64,000 nucleotides of DNA, taken from assembly GCA_015351705.1 (NCBI GenBank), contig JADIIM010000032.1:42501-106500 (forward strand), written 5' to 3'. The notes under the pieces are model-generated. The model was not told the DNA's origin and ran no database searches. It worked only from the letters and a program-made list of their open reading frames with translations. The translations under genes and the position numbers were made by a program. This DNA comes from Aeromicrobium sp. Lineage in GTDB: Bacteria; Actinomycetota; Coriobacteriia; Anaerosomatales; Anaerosomataceae. Below, piece by piece: positions 1 through 64,000 of the stretch; position 1 is the first letter of the stretch, and every line of letters begins with the position of its first letter.

Positions 1-2571
1 TCGCAAGGACGTGGACACGACCGGTCGAGCAGCGGCACCCGGACCCGCGCATCAGCAGGAGGGACCAGCGCGCGCTCACGTGCTGGGACGCCCCGGGGGC
101 GTCAGACGAGCACGCGGCCCTCGGCACGTGGCACATCTCGAGGCCCACGCAAACCGCGCACGAAGCTGAAGCGCGTCCTGCGAATCGCGCTTCTCGCGCT
201 GCTCCTCCTCGGCGTGCTGAGCGGGATCGCTGGGTGTGTCGCGTTCAAGCGTCTCGCAGCAGACCTACCCGACCTCTCCCAGGGCGCGGCGCCGCTTGCC
301 GAGACGAGCGTGATCTACGACCGCGACGGGCAGGTCCTCACCGAGCTCCACGCCGAGCAGAACCGGACCTATGTCGCACTCGCGACCATCCCGATGCACC
401 TGCGGCAGGGAGTGATCGCAACCGAGGACCAAAGGTTCTACGAACATGAAGGCGTCGATCCGCTCGGGATCGCCCGCGCACTGTGGGTCAACGTCACCCA
501 GGGCAAACACCATGGTGGGTCGACCATCACGCAACAGTACGTCGTGAACACGTTCATCGAGCGTGAGGACAGCATCACGCGCAAGGTCAAGGAAGCGATG
601 CTGGCCTACGAGCTCGAGTCAAACTACTCCAAGGACGAGATCCTGGAGAAGTACCTCAACACCATCTACTTCGGCCATGGTGCGTACGGCGTGCAGGCTG
701 CGGCGGAGACGTACTTCGGCAAGAACGTGGGTGACCTCACCACCGGCGAGTGCGCGATGATCGCCGGGCTCATCAAGTCGCCTGGCGGCTTCTCACCGCG
801 CAACGACATGGAGGCCGCTAGGCTGCGCCGTGACACGGTGCTCGGCCAGATGCTCACGATGGGCTTCGTGGACCAGCAAGCGCATGATGCCGCGGTGGCC
901 GAGCAGATCGTCCTCGCCGAACCGAAGCCCACTGACGTACCGGCGCCCTACTTCGTGGAGTGGATCAAGCAGCAGCTGATCGATGAGTACGGCCCTGACG
1001 CGGTCTTCAAGGGCGGACTGCGGGTCACGACGACGGTCGATCGCCGGATGCAGGCCGCAGCGGAGCAGGCGATCACCTCGATCCTTGACCGTGAGGACGA
1101 CCCCTCGGCCGCGGTCGTGGCCGTCCACCCGGAGACGGGCGAGGTCCTGGCGATGGTCGGCGGCAAGGACTTCAATGCTCAGCAGTTCAACGTCGCCACG
1201 CAGGGACTCCGGCAGCCGGGGTCGTCCTTCAAGACGTTCGTGATCGCGGCGGCACTCGAGACGGGCATCTCACCCGAGAAGGCCTACGAGAGCCGCGCCG
1301 CATCGTTCGCCATCCCGGGTGGGCAGACGTGGAAGGTGACCGGGGCGTCAGCCGGCGGACCGATGCGGTTGCGCGTGGCGACAGAGAAGTCCATCAACTC
1401 CGTCTTCGCGCAGCTGATTCTTGAGGTTGGCGCCGACACCGTCGCCGAGGTAGCGACGCGCATGGGCATCGCAACGACGATCAACGCCGTGCCCGCCATC
1501 GCGCTCGGCAGTCAGGAGGTCACGCCCCTCGAGATGGCCTCGGCGTATGGAACGCTTGCGAACGCTGGCACGCATCTGCCACCGTTCGGCATCGCCGAGG
1601 TCGTCGCATCGGACGGCGAGGTCCTCAAGACCCACGTGCCCGAGCCGCACGAGGCGATCTCACCTGCTGTCGCCTACCTCACGACCGACATGCTCAAGGG
1701 CGTCATCACCAAGGGGACCGGCACGGCGGCCAAGATCGGACGACCCGCGGCCGGCAAGACGGGCACGACCCAGCAGTATCGCGACGCATGGTTCGTCGGC
1801 TACACCCCCGACCTTGCTGCCTCGGTCTGGGTGGGGTATCCGGAAGGCCAGCGCGAGATGACCAACGTGCACGGCCGTAAGGTCACGGGGGGGTCGTTCC
1901 CCGCGCAGATCTGGGCGGCCTTCATGAAGGAGGCGCTCAAGGAGTCCGAGGCCCGCGACTTCACCCGCCCCTCAGGTCTTACGACCGAGGTCATCTGTCT
2001 TGAGTCCGGAGAGAAGGCGACCGAGTTCTGCGAGTCGACCGCGAGCATGTTGTTCATCGCGGGCCACGCCCCGGGGCAGTGCAGCCTCCACACCGGACCC
2101 ACGACCGTGGAGATGCCCAATCTCGTCGGGATGATGAAGGACGAGGCCATCGCACTCCTCAACCGACTCAAACTGCTCTTCAAGATCGAGGAGAAGCCCG
2201 TGGAGGGCGTCCCCTCGGGCATGGTCAGCTCCCAGAACCCTGCGTACGGAAGCCAGGTGACGACCGGCACCGTGGTGAACCTGGTGATATCGACCGGTGC
2301 GCCCAAGAACGAGTCACCCGTGGCGACGTTCACGTACACACCGAAGGACGTGCTCGTGGACGTCCCGGTGGCGTTCGACGCATCGGGCTCGAAGGACCCG
2401 GATGGATCCATCGTCAAGTACGCGTGGGAGTTCGGTGACGGCACACCGGTGGCCGACGGTGTCACCGTGACCCACACGTTCTCGACCCCGGGGACGTATA
2501 CGGTCACGCTCTGGGTGACCGACGATGCCGACCTCGTCGACACGTTCACACAGACCATCGAGGTCCGGTAG
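1..2571 (+). CDS. Class A penicillin-binding protein with C-terminal PASTA and PKD domains (5' end off the window)
   Basis: Bifunctional peptidoglycan glycosyltransferase/transpeptidase that polymerises and cross-links cell wall at the outer face of the membrane. The frame is open to base 1. A GTG at 214 is possible, but a basic Arg/Lys tail and the membrane helix are encoded before it (about 150-240), so the true start is probably upstream of the window. Counted from 214: GT51 motif EDQRFYEHEG at 71-80, GGSTITQQ at 101-108, transpeptidase SSFK at 337-340, SIN at 393-395 and KTGT at 515-518, so both active sites look intact. One PASTA domain lies at about 630-696. A PKD-type beta-sandwich follows to the end, with the typical WEFGDG segment; this is uncommon after PASTA. 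It is a close paralogue of the protein at 5156-7393. Confidence 0.93.
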   Translation, partial: SQGRGHDRSSSGTRTRASAGGTSARSRAGTPRGRQTSTRPSARGTSRGPRKPRTKLKRVLRIALLALLLLGVLSGIAGCVAFKRLAADLPDLSQGAAPLAETSVIYDRDGQVLTELHAEQNRTYVALATIPMHLRQGVIATEDQRFYEHEGVDPLGIARALWVNVTQGKHHGGSTITQQYVVNTFIEREDSITRKVKEAMLAYELESNYSKDEILEKYLNTIYFGHGAYGVQAAAETYFGKNVGDLTTGECAMIAGLIKSPGGFSPRNDMEAARLRRDTVLGQMLTMGFVDQQAHDAAVAEQIVLAEPKPTDVPAPYFVEWIKQQLIDEYGPDAVFKGGLRVTTTVDRRMQAAAEQAITSILDREDDPSAAVVAVHPETGEVLAMVGGKDFNAQQFNVATQGLRQPGSSFKTFVIAAALETGISPEKAYESRAASFAIPGGQTWKVTGASAGGPMRLRVATEKSINSVFAQLILEVGADTVAEVATRMGIATTINAVPAIALGSQEVTPLEMASAYGTLANAGTHLPPFGIAEVVASDGEVLKTHVPEPHEAISPAVAYLTTDMLKGVITKGTGTAAKIGRPAAGKTGTTQQYRDAWFVGYTPDLAASVWVGYPEGQREMTNVHGRKVTGGSFPAQIWAAFMKEALKESEARDFTRPSGLTTEVICLESGEKATEFCESTASMLFIAGHAPGQCSLHTGPTTVEMPNLVGMMKDEAIALLNRLKLLFKIEEKPVEGVPSGMVSSQNPAYGSQVTTGTVVNLVISTGAPKNESPVATFTYTPKDVLVDVPVAFDASGSKDPDGSIVKYAWEFGDGTPVADGVTVTHTFSTPGTYTVTLWVTDDADLVDTFTQTIEVR

Positions 2572-2586
2572 TCACTCGACTGAGAT

Positions 2587-2608
2587 GCCCCCGCAGTCCT
2601 GCGGGGGC
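2587..2608 (+). terminator. Hairpin between convergent genes
   Basis: A perfect 9-bp GC stem with a 4-nt loop lies between the convergent PBP and U32 stop codons. It lacks a T-tract in either direction, so it may act as a Rho-assisted or bidirectional end. Confidence 0.5.
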
Positions 2609-2610
2609 GG

Positions 2611-5019
2611 TCAGAGCACCCCCCGGTACAGGTGCCCGCTCGTCGATGGCGTGACGAGTGGGTTCGAAGGTGGTGGACCGCCGGCGACCACGACGTCACG
2701 CGCTGATCGCAGGGCGCGGACCACCTCGGCCGCACGCGTCGCATCCTCGTCCGAGAAGTCGATGCGCAGGGCGGCGACGCCCGCGCCGACCACCTCGTCG
2801 AGCGCCCGCACCAGATCGAGTGTGACGGCGTTCATGATGTGCGACCGCCCGTGTTCGTCGGTGGTGACCGGCATCTCATAGCCCTTGCGGTCGCGCAGCC
2901 GCCACCAGCCCGAGCGACGCGGGCAGGAGGCGCAGCGATGCCCACACGCTCCGGCCGCCTCGAGCACACACTGCTCGGCGACCATGAGCTCCGTGCGGCC
3001 CCACACGAGCGCGCCGGTGGGAACGGGAGCCTGCTCCACGAGGGTCGCCAGCTGCCGGCCGGAAAGCTCGGGCGACGCCCAGACCGACGAGGCGCCGAGG
3101 TCGGCGAGGGCCTCGGCTGTGGATCCGTTCGTGACGTTGAGCGACCAGTCGGCGCTGATCCGCCTCCCGCGTCCCATGAGCCCGAGATTCCCGACGATGG
3201 CAGTGCCGCTCTCACTCCCGAGCCACTGCTCCAATGCCTCGACCTCGTCCGGCCACACGACGCGCGGCAGGAACGGCCGCACGCCATCGGGCAAGACGCG
3301 TGGTGCACCGAACACGCGAAGGTAGACCTCCTCGGCACCGGCCTCCACTGCAGCACGGGCCACCGCCTCCTCCCACGCGACCGCCACGACGGCGGGTGTA
3401 CGCGTACGGCTCCCCCCCGTGCGCGCCGGCGCTTCGATCCGCGGATAGCGACGCTCGCGCCTCGCCCACGCCTCGAGGCGTGCATCCTCGAGACGCTCGA
3501 GCGCCTCTCGCCGCGCGGCGTGCAGCGCCGAGTAGCCGATGCCCACACCCGACTCGACGTCGATGTCCCAACCGCAAGCGCGGTGACCGGAGCCGCCGAG
3601 CCTCCCGACGTGGTCCATGACCTCGGTGACCGTGATCTCCTTCGTCCGGGCGGGAGCGACGACCGGGCCGGTGACGTCCACGCGCGTGCCGTCGGCCTCG
3701 GCCGAGAGCGCCAGTGGCTCGCCGGCGGCCAGGCGGACGCCGAAGCGGACCGGGGTGGCACGCGTGTCAGCGGCGGCCGTGCCGCTGAAGGTGCGCCGGG
3801 CGGCCTCGGCAAGGGTCGCGTCCGCGACGCGGAAGACGCGGTCGCCCACGCGTGCCCGACGCTCCAGGGCGAGCCGGGCGCTCGCGCCCGCGGGAGCGCC
3901 CGAGCGCGGACGGCCGTCGACGACCATCTCACCCGCCGCCTGCGCGAAGCGCCCCGAGCCCGTCCACACCTCGATGGTGTCGCGCGCATCAAGCGGACGC
4001 TCGAGCTCCACCCAGACATGGTCCGCATCGACTCGGGCCACGCGCCCGACGAGCACGCCGCGGTTGTTCGGCCGGGTGTAGCCCATCAGTGCGGAGCCAC
4101 GCTCCCCTGTCAGGTACGCATCGGTGAACCCTCGGCTGAACGCCTCCTCGAGAAGCGACCACTCGGCCTGCGTCGGCGCGAATCCGTCGGGATCGGCGAG
4201 TGCACGATCGAGCGCTCCGCGATACACGGACGTCACGACTGCAACGTACTCCGGCGACTTCATCCTGCCTTCGATCTTGAGCGAGCGGACGCCCGCGGCA
4301 ACGAGCGCCGGCAGGTGTGCCAGCCCTGCCATGTCCCTCGGCGAGAGCAGATACCGCCCCGGGGCGTCCGCTGCCGCCCCAGAGGGATCGATGAGCTCGT
4401 ATGGGAGTCGACACGGCTGCGCGCACATCCCACGATTGGCCGAGCGGCCTCCGATCATGGAGGACATCAGACACTGCCCCGAGTACGAGTAGCAGATGGC
4501 ACCGTGGACGAACGTCTCGACCTCGATGCCCGTGGCCGCGCATGCGGCGATGGCGTCGATGTCGAGTTCGCGTGCGAGCGTGACGCGCTCGGACCCAGCC
4601 TCGGCAAGCGCGAGGACAGCCGCAGGATTCATGGCATTCGCCTGCGTGGAGGCATGGATGCGGACGTCGGGCAACTCCTGGCGGATCAGGCGCATCAGGC
4701 CGAGGTCCTGGACGATGACCGCATCGACGCCGAGGGCCCACGCCTCGTCCACCAAGGCGAGCGCGCTGTCCATCTCGTGCGGCAAGACGACGACGTTGGC
4801 GGCCAGGTACACCCGTGCATGCCGCAGGTGCGCGAAGCGGGTCGCCTCGGCAAGAGAGGTCGCATCGAAGTTGTCCGCGCCGCGCCGGGCGTTCAACTCC
4901 CCGAGACCGAGGTACACCGCATCGGCACCGTTGTTCACCGCGGCGACGAGCGCCACGGGTCCGCCAGCCGGCGCGAGAAGCTCGACGGGAGCGGTACGCG
5001 AATGGTCCAGGCTGTTCAA
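2611..5019 (-). CDS. U32 family peptidase-like protein (RlhA/TrhP-type), 802 aa
   Basis: Member of the U32 family. Characterised bacterial relatives hydroxylate rRNA (RlhA, 23S C2501) or tRNA uridine (TrhP) rather than cleaving protein. The N-terminal third is the TIM-barrel-like U32 core starting LLAPAGG. The family signature is visible around FVHGAICYSYSGQCLMSS, followed by NRGMCAQPCR, which gives the cysteines that ligate an iron-sulfur cluster in RlhA-type proteins. A middle DUF3656-like segment and a further Cys cluster near the C-terminus (CGHRCASCPRR) match the long RlhA form. The start is a TTG with a strong AAAGGGAG ribosome site just upstream. The gene stands alone between two penicillin-binding protein genes on the other strand. 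The exact RNA target cannot be told from sequence. Confidence 0.85.
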   Translation of the reverse strand: MNSLDHSRTAPVELLAPAGGPVALVAAVNNGADAVYLGLGELNARRGADNFDATSLAEATRFAHLRHARVYLAANVVVLPHEMDSALALVDEAWALGVDAVIVQDLGLMRLIRQELPDVRIHASTQANAMNPAAVLALAEAGSERVTLARELDIDAIAACAATGIEVETFVHGAICYSYSGQCLMSSMIGGRSANRGMCAQPCRLPYELIDPSGAAADAPGRYLLSPRDMAGLAHLPALVAAGVRSLKIEGRMKSPEYVAVVTSVYRGALDRALADPDGFAPTQAEWSLLEEAFSRGFTDAYLTGERGSALMGYTRPNNRGVLVGRVARVDADHVWVELERPLDARDTIEVWTGSGRFAQAAGEMVVDGRPRSGAPAGASARLALERRARVGDRVFRVADATLAEAARRTFSGTAAADTRATPVRFGVRLAAGEPLALSAEADGTRVDVTGPVVAPARTKEITVTEVMDHVGRLGGSGHRACGWDIDVESGVGIGYSALHAARREALERLEDARLEAWARRERRYPRIEAPARTGGSRTRTPAVVAVAWEEAVARAAVEAGAEEVYLRVFGAPRVLPDGVRPFLPRVVWPDEVEALEQWLGSESGTAIVGNLGLMGRGRRISADWSLNVTNGSTAEALADLGASSVWASPELSGRQLATLVEQAPVPTGALVWGRTELMVAEQCVLEAAGACGHRCASCPRRSGWWRLRDRKGYEMPVTTDEHGRSHIMNAVTLDLVRALDEVVGAGVAALRIDFSDEDATRAAEVVRALRSARDVVVAGGPPPSNPLVTPSTSGHLYRGVL

Positions 5020-5069
5020 CGGCTCCCTTTCAGTGTGATGGGGGCGGCGGTGCGAGACGTGTAGGCGGC

Positions 5070-5075
5070 TATACT
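5070..5075 (+). promoter_or_regulatory. Possible -10 box (TATACT) for the second PBP gene
   Basis: TATACT stands in the 136-bp gap before the PBP start, with a poor -35 region. A short inverted repeat (CCCGG...CCGGG) follows. Weak evidence. Confidence 0.3.
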
Positions 5076-5155
5076 ACTGTGCCCGGGGTCACAGACCGGG
5101 TAGCGCCGACATGCGTACCACGCCATAATAGACCGTTGGTACGAGAGGAGTCCTG

Positions 5156-7393
5156 GTGTCACGACGAAGCAGACTGCGCCGGCGCAAGCACTCGCCGGTC
5201 GGAAAGGTGATCATCGGCGCGGTGGCGCTGGCGGTCGTCTTCGGCCTGCTCGCATCGGGAACCGGAGCAGCCGTCGCCTTCGGCGTGGCAAGCTCCTGGC
5301 TCGAGGGGCTTCCGGACATCGATGACCCCGACGCGTTCGCCGTGGCACAGACCACGAAGATCTACTCGGCCGACGGGGTACTGCTCGCGAACCTGTACCT
5401 GGAGAATCGCCAGGTCGTCGCGCTCGATGAGATCTCACCGCATCTGCTGCACGCGGTGGTCGCGGTAGAAGACGAGCGCTTCTACGCGCACAAGGGCGTC
5501 GATTTCATCGGTCTCACCCGCGCGGTGATCACCAATGCCACCACCGGGCGCCGCGAGGGCGCCTCGACACTCACGCAGCAGTACGTACGGAACACCATCC
5601 TGGCCGACGAGCGCTTCGAGATCTCGCTCAAGCGCAAGGTGCGCGAGGCGTGGCTCGCACTCGAGTTGGAGAAGCGGCACACCAAAGACGAGCTTCTCGC
5701 CATGTACATCAACACCGTGTACTACGGTGAGGGTGCGTACGGCGCCGAGGCCGCGGCGCTGACCTACTTCAACAAGCACGCCCGCGACCTGACCGTCGCG
5801 GAAGCTGCGCTGCTCGCGGGCCTGCCCCAGGCGCCGAGCCGGCTCACGCCGTACGAGAACCCCGACGGTGCGGTGTCCAGGCGCCAGTGGGTCCTCTCAA
5901 AGATGTACGAGCAGGGATACATCACCGATGCCGAGTACGAAGCGGCCAAGGTCGAGGACCTCACTCTTGATCGCTCGCAGGAGCTCGACGAACAGGGCAT
6001 CTACCAGGCGCCGTACTTCGTGGCACACGTCAAGAAGCTGCTGCAGGACGAGTACGGCACGTCGCTCGTGTTCAAGGGCGGACTGAGCGTCCACACGACA
6101 CTCGATACCAAGCTGCAGACGTACGCCGAGCAGGCCTCACGCAGCGTCCTCGATCGACCGGACGACCCTGACAACGCCCTCGTGGCCATCGAGCCCACGA
6201 GCGGGCACATCGTAGCGATGGTCGGCGGACGGGACTGGCAGTCGAACAAGTTCAACTTCGCCACCCAGGCCAAGCGTCAGCCCGGTTCGTCGTTCAAGGT
6301 CTTCACGCTCGTAGCGGCGCTCGAAGAAGGCATGCCGCCTCGGCGGATGCTCGACTCGTCTTCTCCGGCAACGATTCCCACCGGCGGCCGCCCGTGGGTG
6401 GTCGGCAACGCCGAAGGCGGTGGCGGACGCGGCTACATCACGCTCCAGGCCGCCACCGTCGGCTCGGTGAACACCGCGTTCGCACGACTGATCACCGAGA
6501 TCGGCGCGGAGAAGGTCGCCACGACCGCTCGCCGTATGGGAATCGAGAGCGAGATCCAGCCGTTCCTGTCGATCACACTCGGCAGCCAGGAAGTCACACC
6601 GCTTGAGATGGCGTCGGCGTACGGGACGCTGGCGGCCGATGGGAAGCACTATCCCCACACCGCTATCACGCGCATCGAGGACGCCGGCGGTGAGACCATC
6701 TACGAGGAGACCCTCGAGCCGGAACAGGCCCTCAGTCACAGCATCGCATACGCCACCACGCAGATCCTGAAGGGCGTCATCAGCGGCGGAACCGCGCGTC
6801 GCGCCAGCATCGGGCGGCCGGCGGCTGGCAAGACCGGCACCACCCAGGACTACCGGGACGCATGGTTCGTGGGTTACACGCCTGAGTTGGCCTGCGCCGT
6901 GTGGATGGGCTACACGCCGGAGCGACCGATGCGCAGCGTCCATGGGCGGCGCGTGTTCGGCGGCACGTTCCCCGCCGAGATCTGGCAGCAGTTCATGTCC
7001 AAGGCACTTGCCGACCGCCCCAAGACCGACTTCAACCCGGCCCCCTCTCCGAAGTACACGTGGAAGCAGGAGTGGGACATCCCCAGCAAAGCGGTCCCGA
7101 ACCTCGTGGGGCTCGCGCAGGCCGCCGCGATAAAGGCGCTGACCGACGCGGGCTTCGAGGAGTACTCCGTGTCCGAGGGGTTCAGCGACACGATCGCCAA
7201 GGGCCTCGTGATGTCCCAGTCACCAGCGGCAGGCTCCAAGGTGGATCCGACCAAGACGACGGTAGCCATCGTCATCTCTAAGGGCCCGGACCCGAACAAG
7301 CCCAAGACGCCTGACACACCGACGCCACCACCACCGCCGCCGCCTCCGCCGCCGCCGCCGCCGCCAGAGCCTACATCGACTCCGAGTCCGTGA
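5156..7393 (+). CDS. Class A penicillin-binding protein with PASTA domain and polyproline tail
   Basis: Bifunctional glycosyltransferase/transpeptidase, 745 aa. It has a short Arg-rich cytoplasmic tail, a membrane helix at about 18-43, a GT51 domain (EDERFYAHKG with catalytic Glu105, STLTQQ), a transpeptidase domain (SSFK at 378-381, SVN, KTGT from Lys559) and one PASTA domain. The tail ends in a run of 14 consecutive prolines followed by PEPTSTPSP. The GTG start has a GAGAGGAG ribosome site six bases upstream. The core aligns closely with the PBP at the left edge, with nearly identical stretches such as the KTGTTQ, YRDAWFVGYTP and EVTPLEMASAYGTLA segments, so the two are duplicates that differ mainly in their C-terminal extensions. 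Confidence 0.95.
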   Translation: MSRRSRLRRRKHSPVGKVIIGAVALAVVFGLLASGTGAAVAFGVASSWLEGLPDIDDPDAFAVAQTTKIYSADGVLLANLYLENRQVVALDEISPHLLHAVVAVEDERFYAHKGVDFIGLTRAVITNATTGRREGASTLTQQYVRNTILADERFEISLKRKVREAWLALELEKRHTKDELLAMYINTVYYGEGAYGAEAAALTYFNKHARDLTVAEAALLAGLPQAPSRLTPYENPDGAVSRRQWVLSKMYEQGYITDAEYEAAKVEDLTLDRSQELDEQGIYQAPYFVAHVKKLLQDEYGTSLVFKGGLSVHTTLDTKLQTYAEQASRSVLDRPDDPDNALVAIEPTSGHIVAMVGGRDWQSNKFNFATQAKRQPGSSFKVFTLVAALEEGMPPRRMLDSSSPATIPTGGRPWVVGNAEGGGGRGYITLQAATVGSVNTAFARLITEIGAEKVATTARRMGIESEIQPFLSITLGSQEVTPLEMASAYGTLAADGKHYPHTAITRIEDAGGETIYEETLEPEQALSHSIAYATTQILKGVISGGTARRASIGRPAAGKTGTTQDYRDAWFVGYTPELACAVWMGYTPERPMRSVHGRRVFGGTFPAEIWQQFMSKALADRPKTDFNPAPSPKYTWKQEWDIPSKAVPNLVGLAQAAAIKALTDAGFEEYSVSEGFSDTIAKGLVMSQSPAAGSKVDPTKTTVAIVISKGPDPNKPKTPDTPTPPPPPPPPPPPPPPEPTSTPSP

Positions 7394-7416
7394 CACACTG
7401 ACGCGCATCAGACGAG

Positions 7417-7446
7417 AGGACCCCGACCGCGATCGGTCGGGGTCCT
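7417..7446 (+). terminator. Strong intrinsic terminator
   Basis: Perfect 13-bp stem (AGGACCCCGACCG and its complement) around a CGAT loop, followed by T-rich GCTTCTGTCT, just after the PBP stop. It can also serve the convergent NIF3-like gene. Confidence 0.8.
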
Positions 7447-7481
7447 GCTTCTGTCTGGATGCGACGGCAGCTATCCCGCCG

Positions 7482-8435
7482 CTACGAGCGCCTGACGCGC
7501 ACCATCCCCGAGGTGCAGAACACCTCGACGCCTTTGCTCTCGATGCGGTCGAGCACCAGGTTCATGCCGAGCGCATCGGAGCTGACGTGTCCGGCGATCA
7601 CCAGGTTGAGCTTGATCTTCTCGGCGTGCTTGCGGTGCTCTTCCGAGTAGTGCATGCCGACGAGTGTGCCCACGCCTGCAGCCACGAGCGTATCGAGGGC
7701 CTCGGTCGGGCCTTCAGTGCCACCGGTCATGTCGACATGGCATGTGCCACACCGCCCCGATCCGCTCCCCTGGACAAGCGCTGGCCCATAGCCCTTCTTG
7801 GCCGCGTCCTCGTACTCGGGGACCGAGTGGAGCAACTTGACCAGATCGTCCAACGTGCGCGGCGCTTCCCCGTCGACGAGCTCCTGCACGAACCTGTTCA
7901 CGTTGTTGTCGGCGGGGGTGTGGCACGACATCGAGGCGAAGTCGAGCAGTCGCGCGGCGTCGACCGCCCGGTAGTGGTTCACCGGCATGATCTTGCGCCG
8001 GACCTCCTCGGCACGCGGCGCGATCAGCGCATCGGCGACTCCGATACCGACCCCGCGCGCTGCCCACAGGTCCGCCTGCATGTACATGACACGATGCAGG
8101 TTCGCGTAGCCGGGGCCTTCAGGGTGGTGGGCGAAGATCAGGTCGATCGGGGCACCGCGCTCTCGGAGACGGTCGGCCAGCACGACCTCGCCCACCTCCA
8201 TGTCGATGCCGGTGATCAGCCCCCGCACTTCGGACTCGGGGTCACCGATGCAGATGCGCGTGTCGTCATACGGGTTGGTGAGGCGTTCCGTGTCGAAGAA
8301 GCGCTTCTCGTCATCGGCGAGGCCCTCGTACTCCTTCTTCGCGGCCGCCAGCACGTGATCGATCTCCTCACGAGAGCGCACGTCCGCCTCGATGCCGGCC
8401 TCGACTGCGGTGGTGTAGATGTCATGGAGTCTCAT
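7482..8435 (-). CDS. NIF3-like protein (DUF34 family)
   Basis: Member of the NIF3/DUF34 family, a di-metal fold proposed to act in nucleotide or cofactor metabolism; its biochemical role is unsettled. Visible family features are IFAHHPEG near residue 105 and the C-terminal GMHYSEEHRKHAEK and IAGHVSSDALG segments, which supply metal-binding His/Glu residues. A Cys-containing segment (GRCGTCHVD) lies between. The start ATG at 8435 follows a GAGAGGAAG ribosome site; an in-frame extension upstream has no homology-like character. The gene overlaps the end of the mpg gene by 14 bases, so the two are co-transcribed. Confidence 0.82.
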   Translation of the reverse strand: MRLHDIYTTAVEAGIEADVRSREEIDHVLAAAKKEYEGLADDEKRFFDTERLTNPYDDTRICIGDPESEVRGLITGIDMEVGEVVLADRLRERGAPIDLIFAHHPEGPGYANLHRVMYMQADLWAARGVGIGVADALIAPRAEEVRRKIMPVNHYRAVDAARLLDFASMSCHTPADNNVNRFVQELVDGEAPRTLDDLVKLLHSVPEYEDAAKKGYGPALVQGSGSGRCGTCHVDMTGGTEGPTEALDTLVAAGVGTLVGMHYSEEHRKHAEKIKLNLVIAGHVSSDALGMNLVLDRIESKGVEVFCTSGMVRVRRS

Positions 8436-9090
8436 GCCGTCTTCCTCTCTTGCCGCGGGTGCCACGGCCTGATGACCGCGGTCCCGCACTCGCCTTCGAT
8501 ACGTGGTCGCTGTCCCTCACATAGAAGCGTAGCGGAAGCTCATGCCCCGCGCTCAACCCGATCCGCCCGCTGACTCCCACGCGCTCCTCCGGGACACCCG
8601 TGCCTTGATATGCCGCGAGACTCTCGCCGAGCGGGACACCGTTGCACGTCAGGTCGATGCCGAGTGCGGCTGCGAGTTTGCCCGGCCCGTTGGTGAGGGC
8701 CGGACCGGCACGCCCGCCACGGCGCGTCGACATCACCTCGAGACCGGCCACGGGCTCGAGAGCGCGGATGAGCACGGCCCCGGCGACACCCTCCATCTCG
8801 GTCACGAGGTTGAGCATGTGATGGTTGCCGTACGTGAAGTACACGTACGCATGGCCGGGCGGGCCGTACATCACGCGATTCCGAGCGGTGATGCCACGTG
8901 TGGCGGCGTGGGATCCGGGGTCGTCACTACCCAGGTACGCCTCGGTCTCCACTACGACGCCCGCGGTGAGCGCGCCTCCTATGCGGCTCACCAGCACGCA
9001 ACCGAGGAGCTCGCGTGCGACCAGGGTGGTCGGCCGGGCGAAGAACGACGACTCGAGCATGGCCGTGGCAGCCGGGTCGAACAGGCTCAT
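8422..9090 (-). CDS. mpg: DNA-3-methyladenine glycosylase (AAG/Mpg family)
   Basis: Base-excision-repair enzyme that removes alkylated purines. The protein is 222 aa, the usual size. The family motifs are present: ARELLGCVL, the active-site Glu in VVETEAYLG, YGPPGHAYVYFTYGNH and the NGPGKLAAALGI segment. The ATG at 9090 was chosen because the family begins close to the FFARPTTLVARELLG motif; the ORF extension upstream is Arg-rich and looks non-coding. It sits between polX and the NIF3-like gene, all in one direction, so polX-mpg form a small DNA-repair pair. Confidence 0.9.
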   Translation of the reverse strand: MSLFDPAATAMLESSFFARPTTLVARELLGCVLVSRIGGALTAGVVVETEAYLGSDDPGSHAATRGITARNRVMYGPPGHAYVYFTYGNHHMLNLVTEMEGVAGAVLIRALEPVAGLEVMSTRRGGRAGPALTNGPGKLAAALGIDLTCNGVPLGESLAAYQGTGVPEERVGVSGRIGLSAGHELPLRFYVRDSDHVSKASAGPRSSGRGTRGKRGRRHETP

Positions 9091-9130
9091 GCCTCGGCGT
9101 CCCTGAGGGCAGCGACGGCGGGTAACCGGG

Positions 9131-10867
9131 TCACGCGCGAGCCCGCTTGAGCCACGAGCGCAGCACATCGAGCGACTGCGCGTTCAACACCTCGGCAGGT
9201 GAGATCCAGCCCCTGCGAGCCGTCGCGACTCCCCAGCGCAGGTGACTGAACTGTCGGGCCTCGTGCGCGTCGGTGTTGATGCACGTGCGCACCCCCGCCT
9301 TCCGCGCCATCCGCAGGTGCACGTCGTTCAAGTCGAGCCGCTCGGGATGAGCGTTGAGCTCGAGGATCGTACCGGTCTCGGCGGCCGTGGCGATGATCGC
9401 CTCGATGTCCAGGTCGAACGGGTCGCGCCGTCCGAGCAACCGTCCGGTGAGGTGTCCGATGATGTCGACGTACGGGTTCTCCATCGCGCGAAGCACGCGA
9501 TGGGTGGCCTGCCCGCGCGGCTGGTCGAACCCGTGGTGGAGCGACGCGATGCAGTAGTCGAACCGCGCGAGGAACTCATCGGGGTAGTCCACGCCGCCCT
9601 CGTCATCGATGTTCAGCTCGATGCCCTTGAGAAGGACCGGGCCGCCGTCGCCGAGTGCGTTGAGCTCATCGATCCTCGCCCACTGCTCCTCGATCTCGCC
9701 CATGCTCAGGCCGCCGACCATCCTGAGCTCGTACGCGTGATCGCTGCATCCCAGGTACTCGTAACCCAGCTCCGCGGCGCGCGCCCGGTTCTGCTCGAGC
9801 GTGGAGCGGCCATCCGTGGCGATCGTGTGTGAGTGCAGGTCGCCCCGGATGTCGTCGACCGTGACGAGCTCAGGCACGCGGCCCTCGAGCGCAAGCTCGA
9901 CCTCGCCGGTGTCTTCGCGCACCTCTGGCGGCATGAGCGCCATGCCGAGGACCGCGTAGACGTCGGCCTCTGTGGCGCACGCGAGCCGCTCGCCCGTGTC
10001 CACGCGGAACACGCCGTACTCGCTCACCTTGAGGCCGTGGGCCTTGGCGATCTCGCGCATGTGCACGTTGTGCTCCGCCGAGCCGGTGAAGTACTGCAGC
10101 GCCGCACCCCAGCACGCGGGTTCGATCACGCGCACGTCGGCCTGGCGCCCGGAGGTGGTCATCACGCTCGTCTTCGTCTCGCCGCTGCCGATCACATCGG
10201 TCACGACGGGCAGATCGCGCACGACGGCCATCACCGACGGACCGTCGTCCGCTGCGACCAGCACGTCGATGTCGCCCACCGTCTCCTTCATCCTGCGGAT
10301 GCTGCCCGCGTAGGTGGCCTCGACCACGCCCGGAAGCGCGCGGAGTTCCTCGGCAAGCTTCTCCGCGAGCGGGAGCGCATCGGCCAGGAGGATGCGCTCG
10401 GAAAGCGTGCGGTATCGCTCGATCCCCTCGGCGATGTTCTCGATCGTCTTGGTGCCGAAACCCGCGAGACCCTCGAGACGGCCCTCGGCGATGGCCTCCT
10501 CGAGGTCATCGATCGACGCGATGGCGAGCTCGTCGAAGAGCGTCTTGGCCTTCTTAGGGCCGAGGCCGGGGACGCGGATGAGCTCTACCACCGAGGCGGG
10601 GACGCGCGCGGTCACCTCGTCCATACCGGGGAACACGCCGGAGCTCAGCAGCGACTCGATGATCGCCGCGATCTTCGCACCGATGCCGGGGATCTCGGTC
10701 AACCGGCCGGCGAGAGCGGTGGACATGATGTCCTCGTCCCACGCGCGCACGGCGTGTGCGGCCTTGTGGTAGCTCAAGAAGCGGTAGCGGTCCTCACCGG
10801 CGATCTCGAGCAGGTCGCCGAAGTCGTCAAGCGCATTGGCGATGGTGGCGTTGTCGTACGCGGGCAT
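9131..10867 (-). CDS. polX: DNA polymerase/3'-5' exonuclease PolX
   Basis: Family X repair polymerase fused to a PHP exonuclease domain, 578 aa, typical for bacterial PolX. Order: N-terminal 8-kDa-like domain with helix-hairpin-helix motifs (IPGIGAKIA about 59-67, VPGLGPKKA about 99-107), a polymerase palm with GSIRRMKETVGDIDVLV (catalytic Asp199 and Asp201), then a C-terminal PHP domain beginning RGDLHSHTIATDG with later metal-ligand segments (LHHGFDQPRG, NTDAHE). The start is the ATG at 10867 (MPAYDNATIANAL), with GGAG upstream. The longer reading to 11215 runs through unrelated sequence overlapping the GNAT gene and was discarded. Confidence 0.93.
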   Translation of the reverse strand: MPAYDNATIANALDDFGDLLEIAGEDRYRFLSYHKAAHAVRAWDEDIMSTALAGRLTEIPGIGAKIAAIIESLLSSGVFPGMDEVTARVPASVVELIRVPGLGPKKAKTLFDELAIASIDDLEEAIAEGRLEGLAGFGTKTIENIAEGIERYRTLSERILLADALPLAEKLAEELRALPGVVEATYAGSIRRMKETVGDIDVLVAADDGPSVMAVVRDLPVVTDVIGSGETKTSVMTTSGRQADVRVIEPACWGAALQYFTGSAEHNVHMREIAKAHGLKVSEYGVFRVDTGERLACATEADVYAVLGMALMPPEVREDTGEVELALEGRVPELVTVDDIRGDLHSHTIATDGRSTLEQNRARAAELGYEYLGCSDHAYELRMVGGLSMGEIEEQWARIDELNALGDGGPVLLKGIELNIDDEGGVDYPDEFLARFDYCIASLHHGFDQPRGQATHRVLRAMENPYVDIIGHLTGRLLGRRDPFDLDIEAIIATAAETGTILELNAHPERLDLNDVHLRMARKAGVRTCINTDAHEARQFSHLRWGVATARRGWISPAEVLNAQSLDVLRSWLKRARA

Positions 10868-10994
10868 GCGCGACTCCGATGACTCGTGCGGTCTGTCCGC
10901 TCCGATGATACCCGAGCGCATGGGTGATCCCGCTGCGGAGCGGTAGCGACGGACCTCGCCCGCAGACCGAGCCTTCACGACCCGGCCCGCGCTG

Positions 10995-11489
10995 CTACAG
11001 ACCGCGGCGCATGTAGGACATCCGCACGCCGGTACAGTCCCCGCTGACCGGCCGGAACGCCTCGGTCGGCTCGAAGCCGAGCGTGCGGTAGATCGCCTGC
11101 GCGGTCGCGGTAGAGCCTTCGATCGCCACGAGCAGCATGTCCGTGTACCCCATCGCGCGCGCCTGGTCGATCGCTGAGCGCACGAGCGCCCGGCCGAGCC
11201 CGGCCCCGCGCGCATCGGGCGCGACGTACAGACGCTTGATCTCGCACGCGGTCACACTGTGCTCGCGCACGCCGACACAGCCGACGGCCCGTCCGTGCGC
11301 ATCACGGGCGAGCAGCAGCGCACCGCCGGGCGGTGCGTACGGTGCGGGCAGCGTCCGTAGCTCGGCGGTCAGGGTCGTCTCGCCGACCTCGGCGAGCAGC
11401 TGATCGTGATACGCCCCGAGCAGCATGCGGACATCACGGACCGATGCTGGATCGTGCCGTTCGACCGTGGTGATCAGCCAGGCAGACAT
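10995..11489 (-). CDS. GNAT family N-acetyltransferase
   Basis: Single-domain acetyl-CoA-dependent acyltransferase, 164 aa. The acetyl-CoA pyrophosphate loop is seen as VAPDARGAGLGRAL after the beta-strand EIKRLYV. The substrate cannot be assigned from sequence. The gene starts only 3 bases after the argH stop and is probably translated from the arginine operon message. Since some bacteria carry an N-acetylglutamate synthase domain fused to the C-terminus of ArgH, a role in arginine synthesis is possible but unproven; ArgJ may already supply acetylglutamate. Confidence 0.85.
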   Translation of the reverse strand: MSAWLITTVERHDPASVRDVRMLLGAYHDQLLAEVGETTLTAELRTLPAPYAPPGGALLLARDAHGRAVGCVGVREHSVTACEIKRLYVAPDARGAGLGRALVRSAIDQARAMGYTDMLLVAIEGSTATAQAIYRTLGFEPTEAFRPVSGDCTGVRMSYMRRGL

Positions 11490-11492
11490 GGC

Positions 11493-12941
11493 TCAGTCGT
11501 CGACCGCTCCCCGGGCCGCGAGCCAGGCGACGTCGGCGGCACGTGCCTCCCGTGCGGCCGTGAGCTGCTCGGCCACCCGCGCGGGCGCCGTTCCGCCGAA
11601 CGTGTCTCTCCGGGCCACGACCGCCTCGATGTCCACCACGCCTGCCGCATCATCAGCGAAGACCGGCGATGCCTCCTGGAGCTCGGCCAGGGTGAGGTCC
11701 TGGAGCGTCCTCCCCTCGCGCTCGCATGCGAGCACCAACCTGCCGACGACCTCGTGGGCCTCCCGGAACGGGACGCCACGCGCGGCAAGGTGGTCGGCGA
11801 GGTCGGTGGCGGCCATGAAGCCGCCGAGCGCGCCGGCGCGCATCCTCTCGGCGTTGACATGCAGGGTCGAGAGCATCCCCGCGATCGCTTCGAGTGAACC
11901 GGCGTAGGTGTCTACCGCGTCAAAGACCGGCTCCTTGTCCTCCTGCATGTCCTTGTTGTACGCGAGCGGCAGGCCTTTGAGTGTGACGAGAAGCGCCGTC
12001 AGATCGCCCAGCGCACGTCCGGTCTTGCCGCGGACGAGCTCGGCGAAGTCCGGGTTCTTCTTCTGCGGCATGATGCTCGAGCCGGTGGACCATGCGTCAT
12101 CGAGCGTGACGAACCCGAACTCCTCCGTGGACCACAGGATGAGCTCCTCGGCCAGTCGCGAGAGATGCACCATGCCGAGCGCGCAGGCGTAGGTGAGGTC
12201 GGCGAGGAAGTCGCGGTCGGAGACCGCGTCGAGCGAGTTCGGGACGACGCGCGCGAAACCGAGCTCGGCAGCGACGGCATCGCGGTCGATCGCGAAGGTC
12301 GTTCCCGCAAGCGCCGCGCTGCCGAGCGGGAGTGCGTCGGCCGCCGCGTACGCGTGCCTGAGCCGCTCGCCATCGCGCGTCATCATCCAGAAGTACGCGA
12401 GCATGTGGTGCGCGAAGAGCACCGGCTGCGCCTTCTGGAGGTGCGTGTAGCCCGGCATCACAACAGCCGGGTGACGCTCGGCAAGACCGATGAGCGCGAC
12501 ACGGACCTCGCCCAGTAGCGCCGTCAGCTCAAGCGCCGCGCGCTTCGCGTAGAGGCGCGCATCAGTGGCCACCTGGTCGTTGCGCGAACGGCCGGTGTGC
12601 AGCCGCTTGCCCGCGTCTCCGATGCGGCGCGTGAGCTCGGCCTCGATCGCCATGTGCACATCCTCGTCGGCGATGTCGAAGACGAACGCGCCCGCCTCGA
12701 TGTCCTTGAGGATGCCGAGCAGCCCGGCCTCGATCGCCTCGGCGTCGGCGAGCGGGATGACGCCCTGCTTCGCAAGCATCCGCGCGTGCGCGATCGAGCC
12801 GGCGATGTCCTCGGCATACAGGCGCTTGTCGACCGGAAGCGACGCGCCGAAGCGCTGCTGGAACTCGCCCGGGGTCGCCTCGAAACGGCCGCTCCAGGCG
12901 GTCCTGGCGCCCCCGGCGCTGTTGGGCGTCTCCGGCGTCAC
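11493..12941 (-). CDS. argH: Argininosuccinate lyase
   Basis: Last step of arginine synthesis: splits argininosuccinate to arginine and fumarate. The protein is 482 aa with the fumarase/aspartase superfamily signature SSIMPQKKNPDFAEL and the HTGRSRNDQ segment typical of ArgH. The start is a GTG at 12941 preceded by a GGAGG site that lies at the end of argG; the argG stop is 3 bases upstream. It is the last arg gene of the operon. Confidence 0.96.
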   Translation of the reverse strand: MTPETPNSAGGARTAWSGRFEATPGEFQQRFGASLPVDKRLYAEDIAGSIAHARMLAKQGVIPLADAEAIEAGLLGILKDIEAGAFVFDIADEDVHMAIEAELTRRIGDAGKRLHTGRSRNDQVATDARLYAKRAALELTALLGEVRVALIGLAERHPAVVMPGYTHLQKAQPVLFAHHMLAYFWMMTRDGERLRHAYAAADALPLGSAALAGTTFAIDRDAVAAELGFARVVPNSLDAVSDRDFLADLTYACALGMVHLSRLAEELILWSTEEFGFVTLDDAWSTGSSIMPQKKNPDFAELVRGKTGRALGDLTALLVTLKGLPLAYNKDMQEDKEPVFDAVDTYAGSLEAIAGMLSTLHVNAERMRAGALGGFMAATDLADHLAARGVPFREAHEVVGRLVLACEREGRTLQDLTLAELQEASPVFADDAAGVVDIEAVVARRDTFGGTAPARVAEQLTAAREARAADVAWLAARGAVDD

Positions 12942-12944
12942 CGG

Positions 12945-14171
12945 CTAGACCTCCCCTTCCTTGCCGACCTTGCGGCGCTGGCGTGCCCAGACCTTGACCG
13001 GCAGGCCGTGGAGGTCGATGAATCCCTTGGCGGCCTTGTGGTCGAACGTGTCGGCCTCGTCGTAGGTGGCAAGGCTGTAGTCGTAGAGCGAGTACGGTGA
13101 GCGGCGACCCACCGTCACGCAGCTCCCCTTGAAGAACCGCAGGCGCACGTCACCGGTCACGAGCTGCTGCGTGGTCTCGATGAAACCGTCGAGCGCCTCC
13201 TTGAGCGGCGAGAACCACATGCCGTTGTAGACCAGCTCGGCCCACTTCTGCTCGACGCCGAGCTTGTAGTGCAGCACCTCACGCTCAAGGCACAGGTCCT
13301 CGAGCGCCTTGTGCGCGGTGATGAGCGTGAGCGCGCCCGGGACCTCGTAGATCTCGCGGCTCTTCACGCCGATCAAGCGGTTCTCGATCATGTCGATACG
13401 GCCGAAGCCGTGCTTGCCCGCGAGCTCGTTCATCCGATTGATGATCTCGTGGAAGCTCATAAGCTCGCCGTCGAGTGCGACGGGCACGCCCTGGTCGAAG
13501 CTGATCTCGGCGTACTCGGGCTCATCGCACGTGTTGCCGCGCGAGTCGGCCGTAAGGGTGTAGATGTCGGCCGGAGGCTCCACCCAGGGGTCCTCGAGCA
13601 CGCCACATTCGATCGCGCGGCCCCAGAGGTTGTCGTCGATCGAGTACGGGTTGTCCTTGGTCGTCGGCACCGGGATACCCCGCTCGGCCGCCCACTCCAT
13701 CTCCTGCTCGCGCGTCTTGAGATCCCACTCGCGTACAGGCGCCACGATCTCAAGATCGGGATCGAGCGCCGCGATGCCCACCTCGAAACGCACCTGGTCG
13801 TTGCCCTTGCCGGTGCAGCCGTGACCGATGTAGCGCGCGCCGTGACGGTGCGCCTCCTCCACGAGGTGCTTCACGATGATCGGGCGGCTCATGGCCGAGA
13901 GCAGCGGGTACTTGTTCTCGTAGAGCGCGTTGGCCTTGAGCGCCTTGGACAGGAACTCCTCGACGTACTCCTCGCGGACGTCTTTGACGATCGACTCGAC
14001 GGCACCGATGCCGAGTGCCTTGGTGCGCACGAACTCAAGGTCCTGACGCTCCTGACCGACGTCGATCGCCAGTGCGATCACGTCCATGTCGTAGTTCTCC
14101 ATGATCCACTTGATGGCCACGGAGGTGTCCAGTCCCCCCGAGTACGCGAGCACGCACTTCTCTCTTGCCAC
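12945..14171 (-). CDS. argG: Argininosuccinate synthase
   Basis: ATP-dependent condensation of citrulline and aspartate. It is 408 aa, starting GTG at 14171 behind GGAAGGA. The N-terminal PP-loop AYSGGLDTSVA binds ATP, and GHGCTGKGNDQVRFE is the class-typical substrate segment. It lies between argR and argH in the operon. Confidence 0.97.
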   Translation of the reverse strand: MAREKCVLAYSGGLDTSVAIKWIMENYDMDVIALAIDVGQERQDLEFVRTKALGIGAVESIVKDVREEYVEEFLSKALKANALYENKYPLLSAMSRPIIVKHLVEEAHRHGARYIGHGCTGKGNDQVRFEVGIAALDPDLEIVAPVREWDLKTREQEMEWAAERGIPVPTTKDNPYSIDDNLWGRAIECGVLEDPWVEPPADIYTLTADSRGNTCDEPEYAEISFDQGVPVALDGELMSFHEIINRMNELAGKHGFGRIDMIENRLIGVKSREIYEVPGALTLITAHKALEDLCLEREVLHYKLGVEQKWAELVYNGMWFSPLKEALDGFIETTQQLVTGDVRLRFFKGSCVTVGRRSPYSLYDYSLATYDEADTFDHKAAKGFIDLHGLPVKVWARQRRKVGKEGEV

Positions 14172-14200
14172 TGCGCCGTCCTTCCCGTGCCCCGCGTCGC

Positions 14201-14632
14201 TTACCGGCGGCCGCGGAACTTCTCGATGCCTGCGCGGACCGCCTCGGCGGCCTCCTCGCTCTCGGTCACGATGAGGATCGTGTCGTCCCCCGCGATGCTC
14301 CCGATGATGCTGTCGAGCGCGGCAGCGTCGAGCGCCGCCGCCACTCCCTGCCCGCCTCCGGCGCTCGTCTTCACCAGCACGAGTTGCTGGGAGCGCGCGA
14401 CGCTCTCCACGAGCTCGGAGATCATACGCTGCAGGTGGATGTCCTCGGCCAGGACGTAGACGCCCTCGGGCAGCTTGCGCAGCCCCATGTCGGCGATGTC
14501 ACGCGAGACCGTTGCCTGGGTGCAGACGAAGCCCGCCTCCCTCAGATGATCCACGAGGTCGCGCTGTGTCCGCACGCGTTCGCGTCGCACGATGGTGCGG
14601 ATCGCCTCCTGACGCTGTATGCGCTTACGCAT
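14201..14632 (-). CDS. argR: Arginine repressor
   Basis: Transcriptional regulator of arginine metabolism, 143 aa. The N-terminal winged helix includes TQATVSRDIADMGL, the ArgR recognition helix. The C-terminal hexamerisation and arginine-binding domain has GSIAGDDTILIV. It is embedded between argF and argG, so the operon probably autoregulates. Candidate operators lie upstream of argC (see 20070-20120). Confidence 0.95.
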   Translation of the reverse strand: MRKRIQRQEAIRTIVRRERVRTQRDLVDHLREAGFVCTQATVSRDIADMGLRKLPEGVYVLAEDIHLQRMISELVESVARSQQLVLVKTSAGGGQGVAAALDAAALDSIIGSIAGDDTILIVTESEEAAEAVRAGIEKFRGRR

Positions 14633-14653
14633 CGAGATTCCCCCTCACTCTGC

Positions 14654-15568
14654 TTACAGTACGAGCGACATCCATGCACGCTGGGCGTGGAGCCGGTTCT
14701 CAGCTTCGTCGAAGACGACCGAGCGGGCCGAATCGATGACCGAGTCGGTGACCTCCTCGCCACGATGCGCGGGCAGGCAGTGCATGAAGATCGCCTCGGC
14801 GTCGGCCCTAGCGAACAGCGCGTCGTCGACCGTGTAGTCCGCGAAGTCGTAGAGCCGCCGCGCGTGCTCCTCTTCCTGGCCCATCGATGCCCAGGTGTCG
14901 GTGACGACCACATCGACACCGGCAACCGCCTCGGCCGGATCGCGCAGGACGGTGAACGTCGAGCCGGTCCCGTGGCGCAGCGCGAGCTCGCGAGCCTGGG
15001 CGAGTGCCGCCTCGCTCGCTTCGTAGCCCGCGGGCGTGGCGACCCGGACGTGCATGCCGGCAAGCGCACCTGCAAGCAGGTACGTGTGCGCCATGTTGTT
15101 GCCGTCGCCGACGTAGGCGAGCGTGAGTCCGGCGAGCGCGCCCTTGTGCTGGCGGATGGTGAGCAGGTCCGCAAGGCCCTGGCAGGGGTGGTAGTCGTCG
15201 GTCAGCGCGTTGATCACCGGGACCGACGCGTGCTCGGCCACCTCCTCGATGTGGGAGTGCTCGAACGTGCGGAGCACGATCAGCTCGACGTACCGCTCGA
15301 GCACCTTGATCGTGTCATGCACGGTCTCGTGGCGGGAGAACGCGTCATACGGGCCCATGACGATCGGGTGCACGCCGAGTTGTGCGCATCCGACCTCGAA
15401 GCTCACCCGTGTGCGCAGCGACGGCTTCATGAAGATGAGTGCCGCCGACATGCCGTCGAAACGCGGCCACTCGGCCGGTGGGGTCTCGGCCACGTCGAGC
15501 ACGTGCGCGAGCTCCTCCGGTGCGAGCTCCGCGAGGGTGATCAGGTCGCGTCCCTTGAATGTATGCAT
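14654..15568 (-). CDS. argF: Ornithine carbamoyltransferase
   Basis: Forms citrulline from ornithine and carbamoyl phosphate. It is 304 aa. The carbamoyl phosphate loop reads KPSLRTR (the common S-T-R-T-R has Leu for Thr here). HPCQGLAD and HCLPAHRGEEVTD are the other active-site motifs. The ATG overlaps the argD stop by one base (TGATG), which indicates translational coupling. Confidence 0.96.
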   Translation of the reverse strand: MHTFKGRDLITLAELAPEELAHVLDVAETPPAEWPRFDGMSAALIFMKPSLRTRVSFEVGCAQLGVHPIVMGPYDAFSRHETVHDTIKVLERYVELIVLRTFEHSHIEEVAEHASVPVINALTDDYHPCQGLADLLTIRQHKGALAGLTLAYVGDGNNMAHTYLLAGALAGMHVRVATPAGYEASEAALAQARELALRHGTGSTFTVLRDPAEAVAGVDVVVTDTWASMGQEEEHARRLYDFADYTVDDALFARADAEAIFMHCLPAHRGEEVTDSVIDSARSVVFDEAENRLHAQRAWMSLVL

Positions 15569-16788
15569 CAGGCGCCTCCCAGAACGACTTCAAGTGTATC
15601 AATCAGTATAGCCGTTTCGGACGATGTGCATACCAGCGGCGGGAGGAAGCGCAGGGTGCGTTCCCCGATCGCGTTCACCACGATGCCGCGCGCAAGACAC
15701 GCGGACGCGATGGCCTGCGCGTCGAGGGCCACACGTTCATCCCCGGCAGCGAGGTCCACGGCGATCATGAGCCCGCGGCCGCGGGCGTCGCTCAGGGCTC
15801 CCGTGCGTGCCGCCAGGGACTCGAGCGCCTCACGTAGCTCAGCACCGGCGCTCAGCGCGTTCGTGCCGAGGTCCTCGCTGACGAGCGCATCGAGCGTGGC
15901 GAGGGCGGCGGCGGCGATGACCGGCCCGCCGCCGAACGTGGAGCCATGATCCCCCGGGCCCAACGCAGCGGCCGCGTCCCCGCTCGCCATGACGGCTCCG
16001 GCCGGCAGTCCGTTGGCAAGCGCCTTTGCGAGTGTGACCACGTCGGGACGCACGCCGTAGCCCTGCCACGCGAACGCGCTGCCGGTGCGGAAGCAACCAC
16101 ACTGGACCTCATCGAAGACCAGTAGGACCTCGCGCTCATCGCAGATGCGCCGCGCGGCCTCAAGGTACTCGGCGGTGCAGGGGTAGACTCCGCCCTCTCC
16201 CTGGACCGGCTCCAGCAGCACAGCGCAGGTCTCGGCGGTGACAGCGGCGTCCAGCGCCTCGACGTCGTTCAACGGCACATGGTCGAAACCGGGCAACAGT
16301 GGCGCGAACGCGCCTTGTTTGGACGACTGTCCTGTTGCCGAGAGGGCTCCCATGGTGCGCCCGTGGAAGCTGCGCTCGGCGGTGACGACCCGGTGGCACG
16401 CATCGCCACGGCGCGTCCTGCCCCACCGGCGCGACAGCTTGATCGCGCCCTCGATCGCCTCGGTGCCCGAGTTGCAGAAGAACGACCTCCAGCCGCCATC
16501 GCCCAGCGCCGACAGGCGCTCGGCAAGTGCCGCCCGGTGCTCCACGTGATACAGGTTGGACACGTGCACCAGCCGGCGCATCTGCGTGTCGACCGCGTCG
16601 GCGACTGCCGGGTGCGCATGGCCGAGGTTCACGACACCGATCCCGGAGAGGAAGTCGAGGTATTCGCGACCCTCGTCGTCGTACAGACGCATGCCATCGC
16701 CTCGAACGAAAAGCACCTGCTTGCGGGCGTATGTGGGCAGATGGTACGCGGCATCGAGTGCCGCGACATCGTCGAGGTGTGCGCCCAT
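15568..16788 (-). CDS. argD: Acetylornithine aminotransferase
   Basis: PLP-dependent class III aminotransferase of the acetylated arginine pathway, 406 aa. The PLP lysine is in VTLAKALANGLPAGA and the Asp that contacts the ring is in VFDEVQCG. It starts 2 bases after the argB stop. Confidence 0.94.
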   Translation of the reverse strand: MGAHLDDVAALDAAYHLPTYARKQVLFVRGDGMRLYDDEGREYLDFLSGIGVVNLGHAHPAVADAVDTQMRRLVHVSNLYHVEHRAALAERLSALGDGGWRSFFCNSGTEAIEGAIKLSRRWGRTRRGDACHRVVTAERSFHGRTMGALSATGQSSKQGAFAPLLPGFDHVPLNDVEALDAAVTAETCAVLLEPVQGEGGVYPCTAEYLEAARRICDEREVLLVFDEVQCGCFRTGSAFAWQGYGVRPDVVTLAKALANGLPAGAVMASGDAAAALGPGDHGSTFGGGPVIAAAALATLDALVSEDLGTNALSAGAELREALESLAARTGALSDARGRGLMIAVDLAAGDERVALDAQAIASACLARGIVVNAIGERTLRFLPPLVCTSSETAILIDTLEVVLGGA

Positions 16789-16790
16789 CG

Positions 16791-17708
16791 CTAGAGGGTC
16801 ACCTCGCCTTCGTACGCCGCGTACGTGGCGTCATCGTCCAATCCGAGACCGGCAGGGTCGGCGGTGATCATCGTCCCCACCCCCTCGTCGGTATAGACCT
16901 CGAGCAGAAGCGCGTGCGGGATGGTGCCGTTCAGGATGAACGCGCGCTCTACTCCCCTGCGCACCGCGCGCACGCACGCATTGACCTTTGGAAGCATGCC
17001 GGCCGCAAGCGAGCCGGAGGTGAGCATCGACTCGGCATCATCCACCGAGATCTCGGAGATGAGCGAGTCCTTGTCGGAGAAGTCCGCATACAAGCCGTCG
17101 ACATCGGTGAGGAAGATCATCTTGTCCGCACCAAGGGCCGAGGCGATCTCACTTGCGACGATGTCGGCGTTGATGTTGTAGCTCCCGCCATCGTCCCCGG
17201 CGCCGACCGACGCGATGACCGGCACGAAGCCGTCATCGATGAGCTTGGTGACCACGGTGGTATCGATGTGCGTGACCTCGCCCACGCGACCGAGGCGCGC
17301 ATCCTTGGCGCTCGCACGGATCAGGTTCCCGTCGTCGCCCGCCAGTCCGACGGCAAGGCGTCCGTGCGCGTTGATCGCCGAGACGATATCCCCGTTGACC
17401 TTGCCCACCAGGACCATCCGCACGAGCTCCATCGCCTCGGGTGACGTCACCCGCAAGCCATCGACGAACTCGACCTGCATGCCGAGCCTGTCCATGTAGC
17501 CGGTGATCTCCGGTCCGCCGCCGTGGACGACGACGGGATTGAACCCCACGAGCTTCATGAGCACGATGTCCGCAGCCACACTATGCCGGAGCGCCTCGTC
17601 GGTCATCGCGGCGCCACCGTACTTGATGACGACCGTGCGCCCCCAGTTGCGCTTGATCCACGGCAGCGACTCCATCAGGATCGCGGCTTTGTCGGGCATC
17701 TCATGCAT
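16791..17708 (-). CDS. argB: Acetylglutamate kinase
   Basis: Phosphorylates N-acetylglutamate, usually the arginine-inhibited step. It is 305 aa. Amino-acid kinase motifs are VIKYGGAAM, VVHGGGPEI and the C-terminal GSLAAGMLPKV. The ATG at 17708 (MHEMPDKAAIL) was chosen because it has a GGAGG site 8 bases upstream; the 22-residue upstream extension would overlap argJ. The N-terminal helix before the kinase core is of the kind linked to arginine-sensitive, hexameric enzymes. Confidence 0.95.
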   Translation of the reverse strand: MHEMPDKAAILMESLPWIKRNWGRTVVIKYGGAAMTDEALRHSVAADIVLMKLVGFNPVVVHGGGPEITGYMDRLGMQVEFVDGLRVTSPEAMELVRMVLVGKVNGDIVSAINAHGRLAVGLAGDDGNLIRASAKDARLGRVGEVTHIDTTVVTKLIDDGFVPVIASVGAGDDGGSYNINADIVASEIASALGADKMIFLTDVDGLYADFSDKDSLISEISVDDAESMLTSGSLAAGMLPKVNACVRAVRRGVERAFILNGTIPHALLLEVYTDEGVGTMITADPAGLGLDDDATYAAYEGEVTL

Positions 17709-17722
17709 GTGCTGGCCTCCGG

Positions 17723-18958
17723 TCACGTACGGTAGTCCCCATTGATCTTGACGTAGTCGTAGCTGAAGTCGCACGTCCAGACAGTGGCCTCGCCCTCGCC
17801 GAGGTGAAGGTCCACGGCCACCTCGATCTCGTCGGCGGCAAGCGCGCGCGCCGCCTCGGCTTCATCGAAGTCGACCGCGGTCCCGCTCCGGCAGGTGGCG
17901 ATGCCGGCGAACGTGATGTCGAACCGCCCGGGATCCACCCGGGCGCCCGACTTGCCGAGCGCCATCGCGACGCGTCCCCAGTTGGCGTCCTCGCCGAACA
18001 GCGCGGTCTTGAACAGCGGCGAGTTCGCGATGGCAAACGCAGCTTGCTCGGCATCGCCCTCGTCGGCCGCACCGCTTACTGTGACGGTGACGAACTTCGT
18101 CGCGCCCTCGCCGTCACGCACGACCATGTGCGCAAGCGCCGTCGCGACCTCTTCGATCGCCGCAGCAACGGCCTCGAAGGGCCCGGTCCCGGGCTCGAGT
18201 GGCTCGCCGCCCTCGGCACCGCTAGCCATGAGGATGCAGGTGTCGTTGGTCGACGTGTCCGAGTCGACGGTGATGCGGTTGAACGACCGGGCGACGCTGC
18301 GCCTGAGCACCGCATCGCACGACCCGGGGGACAGCGGTGCGTCTGTGGTGAGGAACGCGAGCATCGTGGCCATGTTCGGCTGGATCATACCGCTGCCCTT
18401 GGCCATGCCGCCGACGGTGAACGTCCTGCCGCCCGCGGTGACGCTCAGGGCCACCAGCTTCGGGAACGTGTCGGTGGTCATGATCGCCTCGGCGGCGGCA
18501 TCGCCTGCGGTGACGTCGAGCGCCTCGGCGGCCTCGGCGATACCGGCCTCCACCAGTCCGAGAGGCAGCGGCACGCCGATCACGCCCGTGGAGCAGACGG
18601 CTACATCGGCCGGTGCGCAGCCGAGCGCCGATGCGGCAGCCTGCGCTATCGCCTGCGCATCGGCAAGTCCCGGCGCGCCGGTGCATGCGTTCGCGTTCCC
18701 CGCGTTGATGACGACCGCCCTGAGAGTCCCGTCGGCGATGTGCGTGCGTGAGACGAGGACCGGCGGGGCAGCCGTCGCGCTCGTTGTGAACACGGCCGCA
18801 GCGGGGCATGCGGTGTCGGCCACGAGCATGCACACGTCTCGCTTGCCCGACTTCTTGAGTCCCGCGCTCACGCCCGCGGCCTGGAACCCGGCCGGCGCCG
18901 TCACGCCGCCATCTGCGTGCGCGAAGACGTGTCCGGGTGTGTGCGTGGTCGTCGGCAT
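17723..18958 (-). CDS. argJ: Glutamate N-acetyltransferase / ornithine acetyltransferase
   Basis: Recycles the acetyl group from acetylornithine to glutamate; bifunctional versions also make acetylglutamate from acetyl-CoA. It is 411 aa. The self-cleavage site is visible in KGSGMIQPNMATMLAF, where the Thr of ATM becomes the new N-terminus. ATG directly abuts the argC stop (TAG-ATG). Confidence 0.95.
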   Translation of the reverse strand: MPTTTHTPGHVFAHADGGVTAPAGFQAAGVSAGLKKSGKRDVCMLVADTACPAAAVFTTSATAAPPVLVSRTHIADGTLRAVVINAGNANACTGAPGLADAQAIAQAAASALGCAPADVAVCSTGVIGVPLPLGLVEAGIAEAAEALDVTAGDAAAEAIMTTDTFPKLVALSVTAGGRTFTVGGMAKGSGMIQPNMATMLAFLTTDAPLSPGSCDAVLRRSVARSFNRITVDSDTSTNDTCILMASGAEGGEPLEPGTGPFEAVAAAIEEVATALAHMVVRDGEGATKFVTVTVSGAADEGDAEQAAFAIANSPLFKTALFGEDANWGRVAMALGKSGARVDPGRFDITFAGIATCRSGTAVDFDEAEAARALAADEIEVAVDLHLGEGEATVWTCDFSYDYVKINGDYRT

Positions 18959-19999
18959 CTACACCACCGGTACCGGGATATCGAGACCCGACGTCTCCTC
19001 AAGTCCTGACACGATGTTCGCGCACTGGACCGCCTGGCCCGACGTGCCCTTCACGAGGTTGTCGATCGCACACGTGATCACGAGCGTGCTCGAGGACTCG
19101 TCGAGCGCGACGCCGATGTGCGCCCGGTTGGAGCCCCGGACGTGTCGGGTCGCAGGCTGTTCGCCGGGAGCGCACACGGTGATGAACGGCTCATCGGCGT
19201 ATGCCTGAGCGTAGATGGCATGTGCCTCATCAGGGCCGAGGCCCGGCTCGACCTCGAGGTAGACGGTCGCGAGCAGTCCGCGGTCCAGAGGCGCCAGATG
19301 CGGCGTGAAGACCACCGACGGGCGCGGCAGACCGAGGTCGGCAAGACCCTGCGCCATCTCGGGCGTGTGCCGGTGTGCGGCGACCTTGTAGGCGCTGACC
19401 GACTCGGTGGCGTTGACGAAGTGAGCGGCAGCGGACGGGCTGCGTCCAGCGCCCGAGACGCCGGAGATCGCATCAACGATCACGCGGCTCGAGATGACCG
19501 CATCAGCGCGGACCGCCGGTGCGGCCGCCAGCAAGGTCGCTGTGGGATAACAGCCCGGACACGCGACGAGCCGTGCGCCAGACAGCGCGTCACGCCACAA
19601 CTCGGGAAGTCCGTACACGGCCTCGTCGATCAGACTCGGGGCGGTGTGCGACGAGCCGTACCATGCAGCGAACACATCCTGGTCCCGCAGCCGGAAATCG
19701 GCCGAGGCGTCTATGACGGTCATGCCTGCCTCCAGCAGAGCAGGAGCGAGGGCCATAGCCGCCGTGTGCGGGACCGCCAGGAACGCGATGGTCGCGCCGG
19801 ACGCGATCACAGCCGAGACGTCGTGGGGCGCATACGTAAGACCGCATGAGGCGAGAGCGGGATAGATGTCCGAGACCGCCCTGCCCTCGTCGGCCGCCGA
19901 CGTCACCACGACCGGCTCGAGCACGGGATGGCCGAGGAGCAGGCGTGTCAGCTCAGCGCCCGCGTATCCCGCGGCTCCGACTATGGCTGCCGGTATCAC
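18959..19999 (-). CDS. argC: N-acetyl-gamma-glutamyl-phosphate reductase
   Basis: NADPH-dependent reductase and first gene of the argCJBDFRGH operon, 346 aa. It has the Rossmann start AAIVGAAGYAGAEL and active-site Cys in ACPGCYPTA. The start is a GTG at 19999 with GGGAGG upstream. A good promoter lies 35 bases further upstream. Confidence 0.95.
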   Translation of the reverse strand: MIPAAIVGAAGYAGAELTRLLLGHPVLEPVVVTSAADEGRAVSDIYPALASCGLTYAPHDVSAVIASGATIAFLAVPHTAAMALAPALLEAGMTVIDASADFRLRDQDVFAAWYGSSHTAPSLIDEAVYGLPELWRDALSGARLVACPGCYPTATLLAAAPAVRADAVISSRVIVDAISGVSGAGRSPSAAAHFVNATESVSAYKVAAHRHTPEMAQGLADLGLPRPSVVFTPHLAPLDRGLLATVYLEVEPGLGPDEAHAIYAQAYADEPFITVCAPGEQPATRHVRGSNRAHIGVALDESSSTLVITCAIDNLVKGTSGQAVQCANIVSGLEETSGLDIPVPVV

Positions 20000-20033
20000 G
20001 ATGACGTCCCTCCCGGTCGTTGGTCGAGAGGTG

Positions 20034-20063
20034 ACTATACGCTTCTTTGCGCATAGTGGTCAA
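20034..20063 (-). promoter_or_regulatory. Promoter of the arginine operon
   Basis: Minus-strand TTGACC, 18-bp spacer, TATAGT, upstream of argC. It is in the only AT-rich spot in the region. Confidence 0.7.
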
Positions 20064-20100
20064 CGGATATTCACAAATACTTTGTTGTTGCCGCGCACTA

Positions 20101-20120
20101 GCAGCATTTTGCATGTATGG
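20101..20120 (-). promoter_or_regulatory. Candidate ARG box
   Basis: On the minus strand this 20-mer, CCATACATGCAAAATGCTGC, resembles the tandem TGCAT-type ARG boxes known from Streptomyces. A second AT-rich imperfect palindrome (TATTTGTGAATAT, 20070-20082) abuts the -35 box. ArgR is encoded in the operon. Both are pattern matches only. Confidence 0.35.
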
Positions 20121-20143
20121 AGCCGCGTCATGCCGCCAGGACG

Positions 20144-22585
20144 CTAGCCGCGCACCTCCGCGCCCACTGCACCGCACACTTTGCGCACCAGCTTGTCATG
20201 GACGGGGCGGACGTCGCCATCCGTGAGCGTCCGGTCCGATGCACGATAGACGAGCGAGAACGCCAGGCTCTTCTTACCCACCGGCAGCCTCCGTGTGTCT
20301 TCGGGCGTCCCGGCGGGATCGCGGTACACGTCGAACACGCGGGCCGACTCGAGAAGCGTGCCACCGGCCGAGCGGATCGACGCGAGCACCCGCTCTACGG
20401 TCACGTCCTCGTCAACCACGAGCGCCAGGTCGAGCGTCACCGCCGGATACCGCGGGATCTCCCGGTATCTCACCGACGCGCGTCCAACCGCCTTGACGAG
20501 CGCGGGGACCGAGAGCTCGAACAGGACGACCGGACCCGACGCCTCATACGCGTCCAGCACCTGCGGCGCCGCCTCGCCAAGCCAGCCGACGACGTCACCG
20601 TCGACCACGACATCGGCACTTCGCCCGTCCTGCAGCCACGGACGCGACGCCGGCCGGGCCGTCCAACGCGGAGAGCCCAGAGCCTCCATCAACGTCTCCA
20701 GTACGCCCTTGCCGTCGAAGAAGTCGAGTGTGGCACCGGGATCGTTCCATCCCGGGCGTGCCCAGAAGCCCGTGAGCGCGCCCCCCACCATCAGGCGCTC
20801 CTTGGGCTGCTTGCGGCCCTCGGCGGTGATGAAGGTCGTCCCCATCTCGTAGATGTGCACATCGGGCACACCACGACGCTGATTGTGAGACACCGCCCGC
20901 AGGAGGCTCGGAAGGAGCGTCCAGCGCATCACGGCCTGCTCCTCGGACATGGGGTTGATGAGCTCCACGAGGACCTCGTCGGGCGCACACTCCCAGCCCA
21001 GGCGCTCGAGATCCTGGGAATCGCCGAAGGAGTAGCCGATGTGCTCGTCGAGACCCGCGGCACGCAACGTCGCGCCGATCCGGTCACGCGTACGCTGTCC
21101 CGGCGTGCGGCCCCCTACGCGCCCGCGCCCACCCGGACGCGTGGACGCGATGTTCTCGAGTCCGTAGAGGCGCGCGACCTCCTCGATCAGATCGACCTCA
21201 CGCTCGAGGTCCGGGCGGAATCCGGGTACCGTGACCGTCAGTACCTCGTCGCCGGTGACGTCCAGTCCGAGCGGTACGAGCAGGGCGGACACATCGGCCG
21301 GTGAGAGCGCCGTGCCGAGCAGCTGATTCACGCGACCCGCCCGCAGCTCGAGTCTGCGCGGCTCACGGCGGCCGGGGTATTCATCGACGATCCCGGGTGC
21401 CGCCGTCCCGCCGGCGACCTCGGCGATCAGCGCGGCGGCCCGATCCGCGGCGCGTGAGGCGAGGTCCGGGTCCACCCCGCGCTCGAATCTGAGTGATGAC
21501 TCGGAAATCAGACCCAGACGACGACTCGTGCGGCTGATCGAAGCCGGGTCGAAGCACGCCGACTCCAGCAGGATGTCGGTGGTGGCCTCGGAGACCTCAG
21601 TGGACTCGCCGCCCATGACCCCCGCGAGTGCGATCGGGCCGGAGGGGTCCGTGATCAGGAGCGCGTCGGCGGCCAACGCGCGGTCCTGGCCGTCCAGCGT
21701 GCGGATGCGTTCACCCTCCGCCGCCGTGCGAACACCGATAGCTGCCCGGCCGGCCGCATCGGTCGCCACACGCGCGAGATCGAACGCGTGAAGCGGCTGC
21801 CCGAGTTCGTACATCACGTAGTTGGTCACGTCGACGACGTTGTTCACCGGACGGGTGCCGGCAGCGGTCACGCGCTCGGCGAGCCAGGCAGGCGACGGAC
21901 CGATGGTGACGCCGCGGATCACGCGTGCCGTGTACCGCGGGCACAGGACGGGGTCGTCGATGGTCACCGACACCGACTCGGAAGCCGCCCCACCAGACTC
22001 GGCGGGCCGGGAGGCCGGCACCGAGAAACTGACGCCGGTCACCGCCGCGACCTCCCGCGCCACACCGGCCATCGAGAGGCAGTCGGGCCGGTTCGGCGTC
22101 ACCTCGAGCTCGAGCACGGTGTCGGAGAGTCCCGCGTACTCGGCGTACGGCACGCCGATCGGAGCGTCCGGCGGCAGGATCAACAGACCGCTCGCTTCTC
22201 CACCCACGCCGAGTTCGATAGGAGAGCACATCATGCCCTCGGACACGAGTCCCCGCAGCTTGGCCTTCTTGATCGTCAGCCCGTTGGGAAGCGTGGTGCC
22301 CACGCACGCGACGGGCACGCGGTCGCCCGCAGCGAAGTTGTCCGCGCCGCAGACGATCCGAAGCGGCTCTTCCGCACCGATGTCCACCGAGCAGTACGAC
22401 AGCCTGTCGGCGTCGGGGTGCTGCTCACGGGTGAGCACCTGGCCGATGACCACCCCGTCGAGTCCCTCGCCGAGGACGTGGACGGCCTCCACCTTGGTGC
22501 CGGTCATGTCGAGCCGGTCACACAGCTCCTCCACAGGAAGCGTGATCTTGACGAGGTCGCTGAGCCAGTTGAGCGATACGCGCAT
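20144..22585 (-). CDS. pheT: Phenylalanine-tRNA ligase beta subunit
   Basis: Beta subunit of the (alpha-beta)2 PheRS, about 813 aa. Order: N-terminal helix MRVSLNWLSDLV, EMAP/OB tRNA-binding domain (REQHPDADRLSYCSVDIG), B3/B4 editing region, B5 domain, catalytic-like core and C-terminal FDX-ACB domain (TVERVLASIRSAGG). The ATG at 22585 has AAGGAAGG upstream; the 14-residue extension was rejected. It follows pheS by 82 bases and is covered by the same T-box control. Confidence 0.95.
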   Translation of the reverse strand: MRVSLNWLSDLVKITLPVEELCDRLDMTGTKVEAVHVLGEGLDGVVIGQVLTREQHPDADRLSYCSVDIGAEEPLRIVCGADNFAAGDRVPVACVGTTLPNGLTIKKAKLRGLVSEGMMCSPIELGVGGEASGLLILPPDAPIGVPYAEYAGLSDTVLELEVTPNRPDCLSMAGVAREVAAVTGVSFSVPASRPAESGGAASESVSVTIDDPVLCPRYTARVIRGVTIGPSPAWLAERVTAAGTRPVNNVVDVTNYVMYELGQPLHAFDLARVATDAAGRAAIGVRTAAEGERIRTLDGQDRALAADALLITDPSGPIALAGVMGGESTEVSEATTDILLESACFDPASISRTSRRLGLISESSLRFERGVDPDLASRAADRAAALIAEVAGGTAAPGIVDEYPGRREPRRLELRAGRVNQLLGTALSPADVSALLVPLGLDVTGDEVLTVTVPGFRPDLEREVDLIEEVARLYGLENIASTRPGGRGRVGGRTPGQRTRDRIGATLRAAGLDEHIGYSFGDSQDLERLGWECAPDEVLVELINPMSEEQAVMRWTLLPSLLRAVSHNQRRGVPDVHIYEMGTTFITAEGRKQPKERLMVGGALTGFWARPGWNDPGATLDFFDGKGVLETLMEALGSPRWTARPASRPWLQDGRSADVVVDGDVVGWLGEAAPQVLDAYEASGPVVLFELSVPALVKAVGRASVRYREIPRYPAVTLDLALVVDEDVTVERVLASIRSAGGTLLESARVFDVYRDPAGTPEDTRRLPVGKKSLAFSLVYRASDRTLTDGDVRPVHDKLVRKVCGAVGAEVRG

Positions 22586-22667
22586 CGCGGGTCCTTCCTT
22601 CGGTGCCGGATCGGGCGGTTCGAGCATCGGCCGCTTCCGGCCGACGGTACGAACGCGGTCGCAGTGG

Positions 22668-23729
22668 TCAGAACTGGTGGAGGAAGCGGGTGTCCCCCTC
22701 GACGAACAGACGGAGGTCGGGCACTCCGTACTTCAGGCCCGCGATGCGCTCGGCGCCCATGCCGAACGCGAACCCGGTGTATCGCTCGGGGTCGATCCCC
22801 ACATACCGGAACACGTTCGGGTCGACCATGCCGCAGCCGAGGATCTCCAGCCATCCCTCGCCACCGCAGGTCCGGCAGCCCTGGCCGCCGCAGATGGCGC
22901 ACGACACGTCCACCTCGGCCGAGGGCTCGGTGAACGGGAAGAAGTGGGGCCTGAGGCGCACCCGGCGCTCGGGGCCGAACATCGCGTGGACGAAGTGCTC
23001 CAGCGTGCCCTTGAGGTCGCCAAACGTGATGTCCTCGTCCACCACCAGGCCCTCGATCTGCGTGAACTGCGGCAGGTGACTCGGGTCGGCCACATCACGC
23101 CGGTAGACCTTGCCCGGTGCGAGCACGTAGATCGGCGGCTTCTGCGACTCCATGACGTGCACCTGCACCGGACTCGTGTGCGTCCGCAGCAAGACGTCGC
23201 TCTCGCCTTCGACCGCCGCGCGATCACCGGACAGGTCACGCACGTAGAACGTGTCCTGCAGCGCGCGCGCAGGATGATCAGGCGGGTGGTTGAGCGCGGT
23301 GAAGTTGTAGTAGTCCAGCTCCACCTCGGGACCTTCGGCGATACGGTAGCCGAGCCCGGCGAAGACCTCCACGATCTCGTCGACGATCTGGTGAAGGACG
23401 TGCTGCCTGCCGACCGGACGACGCCGCCCCGGCAGCGTCACATCCACCGCTTCAGCGGCGATCCGCTCGGCACGCGCAGCGTGCTGCAGCGTCGTGCGCT
23501 TGGAGTCCAGGGCGCCCTCGAGCGCAACACGGACCTCGTTGGACACGCGACCGACCTCGGGACGCTCCTCCGGCGAGAGCGCGCCCAGTCCGCGCAGGAC
23601 CGCTGTGAGCGATCCCTTCTTGCCGAGGTAGCCGATGCGCACCGCCTCGAGAGCATCGAGTGTACCGGCCGCCGCCACAGCGGCCAGCGCCTCTCGCTCC
23701 AGCGATCGAAGCTCGTCGATGATCGTCAT
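22668..23729 (-). CDS. pheS: Phenylalanine-tRNA ligase alpha subunit
   Basis: Catalytic alpha subunit, class II synthetase, 353 aa. It has an N-terminal coiled coil, then motif 2 around YRRDVADPSHLPQFTQIEG and motif 3 GFAFGMGAERIAGLKYG. An unusual Cys-rich insert (CAICGGQGCRTCGGEGW) before motif 3 is of the metal-binding kind found in many bacterial PheS. The ATG at 23729 (MTIIDELRSL) begins the helical arm; the longer reading runs into the T-box leader. Confidence 0.95.
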   Translation of the reverse strand: MTIIDELRSLEREALAAVAAAGTLDALEAVRIGYLGKKGSLTAVLRGLGALSPEERPEVGRVSNEVRVALEGALDSKRTTLQHAARAERIAAEAVDVTLPGRRRPVGRQHVLHQIVDEIVEVFAGLGYRIAEGPEVELDYYNFTALNHPPDHPARALQDTFYVRDLSGDRAAVEGESDVLLRTHTSPVQVHVMESQKPPIYVLAPGKVYRRDVADPSHLPQFTQIEGLVVDEDITFGDLKGTLEHFVHAMFGPERRVRLRPHFFPFTEPSAEVDVSCAICGGQGCRTCGGEGWLEILGCGMVDPNVFRYVGIDPERYTGFAFGMGAERIAGLKYGVPDLRLFVEGDTRFLHQF

Positions 23730-23770
23730 TGACCCTCGCTCTCTTCCCGTATACCGACGGGGGATCCGCC

Positions 23771-24095
23771 AAGAAGACGGGAGCCGCCCCGCCCTCGCAT
23801 GCACAAGGACGGGAACGACTCCCGCGGTACCACCTCGCTTGACCGGTGTCACACCGGCCCTCTCTTCTCCGCCCACACCAAACGGTCCACGAACGGAGCG
23901 GGTCTTTCACCCGATGCCCGGTAACGGGGGCCCCGGCTTCCCTACTGTGGCGTCATACGCCGGTTCAGGTCGCGGCTGATGGAGTGAACCGCCTGCCCAC
24001 CACGCGGGACCCTTCCAGTCTGCGGGGTCCCTTCCTGTGGGGTGGTCGCCGAGCAAGCGCCTCTCCGTCATCGCCCAGTGTGCGATTGGTACGAC
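23771..24095 (-). promoter_or_regulatory. T-box leader controlling pheST (Phe specifier)
   Basis: The minus-strand sequence AAGCGAGGTGGTACCGCGGG at 23821-23840 is the conserved T-box element that pairs with the uncharged tRNA acceptor end. About 150 bases upstream, a TTC codon (23986-23988) is followed by A in a plausible specifier loop, matching Phe. A hairpin terminator lies between the T-box and pheS. T-boxes raise expression when the cognate tRNA is uncharged. A TAGACT at 24096-24101 could be the -10 box. The exact 5' end and Stem I folding were not worked out. Confidence 0.85.
23778..23824 (-). terminator. T-box-controlled terminator before pheS
   Basis: Minus-strand arms CGGGAGTCG and CGGCTCCCG (one G-T pair) followed by TCTTCTT. 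The 5' arm partly overlaps the T-box sequence, as required for an antiterminator switch. Confidence 0.75.
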
Positions 24096-24511
24096 AGTCT
24101 AGCACCACCCTCGTGCGCCGACCAGGCGCGCTCCAGCACCGTGAGCGCCTTGCCGAGCGGGACGATGACCGCGACCACCCCGCGGACCGCATCCGGTGTG
24201 ACCGGGCCTGCGTCCGGTGTCACGTTGGCGTCTCCCCGCGTGCGCAGCGAGCCATCGAGCTGGCACCCGGCCACACGGTGCACGACAAGCGCATCGTCAT
24301 GCTCGTAGACGACAAGGTCACCTACCTGCGCCACAGGGCCGTACCGGCGATAGACGATCATGTCACCCGCCCTGAGAGCCGGCACCATCGACTCCCCTGC
24401 AACATACAGGATCCCGTGTCGAGAGCCACACGCGACCAGCACGGCGGCCAAGACGATCCCGCTCACCCGGCGCAGGGAGGTGAACCCGCCCTCAGTGCGC
24501 CTGCTGTGCAT
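24068..24511 (-). CDS. Type I signal peptidase, SipW/ER type
   Basis: Membrane-bound signal peptidase of the archaeal/ER-like subgroup, about 147 aa. The catalytic Ser is in GESMVPALRAGD. The general-base position is a His (VVHRVAG) where classical bacterial enzymes have Lys, which is the SipW hallmark. An N-terminal hydrophobic segment (SGIVLAAVLVAC) anchors it; a second near the C-terminus is weak. The start is uncertain: ATG at 24511 or 24517, overlapping the end of the upstream gene. That neighbour carries the kind of signal peptide SipW cleaves, so the two form an enzyme-substrate pair. Confidence 0.8.
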   Translation of the reverse strand: MHSRRTEGGFTSLRRVSGIVLAAVLVACGSRHGILYVAGESMVPALRAGDMIVYRRYGPVAQVGDLVVYEHDDALVVHRVAGCQLDGSLRTRGDANVTPDAGPVTPDAVRGVVAVIVPLGKALTVLERAWSAHEGGARLSYQSHTGR

Positions 24512-24974
24512 CGACATACAGCGACGCACGCACGTAGTCGCCCTGCAGGTCGTTGCCGGCACTCGCGGGAATGCCGACCGTGTAGCGGATCGTGGCCGCC
24601 TTGCCGGCAGCGATCCTCACCGGACGTGTGGCCATCGATGCGAGCGGCCCCTCGTACACCACGGTCCCATCGACGCTCGCGACACAGGTCAGGGCGTTCC
24701 ACAGATCGGTGTACCCCGCCTTCTTCGCTGCGGTGGTGACCGCATCGAGCGGGAGCACGCCGGTATTACGCACCACCATCTCGCGAACGACCGTCTCGCC
24801 TGGCGCCAGCGGGTCGATGCTGAGCGCGGCAGCGGTCGGCTCCACCGACAGCGCCACCGTGCCGGCAGTGATCACGTTGTCCTTCACCTCGGCCTGGGCA
24901 GTGAAGTACGCCCTGGCTCCCCCGATCGACAGTGCGGCCGCCACCAGAACCGCTGCAACAAGCACACGTCTCAT
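24492..24974 (-). CDS. TasA/camelysin-like secreted protein
   Basis: 160-aa exported protein. It has a SipW-type signal peptide (hydrophobic LVAAVLVAAALSIGG followed by ARAYFTAQAEVKDN, matching the A-Y-F-T pattern at the cleavage site). A beta-rich domain follows, with SIDPLAPGETV and VRNTGVLPLDAV segments typical of TasA/camelysin (M73) proteins. TasA itself is a biofilm fibre protein; whether this one forms fibres is unknown. The ATG has GAGGAGG upstream. The signal peptidase gene follows with a 20-base overlap. Confidence 0.72.
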   Translation of the reverse strand: MRRVLVAAVLVAAALSIGGARAYFTAQAEVKDNVITAGTVALSVEPTAAALSIDPLAPGETVVREMVVRNTGVLPLDAVTTAAKKAGYTDLWNALTCVASVDGTVVYEGPLASMATRPVRIAAGKAATIRYTVGIPASAGNDLQGDYVRASLYVDAQQAH

Positions 24975-25117
24975 GTCTCCTCCTCATGTCCGCGCCGCCG
25001 AGGGGAAACGGCTTCCGCATATCGGTGTGGGCCCACCGCTCGATGCTGCCAGACACAGATGAACCCGATCGAAACGATGTGTGGAGCACGCATGAACCGC
25101 GAAACCCGGACATGAGA

Positions 25118-25143
25118 ACGGGGCCCGCCTGTGCGAGCCCCGT
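25118..25143 (-). terminator. Terminator of infC-rpmI-rplT
   Basis: 7-bp GC stem (ACGGGGC/GCCCCGT) with a 12-nt loop just after rplT on the minus strand, followed by TCTC. Confidence 0.6.
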
Positions 25144-25173
25144 CTGGTCATCGTGCCTCTGGACGATCCCTGA

Positions 25174-25533
25174 TCAGGCGGCCTGCGCGTCCTTGGCCAC
25201 CTCGGCGAGCTTGGCGAACGCCGCCGGGTCGTTCACGGCCATGTCCGCGAGGATCTTGCGGTCAACGACCACACCGGCCTTCTTCAGGCCGTTCATGAAC
25301 ACCGAGTACGAAAGGCCGTTCAGCCGCGCCGCGGCGTTGATGCGGGAGATCCACAGCCGGCGGATCTCGCGCTTCTTGTTGCGGCGGTCACGGTACGCGT
25401 ACTGCTGCGAGTGCTGCACCTGCTCCTTGGCGCTCTTGTACCTGCGGCTGCGGTCGCCGTAGTACCCCTTCGCCTTGGCAAGGACCGTGCGGCGCTTCTT
25501 CTTGGCGGTGACTGCGCGCTTCACCCTGGGCAT
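25174..25533 (-). CDS. rplT: 50S ribosomal protein L20
   Basis: 119-aa L20, starting [13 protein letters not shown] and containing the family segment [20 protein letters not shown]. Last gene of the infC-rpmI-rplT operon, which L20 represses in several bacteria by binding the leader. Confidence 0.98.
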
Positions 25534-25569
25534 CTTCGATCACTCCTTGGTATACGGGCGAGCGTCGGA

Positions 25570-25767
25570 CTAGCCGATGCCCAGCTGCTTCTTGATGACC
25601 TTCTCGTCGGACGTGTGAACAAGACCGTCCTGGCGGAAGTTCCGCTTACGCTTGGGGCTCTTCTTCTCAAGGATGTGGCTCTTGAACGCCTTGGCGCGCT
25701 TGATCTTGCCGCTTCCCGTGAGCTTGAACCGCTTCGCGGTGCCTTTGTGCGTCCTCATCTTGGGCAT
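25570..25767 (-). CDS. rpmI: 50S ribosomal protein L35
   Basis: 65-aa L35, [20 protein letters not shown] at the N-terminus. It lies between infC and rplT, 11 bases after infC. Confidence 0.98.
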
Positions 25768-25778
25768 GGCGTCATCTC

Positions 25779-26396
<618 letters not shown>

Positions 26397-26443
26397 ACGC
26401 TTCACCTCCGTGAGATGGGGGCCACACGGCCCCGTAATCACAA

Positions 26444-26474
26444 ACGTCCCGCGGCGCGGGTGCCGTCGGGACGT
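26444..26474 (-). promoter_or_regulatory. Attenuator-like hairpin in the infC leader
   Basis: On the minus strand ACGTCCCG-A-CGGC pairs with GCCG-CGGGACGT (12 pairs, one bulge), followed by TTTGTGATT. This looks like an intrinsic terminator 50 bases before the infC start, so it may be a regulated attenuator. A second small hairpin (GGGGCC-GTGT-GGCCCC) follows close to the ribosome site. Confidence 0.6.
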
Positions 26475-26617
26475 CGTATGCGCGCGGAACAGGCCGGGGC
26501 CTCCGCTCGCTTCTCCGTGACCAGACAGCTGCACGTATGTGCGCCGACAGGTGGGGACCGTCTCGACCCCGTGGGCCGGGGTCCCGCTTCATCAGTATGC
26601 GGTTCTTAAGCCACGCG

Positions 26618-26646
26618 AGTATAACGGGAGCCGAACCGCCTGTCCA
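26618..26646 (-). promoter_or_regulatory. Promoter of infC-rpmI-rplT
   Basis: Minus-strand TGGACA, 17-bp spacer, TATACT. It lies between thrS and infC, giving a leader of about 215 nt. The stretch 26397-26617 is this leader and has no gene. Confidence 0.72.
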
Positions 26647-26667
26647 CCGCCGGACACGCGCAGGGCG

Positions 26668-28584
26668 TCACGGTCGCTCGGAGGTCACTCTCGCCGCGAA
26701 CTCGTCCACGCCCATCGCGCCGATGTCGCCTGCGGTGCGCTCGCGCACGCCCAGGGTGTCGGCCTCGATCTCCTTGTCGCCCACTACAAGCATGTACGGC
26801 ACCTTCTGCTGCTGCGCCTTGGCGATCTTCACGCGCATCGGCTCGTTATCGGCGTAGACGTCGGCGCGCACGCCGGCCTTGGCCAGGCGCGTCCGCACCG
26901 ACTCACAGTGCTCAAGGTGCCGGTCGGCGATCGGGATGATGACGGCCTGCACCGGCGCAAGCCACGTGGGGAACGCACCGGCGGTGTGCTCGATCAGGAT
27001 GCCGAGGAACCGCTCCATCGAACCGAAGATCGCCCGGTGCAACATGAACGGCTGCTCCTCGGTGTTCTCGGCGGTGCGGTAGGTGATCCCGAAGCGCTCG
27101 GGGTTGTTGAAGTCCACCTGGATGGTGGAGAGCTGCCAGATGCGGCCGATGGCGTCCTTGACCTTGATGTCGATCTTGGGGCCGTAGAACGCGCCGTCGC
27201 CTTCGTTGATCTGGTACGGCAGGCCCCACTCATCGAGCGCGGACATCAGCGCGCGCGTGGCGAGATCCCAGTCTTCGTCGCGTCCCACCGACTTCTCGGG
27301 ACGCGTGGAGACCTCGGCGGAGTACTCGAACCCGAACGTGTCCATGATGTACTTGACGATGTCGAGCATCGCCTTGACCTCGGGGATGATCTGCTCACCC
27401 GTGCAGAATATGTGCGCGTCGTCCTGGGTGAAGCCGCGCGCGCGCATGAGTCCGTGCACCACGCCGCTCTTCTCGTTGCGGTAGACGGTGCCGAACTCGA
27501 ACAGGCGCATCGGCAGGTCACGGTACGACCGCACGCTGTCGCGGTACACGAGGAGCGCGCCGGGGCAGTTCATCGGCTTGACCGCATAATCGGTCGGCTC
27601 CTTGCCCTCCCCTTCGTCGACCTGCAGGGGGAACATGTTGTCCTGGTAGTAGTCCCAGTGACCGCTCGTCTTCCACACGTCGGCCTTGTAGATGTGCGGC
27701 GTGCGTATCTCCACGTAGCCGCGCTCGTAGAGGTCAGCCGAGAGCCACTCGACAAGCTCGTGGAAGACCCGGGCGCCCTTGGGGTGGTAGAGCACCAGGC
27801 CGCTTCCGGCCAGCTCGTCGAAGTGGAACAGGTCGAGCTCCTTGCCGAGCTTGCGGTGGTCACGCTTCTCGGCCTCCTCAAGACGCGTGAGATACGCGTC
27901 GAGGTCCTTACTCGAGAACCAGGCGGTGCCGTAGATGCGCTGCAGCATGGGCCGCGACGAGTCGCCGCGCCAGTACGCGCCCGCGACCTTCATGAGCTTG
28001 AACGCCTTGATCCAGCCCGTGTGCGGCACGTGCGGGCCCCGGCAGAGGTCCGTGAAGATCCCCGTGGTGTACGCCGAGAGGACCTCGTCTTCCGGCATGT
28101 CACCGATGAGCTCAAGCTTGTACGGCTGACCGTCGAACACGCGCAGCGCGTCGAGACGCGAGAGCACCTGGCGCGAGAACGACTGTTCCTCGGCGACGAT
28201 CGCCTGCATGCGCTCCTCGATCGCACCGAGGTCTTCGGGCGTGAACGTGCGGTCGATCTCGATGTCGTAGTAGAAGCCGTCCTCCACCGCCGGGCCGATG
28301 CCGAACCGGGCGAGAGGGAACAACTGCCTGATCGCCTCGGCCATCACGTGCGCTGCCGAGTGACGGAGCAGATCGAGGGCTTCCGGATCGCGCTCGGTCA
28401 CCACGGAGACCGTGGATCCATCAGGCACGACGGTCCATGTGTCGACGAGCGTGCCATCCACGCGGCCGGCGATCGCCGCAGCGGCCAGGCGCGCCCCGAT
28501 CGAAGCTGCCACATCGGCGACCGTAGAACCTTCGGGGACGGACTTGACGCTGCCGTCCGGCAGCGTGACAGAGATCTCTGGCAT
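26668..28584 (-). CDS. thrS: Threonine-tRNA ligase
   Basis: Class II synthetase, 638 aa. Order: TGS domain, editing domain with HSAAH and the Cys/His segment CRGPHVPHTG, catalytic core with MNCPGALLVY (zinc Cys), FEFGTVYRNEKSG motif 2, and C-terminal anticodon-binding domain (GVRADVYADNEPM). The ATG at 28584 has GAGAGGA upstream. Confidence 0.97.
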   Translation of the reverse strand: MPEISVTLPDGSVKSVPEGSTVADVAASIGARLAAAAIAGRVDGTLVDTWTVVPDGSTVSVVTERDPEALDLLRHSAAHVMAEAIRQLFPLARFGIGPAVEDGFYYDIEIDRTFTPEDLGAIEERMQAIVAEEQSFSRQVLSRLDALRVFDGQPYKLELIGDMPEDEVLSAYTTGIFTDLCRGPHVPHTGWIKAFKLMKVAGAYWRGDSSRPMLQRIYGTAWFSSKDLDAYLTRLEEAEKRDHRKLGKELDLFHFDELAGSGLVLYHPKGARVFHELVEWLSADLYERGYVEIRTPHIYKADVWKTSGHWDYYQDNMFPLQVDEGEGKEPTDYAVKPMNCPGALLVYRDSVRSYRDLPMRLFEFGTVYRNEKSGVVHGLMRARGFTQDDAHIFCTGEQIIPEVKAMLDIVKYIMDTFGFEYSAEVSTRPEKSVGRDEDWDLATRALMSALDEWGLPYQINEGDGAFYGPKIDIKVKDAIGRIWQLSTIQVDFNNPERFGITYRTAENTEEQPFMLHRAIFGSMERFLGILIEHTAGAFPTWLAPVQAVIIPIADRHLEHCESVRTRLAKAGVRADVYADNEPMRVKIAKAQQQKVPYMLVVGDKEIEADTLGVRERTAGDIGAMGVDEFAARVTSERP

Positions 28585-28635
28585 CGTCAGCGCTTCCTCT
28601 CGCAGGACCGGCTCAGCCGCGGGATGCGGGGCCGC

Positions 28636-29082
28636 TCACTGCTTGGTCTTGCAGTAGGGGCACACGGTCCACGCCAGCTTGAGTGCGCGGCCGCAGTTGA
28701 TGCACTCCTTGCGGAGCTTCTTCATGCACGTGGGGCAGATCAGGTAGTCCGGCTCCACCGGCTTCTGGCACGAAGGACACGTGGCGCCGTTGCGGATCAG
28801 CTCGACTTCCTTCGCGCGGATCTCCAACTCGCGCTCGTGCGCGTCATCAGCGTACTCGGGCGGACGCACGACCATGTAGATCGCCCAGCCGGCGATGTTG
28901 AACAGGATGACGACGAGCGCCCAGAACCACGGCATGGCGCCACGACGCTCGGCATCGCGCCACGTCCAGAAGACGAGAGCGGCCCAGAAGACGAGGAGGA
29001 ACAGCATGCACAGGTTCTTGGCGAGCGTCACGATCGGGTTGTTGAGGATCGGGCCGAGTACCTCGCCGAACAGCTCTTCCAT
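28636..29082 (-). CDS. Two-helix membrane protein with C-terminal zinc ribbons
   Basis: 148-aa protein of unknown function. Two hydrophobic segments lie at about 18-38 and 48-68 (NLCMLFLLVFWAALVFW and WFWALVVILFNIAGWAIYMV). A charged helix follows, then four CxxC motifs (CPSC, CPTC, CINC, CPYC) that make two zinc ribbons at the cytoplasmic end. The start at 29082 (MEELFGEV) follows GGAAGGGG; a longer ORF upstream overlaps the panD promoter and was rejected. It sits just upstream of thrS on the same strand. Such proteins are common next to translation genes but have no established role. Confidence 0.75.
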   Translation of the reverse strand: MEELFGEVLGPILNNPIVTLAKNLCMLFLLVFWAALVFWTWRDAERRGAMPWFWALVVILFNIAGWAIYMVVRPPEYADDAHERELEIRAKEVELIRNGATCPSCQKPVEPDYLICPTCMKKLRKECINCGRALKLAWTVCPYCKTKQ

Positions 29083-29194
29083 TCCGTCCCCTTCCGGCAT
29101 GAAGGGCGGCATGCCGCCCCCGACCGCATCTGTTGCACGTAAGACTATCGGGATTCTAGCAGAACGGCGGGTCGCCCCGTTCAGACGGGCCCGC

Positions 29195-29223
29195 CTGACG
29201 GATACGGCCGAGCGGTGTATCAT
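29195..29223 (+). promoter_or_regulatory. Promoter of panD
   Basis: CTGACG, 17-bp spacer, TATCAT, ending 40 bases before the panD ATG. Confidence 0.5.
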
Positions 29224-29263
29224 GTGCGCTCGGGCGACCCCACGAGAACGGAAGCCGATACCG

Positions 29264-29614
29264 ATGATCCGCCGCATGCTCAAGAGCAAGATCCACCGCG
29301 CAACGGTGACCGATGCCAACGTGGAGTACGTGGGCAGCATCACCATCGACGCCGAGTTAATGGCAGCCGCCGACATCCTCGAGCACGAGGCGGTCATGGT
29401 GTGGAACGTGACCAACGGCAACCGCTTCGAGACCTACGCGATCACCGGCGAGGCGGGCTCCGGCACCATGTGTGTGAACGGGGCGGCCGCCCACCTCGTT
29501 GACGTGGGCGACATCATCATCGTCGGCACCTTCGTGGACCTTTCCGACGACGTCGCGCGGACGTGGCAGCCGATCGCCGTCATGGTGGACGCGGACAACC
29601 GCCGGACCGCCTAG
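29264..29614 (+). CDS. panD: Aspartate 1-decarboxylase
   Basis: Pyruvoyl enzyme making beta-alanine for pantothenate and CoA. It is 116 aa, starting MIRRMLKSKIHRATVTDAN, the standard N-terminus. The self-cleavage Gly-Ser is in YVGSITID (Gly24-Ser25), and the NGAAAH segment is present. It is a single plus-strand gene; its TAG shares bases with the folC TAG on the other strand (CTAG). Confidence 0.97.
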   Translation: MIRRMLKSKIHRATVTDANVEYVGSITIDAELMAAADILEHEAVMVWNVTNGNRFETYAITGEAGSGTMCVNGAAAHLVDVGDIIIVGTFVDLSDDVARTWQPIAVMVDADNRRTA

Positions 29615-30969
29615 CCGCCGTCGGCCCCTGCGCCCGGCGCGCCGCAGGCGACCCGCGCCTCGGCCACGGTCACGACCGATCCGGTGACCACGCACTCCTC
29701 ACCCGCGGCGCGGACCTCGGCGATGGCCGATCCGACACTCGGAGCGATGTGCGGGACGCAGCCCGTCGCCTCCTGGACCAGGGCCGCCAGGTCGGCAGCA
29801 TCGCGTGCTCGGGGAGACTCCGGCCGGACGACCACGAACCGCGTTGCCACCGGCGCGAGCGCCTCTGCGACGGCCCCCGCGTCCTTGTCGGCAAGGACGC
29901 CGAGTACGACTGTGACCCTGCGTCCACCGAACGCCCGCTCGACCGCGTCGGCGAGCACGCGAGCTCCCGCCGGGTTGTGTGCCACGTCTACGACGAGCCA
30001 CGGCGCGCGGGCCAGCACCTCGAAGCGTCCGGGCATCGCGGACTGCGCAAGCGCGCGCGCGGTGAGCGCGGAATCGAGCGGGCGGCCGAGCGCGAGTGCG
30101 GTCGCCGTGAGCGCGCACGCGGCGTTGTCCGCCTGGTAGCCCGGACCGGGCACCCCCAGCCCGTCGTGCTCGCCCGCCGGGCCCACATAGTCCAGGACGG
30201 TGGTACCGTCGGGCGCATCGATCGCGCGCGTGACGTGGAACCGGGCCTCATCGGCCCCCATAGGGCCACGATCGCCCGCGGCGGTCGGGAGGACCCGCAC
30301 GAGTCGGGCGCCGACCTCAGCAGCTCTCTCGGCGAAGACCGGGTCGACCTCGGCCGTCCCCGGCCCGAGCACCCCCACGCCGCCGGCCCGGATCACATGT
30401 GCTTTGTCGCGCGCGATGTGCCCGAGCGTGGGGCCGAGGAACTCCATGTGATCGAGCCCGACCGAGGTCACAACGGCGACGTCCGGGGTGGCCACGCTCG
30501 TGGAGTCCCAGCGACCGCCCATCCCGACCTCGAGCACCGCCCACGTCACCCCGGCGTCCCGAAGCACACAGAGTGCGGCAGCCGTGAGCAGCTCGAACTG
30601 AGTAGGCGGCGACGGAAGGTCGTCGCCCAGCCACGCTGCTGCCTCGAGCGCCGAGGCGGCGCCCCCGCCGAGCGCCTCACGCGTGACCCGCTCGCCATCG
30701 ACGAGCACGTGGTCCGTGAGGTCGTGAAGCAGCGGGCTGGTGAACGCTCCCGCACGCTCGCCGTGAGCGCGCAGCAGGGACTCGACCATGCGTGTGGTCG
30801 ATCCCTTGCCGTTGGTGCCCGCGACCTGGACGACCCTGAGCTCGCGCTGCGGATCGCCGAGCGCGGCCGCAAGCCGGGTGATGGTCAGCAGCGACGGGTT
30901 GATGCTCGACCGTGCCGCGACGGTGAGCGCCGCAAGCGCCTCCTCACCGCCGACAGGACGCCCGCGCAC
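29611..30969 (-). CDS. folC: Bifunctional folylpolyglutamate/dihydrofolate synthase
   Basis: Mur-ligase-family enzyme adding glutamate to folates, 452 aa. The ATP loop is GTNGKGSTTRMV. Other family motifs are FTSPLLHDLTDHVLVDG, TQFELLTAAAL and EVGMGGRWDST. The start is a GTG at 30969, five bases after the valS stop, so it is co-transcribed with valS. Whether it also has dihydrofolate synthase activity cannot be read from sequence. Its substrate pool links to fhs at 37.7-39.4 kb. Confidence 0.93.
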   Translation of the reverse strand: MRGRPVGGEEALAALTVAARSSINPSLLTITRLAAALGDPQRELRVVQVAGTNGKGSTTRMVESLLRAHGERAGAFTSPLLHDLTDHVLVDGERVTREALGGGAASALEAAAWLGDDLPSPPTQFELLTAAALCVLRDAGVTWAVLEVGMGGRWDSTSVATPDVAVVTSVGLDHMEFLGPTLGHIARDKAHVIRAGGVGVLGPGTAEVDPVFAERAAEVGARLVRVLPTAAGDRGPMGADEARFHVTRAIDAPDGTTVLDYVGPAGEHDGLGVPGPGYQADNAACALTATALALGRPLDSALTARALAQSAMPGRFEVLARAPWLVVDVAHNPAGARVLADAVERAFGGRRVTVVLGVLADKDAGAVAEALAPVATRFVVVRPESPRARDAADLAALVQEATGCVPHIAPSVGSAIAEVRAAGEECVVTGSVVTVAEARVACGAPGAGADGG

Positions 30970-30974
30970 GTCGC

Positions 30975-33629
30975 TCAGTCCGCAAGTTCAGCGAGTTGGA
31001 CGGACAGCTTCGCCACGGTGGCGGCAAGATCGGTCGCTTTCGCGCGGTCCTTCTCGATGATCTCCGGGGCCGCCTTGGCGAGGAACCCCTCGTTAGACAG
31101 CTTCTTGCTCACCCGCGCCAACTCGGATTCCGCCTTCTCGAGTTCACCGGCGATTCGCTTGCGCTCGGCGGCGAAGTCCACAAGGCCCTCGAGCGACACG
31201 TACACCTCGCTTCCGGCCGCGACGGCGACCGCCGCGTGAGCAGGTCTGACGACGTCCGGGCCGATCACAAGCTCTCCCACGCCGGCGAGTGTGCGGACGT
31301 CGTCCGCCATCGAGGACAGCACCATCCCCTCGCCGTCAGGCGACGTGACCGCCACGGCCAGGCGCGCCTTCGGTGACACGCCGTAGCGCGCACGCACCGC
31401 CCGGACCGCCGTTACCAGCTCCTGTAACAGGCCGATCGAGCGCTCGGCGTCCTCATCGCGGTACCGCGCAAGTCTGACGGGGTCGGGCCACGCGGCCACC
31501 ATCAGCGCCGGGGCCTCCGCGGGTCCGGACCGCGGCAGGTGGCCCCAGATCTCCTCGGTGACGAACGGCATCATCGGGTGCAGCAGGCGAAGCGCGGTGT
31601 CGAGCACGAACACGAGGTTCCGCAGCACTGCCTGGCGCGCCGCGCCGCCGGCCGCGAGGCGTGGCTTGGCGAGCTCGATGTACCAATCGCAGAACTCGCT
31701 CCAGAAGAAGTCATAGAGTACGCGCGCCGTCTCGCCGAACTCGTAGGTGAGCAGGCCCTCATCGACGCGCGAAGCCAGGTCCGCCACGCGCGAGAGGATC
31801 CACGCGTCGGCGACGGTCTCGACCACGGGCTCGCCCGGCTCGAAGTCCTCTCCGGCGTTCATGAGCACGAAGCGGCTGGCGTTCCAGATCTTGTTGGCGA
31901 AGTTGCGGCTTGACGCAAGCTTGTCCTCGCTGAACCTGATGTCCTGGTTGCCCGTGACCTGGAGCATGAGCCCGAAGCGCATACCGTCCGCGCCGTAGTG
32001 CGCCATGAGGTCGAGCGGGTCCACACCGGTTCCGAGCGACTTGCTCATCCGCTTGCCCTCGGCGTTGAAGACGGTCGGGTGGATGATGACGTCTCTGTAC
32101 GGCACGTCGCCGACGAAATCCAGCCCGCTCATGATCATCCGGGCGACCCAGAGGAACAGGATGTCGCGCGCGGTGGAGAGCACGGTGGTGGGATAGAAGA
32201 AGCCAAGCTCAGGCGTCTTGTCCGGCCAGCCGAGCGTGGCGAACGGCCACAGCTGCGAGCTGAACCAGGTGTCGAGCACGTCCTCGTCCTGACGCACGGC
32301 CGCACCGCACTTCGGACACGACTCGAGGTCGTCCATGCTCGCGCCCTGCCAGCCGCACGCGTCACAGTAGAACACCGGGATGCGGTGGCCCCACCACAGC
32401 TGGCGCGAGATGCACCAGTCGCGGATGCTCTCCATCCACTGGAAGTAGACGTTCTCCCAGCGCTTCGGGTAGAAGACCACACGCCCGTCACGCACACACT
32501 CGATCCCGGGTGCGGCGAGCGGCTTCATGTCCACGAACCACTGGTCCGAAAGCCACGGCTCCACCACCGTGTGGCAGCGATAACAGTGCCCCACGGAGTG
32601 GACGTGGTCATCGATGCCGATGAGCAGCCCTGCTGCTTCGAGATCGGCCACGACGCGCTTGCGGGCTTCGTAGCGGTCGAGTCCGACGTACGGTCCGCCC
32701 TCTTCCGAGACGGTCGCGTCCGCGTTCAGGATGTTCACTTTGGCTACGCCGTGGCGCTCAGCGATCTCGAAGTCGTTGGGGTCGTGGGCAGGCGTGACCT
32801 TGACCGCGCCCGTCCCGAACGACGGATCGACGTATGCGTCAGCGACGATCGGGATCTCACGTCCAAGGAGCGGCAGCACCACGCTGGCGCCGACGAGATC
32901 GCGGTAACGCTCGTCGTCGGGGTGCACCGCCACGCAGGTGTCGCCGAGCATCGTCTCAGGGCGCGTGGTGGCTACGATCAGGTGGTCGCGCCCGCCGACC
33001 GGCTCCTTAAGCGGATACCGCAGGTGCCAGAGGTGGCTGTCGAGCTCCTCGTGCTCCACCTCGATGTCGGAGAGAGCGGTCGAGCACCGGGGGCACCAGT
33101 TGATGATCCGCTTGCCGCGATAGATGAGCCCTCGCTCGAACCAGTCCACGAACACGGTGCGAACGGCGCGCTGATACCCTTCGTCCATGGTGAAGTGCTC
33201 GTCGGAGTAGTCGCAACTGCAGCCCATGCGCTTGAGCTGCTCGATGATGATGCTCCCGTGCTCGGCGCGCCAGTCCCAGCAGAGCTCGACGAAGCGCTCG
33301 CGCCCCACATCGTGCCGGGACAGCCCCTCGGCGGCCAGCTTCTGCTCCACCTTGTTCTGGGTGGCGATCCCCGCGTGATCGGTGCCGAGCACCCACCGCG
33401 TGGGTCGGCCGGTCATGCGCGAGCGTCGGATCACCACGTCCTGGATGGTGTTGTTGAGCGCGTGGCCCATGTGAAGTGAGCCGGTCACGTTCGGCGGTGG
33501 GATGACCACCGTGAACGGCGCGTCGCCGCCCGTCGGCTGCTCGAAGAAGCGTCCGACGGACCACCGCTCGAAGACCGGGCCTTCGACATCGGCGGGATCG
33601 TACGCGGGAGGCAACTCGGGTGCGGGCAC
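30975..33629 (-). CDS. valS: Valine-tRNA ligase
   Basis: Class Ia synthetase, 884 aa. HIGH-type motif PNVTGSLHMGHAL, KMSKS-type motif GKRMSKSLGTG, CP1 editing domain with TTRPETMLGDT, a CDAC...CPKC zinc site, and a C-terminal coiled-coil arm (AAERKRIAGELEKAESEL). The start is a GTG with AAGGAAGGA upstream. Confidence 0.97.
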   Translation of the reverse strand: MPAPELPPAYDPADVEGPVFERWSVGRFFEQPTGGDAPFTVVIPPPNVTGSLHMGHALNNTIQDVVIRRSRMTGRPTRWVLGTDHAGIATQNKVEQKLAAEGLSRHDVGRERFVELCWDWRAEHGSIIIEQLKRMGCSCDYSDEHFTMDEGYQRAVRTVFVDWFERGLIYRGKRIINWCPRCSTALSDIEVEHEELDSHLWHLRYPLKEPVGGRDHLIVATTRPETMLGDTCVAVHPDDERYRDLVGASVVLPLLGREIPIVADAYVDPSFGTGAVKVTPAHDPNDFEIAERHGVAKVNILNADATVSEEGGPYVGLDRYEARKRVVADLEAAGLLIGIDDHVHSVGHCYRCHTVVEPWLSDQWFVDMKPLAAPGIECVRDGRVVFYPKRWENVYFQWMESIRDWCISRQLWWGHRIPVFYCDACGWQGASMDDLESCPKCGAAVRQDEDVLDTWFSSQLWPFATLGWPDKTPELGFFYPTTVLSTARDILFLWVARMIMSGLDFVGDVPYRDVIIHPTVFNAEGKRMSKSLGTGVDPLDLMAHYGADGMRFGLMLQVTGNQDIRFSEDKLASSRNFANKIWNASRFVLMNAGEDFEPGEPVVETVADAWILSRVADLASRVDEGLLTYEFGETARVLYDFFWSEFCDWYIELAKPRLAAGGAARQAVLRNLVFVLDTALRLLHPMMPFVTEEIWGHLPRSGPAEAPALMVAAWPDPVRLARYRDEDAERSIGLLQELVTAVRAVRARYGVSPKARLAVAVTSPDGEGMVLSSMADDVRTLAGVGELVIGPDVVRPAHAAVAVAAGSEVYVSLEGLVDFAAERKRIAGELEKAESELARVSKKLSNEGFLAKAAPEIIEKDRAKATDLAATVAKLSVQLAELAD

Positions 33630-33812
33630 GGAGCATCCTTCCTTCGGGGGCTGCCGAGGATTCTACGACAAACGGGCCACAGTCTCACCCGGGACACGTC
33701 GCGCCACGCGAGGATGGCACGAATATCCCCCGCTGGGTATCAACATCCGTTCACGAATGGCGATACACTAAGTGACACGGCTACAACCGGACGCAGAGGG
33801 AGCGTGAATCAG

Positions 33813-34028
33813 ATGGCCGACTGCGAGTGCCTTGCCACCTGCCCGTTCTTCAACGACCAGATGGCGGAGATGCCGTCGATGGCCAACATCATCAAACAGC
33901 GGTACTGCACCGGCAGCAACGTGCACTGCGCGCGCCACATGGTCTTCCGCGTCCTCGGTCGCGACGCCGTGCCGAAGGACCTGTACCCGAGCCAGGTCGA
34001 GCGCGCCGACGAGATCCTCGGCACGTAG
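33813..34028 (+). CDS. Small Cys-rich conserved protein, 71 aa
   Basis: Short cytoplasmic protein MADCECLATCPFFND... with cysteines spaced C-x-C-x3-C near the N-terminus and two more later (RYCTG and VHCARHMVF), followed by LGRDAVPKDLYPSQVERADEIL. The pattern looks like a conserved small domain seen in anaerobes and suggests metal or iron-sulfur binding, but I cannot name a function. The ATG at 33813 is 10 bases after GAGGGAG; an in-frame GTG at 33804 overlaps that site. It is a single gene flanked by valS and clpX on the other strand, ended by its own hairpin. Confidence 0.75.
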   Translation: MADCECLATCPFFNDQMAEMPSMANIIKQRYCTGSNVHCARHMVFRVLGRDAVPKDLYPSQVERADEILGT

Positions 34029-34056
34029 TAGTCACGACCTCTACGACCGCGAACAT

Positions 34057-34088
34057 GCAACGGGCCACCTTGATGGGTGGCCCGTTGC
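34057..34088 (+). terminator. Bidirectional hairpin terminator
   Basis: Perfect 13-bp stem (GCAACGGGCCACC and its complement) with a 6-nt loop between the Cys-rich gene and convergent clpX. Confidence 0.75.
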
Positions 34089-34143
34089 GCTCGTGTGGGA
34101 TACGCGGCGTCCGGTTACCGGCGCCCCACTGGCCTGTATGCGC

Positions 34144-35412
34144 CTAGGCGGTGGCGTCACTCGCCCCGGCGCCCTTGAGCGTGAGCACCGGCTCGGCTCG
34201 GCCGGCGACCACGTCATCGGTGATCGTCACGCGTTCGACGTCCGTGCGGCCAGGCATGTCGTACATCGTGTCGAGCAGCAGCGACTCCATGATCGACCGC
34301 AGTCCACGGGCACCCGTCTGGCGCGCGATGGCCTGCGAGGCGATCGAGTGGAGCGCTTCGTCGGTGAACACGAGGTCGATATCCTCCATGGAGAAGAGCC
34401 GCTGGTACTGACGGACGAGCGCGTTCTTCGGCTCCGTGAGGATGCGAACCAGCTCAGGCTCGGTCAGCTCTTCGACGTGGGCGAACACGGGGATCCGCCC
34501 GACGAACTCGGGGATCAGCCCGAAGCGGTGCAGGTCCTCCGGGAGCACCTTGGCCAGGAGCGCGCCGGTGTCGTGCTGGGTCGACTCGGCGATCTCGGCG
34601 CCGAAGCCAACGCCCTTGGTGCCGATGCGGTCGGCGATGATCTTCTCCAGGCCGACGAACGCGCCGCCGAGGATGAACAGGACGTTCGTGGTGTCGATAC
34701 GGATGAGCTCCTGCTGCGGGTGCTTGCGGCCACCCTGTGGAGGAACGGCCGCCTCGGTTCCCTCGACGATCTTGAGAAGCGCCTGCTGAACACCCTCGCC
34801 CGACACGTCACGGGTGATCGAGAGGTTCTCGGCCTTACGGGCGATCTTGTCGATCTCGTCGATGTAGATGATGCCGACTTCGGCGCGCGCGGTGTCGAAG
34901 TCTGCGGCGGTGATGAGCTTCAGGAGGATGTTCTCCACGTCCTCGCCCACATACCCCGCCTCGGTCAGCGTTGTGGCGTCGGCGATCGCGAACGGCACGT
35001 TCAGGATTCGGGCGAGCGTCTGGGCGAGCAGCGTCTTGCCGCAACCGGTCGGACCGAGCAGCAGGATGTTGCTCTTGGCGATCTCCACATCGTCGACGTC
35101 CGGAGCGCAGCGGATGCGCTTGTAGTGGTTGTGTACGGCCACCGCAAGCGTCTTCTTGGCGCGGTCCTGCCCGACGACGTAGTCATCGAGGACCGCGAGG
35201 ATCTCCTTCGGCGTGGGCAGTGCGTCGTCGCACGCCTCCGTCTCGTCCTCGGAACGAGGATGCTCCTCGTCGACGATCTCGTTGCACAGGTCGATGCACT
35301 CGTCGCATATGTAGACGCCCGGCCCGGCGATCAGCTTGCGGACCTGGTGCTGCGGCTTCCCGCAGAACGAGCACAGCAGGCGATCGCTGCCGTCGTGACG
35401 TTCGGTAGACAC
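34144..35412 (-). CDS. clpX: ATP-dependent Clp protease ATP-binding subunit ClpX
   Basis: AAA+ unfoldase that feeds ClpP, 422 aa. The N-terminal zinc-binding domain has Cys14, Cys17, Cys36 and Cys39. Walker [11 protein letters not shown], Walker [14 protein letters not shown] and the ClpP-docking IGF-type loop region are in order. The start is a GTG 2 bases past the clpP stop. The operon is tig-clpP-clpX. It is a likely consumer of the tmRNA-tagged proteins produced by ssrA/smpB (60-63 kb). Confidence 0.97.
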
Positions 35413-35414
35413 CG

Positions 35415-36029
35415 CTACTGCTCCTTCTTCCCACGCGTGGAGAACACCGAGTCGACGAGCCCGTAGGCCTTCGCCTCATCGGCGGTCATGATGTTGTCGC
35501 GGTCGGTGTCGCTGTGGATCTTGTCGATCTCCTGGCCCGTGTGCCCGGCGAGGATCTTGTCGAGCGTCTCACGCAGGCGCAGCATCTCCTTGGCCTGGAT
35601 CTCGATGTCGCTCACCTGGCCCTGCGTGCCGCCCCACGGCTGGTGGATGAGGATGCGGCTGTTGAAGAGCGCCGCCCGCTTGCCCGGCGCACCGGCCGCA
35701 AGAAGGACCGCAGCCATCGACGCGCACTGGCCGAGGCAGATCGTCGCCACATCACAGCGGATGTACTGCATCGTGTCGTAGATGGCCAGACCCGCCGTCA
35801 CCGAGCCGCCCGGCGAGTTGATGTAGAGCTGGATGTCCTTCTCGGGGTCCTCGGCCTCAAGATGCAGCATCTGCGCGATGACGATGTTCGCGCTCACGTC
35901 TTCGATCTCCTGACCGATGAAGACGATGCGCTCCGAGAGCAGTCGCGAGTAGATGTCGTAGAAGCGCTCGCCCCGGGAAGTCTGCTCGATGACGCTCGGG
36001 ATGATCAGTCCTTTGGGCTCGATGCTCAT
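35415..36029 (-). CDS. clpP: ATP-dependent Clp protease proteolytic subunit
   Basis: Serine peptidase of the ClpXP complex, 204 aa. Catalytic Ser in [14 protein letters not shown], His in [10 protein letters not shown] and the later Asp in the DTDRDN region. The ATG at 36029 overlaps the tig stop (ATGA) and has GAGGAGG upstream. Confidence 0.97.
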
Positions 36030-37330
36030 GAGGGGTCCTCCTCGGTGATGGTCACGTTGTCCATCAGCCACTCCAGAGCGCGACGGTGGATGATCTGCTC
36101 GCGCACAAGCGGCAGGACGCCGTTGCGGGTGAGCTCGGCACGCAGCTTGTCGGCATTGTGCCCCTCCTCGCCCGCGATGTCGGCGATGGCCGCGTCGAAC
36201 TCCTCGTCGGTGACCTCGAAGCCCTTCTCGCGGAACAGCGCCTCCAGTGCGAGTTCCTCGCGCACCCGCTGGGTGGCCTGCAACCTCATGTCGTCCTGGA
36301 TCTGCTCGGGCGTGGCGCCAGTGAGCTCGACGTACTGCTGGATGCCGATTCCGCGGGCCTCGAGGCTCTCGAAGAACTCCCGCATCATCGAGGAAGCTCG
36401 GCTCTCCACCATCTCCTGGGGCACCTCGCCCTCGAGACGCTCCGAGAGCGCCTTGAGCGCCTCGGCCTCACGCCGGTGCTCGGTGCCCGCCGCCTTGGCC
36501 GCCTCGAGCTTCTCCTTGACGTCTGCGCGGTACGCCTCCATCGACTCGAACCCGGCTGCCGACATCGCGAACTCGTCGTCGAGCTCGGGCAGGACCTTGG
36601 CCTTGACCTCGTGGACCTCGATCTCGAAGTGCGCGGTCTTACCCACGAACGACTCCTCCGAGGAGCCTTCAGGGATGGTGAACTCGGCAGTGGTGGATCC
36701 GCCGGCCATGGTGCCGATGAGCGCCTGGTCGAACTCGGGCGGCATCATGCCCCGGCCGGTCTCGTAGACGTACTTGTCGACCGTGTTTCCTTCGTACGCT
36801 TCGCCGTCCACGGTTCCGACGAACGAGAGCAGTACGTAGTCGCCATCGGCGACCGGTCGATCGACGATCTCGAGTGTGGCGAATCGCTCGCGCGTATGCT
36901 CGATCTGCGCGTCGACCTCACGGTCCGAGGCGATGCGCGACGGGACCGTGACGGCGAACTCCCCAGTGCTGCTGAGCGCAAGCTCAGGCCGCAGGGTGAC
37001 CTCGGCGGTGAAGGTGTAGTCCGCGCCAGGCTCGACCAGGTCGAGCTCGCCCACGTCAGGCTGTCCGTAGGTACGAACGCCCTCGGCCGAGATCGCCATG
37101 CCGAACGCCTCGGAGACGATCTCCTCCTGCGCCTCGGCGAGCACAGCTTCACGACCCACGTGCGTGTCGACGACCGGGCGCGGGGCCTTGCCCGGGCGGA
37201 AGCCGGGGATGCGGAGCTTGGCGCCGATACGCCCGTACGCTGCCGAGACCTCACGGTCCACATCGGCGACGGGAACGGTGATGGTCAGACGGGCACGCCC
37301 CCCGTCGAGGTACTCGATACTGGTCTCCAA
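36026..37330 (-). CDS. tig: Trigger factor
   Basis: Ribosome-bound chaperone and prolyl isomerase, 434 aa. The N-terminal ribosome-binding domain contains the GFRPGKAP signature loop. An FKBP-type domain follows ([15 protein letters not shown] to [16 protein letters not shown]), then the helical C-terminal arms. The start is TTG at 37330 with AGGAGG just upstream; the longer reading runs through the tRNA-Leu gene and is impossible. Confidence 0.95.
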
Positions 37331-37393
37331 CGGTCCTCCTGTCGATGGCCTGTTCCTCCGCGACCGGGCTTCGGCCCGCGGCGCGCTATGCTC

Positions 37394-37478
37394 TGGTGCG
37401 GGCGAGAGGACTCGAACCTCCACGAGTTGCCCCACCGGGACCTAAACCCGGCGCGTCTGCCAGTTCCGCCACGCCCGC
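37394..37478 (-). tRNA. tRNA-Leu (UAG)
   Basis: 85 nt including encoded CCA. Acceptor GCGGGCG/CGCCCGC, anticodon loop TTTAGGT giving TAG, long variable arm and TTCGAGT T-loop. It lies just upstream of tig. Confidence 0.95.
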
Positions 37479-37504
37479 GCGTGAATCGCCCGACAACTAT
37501 AGCA

Positions 37505-37532
37505 AAGGCCGGAAGCGGGAGCCTCCGGCCTT
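37505..37532 (-). terminator. Terminator after tRNA-Lys
   Basis: 9-bp stem AAGGCCGGA/TCCGGCCTT followed on the minus strand by TTTGC, between tRNA-Lys and tRNA-Leu. Confidence 0.65.
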
Positions 37533-37544
37533 CGAGAGTGCGTG

Positions 37545-37620
37545 TGGTGGGCCGTATAGGGATCGAACCTATGACCTTGGGATTAAGAGTCCCCTGCTCT
37601 ACCAGCTGAGCTAACGGCCC
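37545..37620 (-). tRNA. tRNA-Lys (CUU)
   Basis: 76 nt with encoded CCA. Acceptor GGGCCGT/ACGGCCC, anticodon loop CTCTTAA giving CTT. Confidence 0.95.
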
Positions 37621-37692
37621 GAACGCTCGCATATTGTAACCGCTCGGCCGCCGAATGCAAATCGGCGTCCGCGGGCCGACCAGCAGCCTCCG

Positions 37693-39387
37693 TCAAGACA
37701 GGCCGACCACGTTCCCGTGGGCATCGATGTCGATATGCTCGCCTGCCGGTTTCGCCGGCAGCCCCGGCATAGTGGTGATGTCGCCGCACAGCGCGTAGAC
37801 GAACCCCGCGCCCGCCGAGACGTGTACCTCGCGGACCGGCAGGCGCCAGCCCGTGGGGGCGCCTTTGAGGCGCGGGTCGTGGCTGAGCGAGAGGTGTGTC
37901 TTGGCCATGCACACCGGGACGTTGCAGAGCCCCGCATCGCTGATCGCCTGGATCGCATGCGACGCCTCGAACGAGAAGTCCACACTCGACGCCCCGTAGA
38001 TCTGCGTGGCGATCGCGGCGATCTTCTCGCGGATGGGAGCGTCGGAGGGGTAGGTGAACGTGAGATCGGACGGCTGCTCACAGGCGGCCACGACGGCCTC
38101 GGCAAGCTCGAGCCCGCCCCGTCCGCCCTCGGCATGCATCCTGTGCTCCACCACGGAATGTGCGCCGGCGTCTCGCGCCGCCCCGGCGATGAGCGCATGC
38201 TCGGCCGGCGTGTCGGTGGGGAACGTGTTGATCGCCACCACGACCGGGATGCCGAAGGACCGCACGTTGGCGATCTGCTTGGTGAGGTTCGGCATGCCGG
38301 CGGCGAGCGCATCGAGGTCCTCGGTCACGAGCCCCGGATCCAGCGGCCTGCCCGGGCGCACCTCGAAACGCCCCGAGTGCGACTTGAGCGCGCGCACCGT
38401 GCAGACGAGCACGGCGGCGTCCGGTGAGAGACCTGAGGCGCGGCACTTCATGTTCACGAACTTCTCGGCGCCCATGTCCGCACCGAAGCCCGCCTCGGTC
38501 ACGACGTAGTCGGCGAGCTTGAGCGCGATGCGGTCGGCAACGATCGAGCTGTTGCCCTGCGCGATGTTGGCGAACGGCCCGGCGTGGACGAACACCGGCC
38601 CGCCCTCGAGGTCCTGCATCAGGTTGGGCTTGATCGTCTCACGCATGAGGACCGTCATCGCGCCGGCCACCTTGAGGTCCTCGGTCGTGACCGGGCGGCC
38701 GTCGTGGGTCTCCGCCACGATGATCCGGCCGATGCGGGCACGCAGGTCGTGCACGTTCTCGGCAAGCGCAAGGATCGCCATGAGCTCGCTTGCCACGGTG
38801 ATCTCGAAGCGCGTCTGCCGCGGCACGCCGTCGATCCGGCCGCCGAGCCCCACGACCACGTGTCTGAGCGCACGGTCCGAGATGTCCAGCACCCGCGGCC
38901 AGGAAACCGAGTGGGGCTCTATCCCGAGTTCGTTGCCGTGATAGATGTGGTTGTCGATGAACGCGGCACAGAGGTTGTGTGCCGCGGTTATGGCGTGCAC
39001 GTCGCCGGTGAGGTGGAGGTTGATGTCCTCCATCGGCACGACCTGCGCGTAGCCGCCACCGGCCGCGCCACCTTTGATCCCGAAGACGGGTCCGAGAGAC
39101 GGCTGCCGGATGCAGGAGAACGCGGTGTGGCCGGCCGCGCGCAGCGCCTGTCCGAGGCCGACGGTGGTGAGCGTCTTGCCTTCACCGAGCGGCGTGGGGG
39201 TTATGGCGGTGACAAGGACGTACTTGCCGTCGGGGCGTCCGGCGAGGCGGTCGAGCACTCGGAGCGAGACCTTGGCCTTGTGTCGGCCGTTCGGCTCGAT
39301 CTCGTCGGGCAGCAAGCCGAGGTCCTCGCCTATCTCGCGGGCGGGCCTGAGGGTGGCCTGGTGTGCGATCTCGATGTCCGACAGCAT
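37693..39387 (-). CDS. fhs: Formate-tetrahydrofolate ligase
   Basis: ATP-dependent formation of 10-formyl-THF from formate, 564 aa. The nucleotide loop is TPTPLGEGKTLTTVGLGQ. The cation/THF region IRQPSLGPVFGIKGGAAGGG and the C-terminal GAGFVYALCGDI are typical. The ATG at 39387 has AAGGAG upstream; the longer ORF extends into the tRNA terminator region. In anaerobes this is either the entry of the Wood-Ljungdahl methyl branch or a purine/formate route; nothing else of that pathway is in the window. Confidence 0.96.
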   Translation of the reverse strand: MLSDIEIAHQATLRPAREIGEDLGLLPDEIEPNGRHKAKVSLRVLDRLAGRPDGKYVLVTAITPTPLGEGKTLTTVGLGQALRAAGHTAFSCIRQPSLGPVFGIKGGAAGGGYAQVVPMEDINLHLTGDVHAITAAHNLCAAFIDNHIYHGNELGIEPHSVSWPRVLDISDRALRHVVVGLGGRIDGVPRQTRFEITVASELMAILALAENVHDLRARIGRIIVAETHDGRPVTTEDLKVAGAMTVLMRETIKPNLMQDLEGGPVFVHAGPFANIAQGNSSIVADRIALKLADYVVTEAGFGADMGAEKFVNMKCRASGLSPDAAVLVCTVRALKSHSGRFEVRPGRPLDPGLVTEDLDALAAGMPNLTKQIANVRSFGIPVVVAINTFPTDTPAEHALIAGAARDAGAHSVVEHRMHAEGGRGGLELAEAVVAACEQPSDLTFTYPSDAPIREKIAAIATQIYGASSVDFSFEASHAIQAISDAGLCNVPVCMAKTHLSLSHDPRLKGAPTGWRLPVREVHVSAGAGFVYALCGDITTMPGLPAKPAGEHIDIDAHGNVVGLS

Positions 39388-39490
39388 GACTCGCTCCTTC
39401 GTCCCGGGTCGGCTGGGCGACCCGCTCGGCTGTAGCGGCCCGTACCGTTCATGCCCGTTGCCACACACGCTTCATCGACCCGGGCAACAC

Positions 39491-39515
39491 GATGGCCCGC
39501 ACCAGGCGGGCCATC
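39491..39515 (-). terminator. Terminator of the tRNA array
   Basis: Perfect 10-bp stem GATGGCCCGC/GCGGGCCATC with 5-nt loop just after tRNA-His in the direction of transcription. Confidence 0.65.
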
Positions 39516-39527
39516 GTCGGAGACACA

Positions 39528-39605
39528 TGGGGTGGGTAACGGGACTCGAACCCGCGACCTTCGGAGCCACAGTCCGACGCTCTAACCAACTGAGCTACAC
39601 CCACC
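39528..39605 (-). tRNA. tRNA-His (GUG)
   Basis: Anticodon loop CTGTGGC gives GTG. An encoded extra 5' G pairs with discriminator C, as expected for tRNA-His; CCA is encoded. Last of the Pro-Gly-Arg-His array. Confidence 0.95.
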
Positions 39606-39615
39606 ATGTTGTGGC

Positions 39616-39692
39616 TGGCACGCCCGGAGGGATTCGAACCCCCGACCTAGAGATTAGAAGTCTCCCGCTCTATCCAACTGAGCTACGGGCGC
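39616..39692 (-). tRNA. tRNA-Arg (UCU)
   Basis: 77 nt with encoded CCA; acceptor GCGCCCG, anticodon loop CTTCTAA giving TCT. Confidence 0.95.
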
Positions 39693-39779
39693 ATTTCGAG
39701 CCGCCGGAGTGCCGAGAGAGAACGGTACCTGCGGCGTCTTCGCTTGTCAATCGGCGCCTGACACGCCGGTGGACTGTCA

Positions 39780-39855
39780 TGGAGCGGCGGACGGGACTCG
39801 AACCCGCAACAATCAGCTTGGAAGGCTGATGCTCTACCAATTGAACTACCGCCGC
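39780..39855 (-). tRNA. tRNA-Gly (UCC)
   Basis: 76 nt with encoded CCA; acceptor GCGGCGG, anticodon loop CTTCCAA giving TCC. Confidence 0.95.
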
Positions 39856-39859
39856 GTAC

Positions 39860-39936
39860 TGGTCGGGCCGGCGGGATTCGAACCCACGACCCTCTGCTCC
39901 CAAAGCAGATGCGCTACCAAGCTGCGCTACGGCCCG
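39860..39936 (-). tRNA. tRNA-Pro (UGG)
   Basis: 77 nt with encoded CCA; acceptor CGGGCCG, anticodon loop TTTGGGA giving TGG. First of the array, 4 bases from tRNA-Gly. Confidence 0.95.
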
Positions 39937-39991
39937 ACGTCGAACCCGAGTGAGGCCCTCTTTCGGACCTGTGTGCTCGAGAGCATCGCTA

Positions 39992-40020
39992 AGTATAGGG
40001 GGGCTTCGGCGCGCGGGCAA
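39992..40020 (-). promoter_or_regulatory. Promoter of the tRNA Pro-Gly-Arg-His array
   Basis: Minus-strand TTGCCC, 17-bp spacer, TATACT, 55 bases before tRNA-Pro. Confidence 0.7.
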
Positions 40021-40023
40021 ACC

Positions 40024-40632
40024 CTATCGGCCGAGCGCCTCCGCAAGTGCACGAAGCGCGGCCCCGCGATGGCTGATCCGGTTCTTCTCGTCCATGGCGA
40101 GGTCGGCCATCGTGCGGCCGGGCGCCGCGGCCGGCAGGAAGATCGGGTCGTAGCCGAAACCGCCCGCGCCGTGCCCGCTGAAGCCCACCGAGCCCTCGCA
40201 TGCGCCCTCGGCCACCGTCTCGGCGCCCTCCGCGTCCACGAACACGACCACGCTTCGGAACCGCGCCGTGCGCTGACCGGCGGGAACACGCGCAAGGGCC
40301 GCGAGCAGCTTCTCGTTGTTGTCGGCGTCAGTCGCATCGGCGCCGGCATAGCGCGCCGAGTACACACCCGGCTCGCCGCCGAGCGCGTCGACCTCAAGCC
40401 CCGAGTCATCGGCGAGTGCGGGAAGCCCGAACGCCTCGAGGTACGCGCGGGCCTTGAGTCGCGCGTTCTCCTCGAAGGTGGCGCCCGTCTCGTCCACGTG
40501 AAGCGGCATGCGGCCGAGGTCTGACGCGGTCACGAACTCGAACCCCGTCCCGGCGAGCGCCGCGCGGATCTCATCGAGCTTGCCGCGGTTGGCGGTGGCC
40601 ACGACCACGCGCCGCGCGCTATCCCCGCTCAC
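40024..40632 (-). CDS. rdgB: XTP/dITP pyrophosphatase (RdgB/HAM1 family)
   Basis: House-cleaning enzyme that hydrolyses non-canonical purine triphosphates, 202 aa. Family motifs: VVATANRGKLDEIR, GATFEENARLKA, ALADDSGLEVDALGG and the C-terminal ISHRGAAL. The start chosen is the GTG at 40632 with GAGGTG upstream, which makes a 14-base overlap with rph. The rph-rdgB pairing is common in Gram-positive bacteria. Confidence 0.94.
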   Translation of the reverse strand: MSGDSARRVVVATANRGKLDEIRAALAGTGFEFVTASDLGRMPLHVDETGATFEENARLKARAYLEAFGLPALADDSGLEVDALGGEPGVYSARYAGADATDADNNEKLLAALARVPAGQRTARFRSVVVFVDAEGAETVAEGACEGSVGFSGHGAGGFGYDPIFLPAAAPGRTMADLAMDEKNRISHRGAALRALAEALGR

Positions 40633-41368
40633 TGAACACCTCGATGTCCTCGGCGAGCACCTTACGCTGGATCTCCACGAGCCGGGCCGAGCCCGCAAGC
40701 GCAAGGTCCAGAAGCCCGTCCAGCCGCTGTCGGTCGAACGGCGTGCGCTCGCCCGTACCCTGTACCTCGATGAATCGCCCCGTGCCGTCGCAGACCACGT
40801 TCATGTCCACCTCGGCGATCGAATCCTCGGCGTAGTCCAAGTCGAGGCACATCACTCCGTCGACGAGCCCGACCGAGGTGGCCGCCACATGATCGATGGC
40901 CGGGCTTTCGCTGATGCGCCCCGCCGTCTTCCACGTGGCGAAGGCGTCGGCCATAGCGATGAACGCGCCGGTGATGGCCGCCGTCCGGGTACCGCCGTCG
41001 GCCTGTATCACGTCACAGTCGATGTTGAGGGTGTACTCGCCGCCCATCCCGGCCATGTCGACCACGGAGCGCAGCGAGCGGCCGATCAGCCGCTGGATCT
41101 CGTGCGTCCGTCCACCGGGCGCGCCCTGGGACACTTCACGGCGCGTGCGCGTGTGCGTGGAGGCCGGCAAGAGCGAGTACTCGGCGGTCACCCAGCCGAG
41201 CCCGCTGCCCCGCCGCCAGCCGGCGATGGTGTCGGCGAACGTCGCCGCACACAGCACTTTGGTGTCGCCGAGCTCGAACAGGCACGAACCGTGCGCGTGC
41301 CTCAGGTACCGTCTCGTGATGGTGACGGGCCGCATCTGGTCGGTCCCGCGTCCTCCCGCTCGCTGCAC
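40619..41368 (-). CDS. rph: Ribonuclease PH
   Basis: Phosphorolytic 3'-5' exoribonuclease that trims tRNA ends, about 249 aa. Visible motifs are RGTDQMRPVTITR, GSCLFELGDTKVLCAA, GGRTHEIQRLIGRSLR and ALAGSARL. The start is the GTG at 41368, 7 bases after GAGGAGG; the ORF's earlier GTG at 41383 is part of that ribosome site. It fits beside the tRNA array. Confidence 0.95.
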   Translation of the reverse strand: MQRAGGRGTDQMRPVTITRRYLRHAHGSCLFELGDTKVLCAATFADTIAGWRRGSGLGWVTAEYSLLPASTHTRTRREVSQGAPGGRTHEIQRLIGRSLRSVVDMAGMGGEYTLNIDCDVIQADGGTRTAAITGAFIAMADAFATWKTAGRISESPAIDHVAATSVGLVDGVMCLDLDYAEDSIAEVDMNVVCDGTGRFIEVQGTGERTPFDRQRLDGLLDLALAGSARLVEIQRKVLAEDIEVFSERG

Positions 41369-41379
41369 GGCAGGCCTCC

Positions 41380-42132
41380 TCACCGGTCGATATCGATGGT
41401 CTCGAGTTCATCGGCCACGATAACACGCCCGCCGAAGCGCTCGCCCGCCTCGCGCGCGGCCGCGGCACGGTCCACCGTGGGCCACAGATGGGTGAGCACG
41501 AGCGTGCCAGCGTCGGCCTCACGCGCCAGGTCCCCGGCCTCGGCAGGGGTCATGTGCGCCGCACGCCCCGCGTATGCCGGCGGGAGCGTGGCCTCGGCGA
41601 GCAGCACCTGCGCGCCACGAGCGGTCTCAAGCGCCGCCGCGCCGTACGCCGTGTCCGAGGTGTAGACCAGCCGCAGGTCGTCCGACTCGGCCACGAGAGC
41701 GTAGGTAGGATCCACGTGGTCGACGCGCCGCGGCGTCACGCAGAGGCCGCCCACGCGAACCGGCTCGCCCTCCTTAAGCGGCCGCACCTCGAACGCCTCG
41801 GCAAGCTCCTGCGCCCCGCGCACAGACAGAACCGAGGCGATCCGGTCGAACAGGCCGGCGGGGAGGTAGAGGGGAAGCGGCGGAAGCGCGCCTGCCGGGG
41901 CGTAGCGCAGCGCCGCCTGCAGCGCGTAGAGGTCGGCGAAGTGATCGGTGTGGCCGTGCGTGATGAACACGGCATCGAGCGTGGTAGGGTCGGTCACCCG
42001 CCCGAGGTTGGCAAGCACGCCGTTCCCGCAGTCCATCAGCACGCGCGCGCCGTCAGCGGTCACAAGATGACCCGCGCACGCGCGCCCGGCGTCCGGGTAC
42101 GATGCCGCCGAGCCGAGTACGGTCAGCCGCAT
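41380..42132 (-). CDS. Metallo-beta-lactamase-fold hydrolase (RNase Z/ElaC-like)
   Basis: About 250 aa MBL-fold protein. It begins MRLTVLGSAASYPDAGRACAG and has the metal motif THGHTDHFADL, a VDHVDPTYAL segment, TSDTAYG and a distal LTHLWPT His. The fold matches the RNase Z subgroup of MBL proteins but it is shorter than true tRNase Z, so the substrate is uncertain. The ATG at 42132 overlaps the murI stop as TGATG; an in-frame GTG three bases earlier is also possible. A murI-MBL-rph-rdgB order is seen in many Gram-positive genomes. Confidence 0.82.
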   Translation of the reverse strand: MRLTVLGSAASYPDAGRACAGHLVTADGARVLMDCGNGVLANLGRVTDPTTLDAVFITHGHTDHFADLYALQAALRYAPAGALPPLPLYLPAGLFDRIASVLSVRGAQELAEAFEVRPLKEGEPVRVGGLCVTPRRVDHVDPTYALVAESDDLRLVYTSDTAYGAAALETARGAQVLLAEATLPPAYAGRAAHMTPAEAGDLAREADAGTLVLTHLWPTVDRAAAAREAGERFGGRVIVADELETIDIDR

Positions 42133-43028
42133 CACGTCGGGCCCTCGCCCACCACGCCGCTCTCAAGGGCCGCCAGCTCGCTGGTCCCCACGCCGATGAC
42201 CTCGGGAAGCGGACGCCGCAGCACGCGGGCGCCGAGCGCGGAGAACTCGGCCAGGTCGCCTGTGGTCGCATAGAGCTCCGTGCGCGGTGAACCGGTCGCG
42301 GCCAGGTCGCCGCGCATGCCGAGCGTCTCGGCCACTTCGCGTGCGGTCTCCTCGGCCGACGAGATCAGCCGCACGCGCGAACCCATCGCCTGCTGGATGG
42401 CCGGCGCAAGCAGCGGGAAGTGTGTGCAGCCTAAGACGAGCGTGTCGACCCCGTTGCGCTTGAGCGGATCGAGGTAGTCGCGCGCCATCTCGTAGAACGA
42501 CGGGCGCACGAACACGTCGGTGGTGTGCGACAACCAGTCCTCGAGCGCGCCGGGGCCCATCCGAAGACCCTGCTCGACGATGTCGACGAACCGAGGAGTG
42601 GCGACCGAGTAGACCGTGACGCCGGCGTCGAGCGCGCGCACCGCGGTGCTGTAGGCGCCCGAGGCCACGGTGCCCACCGTGCCGATGACGCCCACGCGTC
42701 GGTTGGCGGTCGCCCGCACCGCCGCTCGCGCACCCGGCTCGATGACGCCGATCACGGGCACGTCGAACACCTGCTGGGCGAGCGCGAGCCCTGCCGCGCT
42801 CGCGGTGTTGCATGCGATGACGATCATCTTGACGCGCCTGTGAACCAGCCAGGCGCCGATCTGTAGGACGAACGAACGGACCTCGTCCGCGCTGCGCGGC
42901 CCGTACGGGCAGCGCGCGGTATCGCCGAGGTACACGACGCTCTCGTGAGGAAGCGCACGCATGATCTCGCCGGCTACGGTCAGACCGCCGAGCCCCGAGT
43001 CAAAGATACCGATGGGCAGGTCTCTCAT
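42132..43028 (-). CDS. murI: Glutamate racemase
   Basis: Makes D-glutamate for peptidoglycan, 298 aa. The catalytic cysteines are in ACNTASAA and LGCTHFPLL; the N-terminus GIFDSGLGGLTV is the family hallmark. The ATG at 43028 has no Shine-Dalgarno. TATACT ends only 7 bases upstream, so the message is probably leaderless. Confidence 0.95.
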   Translation of the reverse strand: MRDLPIGIFDSGLGGLTVAGEIMRALPHESVVYLGDTARCPYGPRSADEVRSFVLQIGAWLVHRRVKMIVIACNTASAAGLALAQQVFDVPVIGVIEPGARAAVRATANRRVGVIGTVGTVASGAYSTAVRALDAGVTVYSVATPRFVDIVEQGLRMGPGALEDWLSHTTDVFVRPSFYEMARDYLDPLKRNGVDTLVLGCTHFPLLAPAIQQAMGSRVRLISSAEETAREVAETLGMRGDLAATGSPRTELYATTGDLAEFSALGARVLRRPLPEVIGVGTSELAALESGVVGEGPT

Positions 43029-43035
43029 GCAGGTG

Positions 43036-43041
43036 AGTATA
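43036..43041 (-). promoter_or_regulatory. -10 box giving a probable leaderless murI transcript
   Basis: Minus-strand TATACT with CACCTGC between it and the murI ATG, placing the transcription start at or next to the A of ATG. The -35 region is weak. A small hairpin (GGTCC-TTGAG-GGACC) just upstream may end the cheB transcript. Confidence 0.55.
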
Positions 43042-43074
43042 GCCCGTCTGGTCCCTCAAGGACCCCGGCGGGCG

Positions 43075-44130
43075 TCACTTCCCGCATACCACCCGCTCGA
43101 TCTCCGCGGCGATCTCGTGCACCGGAAGCACCGCGCCCGCAGCGCCGGCATCGATGGCGGCCTTGGGCATGCCCCACACCGTCGAGGTCGCCTCGTCCTG
43201 GGCGATGGTGATCGCGCCTCGGTCATGCATCGCCTTGAGCCCGCGCGCGCCATCGGCCCCCATCCCCGTGAGCAGCACGCCGATGGCATGACGGGCATAG
43301 CTGACGGCCGCGGACTCGAACAGCGTGTCAGCCGAGGGGATGTACAGTTGGCCCGAGGCCGGCCGGGTGAAGCGGAGCGTGCGTCCGTCGACCTCCATGT
43401 TGATGCCGGTGGCCGCAAGGTAGGCCACCCCGGCTTCGATGACGTCACCGTCTGAAGCCGCTACGACCTTCATCCGGCAACCCGCGTCGAGCCAGTTCGC
43501 GAGCCCGGGTACGAAACCGTCGGCGATGTGCTGCGCGATGACGACGGGCGTGGGCAGTTCTGCGGGAAGTCGGCCGAGTACGTTCAGCAGCGCCGACGGA
43601 CCGCCCGTCGACGAACCGATCGCGACGAGCGAGACGCGTCCCGGAGGCCGGTGGTCCCCCACGGCCTCCTTATGCCGCTCCCCGGTCGTGTGACGACCCC
43701 GGATGTGCGTGATGACCTTGACCTTCGAGAGGATCTTCACCCGGCGGATGACGTCAAGGCCGATACTCTCAAGGGCCGCCCAGTCCCTGGGCTCAGGCTT
43801 CTTGATGACCTCCAGCGCGCCCATGGACAGGGCGTCGAACGCGCGACCCATCCCCTCGCCGTAGACCGATGAGGACACGACAAGGATCGGCGTCGGCGTG
43901 TACGCCATTATCCGCTCGGTGGCCTCCAGACCGTCCATGACCGGCATGTGGATGTCCATGGTCACGAGGTCCGGCCGGAGGCGGGCGACCGCCTCGACGG
44001 CCTCCTTGCCGTTCGTGGCCGTGCCGACGATCTCGATCCCCTCATCGCTTGAGAGGATCTGTGCAAGCATCTCGCGCGCGACGAGCGAGTCGTCGGCGAT
44101 CAAGACGCGGATGCGCGCAGCCTTGTCCAC
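43075..44130 (-). CDS. cheB: Chemotaxis protein-glutamate methylesterase CheB
   Basis: Response-regulator esterase/deamidase that resets receptor methylation, 351 aa. The receiver domain has ADDS, phospho-Asp in VTMDIHMPVMDG and Lys in VIKKPEP. The catalytic domain has the Ser of GSSTGGPSAL, His of AQHIADG and Asp of LTGMGADGARG, so it is intact. It starts GTG at 44130 and is the last gene of the chemosensory operon. Confidence 0.95.
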   Translation of the reverse strand: MDKAARIRVLIADDSLVAREMLAQILSSDEGIEIVGTATNGKEAVEAVARLRPDLVTMDIHMPVMDGLEATERIMAYTPTPILVVSSSVYGEGMGRAFDALSMGALEVIKKPEPRDWAALESIGLDVIRRVKILSKVKVITHIRGRHTTGERHKEAVGDHRPPGRVSLVAIGSSTGGPSALLNVLGRLPAELPTPVVIAQHIADGFVPGLANWLDAGCRMKVVAASDGDVIEAGVAYLAATGINMEVDGRTLRFTRPASGQLYIPSADTLFESAAVSYARHAIGVLLTGMGADGARGLKAMHDRGAITIAQDEATSTVWGMPKAAIDAGAAGAVLPVHEIAAEIERVVCGK

Positions 44131-44154
44131 ATGCCCCCCTCGGCCAGCTGGATG

Positions 44155-46506
44155 TCAGCCGATCAGACGCTCGACGGTATCCAGCAGCGTGTCCTGGTTG
44201 AAGACGGACTTCGTGATGTACGCGTCCGCCCCCGCCTCGATGCCCTCGGCTTTCTCCTCGTCACGCTCGAGCGAAGTGACGATGATGACTGGGATGTCCT
44301 TGAGAAGGTCGTCGGACTTGACCGCCCGCGTGAGTTCGAAGCCCGTCATGTTGGGCATCTGCACGTCGGTGACGACGGCATCCGGGTTCAGTCCCTCACG
44401 CAGCTTCGCCAGCCCCTGAGCACCATCGGTGGCCGTTTCGACCGCATACCCGGCCGCCTCGAAGATCGACCGCTCGAGCTCGCGGGTCGTGAACGAGTCC
44501 TCACAGATCAGGACGCGCCGGGGACCAGCTTCCTTCTCCTTGACCACGCCGCTGCGACGTGAGCGCATGCCGGTCATCTGGCGACCGTTGGCCATGAGAT
44601 CGGGCACGTTGAGAATGGGCACGACCTCCCCCGCGCCGAGGATCGTCACGCCTGCCGTGTTGTCCACACGTCGCAGGTGGCTGCCGAGCGTCTTGATGAC
44701 GATCTGCTGCTCACCTACGAACTCGTCGACCACCAGGCCGAGGCGGTGTCCGGAGAATCCGAGTGTGGCGATCGGGATCTTCTCACCCGTGCCCGGAACC
44801 GCAACGGCATCAAGCCCGAGGATGTCCCTGAGCTGCACGAGCGGAATCGTCCGCTTCTGTCGGCGGATCACCTCGCGACCCTCCACCTTGATGACCTCGC
44901 CCGGCTCCACGCGCAGCGTCTCCTCGATCGAGGACGTCGGCAGCGCGAACGTCTGACCGCTCACGCGCAGGAGAAGCGCACGGATGATGGCGAGCGTGAG
45001 CGGTATGGTGAGCCGGAACCTGCTGCCCTGGCCGAGTTCCGAGGTCACGTCGAGAGAGCCCTTCAGCCGCTCGACCACGAACTCGCGGACCACGTCCATG
45101 CCCACCCCGCGGCCCGAGAGCTCGGTGATGATGGCGGCTGTCGAGAAGCCCTTCTCGAAGATGAGGTACCGCGCCTCGCGATCCGAGAGCGACTTGGCCT
45201 CCGACTCGGTGATGTAGCCCTTGCGCACCGCAGCGGCACGCACTTTGTCGGGGTCGATGCCCGCGCCGTCATCAGCGATCTCGATGACGATATGGTCGCC
45301 TTCCTGTCGCGCGCTCAAGCGGATGGTGCCCTTGGCCGGCTTGCCGGCAGCCACCCGGTCCGCGGCCGGCTCGATGCCGTGATCCACGGCGTTTCGCATG
45401 ATATGGACGAGCGGGTCGTTGATCTCCTCGAGAACCTTCTTGTCGAGCTCCGTGTCGCCGCCCTCAATGATGAGGTCGACGTCCTTCTTGTACTGGCGCG
45501 CAAGATCGCGCATCGCGCGCGGGAAGGTCGAGAACACCGTGCTCACAGGGAGCATGCGCAACTCCATCGCGTGCTCTTGCAGGTCAGCGACGACCGTCGA
45601 CGTGCGCGATGAGTCGTCCGCGTACTCCTTGACGATCCCGTTCAGCATCTTGCGCTGCTCGGCGAACAGCTCGTCGAGCAGGCGCACGTCATCCACGAAC
45701 GCGCCTTGCTCCTCCGGCGGGAGAAGTCCGAGCATGGACTTCAGCCTTCCCCACATGCTGTGGACCTCGGTGCCCAACGTGGCCACTGCGCGCAGGTCCC
45801 GCACGCGTTGCTGGTCCTTGATCTGCGAGATCACGACCTCGCTCACGAGATTCAGTAGCCGGTCCACCTGACTCGTGCGTATGCGCACCGTCGCCTGCGT
45901 CTTGGCCTTGAGCGTCTCTTCGCGCTGAGCGCGGACGGGGCCGTCGCCGGCCGATGCGGCCTCGTGAGCCGGTCCGTCCTCTTCCTCCACGTCGAGATCC
46001 TCGGCGTCCTGCTCCTCGTCAGCGGCATCCCCCTGGTCCGCGGGATCGGCAGCCGCGGCGTCTGCCTTGGCAGGTGCCGGGGCGGCGGCTGCCGGAGCAC
46101 TGCCAGGCGCGGCAACGCCGGACGTGGCCAGTTCGACCATGCGCGACATGAGGTCATCGAGGTCGTGCTCATCCGCGGCGGGCTTACCCGCGTTCTCGGA
46201 CAGGAACACCACGGTATCGAGCGCCTCGAAGAAGAGGTCGCTCATCTCCGGCGTGTACGTCATCTCGCCGTCGCGCACCTTGACCATGACGTCTTCCATC
46301 CGGTGAGCGATGTCGGAGATCTCCATCAGTCCCACCATGCGCGACGACCCCTTGAGTGTGTGCGCATCACGCAGCCACTGGTCGATGAGCGGCCGGTCTG
46401 CCGGATCGGCCTCGAGGTTGATGATGCCCTCGTTGAGGCGCTGGAGGAGATCGGTCGCCTCCTCCTGGAACTTGGCTATGAACGCCGAACGGTCGAACTC
46501 GACCAT
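44155..46506 (-). CDS. cheA: Hybrid chemotaxis histidine kinase CheA with C-terminal receiver
   Basis: 783-aa kinase core of the array. Order: one Hpt domain (phospho-His in DAHTLKGSSRM), an Ala/Pro/Glu/Asp-rich linker of about 90 residues, dimerisation helices, HATPase (HIMRNAVDHGIE, DDGAGID, GRGVGMDVV), CheW-like domain and an extra C-terminal receiver with phospho-Asp in VVTDVQMPNMTG. No separate P2 (CheY/CheB-docking) domain is evident. The CheA-REC layout is that of FrzE- and ChpA-type systems that steer surface motility rather than flagella. Confidence 0.94.
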   Translation of the reverse strand: MVEFDRSAFIAKFQEEATDLLQRLNEGIINLEADPADRPLIDQWLRDAHTLKGSSRMVGLMEISDIAHRMEDVMVKVRDGEMTYTPEMSDLFFEALDTVVFLSENAGKPAADEHDLDDLMSRMVELATSGVAAPGSAPAAAAPAPAKADAAAADPADQGDAADEEQDAEDLDVEEEDGPAHEAASAGDGPVRAQREETLKAKTQATVRIRTSQVDRLLNLVSEVVISQIKDQQRVRDLRAVATLGTEVHSMWGRLKSMLGLLPPEEQGAFVDDVRLLDELFAEQRKMLNGIVKEYADDSSRTSTVVADLQEHAMELRMLPVSTVFSTFPRAMRDLARQYKKDVDLIIEGGDTELDKKVLEEINDPLVHIMRNAVDHGIEPAADRVAAGKPAKGTIRLSARQEGDHIVIEIADDGAGIDPDKVRAAAVRKGYITESEAKSLSDREARYLIFEKGFSTAAIITELSGRGVGMDVVREFVVERLKGSLDVTSELGQGSRFRLTIPLTLAIIRALLLRVSGQTFALPTSSIEETLRVEPGEVIKVEGREVIRRQKRTIPLVQLRDILGLDAVAVPGTGEKIPIATLGFSGHRLGLVVDEFVGEQQIVIKTLGSHLRRVDNTAGVTILGAGEVVPILNVPDLMANGRQMTGMRSRRSGVVKEKEAGPRRVLICEDSFTTRELERSIFEAAGYAVETATDGAQGLAKLREGLNPDAVVTDVQMPNMTGFELTRAVKSDDLLKDIPVIIVTSLERDEEKAEGIEAGADAYITKSVFNQDTLLDTVERLIG

Positions 46507-46539
46507 GCTGCTACTCCTTCACGCCCGGTCAGCGGGCGA

Positions 46540-47766
46540 TCAGCTGACGATACGGAACGCCGAGCCGACCTGGCTCGACTCCCGCGCGATGTGCGCGAGC
46601 TGCTCGGCCGCCCCTGCCACCTGGCGGCTTCCCGCGGCGGTCTGCTGGGCGACCGCAGCCACTTCGCGCATCGCTTTGACGACCTGCTCGGTCGCGCTCT
46701 TCTGCTGCTGTGTGGCGGCCGAGATCTCCTTTGCCGCCACAGTGGTCTGCTCGATGGTCTCGAGGATCTGCTCGAGGCTGTCCCCCGTCACGTGCGCCAG
46801 GTCCACGCCGCCCTGCACCTGCTTGAGCTCCTGCTCGGTGGAGAGCACGAGGTCGTTGGCGGCACCCTGGATCTCGGTCATGATGCTCTCGATCTCGCTC
46901 GTGGAGTCGACGACCGACTCGGCGAGTTTGCGAATCTCGATGGCGACCACCGAGAAGCCCTTGCCCGCCTCACCGGCACGTGCGGCCTCGATGGCAGCGT
47001 TGAGCGCGAGGATCTTCGTCTGGTCGGCGATGCTGTTGATGATCGCGGTGACCTGGCCGATCTGCTGGCTGCGCTCGCCGAGCTGCAGGATCTTGTTCGC
47101 CGATGCCTGTGTCCGCGAGCGAATCTGCTCCATGGCGTCCAGCGTGTTCATGACCGCCTGCTGGCCGGACTCGGCGCTGCCGAGCGAGGTCTCGGCCATC
47201 CGGACGACCTGGTTGGCGTTGTCTGCGATCTGACGGTAGGTCGCCGCCAGCTCCTCCATGGTCGCGGTGGTCTCACTGATCGACGCCGCTTGCTCGGCAG
47301 CGCCGGAGGCCTGCTGCTCGGTTGCCGAGAGGATCTCCGACGAGGCCCCTGACAGGCGGTTCGACGACTCCTGCGTCTGCGTGATCAGATAGACGACCAG
47401 GTCGAGCATCTGATTGTACGAGCGCGCGAGCACGCCGAACTCGTCTGCCGAGTCGAGCTCGACTTTGTGCCCGATCTCGCCATCACAGGCGCGCCTGACG
47501 CTGTCGGCCACGTGCGTGAGCGGCGCCATCATCCGGCGACCGACCACACCGTAGATGTACAGGAACACGGCCAGCAGCGCCACGAACGTCCCGACGACGA
47601 TCGCGGCATCCACCAGGAGCCCGGGCTGCCCTTCGAGGTAGCGGCCGAACACGACCCAGGCCACCAGGAGCTGGACCACGTTGACCAGTGCAACGAGTCC
47701 CAGCACCACGAGCGAGTACTTGACGAGGAAGCTGCTTCGAATCTTGCTGGTGAGTCTTCTGATCAT
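46540..47766 (-). CDS. Methyl-accepting chemotaxis protein without an extracytoplasmic sensor domain
   Basis: 408-aa receptor. Two membrane helices (about 15-38 and 50-72) are joined by a loop of only about a dozen residues, then HAMP ([14 protein letters not shown]) and a signalling domain with the conserved hairpin tip [20 protein letters not shown]. Glu/Gln-rich helices ([17 protein letters not shown] and [11 protein letters not shown]) offer methylation sites for CheR and CheB. With no ligand domain it must respond to membrane state or to partner proteins. FrzCD, the receptor of Myxococcus Frz, also lacks a periplasmic sensor. Confidence 0.92.
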
Positions 47767-47778
47767 CAGACCTCTCTC

Positions 47779-48339
47779 CTAGCCATTCTCGCCGATGGGC
47801 TCAAGTACCTTGTCGAGATTCGCGATGCCGATCAGCCGCGCATCGATGTAGACGGACCCGGCGATGTACTCGCCCTGCGTCTTGTCCAGGGTGGACAACG
47901 GCGGCTCCAGGGAGTCCACCGGGACATCCACGATGTCGCCGATCTCATCGACGACGATCGCGCTCACGCACGATTCGTTGGCGACGATGACGGCCGACGG
48001 CAGCACGCCGTCAAGGTCCACCTCCGTTCGACTCGGCACGCGCATCAGCGTTGCGATGTCGGTCACCGAGACGATCTCCCCGCGCACGTTTATGACGCCG
48101 AGGATGAAGTCGGGAACGCGCGGGATCCGGGTCACCTCGTACTCGTTGAGGATCTCACGCACGCGGTCGATCCCCACGGCGTACCACTCCTCGCCGAGGC
48201 GGAACAGAAGGAGGCCCACCGTCTCGACCGCACTCGCCTCCTCGCCCACCTGCGCAAGCGACTCAGCACGCTCCTTGAGCACCTCTCGCATGTGCTGGGC
48301 CTGGAGCATGGCGAGCATCGCGGGCTGCTCGGGGGTCAT
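47779..48339 (-). CDS. cheW: CheW-like adaptor 1
   Basis: 186 aa. An N-terminal helix of about 35 residues precedes the CheW domain (LLLFRLGEEWYAVGIDRVREIL, GVINVRGEIVSVTDI). It joins receptor to CheA. The start overlaps the preceding cheW stop by 4 bases (ATGA). Confidence 0.92.
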   Translation of the reverse strand: MTPEQPAMLAMLQAQHMREVLKERAESLAQVGEEASAVETVGLLLFRLGEEWYAVGIDRVREILNEYEVTRIPRVPDFILGVINVRGEIVSVTDIATLMRVPSRTEVDLDGVLPSAVIVANESCVSAIVVDEIGDIVDVPVDSLEPPLSTLDKTQGEYIAGSVYIDARLIGIANLDKVLEPIGENG

Positions 48340-48974
48340 GAGGCCTCACCTCCCGCCTCTTCGGCGACCTCGAGTGCAGCGTCGGGCACGAGGCGGTCCA
48401 GGTCGAGCAGCATGACCATGCCCTGCGGGAGCCGGCACACACCGATCATGCGGTCGGCGAGGGAGTAGAGCCGCGACGCGGCCTGGATGCAGTCGGACGG
48501 GACGTCCACGACATCCTCGACAGCGTCGACTATCAGACAGACGAGCCGGCCATGCGCCCGACACATGACCATGGGCGTCTCGAGGCCGTAGTCTCGATGC
48601 GGCATCCCCACGAGTGTCCTGAGGTCGATCGCCGGCACGACGCTGCCGCGGATGTCGAGCATGCCGACCAGCGCCGGTGCCGAATCCGGGAGCGGCATGA
48701 GCTCGACGATCTGCTGGATCTCCTGCACCTGCTCGATCGGCAGGCCGAAGAGCTGCTCGTCGAGCCGGAAGGTCAGTGCACGCGACACCGTGGCGACATC
48801 GACGTCCGGCGCATCCGGTCCCTCCACGACAGGCGCGCCGGACTCCGCGCCCTCCTGGACGTCGCCGACCGACGCCGAGCCGGGGGCCTCGACCCCCTGC
48901 TCCGTCGGCTTGACCGCCTGCTTCTCATCGGGCGCCGGCACGTCCGGCTCGGCTGTCGCTCTCTTGCGGGGCAC
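48336..48974 (-). CDS. CheW-like adaptor 2 with acidic N-terminal extension
   Basis: 212 aa. About 60 residues of Pro/Glu/Ala-rich low-complexity sequence come before the CheW domain (LTFRLDEQLFGLPIEQVQEI, GMLDIRGSVVPAIDLRTL). Two CheW proteins in one operon suggest separate docking of receptor and kinase, as in Frz and Chp systems. GTG start, 3 bases after the PilB-like stop. Confidence 0.9.
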   Translation of the reverse strand: MPRKRATAEPDVPAPDEKQAVKPTEQGVEAPGSASVGDVQEGAESGAPVVEGPDAPDVDVATVSRALTFRLDEQLFGLPIEQVQEIQQIVELMPLPDSAPALVGMLDIRGSVVPAIDLRTLVGMPHRDYGLETPMVMCRAHGRLVCLIVDAVEDVVDVPSDCIQAASRLYSLADRMIGVCRLPQGMVMLLDLDRLVPDAALEVAEEAGGEAS

Positions 48975-48977
48975 CCG

Positions 48978-50822
48978 TCACTCCGTTCGGTCGCTGTAAC
49001 GCACCACTCGGTCAAGTTCCTCGGCACTGACGTCGCCGGACTTGACCCTTGCGAGACCGGCGACCACGAGCGGACGCATCCCGGCCGCAAGCGCAGCGCC
49101 CGCGATCTCCTCACGACCGCCGCCTCTGCCGACGGCCGAGCGCACGGGCTCGGTGAACGGCAACACCTCGTGGATCGCGGTGGCGCCGCGGAATCCGGAC
49201 TTCCCGCAGTTGGGGCAACCGCTGCCGCCGCGGTCGATGAGACCCGCGGGGGCGCCGGGGATGCGCGCTGCGAGGGCGCCGTCTGTCTCCACCGAGCAGT
49301 TCGGGCAGTTCAGACGCACAAGGCGCTGGCCCACACCCAGTGTCAGCGCGGCAGCCAGACTGTGGGGCTCGGCCCCCAGCTCGAGCATCCGGTGTACACC
49401 GGATGCGATGTCGGCCGCCGGGAATGTGGCCACAACGAGCTTGCCCAGGCCCGCGGCCTCGACGGCCAGATGCACGTCCTCGACCGAGCGCAGCCCGTCG
49501 ATGGCGATGACGTCGGTGTCCTGTCGCATGCCGGCGGCGATGTAGGCGGCCGGCGACGGGCCTCCCGGCTCAAGCATGACCTGCGCGACGGCGGGGATCT
49601 CGTGTTCGATCGACTGCTCCACTGAGTACACGGTCTTGCCAGCCGAGGCAGCATGGGCGAGCAGTGCGTAGTAGGTCGTGCTCGAGCCGCCTGCCACCGG
49701 AGCGCACACGAGAAGGATCCCCCGGCCCCGCTCCACCATCGCCTTGAGGGCCCGGGCCTCTGCCTCGGACATCCCGAGTTCTTCGAGGCCGCGCGGCCGC
49801 TCGCGGAAGGCGGCGAGTGAGATCACGAGCCGCTGACCGGCGATCGTCGGCACGACCGAGGTGGTGAGGACCAGGTCCCGCTCGGCGATACGAGCGCGCA
49901 TCCGGCCGAGCGCCGGACGCGTCGCCGGCACACCTCCGAGCCGCGCGTACTGCTTCAGGCCGTCGACGAGCGGCGCCTGCAGCGACAGCGGCGCGCTCGC
50001 GATCTTCTCGAGCGCACCCTTCACGCGGTACACCAGGAAGAAGTCGTCTTTGTATGGGAGGAGGTGGATACGCGTCGCACCGCGCGCGACCGCGTCCTCT
50101 AGGATGCCCTGGACGAGCACGGCGACCTTGCGAGAGTCGGCTACCGCGAGCACGTCGAGATCTATCCCGGCCCCGGCGGCCCCCGCAGGCGCAGCGGCTG
50201 CCATCTCCTCAAGGGCGACAGAGCCCTCCACCGCGACCGCGGGCCCGGGCTCTGAGGCGGGCATCACCGGTACGGCCGGAGTGGACTCGGCGACCTCCTC
50301 GAAGAAGTCGGACGCGGCCACCTCGGGGGCGGGCTCGGGCGCTGGCGCAGCCTGCGGTGCGGCTGTCGCGCCTCCGGCCTGCTCGGCACCGTAGTACTGG
50401 TCCAGTGCGGCTGCGAAGGACGGGCCGTCGGCAAGAACGGGCTCCACCTCGAGTCCGAGCTCTCCGGCGAGCGCATCTAAGCCGAACACGTCCATGGGAT
50501 CGCCCACGGCGACCGTGAGCATGCCTTCGATCTCGAACAGCGGTAACACCCTGCGCCCGCGTGCGAGGGCTGCCGGGATGAGCGCAAGGGCATCGTCTTC
50601 CGGAGCGTAGCTCGCGAGATCGACCTGCGGGACACCCATCTCGTGCTCGAGGACCGAGACGATGTCGGAGGGGCCGACCAGGTCACGCTCCACCAGCACC
50701 ACGCCGAGCGAGACGCCGCGCGAGGCAGCCGCCTCGCGCACGCTTGCGACCTGCTCGGCCGTCACCAGGCCCGCGCCGACCAGGCTCTCGAGCACGCGGT
50801 CTGTAAGCGACGTCGCCGGCAT
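48978..50822 (-). CDS. PilB/GspE-like protein with degenerate ATPase motifs
   Basis: 614 aa, with the layout of a type IV pilus or type II secretion ATPase: N-terminal MshEN-type domain (VLESLVGAGLVTAEQ, SLGVVLVERDLVG), Ala/Pro linker, N2 domain (RKVAVLVQGILEDAVARGATRIHL), RecA-like domain and C-terminal zinc site (CPNC...CPNC, GFRGATAIHEVLPF). The catalytic motifs are lost. The usual GPTGSGKTTTLYA is APVAGGSSTTYYA here, with Ser380 in place of the Walker A Lys. The usual GEIRD reads DGLRS, losing the catalytic Glu. It therefore probably cannot hydrolyse ATP and is more likely a structural or nucleotide/c-di-GMP-sensing partner. It sits inside the che operon, away from any pilus genes. Confidence 0.85.
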   Translation of the reverse strand: MPATSLTDRVLESLVGAGLVTAEQVASVREAAASRGVSLGVVLVERDLVGPSDIVSVLEHEMGVPQVDLASYAPEDDALALIPAALARGRRVLPLFEIEGMLTVAVGDPMDVFGLDALAGELGLEVEPVLADGPSFAAALDQYYGAEQAGGATAAPQAAPAPEPAPEVAASDFFEEVAESTPAVPVMPASEPGPAVAVEGSVALEEMAAAAPAGAAGAGIDLDVLAVADSRKVAVLVQGILEDAVARGATRIHLLPYKDDFFLVYRVKGALEKIASAPLSLQAPLVDGLKQYARLGGVPATRPALGRMRARIAERDLVLTTSVVPTIAGQRLVISLAAFRERPRGLEELGMSEAEARALKAMVERGRGILLVCAPVAGGSSTTYYALLAHAASAGKTVYSVEQSIEHEIPAVAQVMLEPGGPSPAAYIAAGMRQDTDVIAIDGLRSVEDVHLAVEAAGLGKLVVATFPAADIASGVHRMLELGAEPHSLAAALTLGVGQRLVRLNCPNCSVETDGALAARIPGAPAGLIDRGGSGCPNCGKSGFRGATAIHEVLPFTEPVRSAVGRGGGREEIAGAALAAGMRPLVVAGLARVKSGDVSAEELDRVVRYSDRTE

Positions 50823-50827
50823 GACGA

Positions 50828-51208
50828 TTAGCCCTGGACCTTCGCCAGCTCCTCGGCCACCGCGCCGAGAAGGGTGTCCGGATCGACGGGCTTCGTCAGG
50901 TACTGGTTGGCGCCGGTGCGGATACCGGTCGCCATCGCCTGCTCCTCGGTCTTAGCGGTCAGCATGATGATCGGTATGGACTTGTAGTTCTGGTCGAACT
51001 TGAGCAAACGGCACACGCGATAGCCGTCCAGCTTAGGAAGCATCACGTCGAGCAGGATGAGGTCGGGCTTCTCCGCACGGGCGGTCTCGAGCGCTTCCGC
51101 GCCATCGACGGCCGTGATGACCTCGTAGCCCCCCGCCTCAAGGATGGCCTTGATCATCTCGAGGATGGTGGGGCTGTCATCAACCGCTAGTATTCGAGCG
51201 CCTGCCAT
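50828..51208 (-). CDS. Single-domain response regulator (CheY/PilH-like)
   Basis: 126-aa receiver with acidic pocket AVDDS, phospho-Asp in LLDVMLPKLDG, Thr in IIMLTAKT and Lys in YLTKPVD. It has no output domain. It is probably phosphorylated by CheA at 44155-46506. The VMLPKLDGY region resembles PilG/PilH and FrzZ-type receivers as much as CheY. The ATG follows GGGAGGGAG. Confidence 0.92.
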   Translation of the reverse strand: MAGARILAVDDSPTILEMIKAILEAGGYEVITAVDGAEALETARAEKPDLILLDVMLPKLDGYRVCRLLKFDQNYKSIPIIMLTAKTEEQAMATGIRTGANQYLTKPVDPDTLLGAVAEELAKVQG

Positions 51209-51230
51209 ACCGTGGTCTCCCTCCTGCCTC

Positions 51231-51262
51231 CCGCCCGACCGCGCAGCATCACCCGCGGGCGG
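51231..51262 (-). other. Hairpin between cheR and the response regulator
   Basis: CCGCCCG and CGGGCGG arms around an 18-nt loop on the minus strand, in the widest gap of the operon. It could be a partial attenuator or an mRNA end that lowers upstream or downstream yield. It has no T-tract. Confidence 0.35.
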
Positions 51263-51283
51263 GGCCGGCCCTCACCCGGGACG

Positions 51284-52831
51284 CTATCCCGCTTCGGCCG
51301 CCTTTCGACACTCTATCAGAGAACGTTCACACGTCTTGACCAGCAGATCCGCCTGGAACCCGCCGGCGAACTCCATCCAAGCGCCGTTGGGGCTCTTGTA
51401 CATCGCCCTGAGCGCGTTCTCGTACTCTTTGGCTGCAGCCGCCCACTTGCGCTGCGCCTTGTAGATGTTCGCGAGGTTGAGGTGCGCAAGCGCGAAATCG
51501 GCGTCGATGTAGATGGTCTTCTTGAACTCACTCACCGCTCGCAGCGCATCACCCTGCCGCTGGTAGATGATGCCGAGGATGTAGCGAGCCGCCGGAAGCA
51601 GCGGGTTGATCGCGAGTGCGCGCTGACACGCCGCAAGCGCGTCATCGTATTCGCCACTATCGGCATGAACATATGCCGATAGCAGGTGCGCATCCGCGTT
51701 GTTGGGATCCTCGACGAGAATGCGCTCCACGAGCTCGATCACCTCGGCAGGGCGCCCTTCCTTCAGACGTGTCCTCGCCTGCTCGAACATCCCGCCCACA
51801 CCCTCGTCCTCGGGGGTCTCGGGCGCCGGCGTCGCGGCTGCCGCGGCGCGTGCCTCGGCGGCGGCGGCCCGGGCCGCGCGCTTGGCCGCTCGCTCGGCGG
51901 GATCGGTGCTGGCGGGAGCCGGTCGGGGCGCTGGCGACGTCTGCGGTCGCGCGGCCTGGGCGCCGAACGAGAACAGGCGCCGGCTCTTGGGCTTGCGATA
52001 CAGGAACACCCCGCCCATGTCGATCGCCTCGAAGTCTTCGCTGATCGACGTCAGCGTCTCCGAGTGGCCGATGAAGAGATACCCGCCCTCGTTCAGGCTG
52101 TCGAAGAAGTTGCGGACCACTCGCCGTGTCGACTCCAGGCGGAAGTAGATGGTCACGTTCCGGCAGAAGATGACGTCCCAGTTGCCCATGAGCGACAGCG
52201 GGTACGGCTCCTTGATCAGATTGTGGTACCCGAAGTCCACGAGCGATCGGACGCGGTCGTTGATCCGGTACGCGCCGCTCGGCGTCGCCTCGTAGAAGCG
52301 TGACACCACGTCCGGCGGGACGTTCATCATCGATCGCTTGCCGTACACGCCGGCCTTTGCGTGCGCGAGTGCCTTCGTGGAGACGTCGGTGCCCAGCACC
52401 TGCGGCCTCCACCCCAGTCCCTCGACGCCCATGTCGAGCAACGACATGGACACAGAATAGGGCTCCTCCCCGGTCGAACAGCCCGCCGACCAGATACGCA
52501 GGTTGCGCGACGATGCCGGCTTGTCGGCCATGATCTCGGGCAGCACGCGCTCCCGAAGCGCCTCGAACTGCTGCGGGAACCGGAAGAAGCTCGTCTCGTT
52601 GATGGTCACCAGGTTGAGCAGTTCGTTGAACTCGTGGTCGTCGCGCTCCAGCGCTCCGTAGTAGTCGTTGAGGCTCGTATAGCCGAGTCTCGTCGCCCGC
52701 GTGACGAGGGAGATGCGCAGTGAGTCGAGTTTGGACTCCTCGAGGTAGATGCCCGAGTGCCGGTGCAGGAGGTCGCGGAAGCGACGGAACTCCTCCAGGC
52801 TGAGGTCCTTCGCAAGATGCTCGTTCAGCAT
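51284..52831 (-). CDS. cheR: CheR methyltransferase fused to TPR repeats
   Basis: 515 aa. The N-terminal CheR domain (helical part then SAM fold; NETSFFRFP, IWSAGCSTGEEPYS, DVIFCRNVTIYF) methylates receptor glutamates. An Ala/Pro linker of about 60 residues is followed by at least three TPR repeats (EVIELVERILVEDPNNADAH, YDDALAACQRALAINPLLP, AVSEFKKTIYIDADFALAH). CheR-TPR fusions occur in FrzF, WspC and related systems, where the TPRs tune which sites are methylated. It lies 22 bases after the PATAN gene. Confidence 0.94.
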   Translation of the reverse strand: MLNEHLAKDLSLEEFRRFRDLLHRHSGIYLEESKLDSLRISLVTRATRLGYTSLNDYYGALERDDHEFNELLNLVTINETSFFRFPQQFEALRERVLPEIMADKPASSRNLRIWSAGCSTGEEPYSVSMSLLDMGVEGLGWRPQVLGTDVSTKALAHAKAGVYGKRSMMNVPPDVVSRFYEATPSGAYRINDRVRSLVDFGYHNLIKEPYPLSLMGNWDVIFCRNVTIYFRLESTRRVVRNFFDSLNEGGYLFIGHSETLTSISEDFEAIDMGGVFLYRKPKSRRLFSFGAQAARPQTSPAPRPAPASTDPAERAAKRAARAAAAEARAAAAATPAPETPEDEGVGGMFEQARTRLKEGRPAEVIELVERILVEDPNNADAHLLSAYVHADSGEYDDALAACQRALAINPLLPAARYILGIIYQRQGDALRAVSEFKKTIYIDADFALAHLNLANIYKAQRKWAAAAKEYENALRAMYKSPNGAWMEFAGGFQADLLVKTCERSLIECRKAAEAG

Positions 52832-52853
52832 GGCGTACCCGATCCTGCGCCGC

Positions 52854-53591
52854 TCACGCGCCGGCCCCGCCGTCGATCCGCTCGATCAACCCCGCAGCGT
52901 ACATGCCGTAGAGGATCTTCGCCGTCTCGAAGTCGTTGTAGCCGGTGAGCTCCGCGAGCTCGGTCACGGACCGGCCGCCATGCAGATAGCACAAGAGCAT
53001 CCACTCGCGCGGCTTGAGATGGATCTCCATCGACTTGTCACCCGGAGCGCCGGCCATCACGAACTCGGTGTCCATCGTCGGGATCTTCTGACGGATCCGG
53101 TCCCACAGCTCAAGCCTGCGCGACGCCTCCATGATGATGTTCTCCACCGACACCGAGATGCCGATGTCCTCATCGTCACACGTCTCATCGGGCTCGAAGC
53201 GTAGCTCGCCCTCGTCCCAACGGAACAGGTCGAAGAGCGTGTCGTTGATCTGCTCCTGGATGAACGCCTCCAGCACGCGTCCGTCGAGATAGCCCTCGTC
53301 GACGAGGATCTGGCCGAGCCGACGGCCCGCCTTCTCCTTCTTCTGGATCTTCTGGAGGCCGAGCGCCTGGCGGAGCTGCTTCTCCGAGATCACGCCCGCC
53401 TTGACCAGACGCCGCCCGAGTGACTCACGATGCCAGTTGGAGCTGGCGAAGAAGACGCGGCCCTTCTTGAAGCAGACCTTGCCCTGGGCGTTGGGGGACT
53501 CCAGATGCAGCGTGCCCGTCTTCCTGCCCGACGCGAGCAGGCGGAACATGTCCGCTATCGAGAAATCCTTGAGGTTGCCCTCGAGAGCCAC
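52854..53591 (-). CDS. PATAN/DUF4388 protein with tandem MshEN-like c-di-GMP motifs
   Basis: About 245 aa, first gene of the chemosensory operon. The N-terminal PATAN/DUF4388 domain (LEGNLKDFSIADMFRLLASG, RKTGTLHLES) is followed by two 24-residue repeats: SLGRRLVKAGVISEKQLRQA with LGLQ (residues 57-80) and RLGQILVDEGYLDGRVLEAF with IQEQ (91-114). Both fit the published MshEN pattern RLGxx-hydrophobic-pair-xxG...L...L..Q almost completely. A C-terminal winged-helix-like segment follows (LKPREWMLLCYLHGGRSVTEL). The start at GTG 53591 is 8 bases after AGGAG; the GTG at 53600 is too close to that site. The likely role is a c-di-GMP-responsive scaffold for the array; this is inference. Confidence 0.82.
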   Translation of the reverse strand: MALEGNLKDFSIADMFRLLASGRKTGTLHLESPNAQGKVCFKKGRVFFASSNWHRESLGRRLVKAGVISEKQLRQALGLQKIQKKEKAGRRLGQILVDEGYLDGRVLEAFIQEQINDTLFDLFRWDEGELRFEPDETCDDEDIGISVSVENIIMEASRRLELWDRIRQKIPTMDTEFVMAGAPGDKSMEIHLKPREWMLLCYLHGGRSVTELAELTGYNDFETAKILYGMYAAGLIERIDGGAGA

Positions 53592-53767
53592 GTAGCGCAC
53601 TCCTGTGGTCGACGCCGATGCGCAGAACGCGCGAACGCAGCCACCCGGGATGGCCGCTGGTCAATCGTAGCACGGGCGGCGGCACTCAGGCAGTGGCTCC
53701 GGCGAGACGCCAGAGCTCTCACGACCCTTCCGACGAGCGGTGAATCAGCCACAGCTTGTGAAAGCAC

Positions 53768-53796
53768 TTGCTTAACTCCTTAAGTTGCCTTACTCT
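53768..53796 (+). promoter_or_regulatory. Promoter of the arsR-dsrE-tusA cluster
   Basis: TTGCTT, 17-bp spacer, TACTCT. A small palindrome (CTTAA-CTCC-TTAAG) fills part of the spacer. The rest of 53601-53837 holds no gene. Confidence 0.6.
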
Positions 53797-53806
53797 CTCT
53801 TCAACA

Positions 53807-53826
53807 ACATTCGCATATTCGAATGT
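53807..53826 (+). promoter_or_regulatory. Palindromic operator for the ArsR-type repressor
   Basis: ACATTCG-CATATT-CGAATGT, a perfect 7+7 inverted repeat placed at about +1 to +20, 11 bases before the regulator start. Size and position fit ArsR/SmtB operators. Confidence 0.7.
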
Positions 53827-53837
53827 GAGGAGCACCC

Positions 53838-54170
53838 GTGGACGATCAGCAGTTCTACTGCCTCCACTCCGAGCTGTGCAAGACGCTCGCGAACGCGAAG
53901 CGTCAGATGATCCTCGGCTCACTGCGTGACACCGAGCTCACCGTGAGCGACCTTCACGCGCGGACGGGCATCCCCCAGGCCACCCTGTCACAGCACCTCG
54001 CCATCCTCCGCGGCGCCGGCGTGGTGCGTGCCAGGCGCGCGGGCACCCACGTCTACTACTCCATCACCAACCCCAAGATCATCCAGGCGTTCGATCTGAT
54101 CACCGAGGTGATGAGAGAGACGCTTGAGGCGCGCCGGGAGACCGTGGACGAGGCGACCGAGAGCGGGTAG
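53838..54170 (+). CDS. ArsR/SmtB-family transcriptional regulator
   Basis: 110-aa winged-helix repressor. The recognition helix is in GIPQATLSQHLAILRGAGVV, with the wing RRAGTHVYYSI. It carries cysteines at 8 and 14 (YCLHSELCK). The ELCVCD metal motif of classic ArsR sensors is absent. A sulfur-cluster context suggests it may sense a sulfur species or thiol redox state through these cysteines, but the pair is not where SqrR/BigR have theirs. The GTG start has GAGGAG upstream. It probably represses itself and the downstream genes through the palindrome at 53807-53826. Confidence 0.88.
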   Translation: MDDQQFYCLHSELCKTLANAKRQMILGSLRDTELTVSDLHARTGIPQATLSQHLAILRGAGVVRARRAGTHVYYSITNPKIIQAFDLITEVMRETLEARRETVDEATESG

Positions 54171-54219
54171 CCGGTCGCCTGAAGGAGCAGATGGTCGGTA
54201 ACCGACGAAGGAGGACGCA

Positions 54220-54702
54220 GTGGGAGACGAAGGCAAGAAGAGCCTGGCGATGGTGGTGATGAGCGGCGACATGGACAAGCTCTTCGGCGCGTTCATCATC
54301 GCCAACGGCGCGGCCGCGATGGGGATGGACGTCACGATGTTCTTCACCTTCTGGGGCCTGCGCGCGATCAAGAAGGACGTGCGCACCGGGAAGACGTTCT
54401 TCGGCAAGATGCTCGGCACGATGTACGGCGGAGACATCACCAAGTCCAACCCGTCCAAGTTCAGCTTCGGCGGTATGGGCCGGTGGATGTTCGGCAAGAT
54501 GATGGGCAAACACAACGTCCAGAAGCTGAACGAGATGCGTGACCTCGCCGTGCAGCTCGGTGTGAACATGTACGGCTGCCAGATGTCGATGGACGTCATG
54601 GAGATCCCGCAGGACGCGTTCATCGATGGCGTCAAGGAGCCGGTGGGCGTGGGCTTCTTCCTCCTCAAAGCGCAGGAAGCCGACGTCCAGCTCTTCATCT
54701 AG
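54220..54702 (+). CDS. DsrE-family (DsrE2-like) sulfur-carrier protein
   Basis: 160 aa, DsrE/DsrF/DrsE2-like fold. KKSLAMVVMSGDMDKLFGAF is the first strand and helix, and the conserved Cys is in MYGCQMSMDVM (Cys120). In known systems this cysteine passes persulfide sulfur between TusA and an enzyme. A Gly/Phe/Met-rich middle (about 60-95) is typical of the DsrE2 form, which is often membrane-associated. GTG start behind GAAGGAGG. It lies between the regulator and tusA. Confidence 0.87.
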   Translation: MGDEGKKSLAMVVMSGDMDKLFGAFIIANGAAAMGMDVTMFFTFWGLRAIKKDVRTGKTFFGKMLGTMYGGDITKSNPSKFSFGGMGRWMFGKMMGKHNVQKLNEMRDLAVQLGVNMYGCQMSMDVMEIPQDAFIDGVKEPVGVGFFLLKAQEADVQLFI

Positions 54703-54791
54703 AGGCGGCATGGCCCGCGGCCGGCCCCGGCCGCGGTCAGGTACGGACCGCACGCAGCCGGGCGTGTGGCCACACGACGAAAGGAACCACC

Positions 54792-55034
54792 ATGTCAGAC
54801 GACGTCAAGGTCGATCTCGAGCTCGATCTCAAGGGCCTCCTCTGCCCGCTTCCGATGGTCAAGGTGAGCCAGAACATCACCAACGTCCCGGTCGGCGGTG
54901 TCATCCGCGCGGTCGCGACCGACCCCGGCGCGATGGCTGATATCCCCGCATGGGCGCAGTCCACCGGCAACGAGGTCCTCTCGGCCGAGAAGGAAGGCGC
55001 CGAGTTCGTCTTCCTCGTGAAGCGCCTGAAGTAG
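54792..55034 (+). CDS. tusA: TusA-family sulfur-carrier protein
   Basis: 80 aa. The sulfur-carrying motif is LLCPLPMVK with Cys18, and the rest is the usual two-layer fold (GGVIRAVATDPGAMADIPAW). TusA proteins receive persulfide from desulfurases or rhodaneses and hand it to DsrE-type partners. It is adjacent to a DsrE-like gene, which supports a relay. Confidence 0.92.
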   Translation: MSDDVKVDLELDLKGLLCPLPMVKVSQNITNVPVGGVIRAVATDPGAMADIPAWAQSTGNEVLSAEKEGAEFVFLVKRLK

Positions 55035-55055
55035 CGAGAGGACCGGGTAGACACC

Positions 55056-55775
55056 ATGGACACCTACCTCTGGATCACCTCGGTCGCCGGGGTGTACGTG
55101 GCGGGCGTCGTCTTCGTGGCCGGGATCGGCTGGCGCATCTACGAGTGGGCCACCACGCCGAAGTCCCCCGTGCGGCTGGGGATGTTCCCGAAGCCAGCGA
55201 CCACAGGCGGCCGCGTCGCCAAGATGCTCACCGATACGCTCGTTGCCCCGCACGCTGCCCGCATCGAACCGCGCATGTGGTTCTTCGCGATGATGTTCCA
55301 CGTGGCAGCGCTCGCGGCGTTCGTCGGCCACCTGCGCATCGTGCAGGAGTATCCGCTCCTCCCCGACCTGCTCGGCGCCGAGGGCATGAACGCCTTCGCG
55401 GCGTGGGCCGGTGGGATCGCGGGCACGCTCATGATGATCGCGGTGCTCTACTGGATCGGGCGGCGCACCTTCGGGCCGTTCAAGAACCTATCGGTGCCCG
55501 AAGACTACCTGCTGCTCGCACTCCTTCTCGGCGTCATCATCATGGGCAACCACATGCGGTTCTTCGGCCACGTGCACGCCGCCGAGTACCGTGAGTGGTT
55601 CCAGAGCCTGCTCGCGTTCCGCCCGCACGTACCCGACGCCATCAGCAACAGCAACGTGGGTTGGTCGCTCGGAACGCACATGCTCTTCGTGAACGCGCTG
55701 CTGATCTACTTCCCGTTCAGCAAGCTCGTGCACACCATCGGCTCATTCGCCGCGAACTACGCGAGGAGTGAATGA
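55056..55775 (+). CDS. NarI/DsrM/HdrE-like membrane cytochrome b
   Basis: 239-aa integral membrane protein with about five or six helices. His residues are in helix pairs (His82 and His92 in MMFHVAALAAFVGHL; more in GNHMRFFGHVH and LGTHMLFV), fitting heme b ligation as in NarI-type subunits. It would move electrons between menaquinone and the iron-sulfur protein encoded next, whose start overlaps this stop (ATGA). Confidence 0.85.
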   Translation: MDTYLWITSVAGVYVAGVVFVAGIGWRIYEWATTPKSPVRLGMFPKPATTGGRVAKMLTDTLVAPHAARIEPRMWFFAMMFHVAALAAFVGHLRIVQEYPLLPDLLGAEGMNAFAAWAGGIAGTLMMIAVLYWIGRRTFGPFKNLSVPEDYLLLALLLGVIIMGNHMRFFGHVHAAEYREWFQSLLAFRPHVPDAISNSNVGWSLGTHMLFVNALLIYFPFSKLVHTIGSFAANYARSE

Positions 55776-57070
55776 CGATGGAGGCACAGCAGCTGACCAC
55801 ACTCACGGGCGTCATCGATAAGAAGATGAACCGCCAGCTCAAGCAGTACATGGACATCTGCGCGCGCTGTGCGATCTGCAAGGACGCGTGCCACCAGTAC
55901 GTGGGCACCGGGGACTTCACGTATCTCCCCGCCCGCCGCGCCGAGCTCATCCGCCAGATCTACAAGAAGTACTTCGACAAGGCGGGGCGGTTCGTGCCGG
56001 CGCTGTACGAGGCGCGGGACCCGGACGAGAACCTGCTCGATGAGCTCTATGAGTCCACGTATGCGTGCACGGGCTGCCGCCGCTGCATGTACTACTGCCC
56101 GTTCTCCATCGACACCGCCTGGATCCTCTCGGTGGCCAAGGCGATCCTGATCGCCGCTGGCCGCGGGAACGAGATGCTCGGCCAGCTCGCCGACGCCGCC
56201 ATCTTCAAGGGCGACAACGCCGCGATGTTCGAGGGCGTCATGCTGAGCGGTTTCGAAGACATCTCCGAGGAGGTCCGCGCGATCACGGGCAACCCCGAGC
56301 ACCAGGTGCACGTGAACAAGGAGGGCGCCGACATCCTGTACGTGGCGCTCGCCGGTGCGCACTCCATCCGCCCGGCGGCCGTCATCTTCGAGGAGGCCGG
56401 CGAGAGCTGGACCATCTCGATGTTCGAGGCCGCCAACTACGGCTACTTCTATGGCGATGCCGAGAAGGCCCGGCTGATCACGAAGCGCTACATCGACGAG
56501 GCCAAGCGCCTCGGCGTGAAGGAGATCGTGGTACCCGAGTGCGGGCACGCCTATCGCGTTGCCGAGATCTTCTACGAGGCCTGGTCCGGTGAGCCGATGC
56601 CGTTCAAGGTGAGCCACATCCTCGAGAAGGTCGATGAGTACATCAAAGCCGGCCGCATCACCGTCGACCGCGACAAGATCGATGGCACGGTCACCTACCA
56701 CGACCCGTGCCAGATCGGGCGCAACGGCGGTGTTTTCGACGCACCGCGCGACATCGTACGCGCGGTCACCAGCCGTTTCGTCGAGCTCACGCCCAACCGC
56801 GAGCAGCAGTGGTGCTGCGGCGGTGGCGGCGGGATCGTGGCCATGGAGGAGTTCAAGGACGTCCGCCTGAAGTCAGGCGGCAAGAAGGTCGAGCAACTCA
56901 AGGCGAGCGGGGCAAGCGTGCTCGCGTGCCCGTGTGAGAACTGCAGGCTCCAGATCGAGGAACTCAACGAGGTGCACGGCCTGGGGCTCGAGGTCTGGCA
57001 GGTGATCGACCTGGTTGTGGCGGCGATGCCGTTCAAGGCCACTCCGGAGGCGGATGCGGCTACCATGTAG
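55772..57070 (+). CDS. DsrK/HdrD-like iron-sulfur protein
   Basis: 432 aa. Two [4Fe-4S] sites are at Cys30-33-36-40 and Cys99-102-105-109. Two CCG-type regions follow: HDPCQIG (Cys313) and WCCGGGGG (Cys348-349) with CPCENC (Cys386, 388, 391). In HdrD and DsrK such regions bind the unusual [4Fe-4S] cluster that splits a disulfide. With the overlapping cytochrome gene it forms a DsrMK/HdrED-type membrane module. The physiological disulfide is unknown; nearby DsrE and TusA suggest a sulfur-carrier persulfide or trisulfide. Confidence 0.9.
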   Translation: MTMEAQQLTTLTGVIDKKMNRQLKQYMDICARCAICKDACHQYVGTGDFTYLPARRAELIRQIYKKYFDKAGRFVPALYEARDPDENLLDELYESTYACTGCRRCMYYCPFSIDTAWILSVAKAILIAAGRGNEMLGQLADAAIFKGDNAAMFEGVMLSGFEDISEEVRAITGNPEHQVHVNKEGADILYVALAGAHSIRPAAVIFEEAGESWTISMFEAANYGYFYGDAEKARLITKRYIDEAKRLGVKEIVVPECGHAYRVAEIFYEAWSGEPMPFKVSHILEKVDEYIKAGRITVDRDKIDGTVTYHDPCQIGRNGGVFDAPRDIVRAVTSRFVELTPNREQQWCCGGGGGIVAMEEFKDVRLKSGGKKVEQLKASGASVLACPCENCRLQIEELNEVHGLGLEVWQVIDLVVAAMPFKATPEADAATM

Positions 57071-57072
57071 CC

Positions 57073-58701
57073 ATGGACTCCCACCGGAGACGACCCGCGC
57101 GACGCCGGCCTGTCCGGCAGACCCGCGTACCGGGGGGCGCGCTGAGCGCCCCCCGGCCGCATCGCGCGCCACGAGGATCCCGGAGGCTGCCGCTTCCCGT
57201 GGTGGTGCTTGCGGCGGTCGCGGTAGGAAGCCTCGTCCTGTTCCGTGCGCTCACCGGGTCTCCTTCTGTTGCCGAGTCGCCGGAGACGCCGACGGGCGAG
57301 TTGCTGAATGCGCAGCACGCGGAGAACGTCACCCTCGCCTACCCCACCTATCTCGGCGGACCGCGCCGCGAGAGCGGCGGCAGGCCACCAGGCCCCGACT
57401 CGCTCGATCTGGTGTGGAAGGTCGAGATCGGCGCGGGCACGACCGCACGGGTGAGCGACGGCCGACTCGTGTACTGGTCGGGCACCGGTTGGACCGGTCA
57501 GCCGACGCTCACATACGACGGCGGCCGCCCGTGGCTCGTCATCGGCGGCTACGATCACGGACTGCGCCGCATCGCCGCCGACACGGGAGAGGTGGCGTGG
57601 CGTACCGCGCTCGACGACGTGATCAAAGGCACCAACACCGTGTACTACGAGCCCACCCGGCCCCAGGGCGACCGACTCGTGGTGGTCACCGGGTCGCGAC
57701 GCGGCAACGGCCTCGCACTCGGCGATCCGGCGATCGCCCCGCTGCGGGCGTTCGCTTTCTCAAGCGGCGAGGAGATCTGGCGCCTGCCGGTGCCCCGCAC
57801 GGCATGCTACAGCCAGGACGTGGACGCTAGTCCGCTGCGCATCGACGGCCACCTGATCGTCGCTCTCGAGCCCGGATACGTGCTCGCGCTCGACACCGCG
57901 CACCTCGTCCCCGGGCCGGGAGGGCATCCGATGCCCTCGGTCGTGACGACCTCACCGTTGCTCTACGCCCCGGAAGACGTGCTGACGCGCGCCGGGAGAC
58001 AGGGCAGCAACGTCGTCCTCGAAGGGTCGCCCGCGCTGCTCGGCGACCGCATCTACATCGCATCGAGCGCCGGGCACGTCTACGGACTGAACCGCTCGAC
58101 ACTCGCGATCGAGTGGGACTTCGTGGCCGGCGGCGACCTGGACAGCACCGCCGTGGTTACCCCCGACGGGCGACTGCTCGTCGGTATGGAGCGCCAGTAT
58201 GTGGATCACGGTGGTGTGTACATGCTCGATCCCGGAAGGACACCTGAAGACGCTGTGGTGTGGTTCTTCCCCACCAAGGACGCAGGCATCGGTGAGTGGG
58301 GCGGCGGCGTGGTCGGCTCGGTGGCGATCCATCCCTCAGCGCCGCTCGCGGCGTTCTGCAGCGTTGACGGCAACGTCTACGTCGTGCGCACTGACGTTAC
58401 CGACGGCGAGAGCCCCGATCCCAGCAGCAGTGCCACCCTGCCCCGGCCGGTCCTCGTGTTCCAGGACGACATCGGCGGCAGCATCTCGACGCCCGTGTTC
58501 GTGGGCGATCGGATGGTGGCCGCCGGACTCGACCGCACGGTCCACCTGTACCGTGTCATCGCCGAGGGCAGCGACTATGAACTGGAGGAGATGGACACGT
58601 TCATCGCCGAGGGGCCGTTCGAGTCCACACCGCTCGTCTGGGACGGGCGCGTATACATCGGCTGCCGCGACGGCTACCTCTACTGCCTCGGCTCGCGGTG
58701 A
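57073..58701 (+). CDS. Membrane-anchored PQQ-like beta-propeller protein
   Basis: 542 aa. An Arg/Pro-rich cytoplasmic N-terminus is followed by a single helix at about 40-60 (PVVVLAAVAVGSLVLFRAL), then WD/PQQ-like repeats (DTGEVAWRT, SSGEEIWRLPV, STLAIEWDF, DGYLYCLGS), so the propeller faces outside. No cofactor ligand set is evident; it is probably a structural or sensing propeller. It begins 2 bases after the HdrD-like stop and could be co-transcribed, though its function need not be shared. Confidence 0.8.
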   Translation: MDSHRRRPARRRPVRQTRVPGGALSAPRPHRAPRGSRRLPLPVVVLAAVAVGSLVLFRALTGSPSVAESPETPTGELLNAQHAENVTLAYPTYLGGPRRESGGRPPGPDSLDLVWKVEIGAGTTARVSDGRLVYWSGTGWTGQPTLTYDGGRPWLVIGGYDHGLRRIAADTGEVAWRTALDDVIKGTNTVYYEPTRPQGDRLVVVTGSRRGNGLALGDPAIAPLRAFAFSSGEEIWRLPVPRTACYSQDVDASPLRIDGHLIVALEPGYVLALDTAHLVPGPGGHPMPSVVTTSPLLYAPEDVLTRAGRQGSNVVLEGSPALLGDRIYIASSAGHVYGLNRSTLAIEWDFVAGGDLDSTAVVTPDGRLLVGMERQYVDHGGVYMLDPGRTPEDAVVWFFPTKDAGIGEWGGGVVGSVAIHPSAPLAAFCSVDGNVYVVRTDVTDGESPDPSSSATLPRPVLVFQDDIGGSISTPVFVGDRMVAAGLDRTVHLYRVIAEGSDYELEEMDTFIAEGPFESTPLVWDGRVYIGCRDGYLYCLGSR

Positions 58702-58710
58702 GCGAGCACG

Positions 58711-59541
58711 CTAGACCGCCCGCGCCGCGGCCAACGCGGTCACCAGCCCGGAGACCTCGCGTTCGGTGGTGATGCCGCCGTCATCGGCGACCAGCAGACC
58801 GCCGGCGCGTGCGAGCACACCGATCGTGCTGCCGAGCGCCTCTGCGCGAGCGGCATTGCCGAGCTCGCCGGTGAGCAGTCCGCCGACGACCACGAGGCCC
58901 GCGTCCCGGGCCGCCCAGAACAACCGGTCGAACGCCTCGAAGCCCAGCCCGCCGCCCGCGTGGACGCCCGCGAACCCCGCGCGCGCGATCGCCGGCAGGA
59001 GCGGCCGGATGTCGCCGTCGGAGTGAAGGATCGCGGGCATGCTGAGCGAGGATGCGGTCTCGACCAGGCGCGTGTAGCGCGGCATCAGCTCGGCGATCAC
59101 GAAGTCAGGCGCGACGAGCGGTCCGTCGGTGCCGGCCAGGTCCTCGGCGAGCACGAGCACGCGTGCGCCGAGGCGCGCACCACGCTGCACCTCGACCGCG
59201 AGCGCGTCGAGACGCTCGTCCAGTTCGGCGCCGACCTGTTCGGGCTGGGTGAGCGTGGCGCGCAGGCCGTCGAGCGCCCCGCGCGCGTCGATGACCGGCC
59301 ACAGCGGGCCGGAGACCGACCAGAACGGTGCGAACCCCGCCTCGGCTAGCTGCCCGACCGCGTCCTCGGCCCACGGGCGCTCCGCGGGAATGAACGCGAA
59401 CGAGGCCTTGAGGGCGTGGCACGCCTCCAGACGGTCGGCGACCGGATCGCGTGTGGCGCCGACGACCGGGCCCAAGACGCCCTCGGGCAGGAACGTCAGG
59501 CCGAAGGGAAACGGCGAGCCGCCGACGGGCAGACGCTGCAT
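58711..59541 (-). CDS. Uroporphyrinogen decarboxylase (URO-D)-like protein
   Basis: 276 aa, shorter than true HemE. The fold is suggested by FIPAERPWAEDAV, MPAILHSDGDIRPLLPAIARAGF (the H-S-D/C-G-D region of URO-D and MtaA-type methyltransferases) and a C-terminal Gly-rich barrel end. No heme or methyltransferase gene is adjacent, so the substrate is unknown. It is followed on the same strand by no partner; the exporter gene is 3 bases upstream. Confidence 0.65.
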   Translation of the reverse strand: MQRLPVGGSPFPFGLTFLPEGVLGPVVGATRDPVADRLEACHALKASFAFIPAERPWAEDAVGQLAEAGFAPFWSVSGPLWPVIDARGALDGLRATLTQPEQVGAELDERLDALAVEVQRGARLGARVLVLAEDLAGTDGPLVAPDFVIAELMPRYTRLVETASSLSMPAILHSDGDIRPLLPAIARAGFAGVHAGGGLGFEAFDRLFWAARDAGLVVVGGLLTGELGNAARAEALGSTIGVLARAGGLLVADDGGITTEREVSGLVTALAAARAV

Positions 59542-59544
59542 CGG

Positions 59545-60009
59545 CTACATGCTCCTGATGCCGAAGCCCACGAGCTCCGAGAGCGCCCAGACGATGAAGA
59601 AGGCGCTCGTCACGCCCAGCGACACCGCGAGGAACGCGCGCTTGGGCTCCATGTCGAGCAGCCAGGCGGCAGCCGTTCCCGCGTAGGCGCCGGTGCCGGG
59701 CAGCGGGATGGCCACGAAGACCGCGAGCCCCCAGAAGCCGTACTTCTCCACGAGCGGGTGGGCCTTGGCGCGGATCTTCTCGAACTTGCGGTGCAGCCAA
59801 CCGCCTTCAGGGAACCGCTCGTAGACGAACTCGAGGAAGTAGAAGCCGGGCCAGAAGATCGCGAGGCTCGCGGCATAGATGATGGGCAGGTAGACCTGCT
59901 CGCCGGCGGCCACCGCCCACGGGATGGCCGCGCGCAGTTCGATCGTAGGGATCCAGGAGACGAAGACGTACTTGAGCCATGCGGGCAGACCTGCGAGGAA
60001 CTCGGGCAT
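59545..60009 (-). CDS. Small multidrug export family membrane protein (COG2426-like)
   Basis: 154 aa with about four helices. The conserved SWIPTIELRAAIPWA and AIPLPGTGAYAGT segments match the small multidrug export family. Export function in this family is mostly by name; the substrate is unknown. Confidence 0.78.
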   Translation of the reverse strand: MPEFLAGLPAWLKYVFVSWIPTIELRAAIPWAVAAGEQVYLPIIYAASLAIFWPGFYFLEFVYERFPEGGWLHRKFEKIRAKAHPLVEKYGFWGLAVFVAIPLPGTGAYAGTAAAWLLDMEPKRAFLAVSLGVTSAFFIVWALSELVGFGIRSM

Positions 60010-60012
60010 CGT

Positions 60013-60387
60013 TCACCTTTCAGGGGCGAAGACGGCGTAGATGCGCTCCACCTCGGAGCGCCAGTACGCCTCACGGTCGGAGACATCGCGGCCGAGGCGG
60101 GCGGCGTTGCGGAAGTAGCCGTCACCCGGCATGCTGGTGTCGGCACGGACCACGAGCGAAGCGAGCATGATGCCATGCGCCGTGTCGGCCTCGGTGCAGA
60201 TCTCGTTCAGGAATCCCATGATCGCCCAGGAGCGCGGCTTGAGCTCGATGGCGGTCACGGCCCGGCAAACCTCGGCGTAGGTGATCGTGCCACGCTCTCG
60301 CGCGCGCTGTTCGAGCAGCGCGTTGGCCTGGGCCTTGGCCGTCTCCCAAGCCTCGGCCGGGAAGCCGTATCGGGTGTTCTCGGGCAT
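60013..60387 (-). CDS. Conserved hypothetical protein, 124 aa
   Basis: Soluble alpha/beta protein. ITYAEVCRAVTAIELKPRSW looks like a small winged or helix-turn-helix module, followed by LNEICTEADTAHGIMLASL and VVRADTSMPGDGYF. The last segment recurs in actinobacterial proteins that pair it with nuclease-like parts, but no nuclease motif is here. Ends 3 bases before the exporter gene. Function unknown. Confidence 0.6.
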   Translation of the reverse strand: MPENTRYGFPAEAWETAKAQANALLEQRARERGTITYAEVCRAVTAIELKPRSWAIMGFLNEICTEADTAHGIMLASLVVRADTSMPGDGYFRNAARLGRDVSDREAYWRSEVERIYAVFAPER

Positions 60388-60428
60388 GGACGGAGTATGC
60401 CATAGGAGCGGAGTAGAATGACGAAGCG

Positions 60429-60794
60429 ATGGAGACCCGTTACGACATACCCGCCGACGACCACGCGCTGCTCGCCGAGTGCGACGTGTGGGTGTTCCGC
60501 GCCACCGGCCCCGGCGGCCAGGGCGTCAACACCACCGACAGCGCCGTTCGCCTGCGCCACCGGCCGAGCGGGATCACGGTCGTGTGCCGACGCGAGCGCA
60601 GTCAGCTGCAGAACAAGCGCGCGTGCCTGGAGCGGCTGCGCGGCAAGCTGGAGGCCCACAACGCCGCGCTCGATGCGCCCGAGCGCGTCCCCACGCGCAA
60701 GAGCCGCAGTGTGAAGGCGCGCCAGGTGGAGGCCAAGCGCAAACGTGCGCGCGTCAAGCGCACGCGCGGCCGGGTGGACGCGGGCGAGGAGTAG
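60429..60794 (+). CDS. Peptide chain release factor-like protein (GGQ domain only)
   Basis: 121 aa. It has the catalytic release-factor domain with GGQ at 29-31 ([17 protein letters not shown]) and a very basic Lys/Arg tail ([20 protein letters not shown]). There is no codon-recognition domain. This matches ArfB/ICT1 or C12orf65-type rescue factors, which release peptides on stalled ribosomes without a stop codon. It is near tmRNA and smpB, so it may be a second rescue route. Confidence 0.88.
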
Positions 60795-60847
60795 CGGCGG
60801 CAGACCGGTGCTCCGGCTCCGGGCCCGGCTAGGCCCGCGCACGACAA

Positions 60848-60879
60848 CGCGCCCGCCCGCGGGTGTGCGGACGGGCGCG
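60848..60879 (-). terminator. Terminator of tmRNA
   Basis: 11-bp GC stem with one G-T pair and a 10-nt loop, 10 bases past the tmRNA CCA end, followed by TTGTCG on the minus strand. Confidence 0.65.
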
Positions 60880-60889
60880 CGGTTGCGTG

Positions 60890-61239
60890 TGGTGGAGGCG
60901 CGGAGAATCGAACTCCGGTCCACGACAGCCCCCTGGGAGGCATCTCCAGGCTCAGTCACATCTTGGCGTTCGGTCAGGGCGACACGGTGTGACGAGCGTG
61001 CCCTTTCCTAGCTGGTTCAGTCTTTCGCGGCAGCATACCGGCTACGTCTGCCGCGGCATTCCCCTAAGTGGCGTCAGGTCCGGCGACGGGGATGCGCGCC
61101 GGTTGACGTCGCTGCACTATTAGGCAGCGAGTGCGTAATCGTTGTCGACGCTTGTCGACTGGTGCCCCTGTTTTACGAGGTAAGGCGACCTCGGCCTGCT
61201 TCCTCCCTCAGAACTACCGTGTCGAAACCAGTCGCCCCC
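60890..61239 (-). ncRNA. ssrA: Transfer-messenger RNA
   Basis: 350 nt. The 5' end GGGGGCGACTGGTTTCGACA is the standard tmRNA start, with acceptor GGGGGCG pairing CGCCTCC (one G-T), T-arm GGAGTTCGATTCTCC and encoded ACCA. The tag reading frame ends VDNDYALAA followed by TAA and TAG; the resume codon upstream was not settled. The ALAA end is the ClpXP degron, and clpX/clpP lie at 34-36 kb. Confidence 0.93.
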
Positions 61240-61311
61240 GGTAGTGAGGTATGTGAAGGTACCTGCCCGGTGCCACGAAGCCATCTGCTCTCAGGCCCGC
61301 CGGGGTACTGC

Positions 61312-61340
61312 AGTATATCCCCCTGCACGGACGGTGCCAA
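61312..61340 (-). promoter_or_regulatory. Promoter of tmRNA
   Basis: Minus-strand TTGGCA, 17-bp spacer, TATACT. It lies about 72 bases before the mature 5' end, so pre-tmRNA carries a leader removed by RNase P. Confidence 0.7.
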
Positions 61341-61435
61341 TGCCGGGCGCCACCGCGCTGCAGCACGCCACGTCTCCGGATCGCCGACCTGGGGTACCCT
61401 CTGCCTGAGAAGAACGCCACCGACAGGAGTCGATC

Positions 61436-62332
61436 ATGGGCCAGAAGTTCCGCCCACCGCGCATAGAGTCCCCCGACTACAGCGGCCCGCCGGCGCCCTC
61501 GTATTTCGGGCCCGAGCAAGTGGCCGCACTCGAGACAGAGCCGTTGCCGACACACATCAACAAGCGCTCGCCGGTGGCCGTGATCGCGGGCGTCATCGTC
61601 GCGCTCCTGGCGTGCTGCTGCGTATCGGCGGCCCTCGGGCTGATCCTCTTCTCCGCCGACTTGTCCGAGACCGGCGACGGTGATCTGAGTGACATCGAGG
61701 CCGTTCTCCGTGGCGAGTCACGCCCCGGGGCCGGGGCCGACGACGCGCGATCGGCCTGGGACACATTCGATCCCGAGCCCTTCGATCCCGAGGACTACGT
61801 GGCGCCCACTGAGCGGCACATCAGCCTGCTCGAGGAGATCACCGGCACGCTGTATCCGGGCTTCACCGTCGTGGATGCGGTGGTGTACCCGGGCTGGGTC
61901 GGCGAGGACAGCTACTACAGCGATAGCCTCCACGTGCTGGCCGTGCACTCGGACGACCCCGGCATGGTGATCGCCTTTAGTATCGACATGGAGCTCGAAG
62001 AGGCGTGGGGGGCGGGAGCGTCGTACTCGGAAGACGCACTGGCCGAGGACGAGGCGCTCGGGCTCACCGGCGATGAGACCGAGTACGTCTACGACACCAC
62101 TCGCCTGCCGGGGCTGCTGCACGGCGCGCAGGACCCCGAATCGCTCGTGCTCCTCGAGCAGATCGCACGTGACTTCCCGAACGCGGTGACCGACGGTCTC
62201 CGCTTTGAGCGTGACCTCGGCCTGGCGACCATCACGCGCTGGGAGGGATACCCGTCGCTGTCCGGCGGGTTCTCGGTCACCTACGAACGCGTGGACGGCG
62301 ACTGGCAGCTGATCGATGCGACGGAGTGGTAG
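61436..62332 (+). CDS. Membrane-anchored acidic exported protein, unknown function
   Basis: 298 aa. A Pro-rich cytoplasmic tail, one helix at about 46-73 with three consecutive Cys (60-62), then a long Asp/Glu-rich outer region. No known domain is recognised. The ATG has CAGGAG upstream. It is divergent from the tmRNA gene and convergent with smpB. Confidence 0.7.
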   Translation: MGQKFRPPRIESPDYSGPPAPSYFGPEQVAALETEPLPTHINKRSPVAVIAGVIVALLACCCVSAALGLILFSADLSETGDGDLSDIEAVLRGESRPGAGADDARSAWDTFDPEPFDPEDYVAPTERHISLLEEITGTLYPGFTVVDAVVYPGWVGEDSYYSDSLHVLAVHSDDPGMVIAFSIDMELEEAWGAGASYSEDALAEDEALGLTGDETEYVYDTTRLPGLLHGAQDPESLVLLEQIARDFPNAVTDGLRFERDLGLATITRWEGYPSLSGGFSVTYERVDGDWQLIDATEW

Positions 62333-62374
62333 GCGCGGAACGGTGCCGCGTCTGGTCGCCGAAGGCGGACCGAT

Positions 62375-62391
62375 CCTCGCCCCTGGCGAGG
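62375..62391 (+). terminator. Hairpin between convergent genes
   Basis: 7-bp stem CCTCGCC/GGCGAGG with 3-nt loop between the acidic membrane protein gene and smpB; no T-tract. Confidence 0.5.
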
Positions 62392-62392
62392 C

Positions 62393-62863
62393 TCACTCGC
62401 CGCGGGTGCGCTCCTTGAGCGCGCGCTCCACGTCACGCTTGTGGTCGCGCTCGGCGATCGACTCGCGCTTGTCGTAGAGCTTCTTGCCGCGGGCGAGCCC
62501 GATCTCGACCTTCACCAGATTGCCTGGCGACGTGTACAGCTTGAGCGGAACCAGCGTGTACCCGCGCTCCTTGGTCTTGCCGATGAGGTAGCGGATCTCG
62601 GCCTTGCGCAGCAACAGCTTGCGTATGCGATCAGGCTCCACGTTGCTGCGATTGCCGTGGCTGTACGGTGAGATGTGGACGCCGTGCAACCACACCTCGC
62701 CCTTGCGGATCGTCGCGAAGCTGTCCCGAAGGTTCGTCTTGTTCTCGCGCAGCGACTTGACCTCGGTGCCCGTGAGCACGATGCCCGCCTCGAAGGTCTC
62801 GTCCACGAAATAGTCGTGGTAGGCCTTCTTGTTGGTCGCTATGGTCTTGATCTCGCGGGCCAT
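62393..62863 (-). CDS. smpB: SsrA-binding protein
   Basis: Binds tmRNA and brings it to stalled ribosomes, 156 aa. Family segments: [47 protein letters not shown] and the basic C-terminal tail ([20 protein letters not shown]). It is 1.2 kb from ssrA on the same strand. Confidence 0.97.
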
Positions 62864-62944
62864 GCGTCACGCGGTCCCTTCACGTCGTACGTCACGCCGA
62901 TGCTAGCATGTGAGCAGGACGACCCCGAGGGAGAGGCACCCCAG

Positions 62945-63229
62945 ATGAACATGCCCGTCTACCCCCAGCAAGCTCCGGCACAGCGCAACGATCCGCAGTA
63001 CATCGCATACCTCGAACAGCGCATCGCCGCGCTTGAAGCCCGACTGCCGCAGACGAAGCTCGTCAACCCGAGCTTCCTCTCACGGGCGTTCGCTGTCTGG
63101 GGCCACCACTTCGTCGCCCAACTGCTGATCAGCCTGGTGGTCGGCTTCATCGCATTCATCCTGAGCCTGCTGTTCGCGGGCGGCGTGGCGGCGATCTTCA
63201 ACTCGATGTCCAACAGCGTCTACTACTGA
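62945..63229 (+). CDS. Small single-span membrane protein, 94 aa
   Basis: A soluble N-terminus with a short coiled coil (IAYLEQRIAALEARL) is followed by one helix at about 57-80 (FVAQLLISLVVGFIAFILSL). No known family is recognised. The ATG follows GAGGGAGAGG by 8 bases. The longer ORF to 62675 is antisense to smpB and was rejected. Confidence 0.65.
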   Translation: MNMPVYPQQAPAQRNDPQYIAYLEQRIAALEARLPQTKLVNPSFLSRAFAVWGHHFVAQLLISLVVGFIAFILSLLFAGGVAAIFNSMSNSVYY

Positions 63230-63257
63230 GACGCGCGGCCGTCCGGACCCGTGACGC

Positions 63258-64000
63258 CTACGGCGTGAAATCGGTCCCCGGCTCGAGGCGACGCACGAAC
63301 GCCGCGAGGAGTTTCGCCGTGTTCTCCACGTCCTCGAGACACAGGACCTCGGTGGGGGTGTGCATGTACCGGAGCGCAACGCTCACCAGCGCCGCGGCCT
63401 TGCCTCCCCGGGAGAGCTGGATGGCGTTGGCGTCGGTGCCGGTGCCACGGGGCGCGCCCTCGATCTGATAGGGGATGCCCTCGGCCTCGGCGGCCTCGAT
63501 GAGCAGGTCGAGGACCTTCGGGTTGATGTTGGCGCCACGTGAGAGCACGGGACCTCCCCCGCACTTCACCTCGCCGAACTTGCGCTTGTCCACGTCCAGG
63601 TAGTCGGTGGCGTGCGTGACCTCGACCGCGATACCAACGACCGGGTCCTGGCTGTAGGCCGAGGTCGTCCCGCCGCGCAGCCCGATCTCCTCCTGCACGG
63701 TGCCGGCCGCCACCAGGTCGCCCGCGGCTCCACCGGCTTCTTTGACGAGCCGGAGCGCCTCGGCACAGATGTACGCGCCCATCTTGTCGTCGAACGCACG
63801 GGAGACCGCCATACCGTCGCCGAACGTCTCGAGCCCCACCCCGTAGGTGACCGGGTCGCCGATGCGCACCTTGGCCTTGACGTCCTCGCCGCTCATGCCG
63901 AGGTCGATGAACATCTTGTGCATCTTGACCACGGCCTTGCGGTCCTCGTCCTCGAGGAGGTGGATCGGCAGACGGCCGAGCACGCCGCGGAGCACGCCGT
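63258..64000 (-). CDS. M42 family metallopeptidase (5' part beyond the window)
   Basis: C-terminal 247 residues or so of a di-zinc aminopeptidase of the M42 (FrvX/PepA) family. Metal and catalytic residues in view: Asp in AFDDKMGAYI, Glu-Glu in TVQEEIGLRGG, and the distal His in RYMHTPTEVLCLEDVENT. The frame remains open to base 64000, so the gene starts outside the window. Confidence 0.9.
   Translation of the reverse strand, partial: GVLRGVLGRLPIHLLEDEDRKAVVKMHKMFIDLGMSGEDVKAKVRIGDPVTYGVGLETFGDGMAVSRAFDDKMGAYICAEALRLVKEAGGAAGDLVAAGTVQEEIGLRGGTTSAYSQDPVVGIAVEVTHATDYLDVDKRKFGEVKCGGGPVLSRGANINPKVLDLLIEAAEAEGIPYQIEGAPRGTGTDANAIQLSRGGKAAALVSVALRYMHTPTEVLCLEDVENTAKLLAAFVRRLEPGTDFTP

Follow-up and report, generated by a model that had tools for sequence, protein, structure and literature searches.

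A conserved ArsR-DsrE-TusA-cytochrome b-DsrK operon as a candidate DsrC-independent redox unit for sulfane sulfur

Introduction

What would a DsrMK-like membrane pair do when it is encoded together with sulfur carriers and its genome holds no Dsr pathway? This question is raised by a locus in a 64,000-nucleotide stretch of DNA (the window) from a member of the Anaerosomatales. A sequence-only reading of the window had proposed a reduced redox loop in which persulfide carriers are joined to a membrane DsrMK-like pair; this core of the proposal was supported by the present analysis, and its interpretation as a whole only in part. Judged from sequence, the operon may be a stand-alone unit for the redox turnover of sulfane sulfur, and the chances that it encodes a quinol-linked carrier-persulfide reductase appear evenly balanced. 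The unit would probably convert protein-bound sulfur to sulfide (or the reverse) without DsrC, on which the known relative of the pair depends. No description of the five-gene operon was found in the literature searched.

Organization and conservation of the operon

Five real open reading frames, for ArsR, a DsrE-like protein, TusA, cytochrome b, and a DsrK-like protein, lie on the + strand at 53838-57070. The family of each of the five proteins was confirmed by Pfam, in agreement with the five closely spaced genes described earlier. The features of the locus are as follows.

53809..53824, + strand: operator-like palindrome ATTCGCATATTCGAAT, an exact match to ATTC-N8-GAAT
53838..54170, + strand: ArsR/SmtB-family regulator, 110 aa, GTG start, Cys8 and Cys14 (PF01022, E=3e-12)
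54220..54702, + strand: DsrE-family (PF13686) sulfur carrier, 160 aa, GTG start, Cys120 (PF13686, E=2e-45)
54792..55034, + strand: TusA-family sulfur carrier, 80 aa, CPxP Cys18 (PF01206, E=8e-20)
55056..55775, + strand: NarI/DsrM-like diheme cytochrome b membrane subunit, 239 aa (PF02665, E=2e-17)
55772..57070, + strand: DsrK-like catalytic subunit, 432 aa (DsrK model, 300 bits)
57073..58701, + strand: BamB/PQQ-like beta-propeller with one N-terminal membrane helix (Pfam)

The first four genes are separated by 49, 89, and 21 bp, and the DsrK-like gene shares 4 bp with the cytochrome gene. The start previously given for the cluster, 53768, falls upstream of the ArsR start codon, and the operator-like palindrome sits between the two. 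A scan for promoters and terminators gave nothing convincing, and the phage family search gave no match.

The comparison with relatives showed that the gene order recurs across phyla. Among the 47 named loci with the DsrK-like gene, the DsrE-TusA-cytochrome-DsrK core was kept in 45, invariably in the same order and on the same strand, and all five genes, ArsR included, in 43. The conserved loci belong to Coriobacteriia, other Actinomycetota, and Dehalococcoidia (Chloroflexota), and the four-gene core is also present in a genome of the Desulfobacterales (Desulfobacterota), so the operon spans at least three phyla. Because this order recurs with invariant ligand residues, the arrangement is more than chance. 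Outside the window's own family no conserved neighbour was found beyond the five genes; the flanks carry Zip, DtxR/FeoA, ABC transporters, RidA, Fe-ADH, TfoX, and abhydrolase genes, none of which qualifies as a conserved partner, and the gene block is thus the unit. The BamB-like propeller was rejected as a core part, since it follows the DsrK-like gene in just 5/47 loci, and is probably a lineage-specific passenger. A rhodanese gene adjoins the operon in Ca. Humimicrobium only. By sequence comparison, the TusA and DsrE-like carriers are better conserved than the cytochrome. Plasmid-borne relatives of DsrE share less than 60% identity, and a mobile origin was set aside after two of the ten listed were examined, one being a CoADR fusion and the other part of a separate DsrE/TusA/rhodanese cluster. 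Pyrrolysine or read-through in the DsrK-like genes of relatives, considered on account of "1 TAG", was also rejected, the codon being the natural stop just past the aligned end.

ArsR and the putative operator

The palindrome upstream of ArsR fits the reported SqrR site, ATTC-N8-GAAT (PMC9774250). It is the only match in the window, even with one mismatch allowed, where about 1.3 were expected in a shuffled window. With at most one of 10 positions off, the motif occurs in 22/30 upstream regions of Coriobacteriia ArsR genes (0.18 expected), and it is present in seven of the ten genomes searched, in six of them as the sole copy, 5' of the operon. The protein scores 79 bits against the HTH_metalloreg model (cut-off 55), and Cys14 is invariant in 19/19 module ArsRs across phyla; where two cysteines are present, the pair is C8/C14 or, in Dehalococcoidia, C14 together with a GEAC cysteine close to the C-terminus. 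With the SqrR/BigR/SoxR repressors the module ArsRs have in common the ArsR fold, the operator pattern, and, in most cases, two cysteines. However, these cysteines are at other positions than in SqrR/BigR, which counts against the function proposed below, and the BigR model gave 61.8 bits against a cut-off of 155, so the operator pattern agrees but membership in SqrR/BigR does not follow. Control of the operon by a single-target sulfane-sulfur repressor is proposed only tentatively, as part of the reading in which TusA and DsrE persulfides are turned over by a DsrC-independent reductase (or oxidase).

The sulfur carriers

Cys18 of TusA and Cys120 of the DsrE-like protein, named as carrier cysteines in the sequence-only reading, are the sole cysteines of their proteins, and each is invariant in 21/21 module proteins. 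TusA exceeds the PF01206 cut-off and has the active cysteine in the CPxP motif. The DsrE-like protein belongs to PF13686, and its Cys120 aligns with the cysteine of the solved homologue 3pnx; it is not a DsrE2 protein by the NF047629 model (84 bits, curated cut-off 210), and no clear membrane helix was seen in it. Sulfur transfer between TusA and DsrE has been demonstrated biochemically in other systems (PMC13293266; PMC4175335). The YTD cluster (yedE-tusA-dsrEFH type II) likewise pairs TusA with a DsrE-superfamily protein in a single operon, but the operon described here has its own redox complex, and YedE and DsrF/DsrH (DsrEFH type II) are absent from it and from the conserved flanks. The only YedE found in the genome is of the selenium type and adjoins a second TusA.

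The membrane redox pair

In the cytochrome b, His82, 92, 208, and 226, with ligand spacings of 10 and 18, are invariant in 22/22 sequences and align with NarI across the ligand region, so that its earlier description as NarI-like holds. Its score against the DsrM model is 85 bits, below the cut-off of 300. The DsrK-like protein contains two [4Fe-4S] sites (C30/33/36/40 and C99/102/105/109) and a single CCG site (C313, C348, C349, C388, C391), and the cofactor ligands are kept in 21-22 of 22 sequences. The fold of its C-terminal half is that of HdrB/LutA, with two CCG domains, as the two CCG regions noted before would imply, but the complete cluster motif is present in the second domain alone. 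The first domain is degenerate compared with HdrB/HdrD, which have two complete motifs, and retains just an ECGHA motif (C257), like true DsrK, TmcB, and HmcF. From the previous label of DsrK/HdrD-like, the DsrK part stands, as DsrK is the best family match (300.3 bits, under the curated NCBIfam cut-off of 400), and the HdrD part does not. The sequences form a clade separate from true DsrK, TmcB, and HmcF (support 98/96, to be read with long-branch caution). Their last CCG motif is CENC, in contrast to CAID or CALD in the true DsrK compared here, and they retain the HdrB-type CxxC, as do TmcB and HmcF. The sequence search found no solved DsrK structure.

DsrMK(JOP), the menaquinol:DsrC-trisulfide oxidoreductase module, has the same architecture of a diheme NarI-like cytochrome and a cytoplasmic subunit with two [4Fe-4S] sites and one CCG site, and DsrM and DsrK are the best family models for the pair. 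Unlike DsrMK(JOP), the pair is tied to DsrE-TusA, remains under both curated cut-offs, and forms its own clade. HdrDE, TmcBC, and HmcEF also combine a cytochrome b with a CCG-type subunit with two Fe-S sites. Tmc and Hmc are accompanied by multiheme cytochromes c, whereas sulfur carriers accompany the pair here.

Absence of the Dsr pathway

Statements on whole genomes come from family searches. A complete Dsr system at another place in the genome, which would have explained these genes, was looked for as DsrC and NIR_SIR/DsrAB, and neither was found. DsrC (PF04358) was absent in 27/28 carrier genomes, the sole positive being the Desulfobacterales genome, with E. coli as a positive control; DsrAB was absent in 21/22, with working controls. 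It follows that the operon is not an incomplete Dsr pathway, and that a reductase would need another thiol substrate, with TusA and DsrE as the conserved candidates. It is very improbable that the operon is a remnant or a part of a Dsr (DsrMK) pathway whose DsrC/DsrAB components were lost or were missed in draft genomes. DsrM and DsrK do score best among the families, and Chloroflexi DsrM proteins without DsrAB have been noted earlier (PMC10504309), but the absence of DsrC/DsrAB is systematic even in genomes more than 95% complete, the catalytic subunit belongs to a clade apart from true DsrK with a different CCG site (CENC, not CAID), and purifying conservation across phyla is strong. A dedicated sulfur reductase of the psr/phs kind, which it had been suggested to search for, did not appear either: the only molybdopterin oxidoreductase of the genome is formate-dehydrogenase-like, not Psr/Phs. 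In Anaerosoma tenue, a formate-dehydrogenase-like enzyme is reportedly, and tentatively, credited with S0/thiosulfate respiration.

Quinone and direction of electron flow

Menaquinone is plausible because menA is present in the genome. The futalosine menaquinone pathway is absent, and the UbiA-family search was by itself uninformative since it matches everywhere. By standard potentials, menaquinol is ill suited to drive persulfide reduction, and the oxidative direction would be downhill to menaquinone. The same complex could run oxidatively, as DsrMK(JOP) is thought to operate in sulfur oxidisers, with a carrier thiol or persulfide oxidised at the CCG site and electrons passed to the quinone pool. 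The carrier lineages are anaerobic and, to our knowledge, not known for sulfur oxidation, and neither DsrAB nor DsrC is there to process the product further. Sulfur oxidation is the classical setting of TusA and DsrE (PMC4175335; PMC13293266), and DsrMK is employed in both directions (PMC10504309), but the fused analogues described below are NAD(P)H-linked reductases, and we regard oxidative operation as unlikely. Two reports speak against the quinol-linked reductase: a paper on Pelobacter states that menaquinol-driven S0 reduction requires reverse electron transport (PMC3543383), and two cultured relatives yielded no detectable quinones (PMC9686372).

Fused NAD(P)H-linked analogues and the substrate

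In Peptoclostridium, EAL2_RS12500 encodes a pyridine-nucleotide reductase-rhodanese-TusA-DsrE(PF13686) protein directly 3' of an ArsR gene, with 45% (DsrE) and 35% (TusA) identity between its domains and the operon proteins. The same fusion in Bacteroides fragilis (BF638R_0572) is controlled by the MarR autorepressor BmoR (PMC6158253), and purified NPSR performs NADH-driven reduction of persulfides and polysulfide (PMC7969121). These NPSR/CoADR-rhodanese-TusA-DsrE fusions, Pelobacter Pcar_0429 among them, share with the operon the TusA/PF13686 DsrE relay and an adjoining ArsR or MarR gene. They are, however, soluble FAD/NAD(P)H enzymes, whereas the operon encodes a membrane heme b/Fe-S pair and contains neither a rhodanese domain nor an FAD/NAD(P)H pyridine-nucleotide reductase domain.

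The CoA-disulfide reductase domains in the fused homologues also suit another substrate, namely a small-molecule disulfide or persulfide (e.g. of CoA) or a thiosulfonate, in which case TusA and DsrE would only take the sulfur atom away, to be used in biosynthesis or disposed of. Small thiols are substrates of HdrDE and CoADR-type enzymes. That the general biosynthetic role of TusA is not operon-bound counts against this reading. Thiosulfate is bound by Metallosphaera DsrE3A and TusA (PMC4175335). But the DsrE and TusA genes stand 5' of the reductase genes in those 45/47 loci and the carriers outconserve the cytochrome, which suggests a direct partnership, and we consider a small-molecule substrate unlikely.

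Proposed function

We hypothesize, with somewhat less than even confidence, that a DsrMK/HdrDE-type membrane complex acts directly on persulfidated TusA and/or DsrE, as a DsrC-independent, quinone-linked reductase (or oxidase) of sulfane sulfur. ArsR would repress the operon until its cysteines are modified by sulfane sulfur. TusA Cys18 and DsrE Cys120 would be loaded with sulfane sulfur that comes from polysulfide, a low-molecular-weight persulfide, or a rhodanese. Electrons accepted by the cytochrome b from a menaquinol-type carrier would travel via two hemes and two [4Fe-4S] clusters until they reach the non-cubane CCG cluster in the DsrK-like subunit, and this cluster would reduce the carrier persulfide (or an inter-carrier disulfide) to H2S and regenerated thiols. 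TusA/DsrE would thereby fill the substrate role that DsrC plays for DsrMK, and the complex would do at the membrane, with quinol, what the soluble CoADR/NPSR-rhodanese-TusA-DsrE enzymes do with NADH, in the service of either respiration or polysulfide detoxification. The strongest evidence at present is the conservation across phyla, the operon's own operator, and the fused NADH-linked analogue; no organism whose sulfur phenotype is known could be named among the carriers, which counts against the proposal.

DsrM/DsrK matches in such genomes are no evidence for a sulfite-reduction pathway, and the DsrE-TusA-cytochrome-DsrK neighbourhood is the mark that distinguishes them. If the proposal is true, TusA/DsrE would be a third kind of substrate carrier, beside DsrC and CoM/CoB, for the DsrMK/HdrDE membrane thiol redox complexes, and deep-subsurface Anaerosomatales and Dehalococcoidia without Dsr or a clear sulfur reductase would have a testable route of sulfane-sulfur respiration or detoxification.

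Gene content and conservation of the module

In the window, the five ORFs placed by the sequence-only reading were confirmed on one strand, each with a Pfam and NCBIfam family match, and they are preceded by a palindrome:

53809-53824, palindrome ATTCGCATATTCGAAT, with its end less than 15 bases upstream of the ArsR start codon
53838-54170, + strand, ArsR
54220-54702, + strand, DsrE-like protein
54792-55034, + strand, TusA
55056-55775, + strand, cytochrome b
55772-57070, + strand, DsrK-like protein, sharing 4 bp with the cytochrome b gene

The gene of a membrane-anchored BamB/PQQ-like beta-propeller (57073-58701) starts 2 bases after the DsrK-like stop codon and occupies the same place in few relatives. 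Upstream of the operon, CheR-TPR, response regulator, GspE-type ATPase and DUF4388 genes (47000-53600, - strand) are kept within the family and replaced in other families.

DsrK-like matches at E<=1e-40 were found in 46 of 199 genomes of the class sample, five of them distant (32-36% identity) and outside the order. The order DsrE-TusA-cytochrome-DsrK was kept in all 30 loci fetched from this search (29 relatives and the window's own). The wider comparison of synteny that had been proposed covered 84,980 species genomes and yielded 47 named loci. The four-gene order is kept in 45 of them and the complete set of five genes in 43, and no locus has rearranged module genes or a differing strand; of the two loci without the four-gene order, one is interrupted where its contig ends. 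Among the carriers are Dehalococcoidia, Actinomycetota such as Ca. Humimicrobium, and a Desulfobacterales with two copies of the four-gene core, the second more divergent and preceded by a MarR-like regulator (L156:3421-6950). In the flanks compared, no genes are shared outside the window's own family. Thus, the five genes form a conserved unit.

Relation to the Dsr pathway

A full Dsr system elsewhere in the genome could have explained these genes. DsrC was found in only one of 28 carriers and NIR_SIR/DsrAB in one of 22, the Desulfobacterales in each case, in searches whose controls gave matches. The module is not a broken Dsr pathway. In the DsrK-like protein tree, the module grouped with the second Desulfobacterales copy (support 98/96, to be read with caution for long branches), separate from DsrK of DsrMKJOP, from TmcB and from HmcF. 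The same Desulfobacterales genome (that of L091) also encodes DsrAB, DsrC, DsrMKJOP and Tmc/Hmc-type DsrK relatives. In large-genome Coriobacteriia of another order (L130, L131, L133, L134), two genes of DsrK type lie about 17 kb from each other; one of them has the CALD motif of true DsrK and is next to a DsrM-like gene. DsrM proteins of Chloroflexi without DsrAB have been mentioned previously (PMC10504309), and we conjecture that they belong to this module.

Redox subunits and cofactor sites

The predicted carrier cysteines, TusA Cys18 and DsrE Cys120, are the only cysteines in their proteins. The candidate heme ligands of the cytochrome b are His82/92 and His208/226, with the spacings of 10 and 18 of the NarI heme ligands, and in this region its profile can be aligned to a NarI whose structure is known. 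The DsrK-like protein carries a pair of [4Fe-4S] motifs of the Cx2Cx2Cx3C type together with a single complete CCG motif. The proposed two CCG regions therefore hold for the fold, which has two domains, but not for the cluster motifs, since the first domain has only ECGHA, as in true DsrK, TmcB and HmcF. The AlphaFold model of the DsrK-like protein, of moderate quality (mean pLDDT 67), resembles HdrB and LutA across an alignment of about 250-280 columns. The CCG site ends in CENC, whereas the true DsrKs compared have CAID or CALD. Both carrier cysteines, the four cytochrome histidines and the eight cluster cysteines are invariant across phyla, and the CCG cysteines are retained in 21-22 of 22 sequences. 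Sequence change within the family is much faster in the membrane subunit than in its partners: between G016 (L003) and the window, identity is 92-95% for the two carriers and DsrK and only 72% for the cytochrome b. The DsrK-like gene lies in two frames near the C-terminus at L028:1431-2610 (G045) and also in L077; in the G045 MAG this is a frameshift or assembly error.

Regulation

Of 30 Coriobacteriia upstream regions, 22 contain the pattern ATTCG-N6-CGAAT with no more than one mismatch in ten positions, where shuffled sequences would give 0.18, although these are not 22 independent events because the sequences are related. A stricter pattern was present in seven of ten genomes searched. Six of these have it only once, upstream of the operon, and G016 has one additional copy; a reversed control gave no match in the same ten. 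This distribution suggests that the module ArsR is a regulator with one target. The palindrome fits the reported site of SqrR, a persulfide-sensing ArsR repressor, ATTC-N8-GAAT (PMC9774250), but operators of this type are general among ArsR regulators. All 19 module ArsRs compared have Cys14. A second cysteine is found at position 8 (Cys8) in the Coriobacteriia and in two other actinobacteria; in Dehalococcoidia it belongs to a GEAC motif close to the C-terminus. It is therefore plausible that the ArsR acts as a sulfane-sulfur switch.

Proposed function

Every part of the module belongs to a known family, and DsrMK already provides an example of the reaction type, in which electrons are transferred at the membrane to sulfur bound to a protein. 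No description of the gene combination, the missing DsrC or the cross-phylum conservation was found in the non-subscription literature searched. With no DsrC, TusA and DsrE are the conserved thiol proteins encoded beside the reductase. A domain fusion gives the best independent hint of the mechanism. In Peptoclostridium, an ArsR gene is immediately followed by that of an 822-aa pyridine-nucleotide reductase-rhodanese protein whose tail consists of the same two domains. The same architecture occurs in Bacteroides fragilis under a MarR autorepressor (PMC6158253) and in Pelobacter, as a proposed S0 reductase (PMC3543383), and purified NPSR enzymes (reductase and rhodanese domains) catalyse NADH-driven reduction of persulfides and polysulfide (PMC7969121). 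By analogy, we read the operon as a membrane version of these soluble fused persulfide reductases, in which electrons would pass from quinol via hemes b, the [4Fe-4S] clusters and the CCG cluster to the carrier persulfide, releasing H2S.

The genome from which the window comes is 2.07 Mb long and 97% complete, and many genomes closely related to it bear the label Coriobacteriia or Anaerosomatales. Members of the Anaerosomatales in culture oxidise H2/formate. The acceptors reduced are S0 and thiosulfate in Anaerosoma tenue and Fe(III), with no sulfur compound, in Parvivirga hydrogeniphila; quinones were undetected in both (PMC9686372). Searches of the genome found one rhodanese gene and no Psr/Phs-type molybdoenzyme. 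Its sole molybdopterin oxidoreductase (L032; L120:7770-10646, contig C14) is FdnG-like with a single in-frame TGA and is probably a selenocysteine-containing formate dehydrogenase. A second TusA (L119:1954-3972, contig C37) probably serves selenium metabolism, because it adjoins a selenium-type YedE (TIGR04112, above cut-off). Unexpectedly for a lineage described as obligate anaerobes, the genome encodes a heme O synthase (CtaB/CyoE, above cut-off) next to a radical SAM gene of coproporphyrinogen-oxidase-like type (L115:3249-4160, contig C33), which hints at a heme-copper oxidase. Menaquinone is plausible because menA is present, despite the absence of the futalosine genes MqnA/D from the genome.

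The main weakness of the reductase reading is the direction of the reaction, as menaquinol is, by standard potentials, a weak donor for persulfide. Thus, the complex may draw on a lower-potential quinone or a proton gradient, may act on a substrate in a more oxidised state (a trisulfide or a thiosulfonate), or may run in reverse as an oxidase.
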